Of a stretch of 49,415 bases of DNA, positions 1 to 49,415 are shown piece after piece. This stretch comes from Massilia cavernae (lineage in GTDB: Bacteria; Pseudomonadota; Gammaproteobacteria; Burkholderiales; Burkholderiaceae_D). The stretch covers positions 1 to 49,415 of the forward strand of contig NZ_QYUP01000094.1 of the NCBI RefSeq assembly GCF_003590855.1, written 5' to 3'. The position numbers and the translations under genes are program-made. How positions within the stretch are numbered: the first letter of the stretch is position 1; every line of letters starts with the position of its first letter. The notes beneath the pieces were generated by a model. It was given only the letters and a program-made list of their open reading frames with translations. It was not told where the DNA came from and did not search any database.

Positions 1-810
1 GAAGCGCATGCACTGCACCAGCTCGTCGTCAGATACGGTCAGGATGTCGTCGACGTCGCGCCGGATGATGGGGAATGTGTACTGGCCGAGGTGTTGGGTT
101 TGCGCGCCGTCGGCAATGGTCCTGGGCGTCTCGATGTGGACGATGGCGCCGGAGCGGAAGGACTGCTGAGCGTCGTTGCCCGCCTCCGGTTCCACACCGT
201 ACAGCCGGCACTGCGGCGACAAGGCCCGCGTTGACAGGGCCGATCCCGCGAGCAGGCCACCCCCGCCCAGGCAAACGAAGAACGCGTCGAGCGGCCCCGT
301 TTCCTCGAACAGCTCCTTGGCGGCGGTGCCCTGTCCTGCGATGACGTCCGGATGGTCGTAGGGCGGAATCAGGGTGAACCCATGCTTGTCGGCGAGCTCG
401 CGCCCGATCTGTTCGCGGTCCTCGGTGTAGCGGTCGTAAATTACGACGTTGCCGCCATAACCCTTGGTCGCTGCGACCTTCGCGGCCGGCGCGTCGTGCG
501 GCATCACGATTGTGGCCGGCATGCCCAGCAGTTTTGCGGCCAGGGCGATGGCTTGGGCATGATTGCCGGAGGAAAAAGCAACCACACCAGCGCTGCGCTG
601 TTCATGGGTAAACTTCGACAAGGCGTTGTATGCGCCTCGGAATTTGAATGCGCCCATTCGCTGCATGTTCTCGCACTTGAAGAACATCTGGGCGCCAAAC
701 TCCTCGTTGACGGTGCGCGAGGTCAGGACAGGGGTATGGTTCGCGGTGCCGGCAATGCGCCCGGCCGCTTGGACAACGTCATCATACGTGGGCAGATCGA
801 AGGTGTTCAA
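1..810 (-). CDS. PLP-dependent threonine/hydroxyaspartate ammonia-lyase family protein (C-terminus beyond window)
   Basis: Fold-type II PLP enzyme of the threonine dehydratase / serine racemase / threo-3-hydroxyaspartate ammonia-lyase family; these deaminate hydroxy-amino acids in the cytosol. The 270 visible codons run off the left edge. Seen: the PLP-lysine motif GAFKFRGAYNAL (Lys56), the substrate-binding SSGNHAQ loop and the glycine-rich phosphate loop CLGGGGLLAG. I place the start at a TTG at 810, because AGGAGGA-like Shine-Dalgarno bases (tggagg) lie 8 bases upstream and no ATG precedes the conserved N-terminus. It begins 15 bases after the stop of the YheO/DauR-type regulator, so the two are probably co-transcribed. 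Within the family, a short single-domain enzyme beside such a regulator suggests a hydroxyaspartate or serine/threonine ammonia-lyase rather than biosynthetic IlvA, but the exact substrate is inference. Confidence 0.9.
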   Translation of the reverse strand, partial: MNTFDLPTYDDVVQAAGRIAGTANHTPVLTSRTVNEEFGAQMFFKCENMQRMGAFKFRGAYNALSKFTHEQRSAGVVAFSSGNHAQAIALAAKLLGMPATIVMPHDAPAAKVAATKGYGGNVVIYDRYTEDREQIGRELADKHGFTLIPPYDHPDVIAGQGTAAKELFEETGPLDAFFVCLGGGGLLAGSALSTRALSPQCRLYGVEPEAGNDAQQSFRSGAIVHIETPRTIADGAQTQHLGQYTFPIIRRDVDDILTVSDDELVQCMRF

Positions 811-825
811 GTCGGGTTCCTCCAG

Positions 826-1458
826 TTATTTAATGTCGTTGTAGGCCGTCGCACGTGAAATGCCCAGGTGTGAGGCTGCGATTTCCATGGCGCGCCGTAG
901 CTCCAGGAAGCCGCCATCTCTTAATTCCCGCATCAGGACGCGGCGTTCGCCGGCCTTCAGCAGTTGCGGAGACGATGCCAGGCCCGCGGCATATTGGTCA
1001 ATGCGGCGGCGAATTGCCTCGGCGTTCGCCGGATCGAGCGATTCTTGAACTGGCGAAGCATCCGTTGCGTTGAATTGTTCGAGTGCATTCTGCATTGAGC
1101 GAAACAGCGTGAGGTCCACGTTCAGGCACAGGGCGGCGATATACCTTCCTTCAGCGTCCTTGATGCCGATCGAGGTGCTCTTGGCGGGGCGGCCGTCAGC
1201 GAACTGGTTTGCGTAGTTGGCCAGGATCTGTGGATAGTTGCTGTCCGCGATACGCGCGAGACCGAGTTCAGTAGCAGGGTCGTTAGTGGCCCGTCCGGAC
1301 AAATTGTTGTGGACGGCGAGCACCGCATGTTTCGGATCACGCAGGTCATGCACAAGCACTTCGCAGAAGGGAGCAAAGGTCTGGGCCAGCCCCTGTGCGA
1401 TCTGCTTCACCTGGTCGATCAGCGCGGCCTGATCGTCTTGCAGCTTATTGTTCGGCAT
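826..1458 (-). CDS. YheO/DauR-type PAS-HTH transcriptional regulator
   Basis: DNA-binding regulator of 210 residues. The N-terminal part (about residues 15-125) resembles the YheO-like PAS domain: it has the CEVLVHDLRDPKHAV and NNLSGR segments followed by the SIGIKDAEGRYIAALCLNVD strand region. The C-terminus (about 150-210) is a helix-turn-helix ending ASHLGISRATAYNDIK. Family knowledge: DauR of Pseudomonas, with this architecture, controls a D-amino-acid catabolic operon. The gene lies one base after the stop of the upstream carbonic-anhydrase-like gene and directly before the ammonia-lyase. It is therefore likely to control the lyase in response to an amino-acid ligand; the ligand is not known from sequence. 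Confidence 0.88.
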   Translation of the reverse strand: MPNNKLQDDQAALIDQVKQIAQGLAQTFAPFCEVLVHDLRDPKHAVLAVHNNLSGRATNDPATELGLARIADSNYPQILANYANQFADGRPAKSTSIGIKDAEGRYIAALCLNVDLTLFRSMQNALEQFNATDASPVQESLDPANAEAIRRRIDQYAAGLASSPQLLKAGERRVLMRELRDGGFLELRRAMEIAASHLGISRATAYNDIK

Positions 1459-1459
1459 A

Positions 1460-1993
1460 TCAAGGCGCGTTCAGATAGTTATCTTTCAAGCGTACATAGT
1501 GTTCGGCTGAATAGCGCAGGTACGCAAGCTCGGCATCGTTCAAAGGCCGGACTTTTTCGACAGGCCGGCCCATGTACAGGAAGCCGCTTTCCAGCGTTTT
1601 GCCGGGCGGGACAAGACTGCCGGCGCCGATCATGACGCGGTCCGGAACGATAACGTCGTCCATCACGATACTGCCCATGCCGATGAGGCATTCATTCCCG
1701 ATCCGGCAGCCATGAAGGATTACTGCGTGCCCCACGGTGACATAGTCCCCGATGATGAGGGGCGAACCGCAGGGCTTCTGGCTCGTCTTATGGGACACGT
1801 GCCCCATCGTAAGGTCTTGTATGTTGGAACAGCGTCCGATGACGATGTCGTTGACGTCGCCGCGTAGCACCGCGTTGCACCATACCGAGCTATCAGCGCC
1901 GAGTTGGACGCATCCGATCACCTGTGCGGATTCATGCACGTAGGTGCGCTCGGCAAGATGCGGAGCGGCGTCGAGATAATTGGAGAGCGACAT
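1460..1993 (-). CDS. gamma-carbonic anhydrase-like (left-handed beta-helix) protein
   Basis: Protein of 177 residues from the gamma-carbonic anhydrase / YrdA / PaaY hexapeptide-repeat family, which trimerises and binds a metal between subunits. Candidate ligands are His65 in GHVSH and His89 and His94 in GHAVILHGC; the hexapeptide pattern (IGxxx, VIGxG) covers residues 20-145. Length is normal for the family. It is the first gene of a minus-strand operon with the regulator and ammonia-lyase. The leader upstream is AT-rich (around 2015-2035) and probably holds the promoter. Many family members lack detectable carbonic anhydrase activity, so the enzymatic role is unproven. Confidence 0.88.
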   Translation of the reverse strand: MSLSNYLDAAPHLAERTYVHESAQVIGCVQLGADSSVWCNAVLRGDVNDIVIGRCSNIQDLTMGHVSHKTSQKPCGSPLIIGDYVTVGHAVILHGCRIGNECLIGMGSIVMDDVIVPDRVMIGAGSLVPPGKTLESGFLYMGRPVEKVRPLNDAELAYLRYSAEHYVRLKDNYLNAP

Positions 1994-2164
1994 GGAAAGC
2001 CAATTGAGAAATTTTGTATAATATTAGATATTTTATCCACTGCGCGAAAAATGCGCAAGTGGGGGGCAAACCAATCAAATCTCATCGGGTCTCGAAAATA
2101 TTGCTGTAATGGAATTAATTGCCCCCGAACATGGTGTGCGCCGTTCCTGTTGGCATTAAGATAA

Positions 2165-2260
2165 ACTCGCCGGACTCTCAAGCGCCACCTGTCGGTGGTG
2201 CCGGGCGACGAATGCGGATCGGTGTTCACCCTGACCCTGCCGCTCAACGCAAGCTATTGA
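2165..2260 (+). pseudogene. remnant of a sensor histidine kinase C-terminus
   Basis: A 31-codon stretch that ends at TGA 2258-2260 reads through VVPGDECGSVFTLTLPLN. This is the signature end of a histidine-kinase ATPase domain (G-S-x-F-T-L-x-L-P-L). In frame it is preceded by a TAA at 2162-2164, and no further kinase similarity is visible upstream, so only the 3' tip survives. It lies in the otherwise gene-free 361-base interval between the carbonic-anhydrase-like gene and ahpC. The peptide match is direct; that it is a relic of deletion or rearrangement is inference. Confidence 0.45.
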
Positions 2261-2279
2261 GGGTTTAGTTAAAATCTAT

Positions 2280-2308
2280 TTCTAAATTCGTTTCAATAGC
2301 CCTATACT
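2280..2308 (+). promoter_or_regulatory. candidate ahpC promoter
   Basis: A -10-like TATACT (2303-2308) follows a weak -35 TTCTAA (2280-2285) with a 17-base spacer, 46 bases before the ahpC start. The weak -35 would suit activation by OxyR. ATAG and CTAT half-site tetramers occur here (for example ATAGCCCTAT), but not with the full four-tetramer spacing, so OxyR control is only suggested. Confidence 0.35.
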
Positions 2309-2354
2309 ACGTCCTCACCTGTGCCTTAACACCAACCATGCAAGGAAACTACGA

Positions 2355-2903
2355 ATGAAAACTGTAGGCGAAAAACTCGACGCGTTCAGCGTCCCAGCTG
2401 CCAAGCCTGGCTTCAACCACCATGAAGAGAACGGCGTTTCGGCCTTCGAAACCATCACCGAGTCCTCGTTCCCTGGCAAGTGGAAAGTCATCTACTTCTA
2501 CCCGAAGGACTTCACCTTCGTGTGCCCAACCGAAATCGTCGAGTTCGCCAAGCTGAACAACGACCTGAAGGACCGCGACGCAGTCCTGATGGGCGGTTCG
2601 ACCGACAACGAATTCTGCAAACTGGCATGGCGCCGCGAACACAAGGACCTGTCGGGCCTGAACCACTACGCCTTCGGCGATTCGACCGGTTCGCTGGTCG
2701 ACATGCTGGGCGTGCGTGATCCGCAAGCTGGCGTCGCACTGCGCGCGACTTTCATCGTCGACCCGGACAACACCATCCAGCACGTTTCGGTCAACAACCT
2801 GAACGTCGGCCGCAACCCGCAGGAAATCCTGCGCATCCTGGACGGCCTGCAGACGGACGAACTGTGCCCATGCAACCGCACCGTTGGCGGCGAAACGCTG
2901 TAA
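2355..2903 (+). CDS. ahpC: alkyl hydroperoxide reductase C (peroxiredoxin)
   Basis: Cytosolic 2-Cys peroxiredoxin that reduces H2O2, organic peroxides and peroxynitrite. It has 182 residues. The peroxidatic cysteine is Cys57 in DFTFVCPTEI. The C-terminus ends with two close cysteines (Cys171, Cys173) in DELCPCNRTVGG. Three-cysteine AhpC of this shape resembles the mycobacterial type, whose reductant is AhpD rather than the AhpF flavoprotein, and an ahpD gene follows 54 bases downstream. A GGAAAC Shine-Dalgarno lies before the ATG. A short strong hairpin after the stop may limit read-through to ahpD. Confidence 0.96.
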   Translation: MKTVGEKLDAFSVPAAKPGFNHHEENGVSAFETITESSFPGKWKVIYFYPKDFTFVCPTEIVEFAKLNNDLKDRDAVLMGGSTDNEFCKLAWRREHKDLSGLNHYAFGDSTGSLVDMLGVRDPQAGVALRATFIVDPDNTIQHVSVNNLNVGRNPQEILRILDGLQTDELCPCNRTVGGETL

Positions 2904-2910
2904 GAACTCC

Positions 2911-2931
2911 AACCCGCTTCGGCGGGTTTTT
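2911..2931 (+). terminator. Rho-independent terminator after ahpC
   Basis: Stem AACCCGC / GCGGGTT with a TTCG tetraloop followed by a T run. It lies between ahpC and ahpD and may act as an attenuator that gives more ahpC than ahpD transcript. Confidence 0.75.
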
Positions 2932-2957
2932 CATTCTCTTTCTGATAGGAAAAATAT

Positions 2958-3479
2958 ATGGATTTTCTGAATTCAATTAAGGAAATGATTCCTGACTACG
3001 CGAAGGACATCCGCCTGAACATCGACGGCACCATCGCGCGTTCCAGCCTGGAAGGCGTGGACGCGGTCGGCGTGGCGCTGGCGGCGGCGTTCGCGGCGAA
3101 GAGCCGCAAGATCATCGACGTCATTACGGCAAGCGGCGCCTTGAGCCCCGAAGAGCAGAACGCGGCCATGACGGCGGCGGCGCTGATGGGCATGAACAAT
3201 GTGTGGTATCCCTTCGTGGACATGGCGGACGACGCCGATTTGAAAAACCAGCCAGCGCAGCTGCGCATGAATGCGTATGCGACCAACGGCGGCGTGGACA
3301 AGCGGCGTTTCGAGATGTACGCGCTGTCGGCGTCGATCATCGGCAAGTGCCACTTCTGCATCAAGTCGCATTATGAGCTGCTGAAGAAGGAAGGCATGAG
3401 CGCGCAGCAGCTGCGCGATGTGGGCAGGATTGCGGCCGTGGTGAATGCGGCGTCGCAGGTGATTGAAGCGTCGAACTAA
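2958..3479 (+). CDS. ahpD: alkylhydroperoxidase AhpD
   Basis: Carboxymuconolactone-decarboxylase-fold protein of 173 residues, the reducing partner that keeps AhpC cycling. The catalytic CxxC is Cys131-His-Phe-Cys134 in GKCHFCIKSH, with the conserved His138 just after and Glu119 before it in RRFEMY. The start is preceded by an AGGAAAAAT-type ribosome-binding site. Length agrees with mycobacterial AhpD. The gene is followed by a strong terminator, so ahpC-ahpD is a closed two-gene peroxide-defence unit. Confidence 0.95.
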   Translation: MDFLNSIKEMIPDYAKDIRLNIDGTIARSSLEGVDAVGVALAAAFAAKSRKIIDVITASGALSPEEQNAAMTAAALMGMNNVWYPFVDMADDADLKNQPAQLRMNAYATNGGVDKRRFEMYALSASIIGKCHFCIKSHYELLKKEGMSAQQLRDVGRIAAVVNAASQVIEASN

Positions 3480-3493
3480 AGAACATTCGCTAT

Positions 3494-3531
3494 ATGGCGG
3501 AATGCCGCCCAGGCCGCATTCCGCCATTTTT
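3494..3531 (+). terminator. Rho-independent terminator after ahpD
   Basis: Perfect 12-base stem (ATGGCGGAATGC paired with GCATTCCGCCAT) around a 10-base loop, followed by TTTT. It could also work for the convergent small gene on the other strand. Confidence 0.85.
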
Positions 3532-3545
3532 CGTTGCGGCGCGCA

Positions 3546-3668
3546 TCAGTGGATCAGGAGGGCTGCTGCACCGGAGCCATGCAATACTTCAGTCGCGACG
3601 AGAAGGTAGGTCAGGGCGCTCGCAATCGCCAGGTGTACTGCGGCTAAAGTGATAGGAAGCTTGATCAT
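3546..3668 (-). CDS. 40-residue hydrophobic small protein
   Basis: An ATG at 3668 follows a GGAGAAAT ribosome-binding site with 5-7 base spacing and opens 40 codons ending at TGA 3546-3548. The peptide begins MIKLPITLAAVHLAIASALT and is largely hydrophobic to its end, so a single membrane helix is likely. No charged cytosolic domain is present. The gene converges on ahpD and shares its terminator region. I do not recognise a family. The support is the clean start signal and hydrophobic composition; expression is unproven. Confidence 0.5.
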   Translation of the reverse strand: MIKLPITLAAVHLAIASALTYLLVATEVLHGSGAAALLIH

Positions 3669-3757
3669 GGCATTTCTCCGATTCGTTTATCATTTTGCAT
3701 GACTACATCGTATCGAAGCTACTATGGGGCAAGTATCGGCAAACAGTCCGAGACCGT

Positions 3758-3818
3758 GTAGGAGCTTGGCTAATCGGCTCGTCTGAATGGATGGGCTCAA
3801 CCCTAGGGGTGCTCCTAC
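3758..3818. repeat. 8-base inverted repeat in the recQ leader
   Basis: GTAGGAGC at 3758-3765 pairs with GCTCCTAC at 3811-3818 across 45 bases, 58 bases before the helicase start. It could form a leader structure or be chance; nothing else recognisable is in this 207-base gap. Confidence 0.25.
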
Positions 3819-3875
3819 GACGGGTATAGGCTGCGTCCTATTCCGGGCATATGGGCCACGCAATACAGTTGGGTT

Positions 3876-5582
3876 ATGACCACATACAACCACCAGCTGA
3901 TGCATAACGGGGCGCGCGCGGTTCGCCGCAACGCCATCTCCACCCTCCTGAAGAAGGTGTTCGGCATCGAACGCCTGCGCGACGGCCAGCGCCGCGTCAT
4001 CGACAGCGTCCTCGACGGCAAGGACACCCTGGCCATCATGCCGACCGGCAGCGGCAAGTCGCTGTGCTACCAGATTCCCGCCCGTATTTTCCCCGGCACC
4101 ACGATCGTGGTCTCGCCGCTGATTTCGCTGATGAAGGACCAGCTGGAAAAGCTGGTCGAACTCGGCATCGGCGCTACCCAGGTCAACAGCAGCTTGTCGC
4201 GCGCGGAGGAAGTCGAGGCGATGGAGGGCATCGCCAACGGAACTTACCGCATCGTGTTCTGCACCCCTGAACGGCTGGCCGTGCCGGAGTTCGTGGCGGC
4301 GCTGAAGAAGGTGCAGGTCTCGCTGGCGGTCATCGACGAGGCCCATTGCATTTCGACCTGGGGCCACGACTTCCGCCCGGCCTACCTGGAGATGGCGGCT
4401 TCGATTTCCGTGCTGGGCAAGCCGCCGGTGCTGGCGCTGACGGCCACCGCCACCGAGGAAGTCATCGAAGACATCGGCAAGCAGCTGGGACGCCCGCACC
4501 TGAACGTGATCAACACTGGCATCTACCGGCCCAACCTGCACTACAGCGTGCAGCAGGTGACTAGCGCCGCGGAGAAGTACGGCAAGGCGCTGGAACTCGT
4601 ACAGAAAACGGAGGGTGTCGGCATCGTGTACGCGGCCACCGTCAAGGCGGCCGAGAAGCTGTACCAGATACTCGAGGAAGCCGGCGAGAGCGTCACGATC
4701 TACCACGGCAAGCTGCATGCGGCCGTGCGCAAGGCGAACCAGGACCTGTTCATGGGCGGCGAGCGCCGCGTGATGGTGGCGACCAACGCTTTCGGCATGG
4801 GCATCGACAAGAGCGACACGCGCTTCGTGATCCACCTGCAGATCCCGGCCAACCTGGAGGCCTACTACCAGGAGTCGGGCCGCGCGGGCCGCGACGGCAA
4901 GGACGCCAGCTGCATCCTGCTTTTCCTGCAGGACGACAAGCGCGTGCAGCAGTTCTTCCTGGCGAAGCACTATCCGGAAGCGGCGGAGTTGAAGACCCTG
5001 TATGCGCTGGTGCGCGAGCTGGCCGTGGAAGCGCCGGCGAGTTTCGACGCCATCGTCAAAGGCGGCGAGGACCTGCATCCGGCCAAGGTGAAGGTCTGCC
5101 TGAAGCTGCTCAAGGAGGGCAAGCTGCTGCGCCAGAACCGCAAGCTTGAATATGCGCTGACCGCCAACGTGCCGCAGGCGGCCGACTACGACGAGCTGGC
5201 CGAGGTCTACGCGCTCAAGGAGGAACGTGACCGTGCGGCGCTGGAACAGATGGTGTCGTATGCGGTGAGCGGCTTTTGCCGCTGGAAGGTGCTGCTCGAT
5301 TACTTCGGCGACGAGGTCGAAGGCTTCGAAAAGTGCTGCCGCTGCGATAACTGCCTGAACCCGCCCGTGGTCATGGACGCCATCGAGATCCGCGACGACG
5401 AGTTCGCGCCGCCCGAGGCCGCGCCGGAGCCGGCCGGCCCGGTGTTCGAAGTGGGCGGCAGGGCGAAGGTGGCCAGGTTCGGCGAGGGCACGGTGCAGCT
5501 TGTTGCCGGCGACGAGGTCACCATCGCATTCCCGGATGGGGAAACGCGCACCTTCCTGGCGGAATATGTCGAACTTGCGTAG
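3876..5582 (+). CDS. RecQ-family ATP-dependent DNA helicase
   Basis: Superfamily 2 3'-5' DNA helicase of 568 residues for recombination and repair. Seen: Walker A MPTGSGKS (about 55-62), DEAH box Asp154-His157 with the RecQ aromatic-rich loop CISTWGHDFRPAY, motif III ALTATAT, and motif VI YYQESGRAGRDG (330-341). A winged-helix-like segment (about 365-435) lies between the helicase core and the zinc cysteines (Cys468, Cys487, Cys490, Cys493). The tail (525-568) is a small beta domain resembling DUF3553-type modules. No HRDC domain is present. This order differs from E. coli RecQ (core, zinc, winged helix, HRDC), so it is a RecQ-like paralogue rather than certain RecQ. The start lacks a strong ribosome-binding site. 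Confidence 0.93.
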   Translation: MTTYNHQLMHNGARAVRRNAISTLLKKVFGIERLRDGQRRVIDSVLDGKDTLAIMPTGSGKSLCYQIPARIFPGTTIVVSPLISLMKDQLEKLVELGIGATQVNSSLSRAEEVEAMEGIANGTYRIVFCTPERLAVPEFVAALKKVQVSLAVIDEAHCISTWGHDFRPAYLEMAASISVLGKPPVLALTATATEEVIEDIGKQLGRPHLNVINTGIYRPNLHYSVQQVTSAAEKYGKALELVQKTEGVGIVYAATVKAAEKLYQILEEAGESVTIYHGKLHAAVRKANQDLFMGGERRVMVATNAFGMGIDKSDTRFVIHLQIPANLEAYYQESGRAGRDGKDASCILLFLQDDKRVQQFFLAKHYPEAAELKTLYALVRELAVEAPASFDAIVKGGEDLHPAKVKVCLKLLKEGKLLRQNRKLEYALTANVPQAADYDELAEVYALKEERDRAALEQMVSYAVSGFCRWKVLLDYFGDEVEGFEKCCRCDNCLNPPVVMDAIEIRDDEFAPPEAAPEPAGPVFEVGGRAKVARFGEGTVQLVAGDEVTIAFPDGETRTFLAEYVELA

Positions 5583-5602
5583 CCATAGGAGGCATTACTG
5601 CC

Positions 5603-5938
5603 ATGACTCTCTACTCCCAATATTTCAGGTTTATCCAGGCGCTGTCGGTCATCGGCGCCTCCTGTTTCGCCCTTGCCGTGCAGGCGCAGGACCGGCCCCC
5701 AAAGCTGGGCGAGACCCCGCCGCCGCGCGAGGTGCGCTATTGCACCAACTGCGCCACGGTGGAAGCGCTCAAGCCGCCGACGGGGGGCGCGAAGCAGTAT
5801 GAAATGACGATCCGCTACAGCGATGGAAGAGTGAAGACCTTCAGATATGACAACGACCCGGGCTTGCGGGTCGGCGAGAAGGTCAAGGACAACAATGGAG
5901 TGGTGGTGCGGGACGAGGCCGGGAAGCCTTCGCCGTAG
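5603..5938 (+). CDS. small exported protein of unknown function
   Basis: Protein of 111 residues with a good GGAGG ribosome-binding site 10 bases before the ATG and 20 bases after the helicase stop. Residues 1-29 look like a signal peptide (hydrophobic core ALSVIGASCFALAVQAQ). The mature part has a paired-cysteine motif YCTNCATVEAL and then a beta-rich segment with RYSDGRVKTFRYDNDPGLRVGEKV-type residues at about 70-95. The latter resembles the C-terminal part of SlyB/glycine-zipper outer-membrane proteins. No glycine zipper is present. The periplasm is the likely location; the function is unknown. Confidence 0.8.
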   Translation: MTLYSQYFRFIQALSVIGASCFALAVQAQDRPPKLGETPPPREVRYCTNCATVEALKPPTGGAKQYEMTIRYSDGRVKTFRYDNDPGLRVGEKVKDNNGVVVRDEAGKPSP

Positions 5939-5994
5939 GACGGAACGACGGGCTCTTGCCCGGTCGTGGTCCGTCCTGCGTGGTGGCTGTCGGC

Positions 5995-6858
5995 TTATGC
6001 CGTTGCCAGAACCGTGGTGTCGCCGGCAGCCTGGTCGAGCTCCGCCTTTTGCTTGGCCGCAGTCTGCTTGGCGCGCGAGCGCGAGGGCGGCAGGCGGCGC
6101 AGGGTTTTCAGCGCTTCCGCGTCCTTGATGCCGATGGTGCGCTGGTCGACGGTGATCAGGCCGATCTCGTTGAAGGCCGACAGCGTACGGCTGACGGTTT
6201 CCAGCGTGAGGCCGAGATAGCTGCCGATTTCATGGCGGGTCATGCGCAGGTTGAACAGCTTGCTGGAGTAGCCCATCGCGGCAAAGCGGTCGGCCAGCGA
6301 GACCAGGAAGCGGGCCACGCGCGCCTCGGCGCTGAGGGCGCCCAGCATGCCGATCATGGCCTGCTCGCGTACCAGCTCGCGGCTCATGACGCCGTACATG
6401 ACGTTTTCCAGCTCGGCATGGACGCGGCCCAGCGCGGTCAGCTTCTTGAACGGCAGCAGGATCAGGTCGCAGTCGGACAGGGCCACCGCCTCGGACGCAT
6501 AGTGCCGGGTGTGGATGCCGTCCACGCCGAGCATGTCGCCTTTCATCGGGAAGCTCAGTACCTGCTCGTTGCCGAATTCGTCGATCAGCACGGTTTTCAG
6601 GAAACCCGAATTAACGATGTACAGGGTGTCGAAGGCCTGCCCGATGGTGTGGATGCGCTGGCCGGTCTTGAACTGTACGTGCTGGAACAGCAACTCCTCG
6701 CTGTTGATGGAAACCGCCGCCGAAATGTGGAGCAGGTCGCAAACTTCCTTGAGGTTGGACCAAAGACGGCCCTGGCGTTGTCGGCCTGCTTCCATTGGCG
6801 AGGAATGCAGGGTCGACGAGGGGCTAGGGCGTGTTTCCGACGTATCCGTAGACAGCAT
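5995..6858 (-). CDS. Crp/Fnr-family transcriptional regulator
   Basis: Cyclic-nucleotide-binding-fold regulator of 287 residues. The beta-roll spans about residues 50-165, and the winged helix-turn-helix contains EIGSYLGLTLETVSRTLSAF, which closely follows the FNR recognition helix. A basic/Ala-rich tail follows. Unlike FNR it lacks the N-terminal cysteine cluster (only one Cys, in EVCDLLHIS), so oxygen sensing through a 4Fe-4S cluster is not expected. I prefer the ATG at 6858 over the one at 6864, because AGGAG abuts the latter but is 7 bases from the former. A NarL-type response regulator and a universal stress protein lie nearby, a combination seen in redox or low-oxygen regulons; this link is inference. 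Confidence 0.93.
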   Translation of the reverse strand: MLSTDTSETRPSPSSTLHSSPMEAGRQRQGRLWSNLKEVCDLLHISAAVSINSEELLFQHVQFKTGQRIHTIGQAFDTLYIVNSGFLKTVLIDEFGNEQVLSFPMKGDMLGVDGIHTRHYASEAVALSDCDLILLPFKKLTALGRVHAELENVMYGVMSRELVREQAMIGMLGALSAEARVARFLVSLADRFAAMGYSSKLFNLRMTRHEIGSYLGLTLETVSRTLSAFNEIGLITVDQRTIGIKDAEALKTLRRLPPSRSRAKQTAAKQKAELDQAAGDTTVLATA

Positions 6859-7246
6859 GCTCATCTCCTAGGATGGAACTGACAGTTTCAGAGCTGTAGG
6901 CAATCACAGGGGGAACAACGATCTGTGACGCTTGGGACCGATGCTTCTGACGACCAGGACAGCGCGATTTGGAGCCCTGAACCGTGGAACTGAACTGCGA
7001 GCAAGCCGAATCGTTGGATTGAGTATGCCAACTCGAGTCCGGCATTGATATCAGCGAACGCTGAATTGAAGAGTAGGATGCGGCGCAGAAGGGTAGGAAT
7101 TTTCCTATATTGCACGTCGCACCTCAGAGGGAGTCACGGGGGCGGCGGTTTGCCGCCTGGAAGCTGGGACCTGCGCTGGCGCAAGCAGGGTAGCAAGCCC
7201 CGGCGGCACAAAATCGGCGCGGGGATGTCTAAAACTTCTTGAGGCC
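6859..7246. other. gene-free interval upstream of the Crp/Fnr gene
   Basis: A 388-base gap with no convincing gene on either strand. The notable element is an inverted repeat TCAGCG-AA-CGCTGA at 7051-7064, flanked by TTGAT on the left and ATTGAA on the right. This could be an operator of a dimeric regulator for the Crp/Fnr gene. No clear promoter hexamers were found. Confidence 0.4.
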
Positions 7247-7891
7247 TCAGGATTCGAAAGGCGACAGCAGGCGGTGCGCAACGGCGTACTGCACCATTTC
7301 CGACAGCGAGGTCATGCCCATTTTCTGCATGATGCGGGTCTTGTGCGTGCTGACGGTTTTTACGCTCAGGTGCAGGCCGTTGGCGATCTCGGTGATCGAG
7401 CGCCCGCTCACCAGCGACGAAAAAACTTCAAACTCGCGGTCGGACAACTGCTTGTGCAGCAACTGTTCGTTGGGCGTCATGATGTTCAGCGCCAGCTGCT
7501 CGGCCACTTCGGTACTGATATAGGGGCGCCCCGACGCCACCTTGCGGATCGCCCCCACCAGTTCGGTGCCCGCGCTTTCCTTGGTCAGGTAGCCCTGGGC
7601 GCCGGCGCGTATCGCCCGCACCGCGTACTGTTCCTCTTCGTGCATGGTCAGGATCAGGATCGCCAGCTTGGGCGTCTCGGCGCGGATCTGGCGGATCAGG
7701 TCGACGCCGCTGCGTCCGGGCATCGACAAGTCGAGCAGCAGCAGGTCGAACCCGCCCTGGCGGACATGGGAAAGTACCTCGAAGCCATTGATTGCCTCAC
7801 CGACGATGTCGATATCCGGTGCGCCGTCGAGGATCCGTTTCAGGCCCTCGCGCATGATGGTGTGATCGTCGGCAATGACAATTCGAATCAT
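7247..7891 (-). CDS. NarL/FixJ-family two-component response regulator
   Basis: Protein of 214 residues with a receiver domain (1-120) and a LuxR-type helix-turn-helix (about 148-210). The phospho-acceptor is Asp54 in LLLLDLSMPGRSG, with acidic residues Asp8 and Asp9 and the conserved Lys in YLTKESAGTE. The output domain shows LSDREFEVFSSLVSGRSITE and LSVKTVSTHKTRIMQKMG. No sensor kinase is adjacent, so it is an orphan in this window. The ribosome-binding site before the ATG is weak. It lies between the Crp/Fnr and Usp genes, all on the minus strand with 100-400 base gaps. Confidence 0.93.
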   Translation of the reverse strand: MIRIVIADDHTIMREGLKRILDGAPDIDIVGEAINGFEVLSHVRQGGFDLLLLDLSMPGRSGVDLIRQIRAETPKLAILILTMHEEEQYAVRAIRAGAQGYLTKESAGTELVGAIRKVASGRPYISTEVAEQLALNIMTPNEQLLHKQLSDREFEVFSSLVSGRSITEIANGLHLSVKTVSTHKTRIMQKMGMTSLSEMVQYAVAHRLLSPFES

Positions 7892-8003
7892 AGTGTTGCC
7901 CAGGAAAGTTGATCGGTCTGCGACCGAGAGTTAGCATCCGATCATAAATGATTGGTCCATCCGAAGACTAATTCGAAATTGCAATAAACTCAATGCATGG
8001 TGA

Positions 8004-8468
8004 CTAAGTTCCCGGCGCCTTGACCAGGCGGTGCACCAGCACGGGCTTCTGGGTATGCGACAGGACCTTGTTGGTGACGCTTCCCAGCAACAACTGGCCC
8101 CAGCCGCTGCGGCCGTGCGAACCCATGAAGATCAGGTCGCAGTGTTCCGCCCCGGCGACGTCGACGATCTTTTGCGCCGCGCCGTCGGCAAACGCCACCA
8201 TGCCGCGGTGTTCCAGGCCGGCCGCTTCGGCCGCCTTCAGGATAGGCGCGAGGTGATCGCCGCCGACCCGCTGCATCTGGACCAGGTATTCTTCCTCGCT
8301 GGGGTAGGTGGGAGGAATGATTTCCACGTACACCGGGTACTGGTATTCGGGTGCGACGTAGAGGGCAAGTACTTCCGCGCCCATCTGCTGGGCAAATTTG
8401 ACCCCTTCGCAGGCGGTGTGCTTGGAAACAGCGGAGCCATCGGTGGTAATCAGAATTTTCCGGTACAT
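8004..8468 (-). CDS. universal stress protein (UspA family)
   Basis: Single Usp domain of 154 residues. The ATP-binding signature G-2x-G-9x-G-S/T is complete in GSHGRSGWGQLLLGSVT near the C-terminus, and the N-terminus KILITTDGSAVS carries the nucleotide-contacting Asp. I start at the ATG at 8468, which has GGGAGG 7 bases upstream, instead of an in-frame ATG 15 bases earlier that lacks one. The upstream region has a candidate FNR-type box (8536-8549) and duplicated TAGAAT -10-like hexamers, which fits the frequent control of usp genes by FNR/Anr-type regulators. Confidence 0.94.
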   Translation of the reverse strand: MYRKILITTDGSAVSKHTACEGVKFAQQMGAEVLALYVAPEYQYPVYVEIIPPTYPSEEEYLVQMQRVGGDHLAPILKAAEAAGLEHRGMVAFADGAAQKIVDVAGAEHCDLIFMGSHGRSGWGQLLLGSVTNKVLSHTQKPVLVHRLVKAPGT

Positions 8469-8535
8469 GGTGAGTCCTCCCACATGGATAATTCTATTCT
8501 AGTCCGCCTTTTGAAACTTGTTAGAACGTAAATGG

Positions 8536-8549
8536 TTGATTTCGCTCAA
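8536..8549 (-). promoter_or_regulatory. candidate FNR/Anr-type box upstream of usp
   Basis: TTGAT-TTCG-CTCAA matches the FNR consensus TTGAT-N4-ATCAA at 9 of 10 positions. Its centre is about 53-59 bases from the transcription start implied by either TAGAAT hexamer at 8491-8501, near a class I position. The Crp/Fnr protein encoded at 5995-6858 keeps an FNR-like recognition helix and could bind here; that is inference. Confidence 0.45.
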
Positions 8550-8740
8550 ACTGGAAACATTCTTGCTCTGACAATGCGCGCGCCCTCATTTAATGATGCG
8601 TGGAAATTAATTTGGTGCCGCTCCGATGGCAAAACGTTAAAAATCCAAGATCGCGACACGGAAATCGGCAAGAAACCCACACTTTGCTTGTCGAAAATTT
8701 AAGTTTCTCATGTCAAACTGCTTGCCGCTGTGCTCGGACA

Positions 8741-8769
8741 TTTACCATACGACATCGCGCTGCTACACT
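8741..8769 (+). promoter_or_regulatory. candidate cheZ promoter
   Basis: TTTACC (8741-8746) and TACACT (8764-8769) are separated by 17 bases, each 4/6 to the sigma-70 consensus. They lie about 110 bases before the cheZ start. The remaining bases between the usp leader and this site show nothing recognisable. Confidence 0.35.
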
Positions 8770-8878
8770 CGCGTAAACAGCGATGTTGCCGCGCATCATT
8801 AATCTGCATACTTCGCACCGCACCGACACGCACTACGCAACGAGCCGTTGCGACCTTATAAATGGAGAAGCAGGGATT

Positions 8879-9724
8879 ATGACCGACGCCGCCGACGATT
8901 TCGACGCACTATTCGAGGAAGTTTCCGCGCAGCGCAGCAGCGCCCCGGTCGCCGCCGCCGCCCCCGCGCCGGTTGCGGACGAAGACGACATGGATGCCTT
9001 GTTCGACCAGGTCGCATCCGCGCGTCCGGTGCTGGCGGCGGTGCCGTCCCCAGCCGCCGCACCTGCCGCAAGCGGCGTCGAGCCGGCCGCCGGCGCCCCT
9101 GAAGCGGGCGAAACCACCGACCATGGCGACAACCCGATGTACGAGCGGCTGGGCGGCATCGTCCGCCTGCTGCACGACTCGCTGCGTGAACTGGGCTACG
9201 ACAAGGCCCTGACCGAAGCGTCGAGCCAGATCAACGACGCCCAGGACCGCCTCGAATACGTGGCCACGCTGACCGAGCAGGCCGCCAACAAGGTGCTGAA
9301 CACGCTCGACGACGGCATGCCGGCCCAGGACATGCTGTCCAAGAAGGCCAAGGAAATGGACACCCGCTGGAACGATTTGTTCGCCGGCAAGCTGTCGATC
9401 GACGAATTCAAGGTGCTGGCCGGCGATTCGCGCCAGTTCGCCCAGACCGTCGCCGAAGCGACCGAAGCCGAGAAGGCCCGCCTGCTCGACATCATGATGG
9501 CCCAGGACTTCCAGGACATCACCGGCCAGCTGATCAAGAAGGTGGTGAACATCACCAAGACCGTCGAACATGAACTGGCCGAGCTGCTGCGCGACAATGC
9601 GCCGCCTGCGGTTCGCGAAAAGCTGGCCGCCAAGCCGGTGGCACTCATGTCGGGCCCGTCGGTTCCATCGATCGCGCTTGACCAGGACAACGTCGACGAC
9701 CTTCTTGCCGATCTGGGATTCTAA
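8879..9724 (+). CDS. cheZ: chemotaxis phospho-CheY phosphatase CheZ
   Basis: Protein of 281 residues that dephosphorylates CheY-P. The core is a long helical hairpin (about 95-245). The catalytic glutamine lies in MMAQDFQDITGQLIKK, and the C-terminal CheY-binding peptide DQDNVDDLLADLGF is complete. Residues 35-80 are an Ala/Pro linker. The N-terminus carries two extra acidic motifs, DDFDALFEEV and DDMDALFDQV, that resemble the C-terminal peptide. I start at the ATG at 8879, since codons upstream of it have no family similarity. The stop overlaps the cheA start by one base (TAATG), indicating translational coupling. Confidence 0.95.
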   Translation: MTDAADDFDALFEEVSAQRSSAPVAAAAPAPVADEDDMDALFDQVASARPVLAAVPSPAAAPAASGVEPAAGAPEAGETTDHGDNPMYERLGGIVRLLHDSLRELGYDKALTEASSQINDAQDRLEYVATLTEQAANKVLNTLDDGMPAQDMLSKKAKEMDTRWNDLFAGKLSIDEFKVLAGDSRQFAQTVAEATEAEKARLLDIMMAQDFQDITGQLIKKVVNITKTVEHELAELLRDNAPPAVREKLAAKPVALMSGPSVPSIALDQDNVDDLLADLGF

Positions 9725-11592
9725 TGGACGATATGCTCAAGGATTTCGTCGTCGAGGCGATGGATCTGGCTGTCAATGTTGAAGAGCACCTGCTACGCCT
9801 CGAACGCGACCCGAACAACAAGGAAACGCTGAACGCGGTGTTCCGGTCGTTTCATACGATCAAGGGCGGCGCGGGCTTCATGAACCTTCCGGCGCTGGTG
9901 GCTGCCTGCCACCTGACCGAGAACCTGTTCGACGCGCTGCGCACCGGCGCGGCGCCGGTCACGCCGATCGCGATCGAAGCGGCGCTGCAGGCGTCGGGTT
10001 TCGTGGCCGACCAGCTCACTGACCTGAACAACGGCACCCCGGCCGAACAACTGGCCTCGATGCCGGATGCGCTCGAGCGCATCCTGGTCGACGCCATCGA
10101 AGGCAAGACCGCCTCGGCGCCAGCAGCCTCACCGGCGCCCGCTCCCGCAGCGGCTGCACCGGCCGGCGCCGCGCCAGTGGCCGCAGCGGCGCCGGTTGCC
10201 GGCGCCGACGGCATCGACTGGGAAGGCATGTTCATGGCCGTGACCCCGGCCGGCACCTACACGCCATCGGCTGCGGCAAGCGCACTCGCGCAAGCCGCTC
10301 CCGCCGCCGCGCAGGCCGCGCCGGCATCGGCCGGCAAGCCGGCAGGCTGGGACGGCATCGAGCGCCGCGAAGAAAAGGTGCAGGAATTCCGCGCGGCTTC
10401 CGCGCCGGCCAAGGAAGACAGCATCCGCGTCGACGCGGTCAAGCTCGATGCGCTGCTCGAAGTGGCCGGCGAATCGGTGCAGGCCGCCAACCAGGCCGCC
10501 GTTCTGCTGGAGCGCCTGCTGCAGTTCAAGTTCGAAGGCCAGGCGGCTACCCTGATGGCGACGCTGACCGAAACCCTGGAACGTGCCTCGCGCTACTCGG
10601 CCGAATTGCAGCGCGCCACGCTGGCGACCCGCATGCAGCCGGTCGGCCGCCTGTTCCAGAAATTCCCGCGCCTGGTGCGCGAGCTGGCCAAGGACCTCGG
10701 CAAGGACGTCGAGCTGACCATCGAAGGCGCCGAGACGGAAGTCGACCGCGTGGTGGTGGACAGCCTGTACGACCCGCTGGTGCACATGCTGCGCAATGCG
10801 CTCGACCACGGCGTCGAATCGCCGGAAGACCGCGTCAAGGCAGGCAAGCCGGCCAAGGCATTCATCTCGCTCAAGGCGTGGCAGGAAGCGAACAGCGTCA
10901 TGATCGTGCTGCAGGACGACGGCAAGGGCATGGACCCGGTCAGCCTGCGCAAGAAGGCGATCCAGAAGGGCCTGATCAACGAGAACGGCGCGCAGAGCGA
11001 CGAGGAAGCCTACCAGCTGGTGTTCCTGCCTGGCTTCTCGACCAAGGAAGTGGCGTCGTCGGTCTCCGGCCGCGGCGTCGGCATGGACGTGGTCAAGACG
11101 GCGGTGGAAAAAAACCGCGGCGCGATCCACATCGAATCCGCGCTCGGCCACGGCACCAAGTTCGCGATCCGCCTGCCGATCGAACTGTCGATCGTGCCGA
11201 CCATGCTGGTCTCGACCTCGGGCGCGCTGCTGGCGCTGCCGATGGCGGTGGTCCAGCGCGTGGTCGAACTGCCGGATACCTTCATGCAGGTCGGCGGCGC
11301 CCCGGTACTGAAAGACCAGGGCCGCCCGCTGCCGGTGCGTTCGCTGGCCGGTTCGCTCGGCTACGAGCTGTGCTCGGAGAAGGTCGGTATCGTGGTCAAT
11401 TCGCCACAGCCTTACATCCTGGCGGTGGAAGCCGTGGACGGCACCGCCGACCTGGTGATCAAGCCGATGACCGCGCTGTCGGTCGACGGCATCACCGGCA
11501 CCGCGCGTTCGGCCGAGGGCGAACTGGTACTGGTGGTCGGCCTGTCGTTCCTGATGGATGGCTGCCGCAGCACGGTGAAGATGGCCGCATAA
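9724..11592 (+). CDS. cheA: chemotaxis histidine kinase CheA
   Basis: Protein of 622 residues. The P1 phosphotransfer domain has His44 in SFHTIKGGAGF. A long Ala/Pro-rich linker (about 130-235) stands where a P2 CheY/CheB-docking domain would be, and no folded P2 is obvious. The P3 dimerisation helices (about 235-310) include LEVAGESVQAANQ. The P4 ATPase has MLRNALDHGVESPEDR (N box), DDGKGMD (G1), and SGRGVGMDVVK (G2). The P5 CheW-like domain forms the last 140 residues. It is coupled to cheZ and followed by terminators; cheY, cheW, cheR, cheB and receptor genes are absent from the window. Confidence 0.95.
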   Translation: MDDMLKDFVVEAMDLAVNVEEHLLRLERDPNNKETLNAVFRSFHTIKGGAGFMNLPALVAACHLTENLFDALRTGAAPVTPIAIEAALQASGFVADQLTDLNNGTPAEQLASMPDALERILVDAIEGKTASAPAASPAPAPAAAAPAGAAPVAAAAPVAGADGIDWEGMFMAVTPAGTYTPSAAASALAQAAPAAAQAAPASAGKPAGWDGIERREEKVQEFRAASAPAKEDSIRVDAVKLDALLEVAGESVQAANQAAVLLERLLQFKFEGQAATLMATLTETLERASRYSAELQRATLATRMQPVGRLFQKFPRLVRELAKDLGKDVELTIEGAETEVDRVVVDSLYDPLVHMLRNALDHGVESPEDRVKAGKPAKAFISLKAWQEANSVMIVLQDDGKGMDPVSLRKKAIQKGLINENGAQSDEEAYQLVFLPGFSTKEVASSVSGRGVGMDVVKTAVEKNRGAIHIESALGHGTKFAIRLPIELSIVPTMLVSTSGALLALPMAVVQRVVELPDTFMQVGGAPVLKDQGRPLPVRSLAGSLGYELCSEKVGIVVNSPQPYILAVEAVDGTADLVIKPMTALSVDGITGTARSAEGELVLVVGLSFLMDGCRSTVKMAA

Positions 11593-11597
11593 AAAAA

Positions 11598-11663
11598 TCG
11601 CGCGAAGACAATTCGCGCGACCGCAAGACCGAAATGCCCGCCGAGTTCAGCGGGCATTTTTTT
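11598..11663. terminator. double terminator after cheA
   Basis: Two hairpins in tandem. TCGCGCGAA / TTCGCGCGA (11598-11620) is preceded by seven A bases, so it has a T run on the minus strand. ATGCCCGC / GCGGGCAT (11634-11657) is followed by seven Ts on the plus strand. Together they would stop transcription in both directions. Confidence 0.85.
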
Positions 11664-11704
11664 ATTTGCAAAAAAGGACGTTCGTGCAAATTTAAAATGT
11701 TGAA

Positions 11705-11716
11705 TTGTATATACAA
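11705..11716. promoter_or_regulatory. palindromic operator-like site upstream of leuC
   Basis: TTGTATATACAA is a perfect 12-base palindrome in an AT-rich leader, about 100 bases before leuC. It resembles the TTGTATACAA-type sites of GntR-family regulators, but the regulator is unknown. Confidence 0.4.
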
Positions 11717-11764
11717 GCAAATATTGCACCAAAATGGCATTGGTGATACCGCATTGCACAAATA

Positions 11765-11773
11765 TGGCATAAT
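11765..11773 (+). promoter_or_regulatory. candidate leuC extended -10
   Basis: TGGCATAAT combines a TGn extension with CATAAT (5/6). No good -35 lies 17 bases upstream, consistent with an extended -10 or activator-dependent promoter. The start codon follows 43 bases later. Confidence 0.4.
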
Positions 11774-11815
11774 CAAATTCGGACTTTGATTCAGCGTCGC
11801 CAAAACCCACCTATC

Positions 11816-13219
11816 ATGATCAAAACGCTCTACGACAAACTTTGGGAATCCCACATTGTGCGCGCCGATGAAGACGGCACCACAGTCCTGTACATCGACC
11901 GCCACCTGGTGCACGAGGTGACCAGCCCGCAGGCTTTCGACGGCCTGCGCGCCGCCGGCCGCAAGCTGTGGCGCACCTCCGCCAACCTGGCGGTGGCCGA
12001 CCATAACGTGCCGACCACCGACCGCAAGGACGGCATCGCCGACCCTACCTCGCGCCTGCAGGTCGAGACACTGGACGCCAATGCGAAGAGCTATGGCCTC
12101 ACCTACTTCAACATGAACGACAAGCGCCAGGGCATCGTGCACGTGATCGGGCCCGAGCAGGGTGCCACCTTGCCGGGCATGACGGTGGTGTGCGGCGACT
12201 CGCACACCTCGACCCACGGCGCCTTCGGTTGCCTGGCGCACGGCATCGGCACCTCCGAAGTCGAGCACGTGCTGGCCACGCAAACCCTGCTGGCCCGCAA
12301 ATCGAAGTCGATGCTGGTACAGGTCGACGGCGCGCTGCCGAACGGCGTGACTGCCAAGGACATCGTGCTGGCCGTGATCGGCAAGATCGGCACCGCCGGC
12401 GGCACCGGCTACGCCATCGAATTCGGCGGCTCGACCATCCGGGCGCTGTCGATGGAAGGCCGCATGACCATCTGTAACATGGCGATCGAAGCGGGCGCGC
12501 GCGCCGGCATGGTCGCCGTGGACGACACCACCATCGAATACGTCAAGGGCCGCCCTTACTCGCCGGCCGGTCCGCACTGGGACCGCGCGGTGGAGTACTG
12601 GCGCACCCTGCGCTCGGACCCGGGCGCGCAGTTCGACATGGTGGTCACGCTCAACGCCGCCGAGATCCAGCCGCAGGTCACCTGGGGCACCTCGCCCGAA
12701 ATGGTCACCTCGATCGACGGCCGCGTGCCCGATCCGGACCTGGAAAAGGACGCGGTGCGCCGCGACGCCATGGAAAAGGCGCTGGTCTACATGAACCTGA
12801 AGCCGAACACCCCGATCGAGGACATCCGCATCGACAAGGTGTTCATCGGCTCCTGCACCAACTCGCGCATCGAAGACCTGCGCTCGGCCGCAGCGGTCGT
12901 GCGCGGCAAGCAGCGCGCCTCGAACGTGCGCCTGGCGCTGGTGGTGCCGGGTTCCGGCCTGGTGAAGGAACAGGCCGAACGCGAAGGACTGGACAAGATC
13001 TTCAAGGACGCGGGCTTCGAATGGCGCGAGCCAGGCTGCTCGATGTGCCTTGCAATGAATGCCGACCGGCTCGAGCCGGGCGAGCGCTGCGCCTCCACCT
13101 CGAACCGCAATTTCGAGGGCCGGCAGGGGCAGGGCGGACGCACCCACCTGGTGTCTCCCGCCATGGCGGCGGCGGCCGGTATCGCCGGCCATTTCGTCGA
13201 TGTACGCGCACTGCGCTAA
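11816..13219 (+). CDS. leuC: 3-isopropylmalate dehydratase large subunit
   Basis: Aconitase-family subunit of 467 residues that, with LeuD, isomerises 2- to 3-isopropylmalate in leucine synthesis in the cytosol. The 4Fe-4S cysteines are seen in [11 protein letters not shown] and in [11 protein letters not shown]. The substrate/cluster segment [13 protein letters not shown] is present. The start at 11816 gives the family-typical [13 protein letters not shown]; an in-frame TTG 30 bases upstream has no support. Length is normal. The entericidin gene follows 31 bases downstream and then leuD. Confidence 0.97.
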
Positions 13220-13250
13220 AACTACCATCAAAACTAAAAGAGCCTCACCC

Positions 13251-13373
13251 ATGAAAAAAGTATTCGCCCTTTCCCTGATCGCCCTCGTACTCACCGGCTG
13301 CAACACCATCTCCGGCATCGGCCGCGATGTGCAAAGAGTCGGCCAGGTTGTCACCGGCGCGGGCGGGAAATAA
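13251..13373 (+). CDS. entericidin A/B-family lipoprotein
   Basis: Forty residues: a signal peptide with lipobox LTGC (Cys17 becomes the lipidated N-terminus), then NTISGIGRDVQRVGQVVTGA, the Gly/Val-rich amphipathic pattern of entericidins. It is a small bacteriolytic or envelope lipoprotein family whose role outside enterobacteria is poorly known. The gene lies between leuC and leuD, an arrangement I recall from other Burkholderiales, and is probably carried on the leu transcript. No obvious ribosome-binding site other than AAAAGAG is present. Confidence 0.85.
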   Translation: MKKVFALSLIALVLTGCNTISGIGRDVQRVGQVVTGAGGK

Positions 13374-13378
13374 TAATT

Positions 13379-13458
13379 CGGCGGATGCGGCCCCTGGCCA
13401 TGTCCGCCCTACATGAGAGCCGCCGTAGGGCGGATAAGGCTGAAGGCCGCATCCGCCG
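13379..13458. repeat. pair of inverted REP-like palindromes
   Basis: GTAGGGCGGATAAGGC...GGCCGCATCCGCC (13425-13458) faces a near-identical inverted copy (13379-13412) across 12 bases. Each copy contains an imperfect palindrome, and the two can pair with each other into one long stem. The bases strongly resemble enterobacterial REP units (GTAGGCCGGATAAGGC...GCATCCGGC), so this is BIME-like. It fills most of the 106-base ecn-leuD gap. Confidence 0.7.
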
Positions 13459-13479
13459 CACGGGGCCCAAGAAAACCCC

Positions 13480-14127
13480 ATGGACAAATTCACCCTACAC
13501 GAAGGACTGGTCGTTCCCCTCGACCGTGCGAACGTCGACACCGACGCGATCATCCCGAAGCAGTTCCTGAAGTCGATCCACCGCACCGGCTTCGGCCCCA
13601 ACCTGTTCGACGAATGGCGCTACCTTGACCACGGCGAGCCGGGCAAGGACAACAGCGGCCGCCCGCTCAACCCCGATTTCGTGCTGAACCAGCCGCGCTA
13701 CCAGGGTGCGTCTATCCTCCTGGCGCGCAAGAACTTCGGCTGCGGCTCCTCGCGCGAACACGCGCCGTGGGCGCTCGACCAGTACGGCTTCCGCGCCATC
13801 GTCGCGCCTAGCTTCGCCGACATCTTCTTCAACAACTGCTACAAGAGCGGCCTGCTGCCGGTAGTCCTGTCCGAAGCCCAGATCGACCACCTGTTCAACG
13901 AAGTGAAGGCCTTCCCCGGATTCCGCCTCGTGATCGACCTCGAGAAGCAGACCATCGGAACCGCCGACGGCAGCATCTCCTACGAGTTCCAGATCGACGC
14001 CTTCCGCAAGTACTGCCTGCTGAACGGCCTGGACGACATCGGCCTGACCCTGCGCCACGCCGACGAGATCCGCGCCTTCGAAGAACGCCACCTGGCTGCC
14101 CAGCCGTGGCTTGCCAACGTCATCTAA
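13480..14127 (+). CDS. leuD: 3-isopropylmalate dehydratase small subunit
   Basis: Swivelling domain subunit of isopropylmalate isomerase, 215 residues. The motif [15 protein letters not shown], which contacts substrate, is intact, as is the N-terminal [13 protein letters not shown] segment. It pairs with LeuC encoded upstream. The long hairpin of the REP pair lies just before its leader. Length is normal for the bacterial type, and leuB follows 15 bases downstream. Confidence 0.97.
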
Positions 14128-14142
14128 ACTGGGAACGACTAC

Positions 14143-15213
14143 ATGAAAATTGCAATCCTGCCGGGTGACGGCATTGGTCCTGAAATCATGGCGCAAGCCG
14201 TGCGCGTGCTCAATTCGCTGGGCGAAAAATTTGAGCTGGAAAGCGCCGACGTCGGCGGCGCCGGCTATGCGGCCCACGGCCACCCGCTGCCGCCCGCCAC
14301 GCTGGCGCTGGCCAAGGAAGCAGACGCGGTGCTGTTCGGCGCCGTCGGCGACTACAAGTACGACTCGCTGGAGCGCTCGCTGCGCCCGGAGCAGGCCATC
14401 CTCGGCCTGCGCAAGGAGCTCGGCCTGTTCGCCAACCTGCGTCCCGCCATCCTGTACCCGGAACTGGCCGGCGCATCGACGCTCAAGCCGGAAGTAGTGT
14501 CGGGCCTCGACATCCTGATCATCCGCGAGCTGACCGGCGACATCTACTTCGGCAAGCCGCGCGGCGTGCGCGAATGCCCCGACGGCCCGTTCAAGGGCGA
14601 GCGCGAAGGCTTCGACACCATGCGCTACGCCGAATCGGAAATCCGCCGCATCGCCCACGTGGCCTTCCAGGCCGCGCAAAAGCGCGGCAAGCGCGTCACC
14701 AGCGTGGACAAGGCCAACGTGCTGGAGACCTTCCAGTTCTGGCGCGACATCGTCACCGACGTGCACAAGGACTACCAGGACGTCGAACTCGAACACATGT
14801 ACGTCGATAACGCCGCGATGCAGCTGGTGCGCGCGCCGAAGAAGTTCGACGTCATCGTCACCGGCAACATGTTCGGCGACATCCTGTCCGACTGCGCCGC
14901 AATGCTGACCGGCTCGATCGGCATGCTGCCATCGGCTTCGCTGGACGCCAGCAACAAGGGCCTGTACGAGCCGTCGCACGGTTCCGCGCCCGACATCGCG
15001 GGCAAGGGCGTGGCCAATCCGCTGGCGACCATCCTGTCGGCCGCGATGATGCTGCGCTTCTCGTTCGGCAAGACCGAGCAGGCCAACCGCATCGAGAGCG
15101 CCGTCAAGCAGGTGCTGGCGCAGGGCCTGCGCACGCCCGACATCTACGAAGCGGGCACCACCAAGGTGGGCACCGAAGAGATGGGCAGCGCCGTCGTCAA
15201 CGCATTGAAGTAG
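14143..15213 (+). CDS. leuB: 3-isopropylmalate dehydrogenase
   Basis: NAD-dependent oxidative decarboxylase of 356 residues giving 2-ketoisocaproate. Seen: the N-terminal [11 protein letters not shown], substrate-binding arginines in [14 protein letters not shown] and [21 protein letters not shown], and the metal/NAD region [15 protein letters not shown] followed by [14 protein letters not shown]. The gene starts 15 bases after leuD, so leuCDB form one unit, and asd follows after 28 bases. Confidence 0.97.
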
Positions 15214-15241
15214 AAGATTTGAACATTAACGAGGAATGATG

Positions 15242-16384
15242 ATGAAACTAGTAGGCTTGGTAGGCTGGCGCGGCATGGTCGGCTCGGTCCTGATGCAGCG
15301 CATGCAGGACGAGGGCGATTTCAACCACATCGAACCGGTGTTCTTCACCACATCGAACGCGGGCGGCAAGGCCCCGGCGATGGCAAAGAACGAGACCGTC
15401 CTGAAGGACGCCGCCGACATTACCGAACTGTCCAAGTGCGAGATCATCATCTCGTGCCAGGGCGGCGACTACACCAGCGAGGTGTTCCCGAAGCTGCGCG
15501 CATCCGGCTGGAACGGCTACTGGATCGACGCCGCCTCGACCCTGCGCATGAAGGACGACGCCGTCATCGTGCTCGACCCGGTCAACCTCGACGTCATCAA
15601 GGACGCGATGGTCAAGGGCGTCAAGAACTACGTGGGCGGCAACTGCACCGTGTCGTGCATGCTGATGGGCCTGGGCGGCCTGTTCCAGCACAAGCTGGTG
15701 GACTGGATGACCTCCATGACCTACCAGGCGGCATCGGGCGGCGGCGCGCAGCACATGCGCGAACTGCTTACCCAGTTCGGCACCATCAACAGCGCCGTCA
15801 AGCCGCTGCTGGACAACCCGGCCGCAGCCATCCTCGAGATCGACCGCGGCGTGCTGGCGGTCCAGCATGGCATGTCGGCTGACGAGACCAGGCAGTTCGG
15901 CGTGCCGCTGGCCGGCAACCTGATCCCGTGGATCGACAAGGACCTTGGCAACGGCCAGTCGAAGGAAGAGTGGAAGGCCGGCGCCGAGACCAACAAGATC
16001 CTCGGCCGCGGCGAAGGCTTCGGCACCACGCCTAGCGAGGCCCGGGCGATCCCGGTCGACGGCCTGTGCGTGCGTATCGGTGCGATGCGCTGCCACTCGC
16101 AGGCGCTGACCATCAAGTTGAACAAGGACGTGCCGCTGGACGAGATCAACGATATCATCGCGTCCAATAACCAGTGGGTGAAGCTGGTGCCGAACACGCG
16201 CGAAGATTCGATGCATCACCTGACCCCGGCCGCCGTCACCGGCACCCTGACCATCCCGGTCGGCCGCGTGCGCAAGATGTCGATGGGCGGCGAGTACCTG
16301 TCGGCCTTCACGGTCGGCGACCAGCTGCTGTGGGGCGCGGCAGAACCGCTGCGCCGCATGCTGCGTATCATCCTTGACAAGTAA
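15242..16384 (+). CDS. asd: aspartate-semialdehyde dehydrogenase
   Basis: NADPH enzyme of 380 residues that makes aspartate semialdehyde for lysine/diaminopimelate, methionine and threonine. Seen: the nucleotide loop [13 protein letters not shown], catalytic Cys135 in GGNCTVSC, and the gamma-proteobacterial-type region [13 protein letters not shown]. Three consecutive ATGs start at 15236; the third is chosen because GAGGA sits 6 bases before it and the family begins [11 protein letters not shown]. It follows leuB closely, probably in the same transcript, and ends at a hairpin. Confidence 0.96.
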
Positions 16385-16396
16385 GTTGTCAAACAG

Positions 16397-16420
16397 TGCA
16401 GTGCCGCCTGCGGCACTGCA
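16397..16420 (+). terminator. hairpin after asd
   Basis: An 11-base perfect stem (TGCAGTGCCGC / GCGGCACTGCA) with a minimal loop begins 13 bases after the asd stop. The T run after it is short (ATTTG), so termination may be partial. Confidence 0.55.
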
Positions 16421-16478
16421 TTTGCGGTACTGTTATTGACACGCCAATTGCCCGCTCAAGAATGCATCAAAACACCCG

Positions 16479-16508
16479 ATATAGGGGCGTAGGACCTCAC
16501 ATATAGGG
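16479..16508 (+). promoter_or_regulatory. direct repeats in the fimV leader
   Basis: ATATAGGG occurs at 16479-16486 and 16501-16508, 22 bases apart, i.e. on the same face of the helix. This is a pattern typical of activator half-sites, about 90-110 bases upstream of fimV. The regulator is unknown. Confidence 0.25.
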
Positions 16509-16596
16509 CCAAAAGCTTGCGTGCTCCAAGGCATGATGATATGTTGAGACCTCCGGGAATTAGCTTTCCCCAAGCCAACTATTGACGCTGCCAACT

Positions 16597-19410
16597 ATGC
16601 ATGTAAACAAACGCCCCAAGATCGTCAGCTTCGCGATGAAAGCACTGGCCGGCGCCGTCGCCAGTGCCGTCCTGATGTCCTCCGCGGCGTACGCCGCCGG
16701 TCTTGGCAAGCTGACCGTCATGTCGTCCCTCGGCCAGCCGCTGCGCGCCGAGATCGAACTGACTTCCGTCTCCAGCGAAGAGGCCAGCGGCCTGGTAGCC
16801 AAGCTCGCCTCGCCCGAAGCTTTCCGGCTCGCGAACATCGACTTCAATCCAGCGCTGCTGTCGCTGCGCTTCACGATCGAAAACCGCGGCGGCCGCCAGT
16901 TCATCAAGATCAGCTCATCGCAGCCGCTGAACGAACCCTTCGTCGACATGCTGCTGGAGCTGAACTGGGAAAGCGGCCGCCTGGTACGCGAATACACCTT
17001 CCTGCTCGACCCGGCCGAACTGCGCGCGACCCAGCCCGCACAAGTGGCCGCGCCCGGATCCGCGCAAGCGCCCGCCACCCCTGCGCCATCCGCATCCGAC
17101 TACCGTCCGGCCCAGCGTCCGGCCACGCCGGTGCAGCAGGCGCCGGCGCCGCGCGCACCGGAACGCGCCGCTGCTTCCGCCACCGAATACCGCGTCAAGC
17201 AGGGCGATACGCTGGGCAAGGTCGCCGCTGAACTGAAGCCGGTCGACATCTCGCTCGACATGATGCTGGTGGCGCTGTACCGGGCCAATCCCGACGCGTT
17301 CGCCGGCAACAACATGAACCGCCTGAAGTCGGGCCGCATCCTGGCGGTGCCCGACACCGACGCGATCCGCGGCACCGGCCAGGGCGAAGCGCGCGGCGTG
17401 GTCGTCGCGCATGCCGCCGATTTCAACGCCTACCGCGCCAAGCTGGCCGGCCAGGTCGCCACCGCGGCCCCGACCCGCACCGAGGAAGCGGGCCAGAGCG
17501 CCGCCGGCAAGATCACCGCGCGCGTCGAGGAGCGCCCGACCGCCGTCACCGAATCGAAGGACAAGCTGCAGCTGTCGCGCGCTGCGCCGGCCGCGCAGGC
17601 CGAGGGCCGTACTTCGGCAGCCACCGAGGAAGACCGCATCGCCAAGGACAAGGCGCTGGCCGAAGCCACCGCCCGCGTCAAGGAACTGGAACGCAACGTC
17701 GGCGATCTTGAAAAGCTGATGACCGTGAAGAGCCAGGCCGGCGCCGATGCCGCCAAAGCCACCGCGCCGGAAGCCGCGCCGCCAGTGGCGGCTGCCGCCG
17801 AAGCAGCAGCCAAGCCGGCGCCGGCCATCCCGCCGCGCATCAAGCCGGCCGCCAAGCCTGCGCAAGCCGCGCCGTCCGAGCCGTCGTTCTTCGAAATGCT
17901 GATGGATAACATCAGCCTGGTGCTGGCAGGCCTGGGCGTCCTGCTGCTCGCGCTGGTCGGCATCTCGACCGCGCGCCGCCGCAAGGCCGCGGCGGCCGAC
18001 ACCTCGCCGTCCGAGCCGTCGATCCTGGGTGCGCCGACCGACCAGGCGCACTCGATGTTCGCCGAAACCGGCGGCCAGAGCGTGGACACCAACAACAGCG
18101 TGTTCAACTCCAGCTTCGCGCCGTCCGCCAGCCAGCTCGATACCAACGAAGTCGACCCGGTCGCGGAAGCCGACGTCTACATCGCCTACGGCCGCGACGC
18201 CCAGGCAGAAGAGATCCTGAAGGAAGCGCTGCGCACCCACCCGGAACGTTATCCGGTGCGCCAGAAGCTGCTGGAGATTTACGCCGCACGCAAGGACCAG
18301 CGCGCGTTCGAAGCGCAGGCCAGCGAAATGTACGGCATGACCAAAGGGCAGGGCGACGAGTGGGCGCAAGCCGCAGCGCTCGGCCTGATGCTCGATCCGG
18401 GCAACCCCCTGTACGCCAGCGCATCCGGCGGCGAAGCTGTGATGGCCGAGCCAAGCGCGCAAGAGCGCGGCCAGCAGGCGATCCTGTCGCAGGAGTTTGG
18501 CGGTGCACTGGACGCCCAGCCGGCGGACAAGTCGGACATGGACTTCGACCTCGGCCTGCTGGACGCGGTGGAAGAGCCGACCGCCGCGCCGATCCCGGCG
18601 CCGGAAACCCAGCGGGAACCTGAAGTCCCGGTTGCAAGCGCCCCGGCAGCGGCGGAAGAGCACACCCTCGACTTCGACCTCGGCGGACTGGCTTTCGAGC
18701 CTGTCGCGCAAGCCGAACAGGCCCCGGCATCGGGCAGCGAGGAACAGCCTGCGCCGGTGCCTGCGGCCCAGGAAACCTCGGCGTTCGACATGGACTTCGA
18801 CATGGACTTCGGCGCCGCGCCGGCCGAAGCCCCGGCGCCTGCGCCGACCAAGTCCTTCGATGAAATCAGCCTCGACCTCGGCCAGGACGAACAGCCGCAG
18901 GACTTCGGCACCGTCGACCTGTCCAAGGCGTCGGACGCCCTGCCTGATTCGCTGATGGACCTCGACGCGATGACCTTCGACCTGGCGTCGACCGCAGCCC
19001 CGTCGCCGGTCACCGGCACTGCCGACGCCGCCCCGCAAGCCCACCGGGCCTTCGAGGTGCCTGACCTGCCGTTCGAGCCGCTCGACGAATCCACCGTGGC
19101 GCCGATGGCGGCGCCACAGGCCACGCAATTCGACATGTCGGGCATCGACCTCGACCTGCCGCCAACCGGCCGCGATGAAACCGCGCTGCCCGACCTGGGC
19201 GAACTCGACCACCTCGGCGACGCCGGCATGGATGCGGGCGGCGAGATGTCGACCGTCGACATGGAAATGGAAACCAAGCTGGACCTCGCCATCGCCTACC
19301 AGGAGATCGGCGACAAGGAAGGCGCGCGCGAGCTGCTCGATGAAGTCATCAAGGGCGGCAATGCCGGACAAGTCGGCAAGGCCAATGGGATGCGGGCGAA
19401 ACTGGGTTGA
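16597..19410 (+). CDS. fimV: FimV-like polar hub protein
   Basis: Inner-membrane/periplasmic hub of 937 residues; FimV proteins organise cell poles, type IV pili and type II secretion. In order: signal peptide (1-33, cut near [10 protein letters not shown]), N-terminal FimV domain (34-145), LysM peptidoglycan-binding domain (198-253), Ala-rich coiled region, one transmembrane helix (about 437-455, [17 protein letters not shown]), a cytoplasmic TPR-like segment ([18 protein letters not shown]), acidic repeats of the type DFDLG/DMDFD/SLDLG (about 645-870), and the conserved C-terminal FimV domain. The ATG at 16597 is used; a TTG 15 bases upstream is unsupported. It overlaps truA by one base. 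Confidence 0.94.
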
Positions 19411-20228
19411 TGAAAGCTTCACACGACGGCCAGTTATCGAAACGCATAGCACTCGGGGTCCAGTACGACGGCAGCAGCTGGAGCGGCTACCAGAAACAAC
19501 CAGGCGGGAACACGGTCCAGGACCGGCTTGAAGCGGCGCTGCGCGAGTTTGCGCGCGCCGACCTGCCGACCACCTGCGCCGGCCGCACCGACGCCGGCGT
19601 ACACGCGCTGGAGCAGGTGGTCCACTTCGACACCAGCCTGTCGCGCGACATGAACAGCTGGGTGCGCGGCGTCAACGCCTTCCTGCCCGAATCGATCGTG
19701 GTGCGCTGGGCCACCGAAGTGCCGCACGACCCGGACAACGAATTCCACGCGCGCTTTTCCGCCTTCTCGCGCACCTACCACTACGTCCTGTACAACAACC
19801 CGCACCGTTCGGCCCTGCTGGCCAGGCGCGCGGGCTGGGTGTTCCGCCCGATCGATGCGGACCTGATGCGCCAGGCCGCCGAATGCCTGGTCGGCACCCA
19901 CGATTTTTCTGCTTTCCGTTCCTCGCAGTGCCAGGCCAAGACCCCGGTCAAGCAGCTGCACGAACTGCGCATCGAGCAGCGCGGCGACATGATCATATTT
20001 ACCGTCTGCGCCGCCGCATTCCTGCACCACATGGTGCGCAATCTGGTCGGCTCGCTGATCTACGTCGGCATCGGCCGCAAGCCGCCCGAATGGATGCGCG
20101 AGGTACTGGAAAGCGGCGACCGCGACATGGCCGCGCCCACCTTCATGCCCGACGGGCTGTACCTGGCCAAAGTAGGGTACGATTCCAAGTGGGGGCTGCC
20201 TCAGGAAGACGCGCCCCTCTGGTTCTGA
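19410..20228 (+). CDS. truA: tRNA pseudouridine(38-40) synthase
   Basis: Isomerises uridines in the tRNA anticodon arm; 272 residues. The catalytic aspartate is Asp61 in [13 protein letters not shown]. Conserved NAFLPESI and [14 protein letters not shown] follow. The start ATG at 19410 shares its A with the fimV stop (TGATG), so translation is coupled; an alternative TTG three bases earlier is unlikely. trpF follows 14 bases downstream. The fimV-truA-trp order is common in Burkholderiales. Confidence 0.96.
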
Positions 20229-20242
20229 ACAAAGGAGGGCGC

Positions 20243-20935
20243 ATGCAGCGCACACGCATCAAGATCTGCGGGCTGACCCGCCCCGAAGACGTCGCCGCCG
20301 CGGTAGCCGCCGGCGCCGACGCGCTTGGCTTCGTCTTCTACGAAAAGAGCCCGCGCTTCGTCACCGCCGCCCGCGCCGCCACGCTGATGGCGGCGGTGCC
20401 GCCGTTCGTCACCACGGTGGGCCTGTTCGTCAACGCCACGCCGCAGGAAATGGCGGCGGTCACCCACGTTGCGCCGGTGTCGCAGCTGCAGTTCCACGGC
20501 GACGAGTCGCCCGAGCACTGCGCCGCGCTGGCCCAGATCGCCAACCGGCCGTTCCTGCGCGCCTTCCGGGTACGCCCTGACACCCGGCCCGTCGAACTGC
20601 TAGAATACGAAAATCAATACCGCGCCGCCAGTCCACTGTTCTCGGGTCTTTTGCTCGACACTTTCGTGGATGCCTACGGCGGTGCAGGAAAGGTCTTCGA
20701 TTGGTCCCTCATCCCAAAAGAAATCGCGCCTCGGGTCGTTTTGAGTGGTGGCTTGAGCGTACAAAACGCGACTGACGCGGTGGTACGTGTACGTCCCTAT
20801 GCGGTCGACATCAGCAGTGGTGTCGAACAGCAGAAGGGCATCAAGGACGCCCACAAGATCGCCGCCTTCACGCAGGCGGTCCGGGCAGCCGACGCCACCC
20901 CTGAAAGCGAGTTTACCAATGAAAGAAGTACCTGA
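20243..20935 (+). CDS. trpF: phosphoribosylanthranilate isomerase
   Basis: TIM-barrel isomerase of tryptophan synthesis, 230 residues. Catalytic Cys sits in [10 protein letters not shown] and Asp in LLLDTF; the phosphate loop [11 protein letters not shown] and [14 protein letters not shown] are intact. A strong AAAGGAGG ribosome-binding site lies 4 bases before the ATG. Its 3' end overlaps trpB by 17 bases, so trpF-trpB-trpA form one operon. Confidence 0.96.
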
Positions 20936-22166
20936 ACGCGGCGGCGCCGCGAAACTGTTCAAGACCCCCGACTACCAGCTGCCCGACGCCAAAGGCCATT
21001 TCGGCCCGTACGGCGGCTCGTTCGTCGCCGAGACCCTGAGCCACGCGCTGGCCGAACTGAAGGAAGCCTACGCGCGCTACAGCCACGACCCCGGCTTCCT
21101 CGAAGAATTCCGCTATGAGCTGAAGCACTTCGTCGGCCGTCCTTCGCCGATCTACCATGCCAAGCGCTGGTCCGACATACTGGGCGGCGCCCAGATCTAC
21201 TTCAAGCGCGAAGACCTGAACCACACCGGCGCGCACAAGATCAACAATGTGATCGGCCAGGCGCTGCTGGCCAGGCGCATGGGCAAGCCGCGCATCATTG
21301 CCGAAACCGGCGCCGGCCAGCACGGCGTGGCTACGGCCACCATCTGCGCCCGCTTCGGGCTCGAATGCGTGGTCTACATGGGCGCGGAGGACGTCAGGCG
21401 CCAGGCCCAGAACGTGTACCGCATGAAGCTGCTCGGCGCGACCGTGGTGCCGGTGGAATCCGGCTCCAGGACGCTGAAGGACGCGCTCAACGAAGCGATG
21501 CGCGACTGGGTCACCAACATCGAGAACACCTTCTACATCATCGGCACCGTGGCCGGCCCGCACCCGTACCCGATGATGGTGCGCGACTTCCAGTCCGTGA
21601 TCGGCGAGGAATGCCTGGTGCAGATGCCCGAGATGACCGGCCGCCAGCCGGACTATGTGGTCGCCTGCATCGGCGGCGGCTCGAACGCGATGGGTATCTT
21701 CTACCCTTACATCGACCAGAAGGGCGTGCAGCTGGTGGGCGTGGAAGCGGCCGGCCACGGCATCGACTCCGGCAAGCATGCGGCGTCGCTGACGGCGGGC
21801 ATTCCCGGCGTCTTGCACGGCAACCGCACCTACCTGCTGCAGGACGAGAACGGCCAGATCATCGAAACCCATTCGATCTCGGCGGGCCTGGACTATCCGG
21901 GCGTGGGACCCGAGCACGCGTGGCTGAAGGACTCGGCGCGCGCGCAGTACGTGTCGGTAACCGACGAGGAAGCGCTGAAGGCCTTTCACGACTGCTGCCG
22001 TATCGAAGGCATCATCCCGGCGCTGGAATCGTCGCACGCGCTCGCGTATGCGGCCAAGCTGGCTCCGACGCTGTCGAAGGACAAACTGATCCTCGCCAAC
22101 CTGTCGGGACGCGGCGACAAGGACATGCACACCGTGGCTTCAATGATGGGGCTGGACTTCAGCTAG
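20919..22166 (+). CDS. trpB: tryptophan synthase beta chain
   Basis: PLP enzyme of 415 residues joining indole and serine. The Schiff-base lysine is Lys107 in [10 protein letters not shown]; the phosphate-binding GGGSNAMG and the ammonium/COMM region AETGAGQHG are present. The start at 20919 lies inside trpF in another frame and gives [14 protein letters not shown] before the conserved core. trpA follows after 38 bases, as expected for the alpha2-beta2 complex. Confidence 0.97.
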
Positions 22167-22204
22167 ACCCACCTCCAACCTACAAGCCACGAAAGAGAAA
22201 AAAC

Positions 22205-23014
22205 ATGTCCAGAATCGCAGCAAGCTTCGCGGCGCTCGCCGCACAAAACAAGACCGGCCTCGTCACCTTCATCACCGCGGGCGACCCGGCGCCCGAACTG
22301 ACGGTGCCGCTGATGCACGCGCTGGTCGCCGGCGGCGCCGACGTCCTCGAACTCGGCGTGCCGTTTTCCGACCCGATGGCCGAAGGCCCCGTCATCCAGC
22401 GCGCCTGCGAGCGTGCGCTGAAATTCAACATCAGCCTTGGCGACGTCTTCAACTACGTGCGTGAATTCCGCAAGACCAACCAGACTACGCCAGTGGTGCT
22501 GATGGGCTACGCCAACCCGATCGAACGCATCGGCCCGGACGCCTTCATCAAGGCCTCGAAAGAGGCGGGCGCCGACGGCGCCATCGTGGTCGACTACCCG
22601 CCGGAAGAGTGCGAGCAATTCGCCAGGTCGATGCAGGCCAACGGGCTTGACCTGATCTTCCTGCTGGCCCCGACCTCGACGCCGCAGCGGATCGCCGAAG
22701 TGGCGAAAGTGGGCAGCGGCTTCTGCTACTACGTGTCTCTGAAAGGCGTGACCGGCGCCGGCAACATCGACATCGAGGACGTCTCGCGCCGTTTGGCGTC
22801 GGTGCGCGAGCACGTCAAGCTGCCGATCGGCGTGGGTTTCGGCATCCGCGACGCCGAGACGGCGAAGGCGCTGGGCAAGGTGGCCGACGCCGTCGTCATC
22901 GGCAGCCGCATCATCCAGGAACTGGAAAACGCGCCGCGCGAGCGGGCAGTGGAAGCGGTGCAATCCTTCGTCTCCGCCATCCGCACCGCCCTCGACAGCG
23001 CAAACCAGGCGTAA
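22205..23014 (+). CDS. trpA: tryptophan synthase alpha chain
   Basis: TIM-barrel subunit of 269 residues that splits indole-3-glycerol phosphate. Catalytic Glu49 ([11 protein letters not shown]) and Asp56 are present, with [12 protein letters not shown] and the phosphate loop [10 protein letters not shown]. It is the last gene of the trpFBA unit. In related genomes accD normally follows; here an 18.5-kb Tad pilus block intervenes, and no terminator hairpin follows trpA other than the REP-like element. Confidence 0.97.
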
Positions 23015-23029
23015 AAACTTTCATGAATC

Positions 23030-23160
23030 GGGGACAGACCCCACACCAGTAGCGACGTTCAATCGAACTGAATGTTCCAAAATATGGGTCAGACTGGGTC
23101 ACGCTGACCACCATTTTGAAATATTCCAAAATGGTGGTCTGTCCCTTGGTCTGTCTCCGA
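23030..23160. repeat. composite REP-like element at the trpA/Tad junction
   Basis: GGGGACAGACC (23030-23040) is mirrored by GGTCTGTC at two places near 23136-23156, ending GGTCTGTCTCCGA. Between them lies a 30-base near-palindrome (23108-23137) of CCACCATTTTG paired with CAAAATGGTGG. Repeats with the GGGGACAGACCCC core are, as I recall, widespread in betaproteobacterial and other genomes as RAYT-type REPs. It may also end transcription from both convergent operons. No transposase is present nearby. Confidence 0.65.
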
Positions 23161-23176
23161 CTTGCGCTCGTTCGGT

Positions 23177-25444
23177 TTAGTCCGTCACCGGATAGTTGCG
23201 CGTGGTGATCACCCCCATCGGCGTCGTCACCTTCACCGTCAACTGGGCGCTACTGACTTCATTGGAGCAGGCGAGAGTATTCGGATTTTGAATCGCATCG
23301 CTCTGCATCTGCACCGGATATATCCAAGCTTCGGCGCGTGGGTCGTTTGTATTAGGAACGACAAACGAAGTCGGAGTAAGCAACTTACCATTCGATGTTT
23401 TGAACTCAATTAAAGTGCCGGCTGGCAAAATATTCCCCGGGAGATCGAACGCCAGTTGAGTAGCACTTGCCCGGTTCTTCTCGAATACTGTCGGGTTCGT
23501 ATCGCGGATAGCTAGGTTTATCGTCACCGCGTTATTAACGAAAGGCGTGCCCGTAGTGCAATGGCTTAGGGCGAAAGACTGGGCGCCAAGCGAGTCGATT
23601 GCTGCCGAACTTCTCGACATTACCTGAACAAGCGCACCACGGACGTGTGTCACGGGCATTTGAACCGGCGGGGTAGGTACGACCTTTAAGACGCCGTTGT
23701 ATTGGCCTTCTCCTAACTGGTTCCAGCCTCCATTGTTATCCGAATCGATAAAAATCTCGCCCGTTTGCCTCACTAAATTGTTTCCAAGTGTCCACCCGTC
23801 GTTGGGATTGGCGGGGCGCGGCTTTTCGCTCCAGTTTGAGTCTTCGACGCCCCAGTTTGCATTGGCATTCAGATCGGTTACGGCGCGGTCATTTCGGAAA
23901 GGTTCACCCAAATCTTGGAACGGATCCGAAGATTCTTGGTAGTAGATATTCGTTCCTTTTTGATCAACAAAGCTTTCTTCCCCAAGTGCGTAGGCCAAGA
24001 TTGTTACGCGTCCATCTGAGGGGCGCGGGTTAGCAGCGCAAAAGCGCACGCTGCAAGATCCAGGAATGCCCTTCTGTAAAATTACGCTACCGTCCGTAAG
24101 CGTAGTGTTAACCAGCCCGGTTAGGCAGGAAGCGTCAACGGTCCCGCCCTCCGCGGTAAAACTCACTGCAGTCCCGTCTGGTGCCGGATTGTTGAAATGG
24201 TCGGCGAGGCGGACAGTCACCATCGATCCTACGGGCGTCGGGCATCCGCTAAAGTTGACTCCTTCGACGTTGAAGATTTCCGTCGCAATCGTGAAGCTGT
24301 TTTGGTCCGGTATGCCGGTGGAAATTACTAGCTGGTCGGAAAGTGTCGTGATCGACGTGTTGATTGTTGCGATCACTCGCACCGGTGTATTTACAGTCCC
24401 GGCTGCCACAACTGTGCTGACCGTGCCATCACTTCCGGTGGTCGCAAAGGCAGGGTTGGCCGTCAGCCCGCCAACCGTCGTCGTCAGCGCAAAATCGACG
24501 CGCTGGCCGGATACCGGATTGCCATTCTTGTCGAGCACCTTGAAGATCACGGTGGACGATTCCAGGCGCCCGGCGCCGCCGGTGCCCTTCAGCGAGATAT
24601 TCTGCGGCAGCGCCGACACGAAGGCCAGCTGGCCCGCAACCGCGCTTTGTACGTTGACCGTTCCGGCCTGGCTGATCCTGGCGCCGGCCAGCGTGGTCGA
24701 CGCGGTAATCACGTCGGAGGCGCCGCAGCCCTTGTCGATATACGAGGTGCTGGCAACGCCCGCCACAGTGCTGACCGGCGAACTGATGACGGCCTTGCCA
24801 GCCGCAGCGCATGGCGAACTGAAGGTAACGGTCTGCGCGGGTGCGAACGGCGACGATCCTTCAAGTACCGTCACCGCCACGCTGGCTGTGCCGCCCGCCG
24901 ACAGCGGCGATGGGCCGATCGTCAGCGCGCTCATGGTCAGCGCGGGGAAGGTCACACTGTAATTGGTGCTGCCGGTCGCGCTGGCGCCGCCCATGGTGGC
25001 GGTAGCGTTCACGGTAAACGCGCCAGCCTGCGCACCTGCCACCAGGCCAACACTCGCAATGCCGGAGGCGTCGGTCAGCGCGGTGCCGGACGACGGCACC
25101 ATCGACGCGGTCTTGTCGGTGCTGGTGAAGGCGACGGCGACACCCGGAAGCGCCTTGCCGCTGCCGTCCTTCACCAGTGCCCTGACCATCGCGGAACGCT
25201 GGGGCGACACGGAGCTGGCGGCAGCACCCGAAGCATCGACCACACTAAGCGCAAGCGGAGCGATTGCCGCCGGCGCGCCTGGCGCGGCACTTGCGCCGCA
25301 CGAAGGCAGGTTTGGATCCCGGGTTGGATCGAGGATGGTGCACGCGCCGCCGGGGCCTCCGCTGCTGCCGCCACAGGCGCTCATTGCCATTGCCATGATG
25401 CAGGCGGACGTCCAGGTCGCCGCGCGGCTAGTTATTGTTCTCAT
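23177..25444 (-). CDS. Ig-like (Big_1-type) domain surface lipoprotein, last gene of the Tad operon
   Basis: Protein of 755 residues. Signal peptide with lipobox-like MSAC (Cys24) followed by a GGSSGGPGG linker predicts a lipid-anchored envelope protein. About four tandem bacterial Ig-like beta domains follow (roughly 60-165, 166-270, 275-380, 395-495), with Big_1-type motifs such as VKDGSGKALPGVAVAF, VLDKNGNPVSGQRVDF and HFNNPAPDGTAVSF. The 260-residue tail is of unknown type and holds an acidic IDSDNNGGWN segment. Its ATG overlaps the stop of the TadD-like gene (ATGA), so it belongs to the pilus operon. Invasin/intimin-type Ig repeats suggest adhesion. Base composition falls toward lower GC over the C-terminal half. 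Adhesin function is inference. Confidence 0.85.
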   Translation of the reverse strand: MRTITSRAATWTSACIMAMAMSACGGSSGGPGGACTILDPTRDPNLPSCGASAAPGAPAAIAPLALSVVDASGAAASSVSPQRSAMVRALVKDGSGKALPGVAVAFTSTDKTASMVPSSGTALTDASGIASVGLVAGAQAGAFTVNATATMGGASATGSTNYSVTFPALTMSALTIGPSPLSAGGTASVAVTVLEGSSPFAPAQTVTFSSPCAAAGKAVISSPVSTVAGVASTSYIDKGCGASDVITASTTLAGARISQAGTVNVQSAVAGQLAFVSALPQNISLKGTGGAGRLESSTVIFKVLDKNGNPVSGQRVDFALTTTVGGLTANPAFATTGSDGTVSTVVAAGTVNTPVRVIATINTSITTLSDQLVISTGIPDQNSFTIATEIFNVEGVNFSGCPTPVGSMVTVRLADHFNNPAPDGTAVSFTAEGGTVDASCLTGLVNTTLTDGSVILQKGIPGSCSVRFCAANPRPSDGRVTILAYALGEESFVDQKGTNIYYQESSDPFQDLGEPFRNDRAVTDLNANANWGVEDSNWSEKPRPANPNDGWTLGNNLVRQTGEIFIDSDNNGGWNQLGEGQYNGVLKVVPTPPVQMPVTHVRGALVQVMSRSSAAIDSLGAQSFALSHCTTGTPFVNNAVTINLAIRDTNPTVFEKNRASATQLAFDLPGNILPAGTLIEFKTSNGKLLTPTSFVVPNTNDPRAEAWIYPVQMQSDAIQNPNTLACSNEVSSAQLTVKVTTPMGVITTRNYPVTD

Positions 25445-26682
25445 TTGCGCTCCACGTATGGTTTATTGATCGAAGCCGTCAGCCCTGCGGACGTGAGGAG
25501 GGGGACGGTTGGTAATGCAGCGGTCACCGGCTTTTCGGTCCAGGCGACGGCATCCTTGCCGAGCACCAGCCGCAGGTCGGTTCCGGCATTCGCGGCGGCC
25601 TTCTGCAGAGAGGGTTTTCCGCCCAGCGCCGCCTGCAGTTCGCGTGCCTGGCGCTCAAAGCCGGGGACGAATTCGATGCTGGATCCGGCGCGTCCGAACG
25701 GTCTGGCGTTGGTAAGGCGGCTGACCGCGATACCACGCTTGCCCAGCAATTCCTTGTAGCGCCTCGCCATGCCGGCGACGCCGTTGCCGTTGGCGATTTC
25801 AAGGCGCGATGCAGACGGCTTCACGACAGCGGCGTGTTCTGCGGCCAGCGGAGTCGCCGGCTTTACAGCAGCAGCGGGCGGCGCCGGCTTCACAAGCGCC
25901 GCCGGCGCCGCCGCCGGTTTCACGGCATTGGCGGGTTGTGCCGCCAGCTTCACGCGCGGCGCTGGCACGGCGGCCGGTGCCGGCGCGGAAACGGCTGCCA
26001 GCGGCGACGGCTGCGTCCTCTCCGCCATCCGCAATTCGTACCTGTTCGGTGCAAGCCGGACCAGCTGCATGCCGCTCGCCTGCTCGGCTGGAGCCGCGGC
26101 GGCGACGGGGACAGCCGCTGGCGTGGGAGGTGCGCCAGCGATTGTTCCCGTCGCCGGCGACGCCAGCGGGGCAGGACGCGGCAGGTTTCCCGCCACGGGT
26201 TGGGCGGAAGCACTGTCGGCCAGCGCGAGGTTGTTGCGCGCGCGTTCATTGGCCGGTTCGAGTGCCAGCGCCTGGCGGAACGCGGCGGCAGCCGCCGCGT
26301 ACTCGCCCTGCAAGTAGTACACATAACCGAGATTGTTGCGTGGCTGGACCAGCTCCGGATACTCCGCACAGACGGCCAGCAGCATCGCCCGCGCCTGCGG
26401 CAGGCGTCCCTGCCGGGCGTGCAGGATCGCGGCGGCGATGCGCGGTTCGGGGGCGGCCGGATCGCGCGCGATCGCATAGGTGTAGGCGGTCAGCGCCAGT
26501 TCCAGGTCGCCGCGTTCCTGGTGATAGCGGCCCAGCCGGTAATAGCCCGAGGACATGTCGTTGGCGGCATGGCGGACTTGCTGCACCGGCTGTATCATCA
26601 GTTGCAACGGCCCCGGCAAGTGCGAGCACGAAGACAGCAGGCAGACTCCCAGGATGGTCAGGGCCAGGCGCTGGTTCAGCAT
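25441..26682 (-). CDS. TadD-like TPR lipoprotein with LytR_C-type tail
   Basis: Protein of 413 residues. Lipobox LSSC (Cys19), then TPR helices (about 43-150: GYYRLGRYHQERGDLELAL, NNLGYVYYLQGEYAAAAAAF), then a 140-residue Ala/Pro/Val linker, and a C-terminal domain (292-377, RLEIANGNGVAGMARRYKE) resembling LytR_C. TadD proteins are pilotins or assembly factors of the Tad secretin; the LytR_C-like part is not in classical TadD and may bind the cell wall. It lies 11 bases after tadC and overlaps the Ig-like gene by 4 bases. Confidence 0.85.
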   Translation of the reverse strand: MLNQRLALTILGVCLLSSCSHLPGPLQLMIQPVQQVRHAANDMSSGYYRLGRYHQERGDLELALTAYTYAIARDPAAPEPRIAAAILHARQGRLPQARAMLLAVCAEYPELVQPRNNLGYVYYLQGEYAAAAAAFRQALALEPANERARNNLALADSASAQPVAGNLPRPAPLASPATGTIAGAPPTPAAVPVAAAAPAEQASGMQLVRLAPNRYELRMAERTQPSPLAAVSAPAPAAVPAPRVKLAAQPANAVKPAAAPAALVKPAPPAAAVKPATPLAAEHAAVVKPSASRLEIANGNGVAGMARRYKELLGKRGIAVSRLTNARPFGRAGSSIEFVPGFERQARELQAALGGKPSLQKAAANAGTDLRLVLGKDAVAWTEKPVTAALPTVPLLTSAGLTASINKPYVERK

Positions 26683-26693
26683 GATGCTTCCTT

Positions 26694-27635
26694 TCAGTTG
26701 GTGCCGGCGAAGGTCGGCAGCAGGACACGATAGATCTGGATGAAGGCTGGCCCCATTAACACGACCAGCAGCGACGGGAAAATAAAGAAAATCAGGGGGA
26801 ACAGGAGCTTGAGCGCGATCTTGGCCGCCTGCTCCTCGGCGCGCTGGCGGCGCTTGGTGCGCAGCAGTTCCGACTGCACCCGCAGCGATGCGGCGATGCT
26901 GGTGCCGAAACGTTCGGCCTGGATCAGCATCGCCACCAGCGCGTCGACGTCGTCGACGCCGGTGCGCACCGCCAGCCCGCGCAGGGCCTTTTCCTTGCTG
27001 CTGCCGGCGCGCAGTTCCAGTGTCACCAGGTTCAGCTCATCGCTGAGGATGCGGCTTTTCAGGCCGATTTCGCCCGCTACACGCGTCAGCGCGGCGTCGA
27101 TGCCCAAACCTGCTTCGACACACACTGTCAGCAGGTCCAGCGCATCCGGAAAGCTTTCGAAGACTTCGCGCTGGCGGCGTTTGGTGATGTTTTTCAGGAT
27201 CATGTTCGGCAGGTAGTAGCCGATGGCAGTGGCGCCGAGCACGTACATCAGCAGCGTATTGCTGCCGAAGGTGCTGCTCGAAATGCTGAGCCCGAAAAAT
27301 ACGGCGAGCGGGAGTCCGATCGCCAGCGAGGTTTTGGCCGCGAAGAATACAATAGGCGCCCACGGATGGCGGAAACCCGCATTCAGGAAGCGCACCCGGA
27401 TTACCGAGCCTTCCGCGGCATCGTCGGACAGCGACAGTTTGGCGACCGGTTCGGCCAGTGCCACCACCTTGGTCATCCAGGGCGCCGGGCCAGCGGCGGG
27501 AGCATCGGAAGGCATGCCGACGGCGTCCAGCCGTCCCCGGACCACGGTGCCGTTGGCAAGGCGCAGTCCAAGCAACGCAACGCCAAACACAAGCGCGAAA
27601 ACCAGGGTGAGAAAGCCGAGTTCGAGGATAGTCAT
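26694..27635 (-). CDS. tadC: Tad pilus inner-membrane platform protein TadC
   Basis: GspF-like (T2SS_F) membrane platform protein of 313 residues. Transmembrane segments at about 5-25, 95-115, 120-140 and 280-305 flank a cytosolic helical domain with ESFPDALDLLTVCVEAGLG and the VAMLIQAERFGTSIAASLR signature. With TadB it forms the platform under the CpaF motor. It starts 31 bases after the tadB stop. Confidence 0.93.
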   Translation of the reverse strand: MTILELGFLTLVFALVFGVALLGLRLANGTVVRGRLDAVGMPSDAPAAGPAPWMTKVVALAEPVAKLSLSDDAAEGSVIRVRFLNAGFRHPWAPIVFFAAKTSLAIGLPLAVFFGLSISSSTFGSNTLLMYVLGATAIGYYLPNMILKNITKRRQREVFESFPDALDLLTVCVEAGLGIDAALTRVAGEIGLKSRILSDELNLVTLELRAGSSKEKALRGLAVRTGVDDVDALVAMLIQAERFGTSIAASLRVQSELLRTKRRQRAEEQAAKIALKLLFPLIFFIFPSLLVVLMGPAFIQIYRVLLPTFAGTN

Positions 27636-27666
27636 GGCATCGGTCCCGAGAAAGTGATTGGCCGGT

Positions 27667-28638
27667 TCATACCCGGATCCGGATGATCTTGCGCATCACG
27701 AGCACGCCCAAAGCCATCATGAAGAGCGCGGCAGCGATCATTTTTTGTCCGGCCAAGTCGGTGAACAGGACCGAAAGGAATTCTGGATTGGTCAGTTGAA
27801 TGAGTGCGCCCGCGCCGAACGGAAGCAGGCCCAGCACCCATGCCGACATCTTGCCTTCGGCCGACAGCACCCTGATGTGGCCGAGCAGCTTGATGCGGTC
27901 CCGGATAATCTTGCCGATGTTGTCCAGCAGCTCGGACAGGTTGCCGCCGGTGTCGCGCTGGATCAGCACAGCGATGACGAAGTAGCGCAGGTCGGTGCTG
28001 GGCACACGATTGGCCAGGTTCATGAGCGCGTCCGGCATCGACACGCCGAAGTTGACCTCATCGAACGCGATCGAGAACTCGCCGGCGAGCGGATCGCTCA
28101 TTTCGTCGCCGACCATCTTCAGTGCGGTGGGGAAGGCATGCCCCGCGCGCAGGGCGCGGCTCATCAGGTCCAGCGCGTCCGGCAGCTGGGTTTCGATCCG
28201 GTTGAGGCGCTCGCTGCGCGCGCGGCTCACCAGCGGCAGCGGCAGAATGGCGGCGGCGGCACCGGCGGCAAGCTGGATCAGCAAGGGCATTGCAAACCAG
28301 GCGGCGACCAGCGCCGCCGCAGCGGCCAGGCCCAGTGAAACGCCGAGGAACTGGCCGACGGTCCAGCTTTTTCCCGATTGCAGCAACAGGCGGTCCAGCA
28401 GTGCCGCGCGCGGAATGGTGGACAGCAGCCGCTGGATCGCGGGCGAAGAACTCATCACGCGTTTCCTGGTGATCGACACGGCCTTGCTGGCATGGTCGGC
28501 CGACATGACGCGCAGGCGGCGGTTTATCCGCTCGGCTTCGGGCCCCTTGGCGGAGTTCCACGTCAGGTATGCGCCCTCGATCAGCAGTACCACGGCGACG
28601 AAGATCAGGGTCGCAAAAACAAAGTAAAGGGAGTCCAT
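27667..28638 (-). CDS. tadB: Tad pilus inner-membrane platform protein TadB
   Basis: GspF-like platform protein of 323 residues with an N-terminal helix, two central helices (about 95-140) and a C-terminal pair. The cytosolic part has TQLPDALDLMSRALRAGHAFP and AVLIQRDTGGNLSELLDNIG, the standard TadB signatures. It lies 9 bases after cpaF and upstream of tadC, the canonical order. Confidence 0.93.
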   Translation of the reverse strand: MDSLYFVFATLIFVAVVLLIEGAYLTWNSAKGPEAERINRRLRVMSADHASKAVSITRKRVMSSSPAIQRLLSTIPRAALLDRLLLQSGKSWTVGQFLGVSLGLAAAAALVAAWFAMPLLIQLAAGAAAAILPLPLVSRARSERLNRIETQLPDALDLMSRALRAGHAFPTALKMVGDEMSDPLAGEFSIAFDEVNFGVSMPDALMNLANRVPSTDLRYFVIAVLIQRDTGGNLSELLDNIGKIIRDRIKLLGHIRVLSAEGKMSAWVLGLLPFGAGALIQLTNPEFLSVLFTDLAGQKMIAAALFMMALGVLVMRKIIRIRV

Positions 28639-28647
28639 GATGGCGGC

Positions 28648-30015
28648 CTATGAGAATTGGCGGGTCGGGTCGAACAGGTTGTCCGGAACGCTGATGCCGT
28701 AGGTGCGCAGCCGGTCGACGAAGCGCGGCCGGATGCCGGTTGCGCAGAAGTGGCCGATCACGGTACCGTTCTCCCCCAGGCCGGTCTGTTTGAACTGGAA
28801 GATCTCCTGCATCGTGATGACGTCGCCCTCCATGCCGGTCACTTCCTGCATCGACACCAGCTTGCGCTTGCCGTCGGTAAGGCGCGATACCTGCAGCACC
28901 ACGCCGATGGCGGAACTGATCTGCTGGCGCATTGCCTTGCTTGGCAGCGAGGCCGCCGCCATGCTGATCATGTTTTCCAGGCGGGTCAGGGCGTCGCGCG
29001 GCGTGTTTGCGTGGATGGTCGCCATCGATCCTTCATGGCCGGTGTTCATCGCCTGCAGCATGTCGAGCGCTTCGCCGCCGCGCACCTCGCCCAAGATGAT
29101 GCGGTCGGGCCGCATGCGCAGGGCGTTGCGCACCAGGGCGCGCTGGGTTACCTCGCCATTTCCCTCGATGTTGGCAGGGCGCGTTTCAAGCCGTACCACG
29201 TGCGGCTGCTGGAGCTGGAGTTCGGCCGCGTCCTCGATGGTGACGATGCGTTCCTCCGGGCTGATGAAGCCTGAGATCACGTTCAGCATGGTGGTCTTGC
29301 CGCTGCCCGTACCGCCCGAAATGAGGATGTTGATCTCAGCCTTGCCCAGTCCTTGCAGTATGTCGGCCATGGCGCTGGTCATGCTCTTGTATTCGACCAG
29401 GTCGTGAAGGCGCAGCGGTTCGGCCGAGAAGCGCCGTATCGACATGACCGGTCCGTCGATCGCAAGGGGCGGGATGATGGCGTTCACGCGCGAGCCATCC
29501 GGCAGGCGCGCATCGACCATCGGGCACGACTCATCGATGCGGCGGCCCACCCGCGACACGATCTTGTCGATGATCTTCATCAGGTGGGCGTCATCGCTGA
29601 AACGCACATCGGTCAGTTCCAGCTTGCCGCGCCGCTCCACATAGACCTGGCTATGGGTGTTGACCAGGATGTCCGACACGGTGGGATCGGCAAGCAGCAG
29701 TTCGAGCGGGCCGAAACCCAGCATTTCGTTCTGGATGTCGCGGGTCAGGTTACGCCGCTCGGCCTCGTTGATGACGACCGTTTCCTCTTCGAGCAGGTGC
29801 TCGACCAGCATCTTCAGTTCGTCGCGGATCTGCTCCTGCGACAGCAGTTGCAGGCTTTCCAGGTCCACCCGGTCGAGCAAGGCCTGGTGGATGCGGTGTT
29901 TCAGCTGGCTGTAATTACCCGCAGCTGCGGCGCGCGGGACTGCGGCGGGCAGTCCGCCCTGGGAACTCGCCGTTGTCGCCAGGCGGTCCCGCAGTGTCAT
30001 GATTTCTGCATCCAT
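28648..30015 (-). CDS. cpaF: Tad pilus assembly ATPase CpaF/TadA
   Basis: Secretion ATPase of the VirB11/GspE superfamily, 455 residues, powering pilin extrusion and possibly retraction. Walker A is GGTGSGKT (234-241). Asp box, [20 protein letters not shown]alker B region and the conserved His in [15 protein letters not shown] are intact. The ATG at 30015 has GAGGAG 8 bases upstream and overlaps the cpaE end by 19 bases; a second ATG at 30000 would give a 4-base overlap but has a poorer start signal. Confidence 0.94.
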
Positions 30016-31220
30016 GGCTGTTTCTCCTCAAAAACCGGGGCGCCGATCGCAGCGGCCTGCGCGCCCTTGAATATCCTGGCGACCCAGCCATGCTGCGCAA
30101 CCTGCACGGGTGGGGCGATCTGCAGCGCCATCGTCTTCAGCGCCCTGGCGATCGGGCTGTTCTTTGCCAGCTTCATCACCGGTACGCCCTGGTTCACCGA
30201 TGCCGCCGCAGTTTCGTAGTGGTTCGGCACCGACATCGTCACCGTGGTGGCGCAGGCCCTTTCCAGGTCATGCAGCTTGATGTCGCTTTTTTTCTCGTGT
30301 CGGTTGACGATGACCTGGATCTTCTCCTTCGGATAGCCAAGGGAACGGAATACTTCGATCAGGCGCTTGCCGTCGCGGATATACGGCAGCGTGGTTTGCA
30401 GGACGGGGAACACGGTGTCGGCCTGGTCGAGCGCGCGCAGGCTGACCGGGTCGAGGCTGCGGCCGACATCGAGGATGACGAAATCGTAGTGGCGCCGCGC
30501 CAGCCGCAACAAGGCGTCGATGTGCTCCGGCAGTATGTCGCCCGCATGGCCCGGATTGTCGGGTGCCGCCAGCACCGAAAAATTGGGGGTGACGTTCATC
30601 ATGCTGGAGGCCAGCAGCGACGCGTCGAGCCGGTGGATCTGCAAGGCCACGTCAGCAAGCGTGGCTACCGGCTTCTGGTCGGCCAGGAACAGCGAGGCGT
30701 CGCCAAACTGCAGGTTGAGGTCCACCAGCGCCACGCGCTTTCCGGCCAGCTCGGCCAGCGCATAGCCAAGGTTGGTCGCCAGGAAGGTGGCGCCGCTGCC
30801 GCCCTTGCACGACACGAAGGCAAGCACCTTGCCGTTGGCATGGGTATGCTGCAGCAGCTTCTCGTCGATCCGGGCGACGGCGGGGAACAGGGCGTCGGCC
30901 GAGACTTGCCATGGCAGTACTTCGCGCACGCCGGCGCGCATGGCTTCCATCAGGAACGCCAGCGTGTGCACTTCGGAAAGCACGATGAATTCCATGCGCG
31001 GGAAGGCGCCGCCGAGTCGTTCCAGGCGAGCCAGGTCGTCGGCCTGCCCGGACGGGTGATCCAGCACCAGGAGCTCGGGCGCGTTCTGGGCGTTCAAATT
31101 GCCAAGCCGTTCCAGCGAACCGGCAACGACGTCGATTTCGTCGGCATCGCTGCGTTCACGCAGCAGCCGTGCAATCTCGGCCAGGCGTCTTTCATTGCGT
31201 GATACGACGGTGATCTTCAC
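29997..31220 (-). CDS. cpaE: Tad pilus localisation ATPase CpaE/TadZ
   Basis: MinD/ParA-like protein of 407 residues that places Tad machinery at a pole. An N-terminal receiver-like domain (about 1-120) lacks clear phosphorylation signature. The ATPase domain begins [22 protein letters not shown]; the deviant Walker A has Ala where Lys-Thr is usual (KGGxGKT), a change I recall in other CpaE proteins. VDLNLQFGD follows. The start is a GTG at 31220 with GGAG 6 bases upstream; the open frame extends further up but without family similarity. Confidence 0.9.
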
Positions 31221-31260
31221 GATAGCTCCAATACGGTTAATTAATACCAGGACCGGCGGC

Positions 31261-31707
31261 CTACATGCACACAGGGTTGGCCACACCTCCGAAGGTCGAT
31301 TTCATGCTCTCCCGCGGCAGCGTGGTGGAAAAAGGCGGGAACTTCGGCGTGAATTTCAGGAACGGGATATAGGTAACGACGGCGGCCGGCGCGACTTTTA
31401 CCTTCACTTGCTGGCAGGTGTCGATGGCGCAGCCGTCCGGCAGGTAGTCGATGCTGATGTTGTCGGCGGGGATGACCGGGAACAGGTTGGCCATGCGCGT
31501 CTTGATGACGGAGGCGTCGAAGTCGCACACGACGGCGAGGCGGGCGCCGAGCCGGGTCGCCTCGGTGGCGGCATTCCAGTAAAACGTGACCCGGCTGAAT
31601 TCGATAATGCCGAACAGGAGCGTCAGCAGCAGCGTAATGATGAGTGCGAACTCGATCGCGGCGACGCCGCGCTGGCGCCTGATGGGGATAAAGGCGGGCG
31701 GTTTCAT
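31261..31707 (-). CDS. TadE-like minor pilin (first copy in reading order after TadE2)
   Basis: Protein of 148 residues with a short basic leader and the TadE signature RRQRGVAAIEFALIITLLLT, in which Glu at +5 of the mature pseudopilin and a hydrophobic helix are recognised by the prepilin peptidase. A beta-rich soluble part follows, with cysteines likely to form disulfides in the periplasm. Its ATG overlaps the stop of the upstream TadE-type gene (ATGA). Confidence 0.88.
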   Translation of the reverse strand: MKPPAFIPIRRQRGVAAIEFALIITLLLTLLFGIIEFSRVTFYWNAATEATRLGARLAVVCDFDASVIKTRMANLFPVIPADNISIDYLPDGCAIDTCQQVKVKVAPAAVVTYIPFLKFTPKFPPFSTTLPRESMKSTFGGVANPVCM

Positions 31708-32156
31708 AACACTTGCACCATCGTGACGTGGATCGGGGAGAACGTAAAGTTAGGCACGAATGCCGGGGCCATGCTCCGGAACTGGAAGCCGGACACCTCC
31801 ACGCTGACCAGGTTGACGGTGCCGCGCCCGGTGGACTGCAGGTTGTAGGCGGTGTTGGTGGTGCGGTCGTTCACACGGATGTAGCTGGTGCTCATGCCTG
31901 TCACCAAAGGCGGGGCCGAGTCGCAGGCGAGTTTTCCGCACAGGACCAGCGAGCGAGCCTCGTCGATGCGGCCTGCTTCGCCTGGCGCGAACTGGGAGAG
32001 GTGGCGGGCGCCATCCCGCACACCTTTGGCGATCGCGTTGTATTGATACATCGCGCGGCCGAATTCGGTCACGCCAAAGGCGAGCACCAGCAAAGGCGTC
32101 AGCAGCAGTGCCATTTCGATCAGGACAGAGCCTTGCTGTTTGCGCTTGGTATTCAT
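31704..32156 (-). CDS. TadE/TadF-like minor pilin
   Basis: Protein of 150 residues beginning MNTKRKQQGSVLIEMALLLT, the pseudopilin signature with Glu after the cleavage site and one helix, then a soluble domain. The start at 32156 has AGGAGG 4 bases upstream; the longer open frame has no family similarity. It lies 8 bases after tadG and overlaps the next TadE gene by 4 bases. Two TadE-type pilins plus TadG probably form the pilus initiation complex. Confidence 0.88.
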   Translation of the reverse strand: MNTKRKQQGSVLIEMALLLTPLLVLAFGVTEFGRAMYQYNAIAKGVRDGARHLSQFAPGEAGRIDEARSLVLCGKLACDSAPPLVTGMSTSYIRVNDRTTNTAYNLQSTGRGTVNLVSVEVSGFQFRSMAPAFVPNFTFSPIHVTMVQVL

Positions 32157-32164
32157 CGTTCCTC

Positions 32165-33448
32165 CTATTGCACCAGCGTGGGGACCAGCGGTCCGTTGGT
32201 TCCGCCGGCGATACCGGCGCTGCGGCACGGGCTGTTGGCGGCATCGGCCATGCCGCGCCATTCAAGGTAGATATCGCCGGACGCGCCATTCGACATCGGG
32301 TTGAGCATCAGCACGCAAGCCATGCTAAGGATCTTCACCGTGGCCGGCGACTTGCCGCATTCGACGATCGGCACCGCGACCAGGCGCCGCTCGCTTCCAT
32401 AAGTCAGGTGCTCGGCAGACGTCGATTCGTTGCCGCCGACGTTCCCGGCGGCGCCGTTAGGCGCATACTCGTTGGACGTGAATGGCTTGTGAAGCGCCTG
32501 CTTCAGGCGGTAGTCGGCGTAGGCGCTGGTGCCAATACCGATTACCGTGCCCGGATTCTTGCTGGGGTAGGAATAGCCGGTCTTGTCCGGCGCGACGGTG
32601 GCAGGGGTGGGCGCATTGGCGCCGTTCTGGTATATGCCGAAACGCGTGTTCCATGCGCTTTTCGCTCCCTGCTTGACGCCGGACTCGCGCACGTCGTCGC
32701 CCACCCTGACGCCGCATACCGAGCCGTTGCCCAGCAACTGGTCACGCACTTCGTTGGTGCCGCCCGAGTTGGGGGTGAAATCAACCCAACGGAAATTCCC
32801 TGCCAGCTCATCGCCGCCCGCGCCGCTGTTGAAGTTTGACGTGATCCACTGGCCCACGGAGTAGCCATAGCTGGGTGGCGTAGCGTTCAAGGAGCAAACG
32901 CCGACCGGCGACACCGCGCAAGCGGTCTGGCCGGGCGCCAGCGTCGCCACCGCGCGCGCTTCGACGGTGGTGGGCGCAATCGCTTGGCGAACTTGCATCA
33001 ACCAGGTCCGGATGGGCGCCGAACGGGCCACGCACATCGCGAATTTCGAACCCGGCAGCGCGCCTTCGTCGATGCTCAGGTAGGAGCTGTTCGGACCAAT
33101 TGCGGTATGAAACCGGATGTCGTTGCGGCCGATCGACACTGCGCGCTTCTGGAAGTCGTTCGTGTTCCTCGAGGCGACAAAGCTGCCGGCCGCCACGGCG
33201 TCTTCGAGGAAGGCGGCAGGGCAGGGGCCAACGTCCGGGTCGCACACCAATTGGTTGGCTGCGGCGAGCGCGCACGAGTCGGCGGCGTTCTGCAGTTCGG
33301 TCTTGTTGACGAACAGGTGGCCGAGGTCGAGCACCAGCGCGCCGAAGCCGACCAGGACGAAGATCGACAGGGCGACGATGATCGCGACAACGCCACCTTC
33401 GCGCCTGCGGCGCGGGAACTGGGGCCGGGAATGTGAGTTTCGTAGCAT
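32165..33448 (-). CDS. tadG: TadG-like pilus assembly protein
   Basis: Protein of 427 residues. The N-terminus RRRREGGVVAIIVALSIFVLVGFGALVLDLG is a TadG/TadE-type helix, followed by LFVNKTELQNAADSCALAAA, a hallmark of TadG proteins, and a long periplasmic domain with several cysteines. No von Willebrand-A domain is clear. It lies 12 bases after the small lipoprotein gene. Role: anchor or minor pilin of the Tad pilus. Confidence 0.88.
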   Translation of the reverse strand: MLRNSHSRPQFPRRRREGGVVAIIVALSIFVLVGFGALVLDLGHLFVNKTELQNAADSCALAAANQLVCDPDVGPCPAAFLEDAVAAGSFVASRNTNDFQKRAVSIGRNDIRFHTAIGPNSSYLSIDEGALPGSKFAMCVARSAPIRTWLMQVRQAIAPTTVEARAVATLAPGQTACAVSPVGVCSLNATPPSYGYSVGQWITSNFNSGAGGDELAGNFRWVDFTPNSGGTNEVRDQLLGNGSVCGVRVGDDVRESGVKQGAKSAWNTRFGIYQNGANAPTPATVAPDKTGYSYPSKNPGTVIGIGTSAYADYRLKQALHKPFTSNEYAPNGAAGNVGGNESTSAEHLTYGSERRLVAVPIVECGKSPATVKILSMACVLMLNPMSNGASGDIYLEWRGMADAANSPCRSAGIAGGTNGPLVPTLVQ

Positions 33449-33460
33449 GATGACCGCCGC

Positions 33461-33724
33461 CTAGCGCGCGCCTCCGATACCGATGGTGAACACATTAGGC
33501 TGCGGCTGCGGCGAGCGGTAGGACTTTTGATACGCGTCGTAGCTGCTCTTGGCGGCCTGGCCGTCGATCCCTTTCACCGGGTCGCGGTTGCTGCCGGCCA
33601 GCGGATCGATGACCTGCTGGGCCATGGCCAGGCTGACGCTGGCGCCGACCGGACGTTCATGCGCGCAGCCCGCAAGGCAGGCGGCGAGGGCGAGCAGGCT
33701 TGGGACGGTGAGGTGCGGTTTCAT
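33461..33724 (-). CDS. small lipoprotein within the Tad operon
   Basis: Protein of 87 residues with signal peptide and lipobox LAGC (Cys20), then a polar 65-residue tail rich in Gln, Ser and Pro ending NVFTIGIGGAR. AGGAG lies 6 bases before the ATG. It sits between the secretin and tadG, 9 and 12 bases from each, so it probably acts in pilus assembly, perhaps as a secretin pilotin. I recognise no named family. Confidence 0.8.
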   Translation of the reverse strand: MKPHLTVPSLLALAACLAGCAHERPVGASVSLAMAQQVIDPLAGSNRDPVKGIDGQAAKSSYDAYQKSYRSPQPQPNVFTIGIGGAR

Positions 33725-33733
33725 GGCATGCTC

Positions 33734-35221
33734 CTATTTGGTGTCAAAGCCGGAAGGCGGGGTCGCCATGGCGGCACGGCTGGGCGCAGGGCTGTCCTTG
33801 CGCTCGCCTTCCAGTTTCCCGCCCAGGAAAAACTCGGCGCGCGACGGCTCGATGTAGTCGTCGGTGGGCAGTTTGTAATCGGGCGGCAGCGGCTTGACCA
33901 GGTGCGGCGTGATAATGAAGACCAGTTCGGAACGGTCGGTCTGGAAGTCGCTGCTGCGGAACAGCGCGCCCAGCACCGGCACTTCGCCCAGCAACGGGAA
34001 GGCCTTGACGTTGGTGGTGACGTTGTTCTTGATCAGGCCACCAATGGCAAAGCTCTGGCCGTCGAGCAGCTGCACCGTGGTGGTGGCGCGGCGCGTGGTG
34101 AACGAAGGCAGGATGGCGGTGCCCGATATGCCGGTGGCGGTAATGCCGATGCCGTCCTTGTTCAGGTCCGACACTTCCGGCGCCACCTTCAGGTTGATCC
34201 GGCCGCCTGCCAGCACGGTTGGCGTGAATTTGACCGCCACCCCGAATTCCTTTTCTTCCAGCGAAATGGTCGGAATGCCGCCGTTGTTGGTCTGGCTGAC
34301 CGGAATGAAGATTTTCCCCCCGGCGAGGAAGCTGGCCTCCTGGCCGCTGACGGCCATGATGGTTGGTTCGGCCAGCACCTTCAGCAGGCCGTTGCGTTTC
34401 TGCGCGTCCAGCGTCGCGAAATTGCCATTCTTGTTGTTGAAGGCGTCGAGGATGCTCGGATTCTTGCTCAGCAGGTTGGACAGGATGCTGTAGGTCCAGC
34501 TGCCGTTGGTGCGGCTACCGCCCAGGCTGACGCCAAGCTGATCGACCAGCGTACGCGAGACCTCGGCTACTTTAACTTCGAGCATCACCTGCTGGGGCGC
34601 GGCGACCGACATCATGTTAATCACCTTCATCTGCGCCGCCCCACCGCCGGCAGCACCGCCTGCCGCCGCGCCTTCTTTCCCGCCGCGCTGGACGTAGGCG
34701 TTGGCGAGCGCCAGCATCTGGTCGAGGGTGACCACGTCGGACACGGTTCCCGACAGTACCAGCGTGTCCGCTGCGGCGGTGATCTTGACGTCCTTCTCGC
34801 CGCTGACCAGTTCCGCGAAGCGGCTGTGCAGGGCGCTGGTGTCCATGGACACTGAAATATCGATGATGGTGGCGTCCTTCTGCTTGTTCCACAGGATCAG
34901 GTTGGTCGTGCCGACCGATTTGCCGAGCATGTAGACCTCGCTCGGGTTCAGCAGGATGACGTCGGCAATCCGGGCGTCGCCGACCGACACGCGCGATACG
35001 GGATAAGGAAGGCGCATCAGCGTCGATTTGCCCTCGGCCAGGGCGACCTGCGGCGCCAGGTTCACGACGCCGCCGGCAGGCGCGGCGTTGGCCGGCTGCA
35101 TGACCTTCTTTTTAGGCGCGGCCTGGCCCGGTGCGGCGGCCAGCGCGAACGCTGCGATGACGGCGATGGCGCCGGCGCTGCGACGGCCCGTTGTGCCAGC
35201 CTGCCTCAAAAATGTACGCAT
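33734..35221 (-). CDS. rcpA: Tad pilus outer-membrane secretin RcpA/CpaC
   Basis: Protein of 495 residues. Signal peptide ends near AAPGQA-APKK. An N-domain with LPYPVSRVSVGDARIADVILL (pilus/secretin STN-BON type), then a BON-like repeat (DVKITAAADTLVLSGTV), and the secretin beta-barrel domain with EVKVAEVSRTLVDQLG, VLAEPTIMAVSGQEASFLAGG, and VPVLGALFRSSDFQTDRSELVF. The start at 35221 has AGAGG 4 bases upstream; the ATG 24 bases earlier lacks one. Confidence 0.93.
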   Translation of the reverse strand: MRTFLRQAGTTGRRSAGAIAVIAAFALAAAPGQAAPKKKVMQPANAAPAGGVVNLAPQVALAEGKSTLMRLPYPVSRVSVGDARIADVILLNPSEVYMLGKSVGTTNLILWNKQKDATIIDISVSMDTSALHSRFAELVSGEKDVKITAAADTLVLSGTVSDVVTLDQMLALANAYVQRGGKEGAAAGGAAGGGAAQMKVINMMSVAAPQQVMLEVKVAEVSRTLVDQLGVSLGGSRTNGSWTYSILSNLLSKNPSILDAFNNKNGNFATLDAQKRNGLLKVLAEPTIMAVSGQEASFLAGGKIFIPVSQTNNGGIPTISLEEKEFGVAVKFTPTVLAGGRINLKVAPEVSDLNKDGIGITATGISGTAILPSFTTRRATTTVQLLDGQSFAIGGLIKNNVTTNVKAFPLLGEVPVLGALFRSSDFQTDRSELVFIITPHLVKPLPPDYKLPTDDYIEPSRAEFFLGGKLEGERKDSPAPSRAAMATPPSGFDTK

Positions 35222-35241
35222 TGCACCTCTCCCGGTTCTTG

Positions 35242-36072
35242 TCAAAATTGTTGGGTACTGCGGTCCAGCCCCTTGATCAGATCAACCTGTTCGCGTGGAC
35301 GAACCAGGGTTGCCTTGCGGATGACAGGGCGGGCGGCGCGGGCTACCGCAGGACGCACGACAGGTGCTCCCAGCAGTGCGTTCTTGGTGGCGCCGTCGGT
35401 ATTTACCGGATCCGGATCGATCTGGTTCCTGAGCACCAGCGAAAGCGTGCCGACGCTGCGCGCCACATCCAGCTTTTCAGTCTGTTCCGGCGTCAGTTCG
35501 AGCGTCACGGCGTTGACGACCTTGGGCTTGGTGTCGTCGCGGTTGGGGTCCTGGGCGATTGCCAGGACCAGGATGCGTTCAAGGACAATTTTCGAAATCG
35601 AAATCTCGCGGTTGTTGGCCGTTTTGGTGGTGTCTTCCTGCGTGTTGACCAGGATGTCGACGAAATTGCCGGGGAGGGCAAAGCCGGCCACGCCGACTAC
35701 GTCGTTGACCCGTACCGTCATGGCGCGCTTGCCGTTGGCGACAACCGCGGACAGCCCCCCTTGCGTGCCTGGTGGCGCCAGCTTGGTTTCCATGATCGGC
35801 TCGCCGCGCTGGATGGTCGCGCGGGTCACGCGCGTGTCGATCAGCTTGGCCTGGGTGAACGCGCCGGGAGGCATTGCGCCCGACGGCCAGTCGACCATGC
35901 GGATCATTTCGGGCGTGATGCGCGAGCCCAGGCTGATGTCGACCATGGCGACCGCCACCTGGGTAGTGTTGCCGCTGGCGCGGGACTTGATCCAGCTGGC
36001 GGCGGCAATCACCGCAGCGACGGCCAGTACCAGTGCGATTCCGAGCATGACGAGTCCACGTGTATTTTTCAT
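35242..36072 (-). CDS. cpaB: Tad pilus assembly protein CpaB/RcpC
   Basis: Protein of 276 residues with one N-terminal membrane helix (about 7-25) and a periplasmic SAF/RcpC region (VAVAMVDISLGSRITPEMIR, RGEPIMETKLAPPG, RVNDVVGVAGFALPGNFVDIL). It assists the secretin. I prefer the ATG at 36072, 8 bases after AAGG, over one 9 bases upstream. It begins one base after the AAA+ ATPase stop. Confidence 0.93.
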   Translation of the reverse strand: MKNTRGLVMLGIALVLAVAAVIAAASWIKSRASGNTTQVAVAMVDISLGSRITPEMIRMVDWPSGAMPPGAFTQAKLIDTRVTRATIQRGEPIMETKLAPPGTQGGLSAVVANGKRAMTVRVNDVVGVAGFALPGNFVDILVNTQEDTTKTANNREISISKIVLERILVLAIAQDPNRDDTKPKVVNAVTLELTPEQTEKLDVARSVGTLSLVLRNQIDPDPVNTDGATKNALLGAPVVRPAVARAARPVIRKATLVRPREQVDLIKGLDRSTQQF

Positions 36073-36073
36073 G

Positions 36074-36673
36074 TCATTCACCTTTGTTTGGCGTACCTAA
36101 GCCGGTTGTCTCCGGCGCGGTGTGCTGGTCGCCGGTAAAGTAGTTTTTCCATGCCCATCCGATCGAGGCGGGCGTCAGTACCGGCGTCTCCCCTTCGTAG
36201 GCGCCTTTGTCGCGCACCTGCGACAGCAGGTCGCGCGGGTAGCATGCGAGCAGCGCGCGGTCTTCGCGCTGGTGGTATTCGCGGATCAGGTAATCAAAAG
36301 TGTCGGCGCACCAGGCAATGCCGTACTGTTCGCAGCAGCCCATGAAGATGCGCTTGTAGTCGTTTTCCAGCATCGGGCCGACGTGGACCTTGTAGCCGAT
36401 GCGGCGCAGGAAGGCGCCGTCGCCCAGCTCCGCCGGCGGCAGGTTGGACGAGAACACCACGATCACGTCGAACGGCACCTGGAACTTGTACCCGGTGTGC
36501 AGGGCCAGGAAGTCCAGCTTGCGGTCCATCGGCACGATCCAGCGGTTCAGCAGGTCGGTCGGGGAGCAGCGCTGGCGGCCAAGGTCGTCGATGATGAAAA
36601 TGCCGTTGTTGGCCTTCAGGTGGGGCGGGGCCTGGTAGTAGCGGGTGGTCTGGTCGAACTTCAGGTCGAGCAT
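36074..36673 (-). CDS. AAA+ ATPase of the Tad locus, C-terminal part in clean frame
   Basis: The 199 readable codons carry IFIIDDLGRQRCSP (Walker B region), LLNRWIVPMDRKLDFL, VIVVFSSNLPPAELGD (sensor 1) and FLRRIGYKVHVGP, the second half of a family of about 430-residue AAA+ ATPases. I recall these next to Tad genes in Massilia and Geobacter relatives. The frame stays open about 21 bases further upstream (GGELTLD) before a stop; the true N-terminal half continues upstream in shifting frames. It ends one base before cpaB, so it is part of the pilus operon. A role as accessory motor or regulator is inference. Confidence 0.8.
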   Translation of the reverse strand: MLDLKFDQTTRYYQAPPHLKANNGIFIIDDLGRQRCSPTDLLNRWIVPMDRKLDFLALHTGYKFQVPFDVIVVFSSNLPPAELGDGAFLRRIGYKVHVGPMLENDYKRIFMGCCEQYGIAWCADTFDYLIREYHQREDRALLACYPRDLLSQVRDKGAYEGETPVLTPASIGWAWKNYFTGDQHTAPETTGLGTPNKGE

Positions 36674-37440
36674 GTCGAGCGTCAGCTCGCCCCCGGGTCA
36701 GCACGGCGGGACGCGGCAAGCTTTACACAGGCGGTGGGGGTCCCGCACCAGGCCGCTCGGCGCAGCAGGTCTTTCGGCGCTGGCCGCTACCTTCCGCGCG
36801 TGGTGCACGACGGGTCGTACATCCTGGACGACTGCACCGCCGCGCATAGATTGCATACGGCACGCTGATCGGCCCGGCTCAGCAGCCCCGCGAGGCGTTC
36901 GGCCCAGGCTAGGTCTTGCCGCTGCTGCCGGGCCGTGGATGAACAATGGGCGCTGCCCGATTCATGGCAGCGCCCAGCTAGGTCCAGCACTCCGGTAGTT
37001 GACCACGACTGTCGCGCATTCTGCATTGACATCAGCCGCGCGAGATGTGCATCGCCGCCACCGCATGCGCGCCTGGATTTCGTTGCTGTAGCTTTACGAG
37101 CCGTGAACCGGCGCACGGGCCCGCGGTAGCCGCCAAGCGTTCACGGTATTCGGCGCCGCAGCACCCTCCGAGGTTCCAGTCAGCTTGTAGGAATATCGGC
37201 GTCGGTGCCGGCTCGCCAGAGTGCGGGTGACGGCCTCGCACGTTTTTCCGCACGCCATGAAGACGATCAGCGGATCGCATCGATGTTCCACGCTCAGCGA
37301 TTCATGTGTGGCCAGTATCCGCGCAGCCCGCACCAGGTCGCGCAAGGAACAGGATTTGGACCGCCATTTCGACCAGGAAATACCGAAACGGCAGGCACTG
37401 TCTCCAGGTAGTGGTTCGTGGCGGCACGTGGATCGAGTGT
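36674..37440 (-). pseudogene. frame-disrupted 5' part of the AAA+ ATPase gene
   Basis: Reading all three minus frames together recovers, in order, LVRAARILATHESLSVEH and CEAVTRTLASR (N-terminal winged-helix-like region), YRERLAATAGPCA, then PLFIHGP and GSSGKT (broken Walker A, about 36935-36955), AERLAGLLS, VPYAIYA, and RPAVLT shortly before GGELTLDMLDLKFDQ. All are the expected landmarks of the ATPase whose C-terminal half is intact. Each step needs one-base insertions or deletions, often in runs of G or C. Boundaries are approximate. Confidence 0.65.
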
Positions 37441-37559
37441 TGGTCGACGGCGACCGGGAGCAACTTTTCCTGCGTTCGGATATCGGGTTCAGCCAGCAGT
37501 TGCAGTTTACGTCATGACAAACTGCCCAGTGCACGTTCAGTACGACAAGAAGAATCGGC

Positions 37560-38100
37560 AAGCGTTCGGCGGGTGGCGACGGCGTAGGGCGAGCTTTCGA
37601 CTGACTCCGTGGGCTGTGTCGTCTCCGGCCGCTGCGCACGCCCATATGCACTAATATGTACGCTGCACAATCATTGTGCGGAGGTTGGACAGACGAGTTG
37701 GGCGCAACGGGCGCTTGCAGTGGCTGAGCGAGCAATGCCAGCACCCGCGCGTCGGTGGGCTAGCACTCGTACTTAAATTGGCTGCGGCGTGCCCAGGTAT
37801 GCGCCGACCATGGCCCATCAACTTCAACGTCGCTGCACCCATCGTGCGAAAAACGTACAATGGCATCAGGGCGAACTTTCCAACTGCCATCCCGTCCACG
37901 ATGCAAAAAATCGCGCCTTCCTCCGGACGGCGAGAATCGCTGAGATGACGACGCGAGCGTTGCGCCGGTCGCGAAACAAAGCCAGTTGGGAATGCAGCAT
38001 GCTACACGAAACGTCAACCGTCGTGCAAGCAACCAAGCATGACGACAGAGAGCCACGAGGCTCACACTGCGTTGCGTCGTACAATGACAAGATAGCGGCG
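37560..38100 (-). pseudogene. frame-disrupted prepilin peptidase TadV/CpaA
   Basis: Pieces of an A24-family aspartic peptidase appear in collinear order across frames. CIPNWLCFATGATLA (about 37955-38010) matches the R-R-I-P-N-W-L membrane motif, ALMPLYVFRTMGA and KLMG followed by GRRIPG (about 37790-37880) match PLYxxRxMGAGDVKLMAMVGAYLG, the catalytic GxGD site, and then VLALLAQPLQAPVAP. Correcting single bases restores GAGDVKLMAMVGAYLG. TadV cleaves Flp and TadE leaders, and it lies directly after flp as expected. Boundaries are approximate. Confidence 0.65.
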
Positions 38101-38179
38101 CATGGGCGACTCGTGATTGGAATTGCACCGCCCCGGCTATGGGAGCGGGCGAGTATTTTTTATTTACGGCGTGCCTGTT

Positions 38180-38341
38180 CCAAGCTCGGTCCCAAATCGC
38201 GAGTGACACTATTTCCAGCTACGTCTCCACGATGTCGAAGGAGCGATAATAACTACAGCGATCAGCGCTGCGAATCAGGCCGATATTCAATTGCCGTCTA
38301 CGCACTCTTCTTCCTGCATAAAGCTCTGATGGAATTTTCAT
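38180..38341 (-). pseudogene. frame-disrupted Flp pilin (second copy)
   Basis: An ATG at 38341 follows AAGGGGA with a 5-base spacer. Read with single-base corrections the gene gives FIRAFMQEEEG then TAIEYGLIAALIAVVIIA and DIVG-KL-TVFTAI, the complete Flp major-pilin pattern (G/T-A-I-E-Y-G cleavage-site region and one hydrophobic helix). At least eight indels are needed in about 120 bases. Flp forms the pilus fibre after TadV cleavage. The protein would be about 55 residues. Confidence 0.7.
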
Positions 38342-38401
38342 GATGGTCCCCTTCAGGTTCTAGGTAGCGATAAGGTGTGTGCTCAATGTTCAGCGCGTGC
38401 G

Positions 38402-38567
38402 TTGCATCTATCGATCCGGCTCCTACATCAATGCGATATTGACGCCGAGGACGCAGATGACGGCAAGAGAGACCAGCGAGGGCGTACTTCAATAAGATGC
38501 GAACCCCGATTTCTACCTTCGAGGAAATCGTCACGAAACGCTGGGCGTAGTTGTTCGAGAAGTACAT
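38402..38567 (-). pseudogene. frame-disrupted Flp pilin (first copy)
   Basis: An ATG at 38567 has GGAAGG 6-8 bases upstream and begins MYFSNNYAQRFV. Reading across frames gives FLED, then IEYAL-AGL-L and AVICVLGVNIAL, matching the Flp signature and its helix. It lies 226 bases upstream of the second Flp-like gene. The match is weaker than for the second copy, but the clean ribosome-binding site and position support it. Confidence 0.58.
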
Positions 38568-38869
38568 GGCTTACCTTCCACTTCTGCTGGCTCTTCGTTC
38601 GGTATTTCCTGCTCCGGATCAATACACCGCGCTGATGTCTTAATGTCATGCCCTTGCTTACCAACAACCGATCGCACCAAACGACCCTTTATGGCGGAGA
38701 CATTTGTCTGTTTTTTTGGTTGCCAGGCCGGACAACTCACGTCGCGCGATCGCACGAAGTTTTGCAGCGAGTCGCAAAGGTTCGCAAACTGGGCGCGAAG
38801 AAGAGGCGGACCGGAGCGTCGCGCGGAGATGGTTCCATCAGCAGGTCGCCAGAGGTGCGGTGTTCACCG
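38568..38869. other. leader region between response regulator and flp
   Basis: Roughly 300 bases of lower GC with no supported gene. It probably holds the promoter of the Tad operon on the minus strand. Because this stretch lies in the indel-rich block, promoter hexamers cannot be judged reliably. Confidence 0.4.
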
Positions 38870-39569
38870 CGAAGACGTCAGTTCGAGCCGGTTGTTTACT
38901 TCCAGCCTTCTTGTCAGATCGAGACCAGTAGTTTGCGCAACGTTGTGCTCCGAGCAGGAAACGGCTTGCGCGAGCGCCCCTTGTTCGTCATCCGTTGCCC
39001 TCGATGATCGCGCGACGATCTGGCGATTCCCTCATGGTGAGCCCATGCGAGTTTCGGCGTGGGGATCCGGCTTGGGAATGCGCGTGGCTGGCATGAAGGC
39101 GCCGAAAGAACGGCATCATTTCATGGTCGACCCCACAGGGGGGGCCTTATTTTCGGCCCCTTGGTCGAACTTTCTCGATGGGGCCCCGCCGCCAAATTAC
39201 CCACTTCGGCCGGCGCGTCCTTGCGCAACACGCCGCGCGCGCCGAGCCAGCCACCGCGCGGTCCAGCAGCGCCTCGTCGCGCGCTCCGACTGACAAATAC
39301 AGGGCGCGATGCGCCGTGACCAGCAGGCTGGGAAGGAAGTCGATCGAGCGATTGCGCCGTTAATGTCACAGGAGTCCGAGCAGGATCACCGTCGGCGACC
39401 AGTGTGCAGGCGGCAGCAGCGCATTCCTCGCGGATTGGATGACGCTCGCCGCCACCTTCATGCCGTACGCTTCGCTCTCTATCAGCCGTTCCCAATCCCA
39501 CAGGCATAGTCTGTGGTCCGTCCAGACCAGCATGACTCCTGATAGGAGCTTTCCTGGCCGGGATTCCAT
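38870..39569 (-). pseudogene. frame-disrupted LuxR-type response regulator
   Basis: In order across frames: VMLV and DHRLCLW (receiver start), ERLIESEAYGMKVAASV, VILLGLL (phospho-Asp strand, expected LLDL), DFLPSLLVTAH, EALLDRAV, ARGVLRKDAPAEV (conserved Lys), FGAF, then a LuxR helix-turn-helix with IVRAIIEGN, TNKALAQ-like, SEHNVAQ/LVSI and KLEVNNRLEL, ending near 38870. A start at the ATG at 39569 follows directly after the kinase end. It would be a about 230-residue partner of the kinase upstream, likely controlling the Tad operon. Confidence 0.65.
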
Positions 39570-41258
39570 GGTGGCCGCACCGTATACCGGAAATGTCGAC
39601 ATGGACCCGGATGGCCCGCCTTCGCTCGCTGGCCGACGTAAGGCGTAAGCCACCCAATGCCACGGCCCGTTCCCGAAATCGAACGCGGAACGAAAGGGGG
39701 CAGCGGGGCCCGGACGACATTCGTTTTCAATGCGGATGTGCAGCCAAGCCGTGGGTCCGGCGCAAATTTCGACCGCACCGCGCGTAGCCAAGCGTCTGGC
39801 GCGCCCTGTGATATTGCTGACGCCTTCACTGACAATCTGGAATACCTCGGCGCCGAGGCGGTCGTGGATGCCGGCCGTCTCATGTCCGCTGAGGGCGATG
39901 TCGAGGTTATAGAACTCCTTCATGTGGGACGCATGAGCGCGCAGCGCGGACGGGAATGCAGGCTCGTCGTTTTTGGCGCGCGCGAGGTTGCCGGCCAGCT
40001 CGCGCAATTCGGCAATGTAGGCGTCGGCCATGTCCGCCACCTGGCGCAGGTCGGGCGCTATCGGGTTGGCGTCGCCGGCCTTGCTCAGCAGCGCCCGCAA
40101 TACGTGCGACATGCCGATGTATGGCTGGACGGTCGTGTCGTGCAGGTCGAGCGACATCTTCACGCGCTCGCGGCGCGCCGCGTCCGACGCCATGCGGTCA
40201 AGCAATTCGATGTTCTCGATCACGGGGACGGCTTGTGCCACCACCTGCGCCAGGAAGCGCACGTCGCCCTTGTCCAGGGTGGCTTGCGGGGCAACGACGA
40301 AAATGCGGCCTTCGCCGTTTCGTAGCGGAAGGGGCACGCAGATGAACGAGCGCCCCCCGAGGATGTCGGCAAGGCTGTTGCCGATGGCTACCGGGGCCTT
40401 ATGCCATCCGGGCCGCGTGGCGTCGTTGACGAGAAATGCTCCGGGCCACGGCACGAAGGGCAGGAGCGATGCGCGGAATAGCGCGCTGCAGGTCGGCGGC
40501 GCCGCGACCAGCGGCGCTGCAGCTTCACTGTCCAGCACGCAGGGGCGGAGGGGGGCGCCGCTGGCGTTGGAGTCGGCCTTGCGCAAGATCCAGGGACAGG
40601 CGGGGTTTTCCCGCGTCAGGGAAAAACACGAGGTGGCGCCAAAGAATACCCGGATCTGTTCCAGCACGGACACAATTGTGTCCTCCACGCCAAAGCGCGG
40701 ATTCGACAAGCGGCTGACGTCGCGCAGCAAGGCGATGCGGCGCTTCTGCTTGATCGATGCCTGCGCCCAGTGCGACACCATATAGCCTAGTCCCAGCAGG
40801 AATGTGGCGCGCAGCAGCATGCGCGCCAGTTCCGTCTGGTCGGCCGCCTGCGTGGCGGCGAGGCAATACAGTACCGCGCATGCCAGCGTCACCCGCGCAC
40901 CCTCGTCGTAACCCCAACGGAATGCCGCGGTCGATATTGCAAAGAAGAAAAGGTAGAAGAATCCGGTCTGCGGTCCCGCAATAACTAATACCAGGCTGAA
41001 CCAGAACACGTCCAGCCAGTGCACCAGTTTGGAGTCGCCCAATTCGCCGCCTAGTCGCACGGAAATATAGATAACGGCGCTGTGCGCAGTGTATGCGTAA
41101 AACGCCAGTAAAGTAAACGGATGGGGATCGCCGATGCCATTGGGATCGATAATCATCGCCAATATGGTCGCGACGGCAAGTACTATGCGCATCGTTGCGA
41201 TCGGTGCGGTTTCGTCGACGTCGTCGAGCGACGCGTCGAGCCGGGTGTTGTTTATCAC
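39366..41258 (-). CDS. sensor histidine kinase (HisKA_3 type), 3' end frame-disrupted
   Basis: Membrane sensor kinase. The N-terminus has about six membrane segments (22-165), then a GAF-like region (185-350), and the HisKA_3 phosphoacceptor His373 in SLDLHDTTVQPYIG. The HATPase domain starts at EVFQIVSEGVSNI (471-483), after which frames shift at about 39805; IENEC and PFR-like pieces continue to the true end near 39590. The open frame beyond it reads into the response regulator by chance. The start is GTG at 41258 with GGGGG upstream. It is divergent from accD and next to a matching regulator. Confidence 0.82.
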   Translation of the reverse strand: MINNTRLDASLDDVDETAPIATMRIVLAVATILAMIIDPNGIGDPHPFTLLAFYAYTAHSAVIYISVRLGGELGDSKLVHWLDVFWFSLVLVIAGPQTGFFYLFFFAISTAAFRWGYDEGARVTLACAVLYCLAATQAADQTELARMLLRATFLLGLGYMVSHWAQASIKQKRRIALLRDVSRLSNPRFGVEDTIVSVLEQIRVFFGATSCFSLTRENPACPWILRKADSNASGAPLRPCVLDSEAAAPLVAAPPTCSALFRASLLPFVPWPGAFLVNDATRPGWHKAPVAIGNSLADILGGRSFICVPLPLRNGEGRIFVVAPQATLDKGDVRFLAQVVAQAVPVIENIELLDRMASDAARRERVKMSLDLHDTTVQPYIGMSHVLRALLSKAGDANPIAPDLRQVADMADAYIAELRELAGNLARAKNDEPAFPSALRAHASHMKEFYNLDIALSGHETAGIHDRLGAEVFQIVSEGVSNITGRARRLATRGAVEICAGPTAWLHIRIENECRPGPAAPFRSAFDFGNGPWHWVAYALRRPASEGGPSGSMSTFPVYGAATMESRPGKLLSGVMLVWTDHRLCLWDWERLIESEAYGMKVAASVIQSARNALLPPAHWSPTVILLGLL

Positions 41259-41584
41259 ATGGCCCCCTATGCCAGCGACAGGCGCATGTCATTATGTGCC
41301 TGCTTTAATTACTAATTTCTTATTAGAAAATATACTCTCGAACTCTTACTCAGGTCAATTCTTTTAAACAATGCTGCGAGTAAATATACCTTTGTTTCGA
41401 AAAGTGTACGTACGAACGCACGGGCGAAATTGAACAACCTGTAAAATAATTCAGCGACGCTAAGGCGATGTAAATGCGTGTATTTGTCGCCGTGGGAAAT
41501 GATGGCAAATTCACACGATTCGACATTCGAAGCGCGAACGGCTACACTACCGACCACTGAAGATCGCTGTACGAAGGAGAACTC
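41259..41584. other. AT-rich divergent intergenic region between kinase and accD
   Basis: A 326-base interval, clearly lower in GC than its surroundings. It contains the accD promoter candidate (41520-41548). An 81-codon open frame on the minus strand (41312-41557) has no start signal or family match and is not called. This interval is the right-hand edge of the Tad insertion. Confidence 0.5.
41520..41548 (+). promoter_or_regulatory. accD promoter
   Basis: TCGACA (41520-41525, 5/6) and TACACT (41543-41548, 4/6) with a 17-base spacer, ending 37 bases before the accD ATG. A promoter of its own explains how accD stays expressed although separated from the trp operon. Confidence 0.6.
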
Positions 41585-42457
41585 ATGAGTTGGTTAGAAA
41601 AACTGCTGCCCCCGCGGATCCAGCGCTCCGATGCCGCTGCGCGTAAGACCATGCCGGAAGGCCTCTGGGTAAAGTGTCCGTCGTGCGAAGCGGTTCTCTA
41701 CCGCACCGATCTGGAGTCGAACCTGCATGTTTGCCCGAAGTGCAGCCACCACATGCGCATCCGCGCGCGCGATCGCCTCGATGCGCTGCTGGACGAAGGC
41801 GGACGTTATGAAATCGGCCAGGAAACCCTGCCGGTCGATACCCTGAAGTTCAAAGACAGCAAGAAATACCCTGACCGCCTGAAAGCGGCGATGGACGCCA
41901 CTGGCGAAACCGACGCGCTGATCGTCATGGGCGGCGCCGTCATGAGCCTGCCTGTGGTCGTGGCCTGCTTCGAATTCGAATTCATGGGCGGCTCGATGGG
42001 CTCCGTGGTCGGCGAGCGCTTCGTGCGCGGCGCCCAGGTCGCGCTGGAGCAGAAGGTGCCGTTCATCTGCATCACCGCCACCGGCGGCGCGCGCATGCAG
42101 GAAGGCCTGCTGTCGCTGATGCAAATGGCGAAAACCACCGCCATGCTGACCAAGCTGTCCGAGAAAAAGCTGCCGTTCATTAGCGTGCTGACCGATCCGA
42201 CCATGGGCGGCGTGTCCGCGTCGTTCGCCTTCATGGGCGACGTCGTGATCGCCGAGCCGAAGGCGCTGATCGGCTTCGCCGGCCCGCGCGTGATCGAAAA
42301 CACCGTGCGCGAAAAGCTGCCTGAAGGCTTCCAGCGCGCCGAGTTCCTGGTCACCAAAGGCGCCGTCGACATGATCGTCGACCGCCGCAAGATGCGTGAA
42401 GAAATCGCCCGCCTGCTCGCGCTGCTCCAGAGCCAGGCCGTCGACGTCATCGCGTAA
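41585..42457 (+). CDS. accD: acetyl-CoA carboxylase carboxyltransferase subunit beta
   Basis: Beta subunit (290 residues) of the carboxyltransferase that makes malonyl-CoA. The N-terminal zinc ribbon uses Cys31, Cys34, Cys50 and Cys53 ([17 protein letters not shown]). The crotonase-fold core shows [31 protein letters not shown] and [20 protein letters not shown] lies 7 bases before the ATG. folC follows 65 bases downstream, as in most Burkholderiales. Confidence 0.97.
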
Positions 42458-42522
42458 AGCCTCACATCGCCATACCGGCCGCGCGTCCATGCGACGCGCG
42501 CGCCGCCAACGAAGCACATCCC

Positions 42523-43827
42523 ATGCAAAACCTCCCGACCACATTGCCTGCCTGGCTTGCGCTGCTCGAGTCGCGCCACGCCGAAGTCCACATCGACATG
42601 GGGCTAGACCGGGTGAGAACGGTCAAGGAGCGCATGGGCCTGAAGTTCGACTGCCCGGTGATCATGGTGGCCGGCACCAACGGCAAGGGCTCGACCTGCG
42701 CCATGCTCGAAGCGATCCTGCTGCGCGCCGGCTACAAGGTCGGCCTGTACATCAAGCCGCACTTCCTCGACTTTAACGAACGCGCCCGCATTGGCGGCGA
42801 CCTCGCCAGCGACGAGGCGCTGGTGACCAGCTTCAACGCGGTCGAAGCGCGGCGCGAGGACGTATCGCTGACCTATTTCGAATTCACCACGCTGGCCATC
42901 ATGCACCTGCTGGCGAACTCGAACCTCGACGTCGCCATCCTCGAAGTGGGACTGGGCGGGCGCCTCGACGCGGTCAACGTCATCGACGCCGACGTCGCCA
43001 TCGTCACCTCGGTCGACATCGACCACACCGACTACCTTGGCGACACGCGCGAAAAGATCGGCTTCGAAAAGGCCGGCATTTTCCGTCCCGGCAAAGCGGC
43101 GATCTGCAGCGACCCGGTTCCGCCGGAGTCCCTGATCAAGCACGCCGAAGAAATCGGCGCCGACCTGTGGCTGCTGGGCCGCGACTTCAACTACGCGGGC
43201 GACAAGCAGCAGTGGAACTACGGCGGCCGCAGCCAGCGCCGCAATTCGCTGGCCTATCCGAGCCTGCGCGGCGCCAACCAGCTGCTCAACGCCTCGGCCG
43301 CACTGGCTGCGCTGGAAGTGCTGCGCCTCGAACTGCCGGTGGGCGCGCAGGAAGTGCGCACCGGCCTGGTGGTGGTCGAGCTGCCGGGCCGCTTCCAGGT
43401 GCTGCCTGGCCGCCCGACCGTCATCCTCGACGTCGCGCACAATCCGCACGCGGCGTCGGCGCTCGCGTCGAACCTCGGCAACATGGGCTTCCATCCCTTC
43501 ACCTACGCGGTGTTCGGCGTCATGCAGGACAAGGACATCGACGGCGTGATCAAGCCGATGCTGGAACATGTCGACCACTGGTGCGTGGCCGACCTGCCGT
43601 CGCCGCGCTCGGCCTCGTCCGGCGAACTGGCGGAAAAGCTGCAGGCGCTGCGTCCGGCAGACGCGAAAGAGGGCGAGTTTTCCGCCACCGCCTTCCCTGA
43701 TCCGGCACAGGCGTACGCGAATGCGATGAGCCGGGCCGGGGAGAATGATAGAATTGTGGTCTTTGGCTCCTTCTACACCGTCGCAGGCGTGATGGCAGCC
43801 CGAAAATCCTCACTCACTGACAAATAA
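42523..43827 (+). CDS. folC: bifunctional folylpolyglutamate / dihydrofolate synthase
   Basis: Mur-ligase-family enzyme of 434 residues that joins glutamate to dihydropteroate and to folate. The P-loop is VAGTNGKGST, the Mur signature VGLGGRLDAVNVID and SVDIDHTDYLGDT are present, and the C-terminal domain has VILDVAHNPHAA. No strong ribosome-binding site lies upstream. The next gene begins 4 bases after the stop. Confidence 0.96.
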   Translation: MQNLPTTLPAWLALLESRHAEVHIDMGLDRVRTVKERMGLKFDCPVIMVAGTNGKGSTCAMLEAILLRAGYKVGLYIKPHFLDFNERARIGGDLASDEALVTSFNAVEARREDVSLTYFEFTTLAIMHLLANSNLDVAILEVGLGGRLDAVNVIDADVAIVTSVDIDHTDYLGDTREKIGFEKAGIFRPGKAAICSDPVPPESLIKHAEEIGADLWLLGRDFNYAGDKQQWNYGGRSQRRNSLAYPSLRGANQLLNASAALAALEVLRLELPVGAQEVRTGLVVVELPGRFQVLPGRPTVILDVAHNPHAASALASNLGNMGFHPFTYAVFGVMQDKDIDGVIKPMLEHVDHWCVADLPSPRSASSGELAEKLQALRPADAKEGEFSATAFPDPAQAYANAMSRAGENDRIVVFGSFYTVAGVMAARKSSLTDK

Positions 43828-43831
43828 TCGC

Positions 43832-44692
43832 ATGGGCTTGTTCTCGAACTCCAGTAAAAACAAGCAAGAGGCTACTGCGGAAGACAGCGGCCATTTTTAC
43901 AGCGCGGATGATGACGAAGCTGCGGCGCAAGCCAAGTCCAAGCGCGCATCGAACGCAGGCGGCGCCGCACCGCGCCGCGCCCGTTCGAAGGCGGCTTCCG
44001 ACCCCATCCTCCCCGAGAAAAAACGCGCCCGCCGCCGCCTGGTAGGCGCAGTCGCGCTGGCGCTGGGCGTTGCCGTCGGCCTGCCCATGCTGCTCGACTC
44101 GGAACCCAAACCGCTGTCCTCCGGCATTGATATCCGCATCCCGTCCAAGGACAAGCCGGCAGTGCTGGCGGAAGCGCCGGTGCCTGCCGCCGATGCGCTC
44201 GACGCGCGCGAGGAAATCGTCGAGGCGCCGCAGGCTGCCGCAGCGGCCACAAACGACGTCGCGGAAGTCAACGTGGCTGCCGCCAGGCCGGACATGAAAA
44301 TGCTGCCGAAGGAAGAGCCGAAGCCGACCGACCTCAAGATGGTGGAAAAGACCACGCCGAAGCCGGCCGAAAAGGCGCCGCCCAAGGTCGTCAAGGCGGA
44401 ACAGAAGCCGGCCGACGCCGCGCGCGCGATGGCCATCCTCGAAGGCAAACCCGCGGTAGCCTCGGGCGAAAAGTTCGTCGTGCAGGTGGCCTCGCTGGCC
44501 AGCCAGGAAAAGGTCGACGAGCTGCGCGCAAGGCTGCGCGAGGCAGGTATCAGCTCCTTCACGCAAAGGGTAAAGACGAAAGAGGGTGAACTGATCCGCG
44601 TGCGGGTCGGCCCTTCGAGCAAGGACGAGGCCGAAAAGACGCGCGCCAGGCTGGGCAAGCTCGGGCTCGGCGGCAGCGTGGTGCCTGCGTAA
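43832..44692 (+). CDS. SPOR-domain cell-division/peptidoglycan-binding protein
   Basis: Protein of 286 residues with cytosolic N-terminus (1-68), one membrane helix (69-88, VGAVALALGVAVGLPMLL), a charged Lys/Glu/Pro/Ala linker and a C-terminal SPOR domain (about 212-286: KFVVQVASLASQEKVDELRARL, RVRVGPSSKDEAEKTRARL). Such domains bind denuded glycan strands at the septum; DedD has this architecture. It starts 4 bases after folC. Confidence 0.92.
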   Translation: MGLFSNSSKNKQEATAEDSGHFYSADDDEAAAQAKSKRASNAGGAAPRRARSKAASDPILPEKKRARRRLVGAVALALGVAVGLPMLLDSEPKPLSSGIDIRIPSKDKPAVLAEAPVPAADALDAREEIVEAPQAAAAATNDVAEVNVAAARPDMKMLPKEEPKPTDLKMVEKTTPKPAEKAPPKVVKAEQKPADAARAMAILEGKPAVASGEKFVVQVASLASQEKVDELRARLREAGISSFTQRVKTKEGELIRVRVGPSSKDEAEKTRARLGKLGLGGSVVPA

Positions 44693-44723
44693 TGCCGGTT
44701 GACGGCGAAGGAAGCTGCGCGGC

Positions 44724-45212
44724 GTGACGATTTTCGATTATTTGGTACTGTTCGTATTGGCCGCGTCGGTTGTCATCAGCACCATGCGCGGGCTGGTCAA
44801 GGAAATCCTGTCCCTGGTGAGCTGGGTGACCGCTTTTGTCGTCGCCAACGCCTACGGCGCCTCGCTGGCGGCCATGCTGCCTTCGATGGTCCCCGGCGAG
44901 GCGGTGCGCCTGATGGTAGCCTTCGTCGTCCTCTTCCTCGGCGTCCGGATATTGATGGGCCTGCTTATGCTGGCCGTTGACGCCTTGATCAAGGCCGGCG
45001 GCTTGTCCGTGGCCGACCGCGGCCTGGGCGGACTGTTCGGCCTGGCGCGCGGTATTGTATTTGTGCTTGCGGCCGTCATATTGTGTGGCATGACGGCAAT
45101 CCCACAGCAGGCGTTCTGGAAAGAAGCGCTGCTGAGTCCAATGGCCGAGACCGGCGCGCGCACGGTGAGGCCTTTCCTGCCTGCCGCGCTCGCCGAGCAC
45201 ATTAAGTTTTGA
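44724..45212 (+). CDS. cvpA: CvpA family membrane protein
   Basis: Protein of 162 residues with four hydrophobic segments (about 5-22, 28-50, 62-85, 105-125) and conserved STMRGLVKEILSLVSWV. CvpA is linked to envelope homeostasis and is usually upstream of purF, as here. The start is a GTG at 44724 with GAAGGAAG about 10 bases upstream. Confidence 0.92.
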   Translation: MTIFDYLVLFVLAASVVISTMRGLVKEILSLVSWVTAFVVANAYGASLAAMLPSMVPGEAVRLMVAFVVLFLGVRILMGLLMLAVDALIKAGGLSVADRGLGGLFGLARGIVFVLAAVILCGMTAIPQQAFWKEALLSPMAETGARTVRPFLPAALAEHIKF

Positions 45213-45253
45213 ATATTTTTAAATCAAGCAGTACCAGTCTTTAGGAGCGCACC

Positions 45254-46774
<1,521 letters not shown>

Positions 46775-46780
46775 GCGATA

Positions 46781-46813
46781 AACCCGGCAGCCTTCGTGCT
46801 GCCGGTTTTTTTT
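46781..46813 (+). terminator. Rho-independent terminator after purF
   Basis: Stem ACCCGGCAG / CTGCCGGT around CCTTCGTG followed by eight Ts. It lies only 8 bases before the metZ ATG, so metZ may rely on read-through or a nearby promoter. Confidence 0.85.
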
Positions 46814-46821
46814 GACCCATC

Positions 46822-48063
46822 ATGAACGACAAGAAGAACTACGGCTTTACCACCACCGTCCTGCACAACGACCGCCGCAAGAACATCGAGCACGGATCGC
46901 TGCACAAGCCGGTCCACAACTCGGTCGCCTTCGGCTATAACGACGCGCGCCAGCTCGCCTCGGTATTCCAGGGCAGGGAGCCGGGCTTCCGTTACGGCCG
47001 CCAGGGCAATCCGACCATCTCCGCACTGGAGGACAAGGTCACGCGCATGGAGGGCGGCGTGGCGACACTGTGCTTCGCCACCGGCATGGGCGCCATCGGC
47101 GCCGTGTTCCAGGCGCTGCTGCGCGCGGGCGACCACGTGGTGTCCTCGTCCTTCCTGTTCGGGAACACCAACAGCCTGTGGCAGACGGTGGCGGGGCAGG
47201 GCGTGGGCGTCGATTTCGTCGACGCCACCGACGTGCGCCATGTCGAAGCGGCGCTCAAGCCCGAGACCCGCATCGTGTTCGTCGAGACCATTGCCAACCC
47301 GCGCACGCAGGTGGCCGACCTGGCGCGCATCGGCAAGCTTTGCCAACAGCGCGGCATTCTCTACGTGGTCGACAACACCATGACCACGCCTTACCTGTTC
47401 CGCCCGAAGGACGTGGGCGCGGGCCTGGTGGTCAATTCGCTGACCAAGTCGATCGGCGGCCATGGCAATGCGCTGGGCGGCGCGCTGACCGACACCGGCG
47501 CCTACGACTGGAACAACTACCCGAACATCGCCGCCAACTACAAGCGCAATCCGCCGGCGCAGTGGGGCATGGCGCAGCTGCGCGCCAAGGCACTGCGCGA
47601 TTTCGGCGCCTCGCTGGGGCCGGAAGCGGCCCACCATATCGCGGTCGGCGCCGAAACGCTGGCGCTGCGCATGGAGCGCACCTGCGCCAATGCGATGGCG
47701 CTGGCGCAGATGCTCGAGGCGGACGACCGCGTCGCGGCCGTGCACTATCCGGGCCTGCCATCGCATCCCCAGCACGCGGTGTCGTCGGAGCTGTTCCGCT
47801 CCTATGGTTCGCTGTTCAGCTTCGAGTTGAAGGACGGCATCGACTGCTTCGATTACCTGGGCCGCCTGGACATCGCCGTCTCGGCCAGCAACTTGGGCGA
47901 CACGCGCACGCTGGTGATCCCGGTGGCGCACACGATCTTCTTCGAGATGGGCGCGGAGCGGCGCGCCAGCATGGGCATCGCGGAGTCCTTGATCCGCGTG
48001 TCTGTAGGTATTGAAGAGACGGACGATCTCGTGGCAGACTTCAGGAACGCGCTCGACGCCTGA
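46822..48063 (+). CDS. metZ: Cys/Met-metabolism PLP enzyme, O-succinylhomoserine sulfhydrylase-like
   Basis: PLP fold-type I gamma-family enzyme of 413 residues, probably making homocysteine from O-acyl-homoserine and sulfide. The PLP lysine is in VNSLTKSIGGHGNA, the phosphate contact FATGMGAI and Tyr-rich RYGRQGNPT are present. The position after purF is typical for MetZ in Burkholderiales; cystathionine gamma-synthase or methionine gamma-lyase are alternatives, so substrate is inference. Confidence 0.9.
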   Translation: MNDKKNYGFTTTVLHNDRRKNIEHGSLHKPVHNSVAFGYNDARQLASVFQGREPGFRYGRQGNPTISALEDKVTRMEGGVATLCFATGMGAIGAVFQALLRAGDHVVSSSFLFGNTNSLWQTVAGQGVGVDFVDATDVRHVEAALKPETRIVFVETIANPRTQVADLARIGKLCQQRGILYVVDNTMTTPYLFRPKDVGAGLVVNSLTKSIGGHGNALGGALTDTGAYDWNNYPNIAANYKRNPPAQWGMAQLRAKALRDFGASLGPEAAHHIAVGAETLALRMERTCANAMALAQMLEADDRVAAVHYPGLPSHPQHAVSSELFRSYGSLFSFELKDGIDCFDYLGRLDIAVSASNLGDTRTLVIPVAHTIFFEMGAERRASMGIAESLIRVSVGIEETDDLVADFRNALDA

Positions 48064-48088
48064 TTCACTCAACTTACGGTTTGGGAAA

Positions 48089-48799
48089 ATGAAGAAATAC
48101 CTGTTCTGCCTTGCGCTGCTGTGCAGCGGCGCCGCACTCGCGGCCGACGACATCGCCACCGCCAACGCGCTGTTTGCCAAGAAGTCCTATCCGCAGGCGC
48201 TGCAGATTTACACCAGGCTGGCCAACGGCGGCAACGTCGAAGCGCAGCAGCACCTGGGCGAGATGTACCTGTATGGCGAGGCGGGGGCGGTCGACCTGGC
48301 CAAGTCGGAAGCTTGGTTCACCAAGGCTGCGGCGAAGGGTAACAAGATCGCGATCGCCTCGCTCGAGATGATGAAGAAGCGCGCCGAGCGCCGTGCCGAC
48401 ATCGAGTACTGGACCTCGAAGTACGACGGCACGGAACTGAAGTCGGGCAAGTACCGCTGCGTGGCGCCGCGCATTCCGGCGCTGTCGAAGCAGAACGACG
48501 AGATCGACGGCCTTGGCGCGAAGATGACGGCGTGGCAGGACTGCTATAACAACTTCGTGCAGAACCTGAATAATTCGTCGCCGCTGACGAAGCTGATTCC
48601 GAAGGATGTAGCGGACCTGATGACCAAGGACGAGCATGAGCAGGCGGCCAAGCACCTGGCTGGCGTGCTGTCGCGGATTGCGGAGGATGCCAAGGTGTCG
48701 TCGAAGCTGGTGCTGGCGGATTTCGCGGCATGGCGCGACGCGACGGACAAGTATGTGTCCGAGCACAATGCGATGGTGAAGGACGCGAAGGCGCGATAG
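48089..48799 (+). CDS. exported Sel1/TPR-like repeat protein
   Basis: Protein of 236 residues with a signal peptide (1-18, LALLCSGAALA-AD) and one Sel1/TPR-like pair (KKSYPQALQIYTRLANGGNVEAQQHLGEMYLYGE, about 31-80). The C-terminal half is helical with two cysteines (KYRCVAPR, WQDCYNNF) and no recognised family. The start at 48089 has GGGAA upstream. Periplasmic location is likely. Confidence 0.85.
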   Translation: MKKYLFCLALLCSGAALAADDIATANALFAKKSYPQALQIYTRLANGGNVEAQQHLGEMYLYGEAGAVDLAKSEAWFTKAAAKGNKIAIASLEMMKKRAERRADIEYWTSKYDGTELKSGKYRCVAPRIPALSKQNDEIDGLGAKMTAWQDCYNNFVQNLNNSSPLTKLIPKDVADLMTKDEHEQAAKHLAGVLSRIAEDAKVSSKLVLADFAAWRDATDKYVSEHNAMVKDAKAR

Positions 48800-48833
48800 C
48801 GCACGCGGTGTTCGGTGGATGCTTCGCTAAGGA

Positions 48834-48883
48834 GTATCCGCTTGCAAGCGGATACCGTTTCGCAGGCGAATCGCATGCGATTC
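48834..48883. repeat. nested palindromes between Sel1 protein and lexA
   Basis: A perfect 22-base palindrome at 48834-48855 (left half GTATCCGCTTG) is followed by a perfect 16-base palindrome GAATCGCATGCGATTC at 48868-48883. A looser outer pair, GTTCGGTGGATGC near 48809-48821 and ATCCGCCGAATG near 48901-48912, encloses them. No T run follows either hairpin. It lies between two convergent genes. Confidence 0.6.
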
Positions 48884-48916
48884 AAAACCCCTGCTGCACC
48901 ATCCGCCGAATGCCGC

Positions 48917-49415
48917 CTAGTGCCAGCTGCGCATCAACCCCACAGCCAGTCCCTCCAGCACAAACTCATCTTCCGCCGGATCGATGCGGATGATCTTGAA
49001 GTCCGGGTTCTCCGGCAGCAGTTCGATAATCTGTCCGGTGCGCTTGTAGCGCTTGACGGTCACTTCCTCGCCAAGCCGCGCCACCACGATCTGCCCGTTC
49101 TTGGCGCTGTCGATCTTCTTCACCGCCAGCAGGTCGCCGTCCATGATGCCGGCGTCGCGCATCGACCATCCGCGCACCCTCAGCAGGAAATCCGGCTTGG
49201 ACGAGAACATGGCCGGGTCGACGCTGTAGGTCGCCTCCACATGCTCCTGCGCCAAAATAGGCGAACCGGCCGCGACGCGACCGACCAGCGGCAGCGACAT
49301 CATCATGACGGCCGGCGCGACCGGCATCGATTCGACGCTGGCGCCGACGAGCCGGATGCCGCGCGAGGTGCCCGGCGAAATTTCGATGGCGCCCTTGCGC
49401 GCCAGCGCCTGCAGG
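48917..49415 (-). CDS. lexA: LexA SOS repressor (N-terminus beyond window)
   Basis: C-terminal 165 codons of LexA. The self-cleavage site Ala-Gly is in VAAGSPILA, the catalytic serine in GWSMRDAG and the lysine in [14 protein letters not shown]. The DNA-binding winged helix lies outside the window except for its end ([10 protein letters not shown]). It is convergent to the Sel1-like gene. Confidence 0.95.

Follow-up and report, generated by a model that had tools for sequence, protein, structure and literature searches.

Within the stretch of DNA that we analysed (the window, 49,415 nucleotides of contig NZ_QYUP01000094.1 in the Massilia cavernae assembly GCF_003590855.1), adjacent genes of a tad/flp pilus locus cannot be read in a continuous frame. 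The question is whether these genes have decayed in the organism or were misread in the assembly. An earlier note had placed a stretch saturated with one-base indels at 36690–39810, with borders inside genes and clean flanks. A seven-state coding HMM, which was not supplied with these limits and whose training excluded 36001–41500, recovered them to within 3 bases: the single long non-coding run at the locus spans 36693–39809. Inside the patch the HMM made no frameshift calls, since the dense indels push the model into its non-coding state, and the non-coding run was therefore used as the patch signal in place of the frameshift count. Closely spaced indels common to comparisons with two relatives (G002 and G004) start at ~36695 and end at ~39810. 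Both edges are abrupt and fall inside genes, the ATPase gene (36693) and the histidine kinase gene (39809), with both genes clean on the outer side. The features of the locus are as follows.

36693..39809, no strand assigned: indel-saturated patch without a coding frame in the coding model (coding HMM, shared indels, pair-HMM rates).
35242..36081, minus strand: clean flanking gene cpaB/rcpC (Pfam RcpC, 1.8e-29; 81% identity to G002).
36074..36692, minus strand: clean 3' part of the ATPase gene (ORF 36074–36673; tblastn of the G002 ORF; indel rate 0–0.3%).
36693..37345, minus strand: upstream part of the ATPase gene, riddled with indels (the tblastn match to the ATPase ORF of G002 extends to 37345).
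37660..37920, minus strand: recognisable remnant of the TadV-type prepilin peptidase gene (tblastn E=4e-11; PF01478 in G002 and G004).
38233..38337, minus strand: recognisable remnant of the flp pilin gene (weak tblastn match, E=0.009; PF04964 in G002 and G004).
38865..39536, minus strand: indel-ridden LuxR-type response regulator gene (tblastn E=2e-20, 37% identity; Pfam on the relatives).
39632..39809, minus strand: 3' tail of the histidine kinase gene, riddled with indels (in tblastn with the kinase of G002 the main frame ends at 39693, and a second piece at 39632–39706 is at chance level, E=0.35).
39810..41258, minus strand: clean 5' part of the histidine kinase gene (ORF 39366–41258; HisKA_3 above cut-off; indel rate 0–0.2%).

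Both relatives carry this operon with the kinase, response regulator, Flp, TadV-type peptidase and ATPase genes all open and in that order, whereas it is unreadable in the Massilia cavernae assembly. Their proteins match the Pfam families expected for the response regulator (PF00072 and PF00196), Flp (PF04964) and the peptidase (PF01478); the ATPase assignment comes from a weak AAA_16 match below the Pfam cut-off, and the match of the G002 kinase is just under its cut-off. The gene content proposed earlier thus holds for the kinase, the response regulator, tadV, the ATPase and one flp gene. The second flp gene of that proposal found no counterpart: the second small ORF of G002 lacks an Flp match, as does the small G004 ORF tested, the frame of which is possibly wrong. 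Nine ORFs of the window that overlap the patch gave no Pfam match above any curated cut-off. In line with the prediction that the indels would hide the pilin genes from annotation, searching the entire genome with an Flp profile returned one match, on another contig (C12), and missed the flp gene of the window. In a plasmid collection, 74 records match the query, and the 20 listed cover 5–11% of it, in the ATPase part.

The indel load of the patch is far above that of its surroundings. Between 36690 and 39810 we counted 144 indels that are identical against both relatives (102 insertions and 42 deletions), or one per ~22 bases, and 112 of them are one base long. The same strict count gives 5 shared indels in 33500–36680, 11 in 39850–41250 and 1 in 41550–43000; these flank counts leave out 33001–33499 (a few indels), two border gaps and the intergenic region 41251–41549 (~12 shared indels), in which G002 and G004 also diverge. 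Averaged over alignments by a pair-HMM against G002 and G004, insertions open at 8.6–8.8% and deletions at 4.0–4.3% in the patch, which amounts to one event per ~8 bases, ~13 per 100 aligned bases or ~130 per kb. The flanks show openings of 0–0.3% (0–0.3% over 35242–36692 and 0–0.2% over 39830–41258). When the same genes are compared between G002 and G004, the rates are 0.6% for insertions and 0.4% for deletions, so that indels in the patch are 12- to 13-fold above this control. An indel rate of several per 100 bases, mostly of single bases, is that of raw reads, and the frame change every 10–30 bases described earlier is roughly in line with both counts.

True pseudogenisation, in which a pilus operon without function decays through small indels, would account for the broken reading of these genes. 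In decaying genes, substitutions are expected to accumulate no more slowly than indels. By the pair-HMM, however, substitutions reach 24–25% in the patch vs 23% in the G002–G004 control and are hardly raised, so the 12- to 13-fold rise in indels lacks the signature of decay; similarly, the substitutions shared by both comparisons number 197 in the patch vs 221 in the left flank of near-equal length. Substitutions specific to the window fall on the three codon positions at similar rates in the patch (10.6, 10.1 and 12.4%), which would also be expected of a pseudogene, whereas the left flank shows 5.7, 2.4 and 16.2% and the right flank is intermediate (14.1, 12.3 and 19.5%). This even spread is ambiguous, as read errors with misalignment near indels would produce it and relaxed selection would too. 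Together with the abrupt edges inside genes and the clean gene parts beyond them, the flat substitution rate makes pseudogenisation highly improbable.

A scan of the assembly with the coding HMM (140 pieces, 2,134,824 bp, window included; blind to patches shorter than 1.2 kb) yielded 19 non-coding runs of this length or more, two of which are patches, the one in the window and one in piece L218. Five fall on rRNA operons (a pair in L186 and one each in L204, L219 and L220). The run in L237 is low in GC and cut by the piece end, with matches of both relatives at its ends only; in the right part of the L184 run, compared with G002 only, blastn opens 9 gaps over 1,022 columns and none over 72; and the L195 run has no usable match. 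The remaining nine (two in L107 and one each in L132, L158, L111, L141, L209, L214 and L129) were left out of the comparison with relatives. The scan thus confirmed one patch in the ~2.09 Mb beyond the window. Extrapolated roughly to the full 5.44 Mb, this would correspond to three to four patches, or more if the L195 run or any of these nine proved to be one.

This second patch lies at ~53246–55103 of contig C14, in ABC-transporter genes unrelated to the pilus locus, and the indel patch therefore recurs, in one further case, irrespective of gene function. It holds 124 shared indels in 1,858 bp, again dense and of one base, with insertion openings of 6.4–6.7% and deletion openings of 4.9–5.3%, vs 0.12% and 0.17% between the relatives. 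Its flanks at L218 12800–13240 (441 bases) and 15110–15700 (591 bases) have zero indels by the pair-HMM, and a wider shared-indel count gives 0 in 12800–13240 and 10 in 15110–16250. Further shared indels occur left of 12800 (four at 12653–12788), where the two relatives also diverge strongly. One observation points the other way: substitutions are at 20–21% in the second patch vs 12% between the relatives, although its own flanks are at 15–20%. The recurrence of densely packed one-base indels in unrelated transporter genes nevertheless speaks strongly for the insertion of uncorrected sequence at assembly and strongly against a decaying pilus locus.

Long-read sequence could also have entered as an unpolished consensus, built from many reads but never polished, rather than as raw-read sequence. 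The relative G005 resembles such an assembly, with 56 frameshift calls in 17 kb at the locus, and it provides a yardstick that speaks against this explanation: in its alignment to G006, 198 gaps open over 16,940 columns (three blastn pieces), or ~12 gaps per kb with natural differences included, vs ~130 events per kb in the patch. The rest of the scanned Massilia cavernae assembly is moreover clean, with 785 HMM frameshift calls in 2.13 Mb (~0.4 per kb). We give an unpolished consensus the same very low probability as gene decay. Two discrete, sharp-edged patches might instead be the work of an unfamiliar, targeted process that introduced small indels at a density of ~13 per 100 bases at two loci, with hardly any substitutions. 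The two patches fall in different types of genes, though, and no direct repeats of at least 18 bases were found in 36000–40500, where one imperfect inverted pair lies outside the patch. No mechanism is known to us that would produce indels at this density (~13 per 100 bases) while leaving substitutions almost unchanged, and such a mutator is the least probable of the explanations considered, close to negligible.

Judged from the sequence, 36693–39809 is very probably long-read sequence that stayed in the assembly in raw, uncorrected form, and the patch is most likely an artefact and not a biological feature. The earlier reading of uncorrected long-read sequence as opposed to gene decay thus gains support from the excess of indels without a rise in substitutions, the abrupt intragenic edges, the second patch and contig C61. 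The latter spans whole rRNA operons and carries an exact 2,113-bp repeat; crossing whole rRNA operons is rare with short reads alone, which suggests that long reads were used. A long read probably bridged a gap between accurate contigs, the indels would be errors from a single-molecule read or from very few of them, and the real chromosome would carry intact kinase, response regulator, pilin, peptidase and ATPase genes at the locus. Raw long-read segments inserted into an assembly are described as requiring error correction in the TGS-GapCloser paper (PMC7476103). The gap fills of hybrid assemblies treated there share with the patch an error-prone stretch between accurate ones, abrupt edges and frame-breaking indels; they differ in that we infer the read origin for the window patch. 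In the study of assembly Pss508, errors also made intact genes look like pseudogenes and were found by comparison with relatives, but the errors reported there make up <0.05% of the assembly, whereas here they are packed in discrete patches at ~13 events per 100 bases.

As to the platform, PacBio continuous long reads are marked by a clear excess of insertions over deletions and by few substitutions. PacBio errors have been given as ~11% insertion and ~2% deletion (PMC5514472), while for Nanopore deletions are described as the commonest errors, often in homopolymers (PMC8486125). By openings, insertions outnumber deletions 2:1 in the window patch and ~1.3:1 in the second patch, the quoted PacBio ratio being steeper than either; the second patch is nearly balanced, has more deleted than inserted bases and is 35–38 bases shorter than the relatives. 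One-base insertions of the window patch are not concentrated in homopolymers, 43 of 80 (54%) standing alone against a background of 58%. The Nanopore profile is thus absent from the window patch, with homopolymers checked for one-base insertions only. That the window patch suits PacBio continuous long reads better than Nanopore is only a guess, and the second patch does not clearly show this.

An annotation of this assembly is likely to show, at the locus, a pilus operon in which the genes for pilin, peptidase and response regulator cannot be read, and a broken sugar-type transporter on contig C14, although the organism probably has both intact. Surveys of gene absence and pseudogenes that are built on such drafts take over the error. 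A coding-frame scan can flag such patches without the reads: here it placed the limits of the window patch within 3 bases of those noted earlier and pointed to the second one.

A coding HMM that had learned from long ORFs in the window (36001-41500 excluded), in three further pieces of the genome and in G002 and G004 found a single non-coding run, 36693-39809 (3,117 bases), which lies within 3 bases of the limits 36690-39810 set by the earlier note. G002 and G004, which served as references, are the nearest relatives with the same locus and belong to the same genus. In both genomes the genes are open and follow the order histidine kinase, LuxR-type response regulator, Flp pilin (PF04964), TadV-type peptidase (PF01478) and ATPase, with CpaB/RcpC coming next in G002. 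The ATPase label derives from a weak AAA_16 match that falls below Pfam's cut-off, as does, narrowly, the HisKA_3 match of the G002 kinase. Within 36690-39810 the alignments to the two references have 144 indels in common, made up of 102 insertions and 42 deletions and mostly of single bases (112 of 144), whereas the left flank, almost as long, shows 5 and two right-hand stretches show 11 and 1; these flank counts leave out the intergenic region 41251-41549, where there are about 12 shared indels and G002 and G004 also differ from each other. By a pair-HMM averaging across alignments, insertions open at 8.6-8.8% and deletions at 4.0-4.3% in the patch, compared to 0-0.3% in its flanks and to 0.6% and 0.4%, respectively, between G002 and G004 over the same genes. 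The indel-dense stretch is real, and the frame change proposed for about every 10-30 bases is roughly borne out by one indel per 22 bases in the strict count and one per 8 by pair-HMM.

The substitution rate in the patch is 24-25%, against 23% between G002 and G004 for the same genes, while the genes in the flanks have rates of their own, 18-19% to the left and 33-34% to the right; the shared substitutions number 197 in the patch and 221 in the left flank. Taken with the pair-HMM rates, these counts indicate that indels rose 12- to 13-fold while substitutions changed little. The one-base insertions show no preference for homopolymers, since 43 of 80 stand alone (54% versus a background of 58%). 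Window-specific substitutions are spread evenly over the three codon positions in the patch (10.6, 10.1 and 12.4%) and unevenly in the left flank (5.7, 2.4 and 16.2%), with the right flank in between (14.1, 12.3 and 19.5%). The even spread favours neither side: read errors together with misalignment explain it, and relaxed selection would give it too.

Indel saturation is not special to the pilus genes: dense one-base indels also occur at a second, unrelated locus, which argues strongly against the idea that the tad locus is decaying. The HMM scan of the same assembly covered 140 pieces (2,134,824 bp). A run on contig C14 (about 53246-55103; 13246-15103 of piece L218), where the genes of G002 include one for an ABC transporter permease (PF00528) and one for a solute-binding protein (PF01547), has 124 indels shared against both references in 1,858 bp (68 insertions, 56 deletions). 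A stretch of 441 bp to its left has 0 and one of 1,141 bp to its right has 10. Pair-HMM rates are 6.4-6.7% for insertions and 4.9-5.3% for deletions, compared to zero in the flanks examined (L218 positions 12800-13240 and 15110-15700) and 0.12% and 0.17% between G002 and G004. A small excess of substitutions is possible in this second patch, whose rate of 20-21% compares with 12% for G002 against G004 and 15-20% in its own flanks. Of the other 17 long non-coding runs, five are rRNA operons; three of the remaining twelve were set against the relatives, and of these two look ordinary where they could be aligned and one had no usable match. A 3.1-kb non-coding run of low GC (0.50) on contig C155 (16879-20000 of piece L237), truncated by the piece end and matched by G002 and G004 at its ends only, looks like an insertion.

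We conclude that the patch in the window is an assembly artefact of an ordinary kind and is well accounted for. Most likely, long reads bridged the gaps that separated accurate contigs and went into the assembly uncorrected. We infer that long reads were used for this 5.44-Mb draft (201 contigs, 93.65% complete; the window is all of contig C195, 49,415 bp), and the structure of the 55-kb contig C61 is consistent with that: it runs across complete rRNA operons flanked on both sides by protein-coding sequence, and it contains an exact 2,113-bp repeat. C61 has three rRNA operons (pieces L186, L219 and L220), of which the first is truncated at the start of the contig. Group II intron matches follow two of the 5S copies in C61 and recur further along.

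The indel density of the patch is that of raw reads, at about 130 events per kb. For comparison, the frameshift-rich relative G005 set against G006 shows 198 gap openings over 16,940 aligned columns, or about 12 per kb with natural differences counted in. In G005, a single contig estimated as 48% complete, the HMM called 56 frameshifts over 17 kb at this locus (L023). G005 probably comes from long reads that were assembled without polishing, and this may account for the low estimate. PMC5514472 gives about 11% insertions and 2% deletions for PacBio reads, and PMC8486125 describes deletions as the most frequent errors in bacterial Nanopore data, with homopolymers causing about half of the errors. 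PacBio fits better than Nanopore for the patch in the window only. The C14 patch has no clear platform signal; its openings are nearly balanced and it is 35-38 bases shorter than in the relatives, so any choice of platform is tentative.

The pilus genes here and the transporter genes on C14 are probably intact in the organism, and the practical warning is that the draft conceals both. The suspicion that the pilin is hidden from annotation was confirmed by a whole-genome Flp profile search, which gave one match, on contig C12, and none in the window. One of the two flp genes claimed is supported, whereas the second corresponds to a short ORF without an Flp match in G002; the small G004 ORF tested may have been in the wrong frame. 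The Flp gene on C12 is open and lies near the contig end (40513-40647), and C122 carries matches to cpaB and the ATPase region (14372-15720), together suggesting a second tad-type locus.
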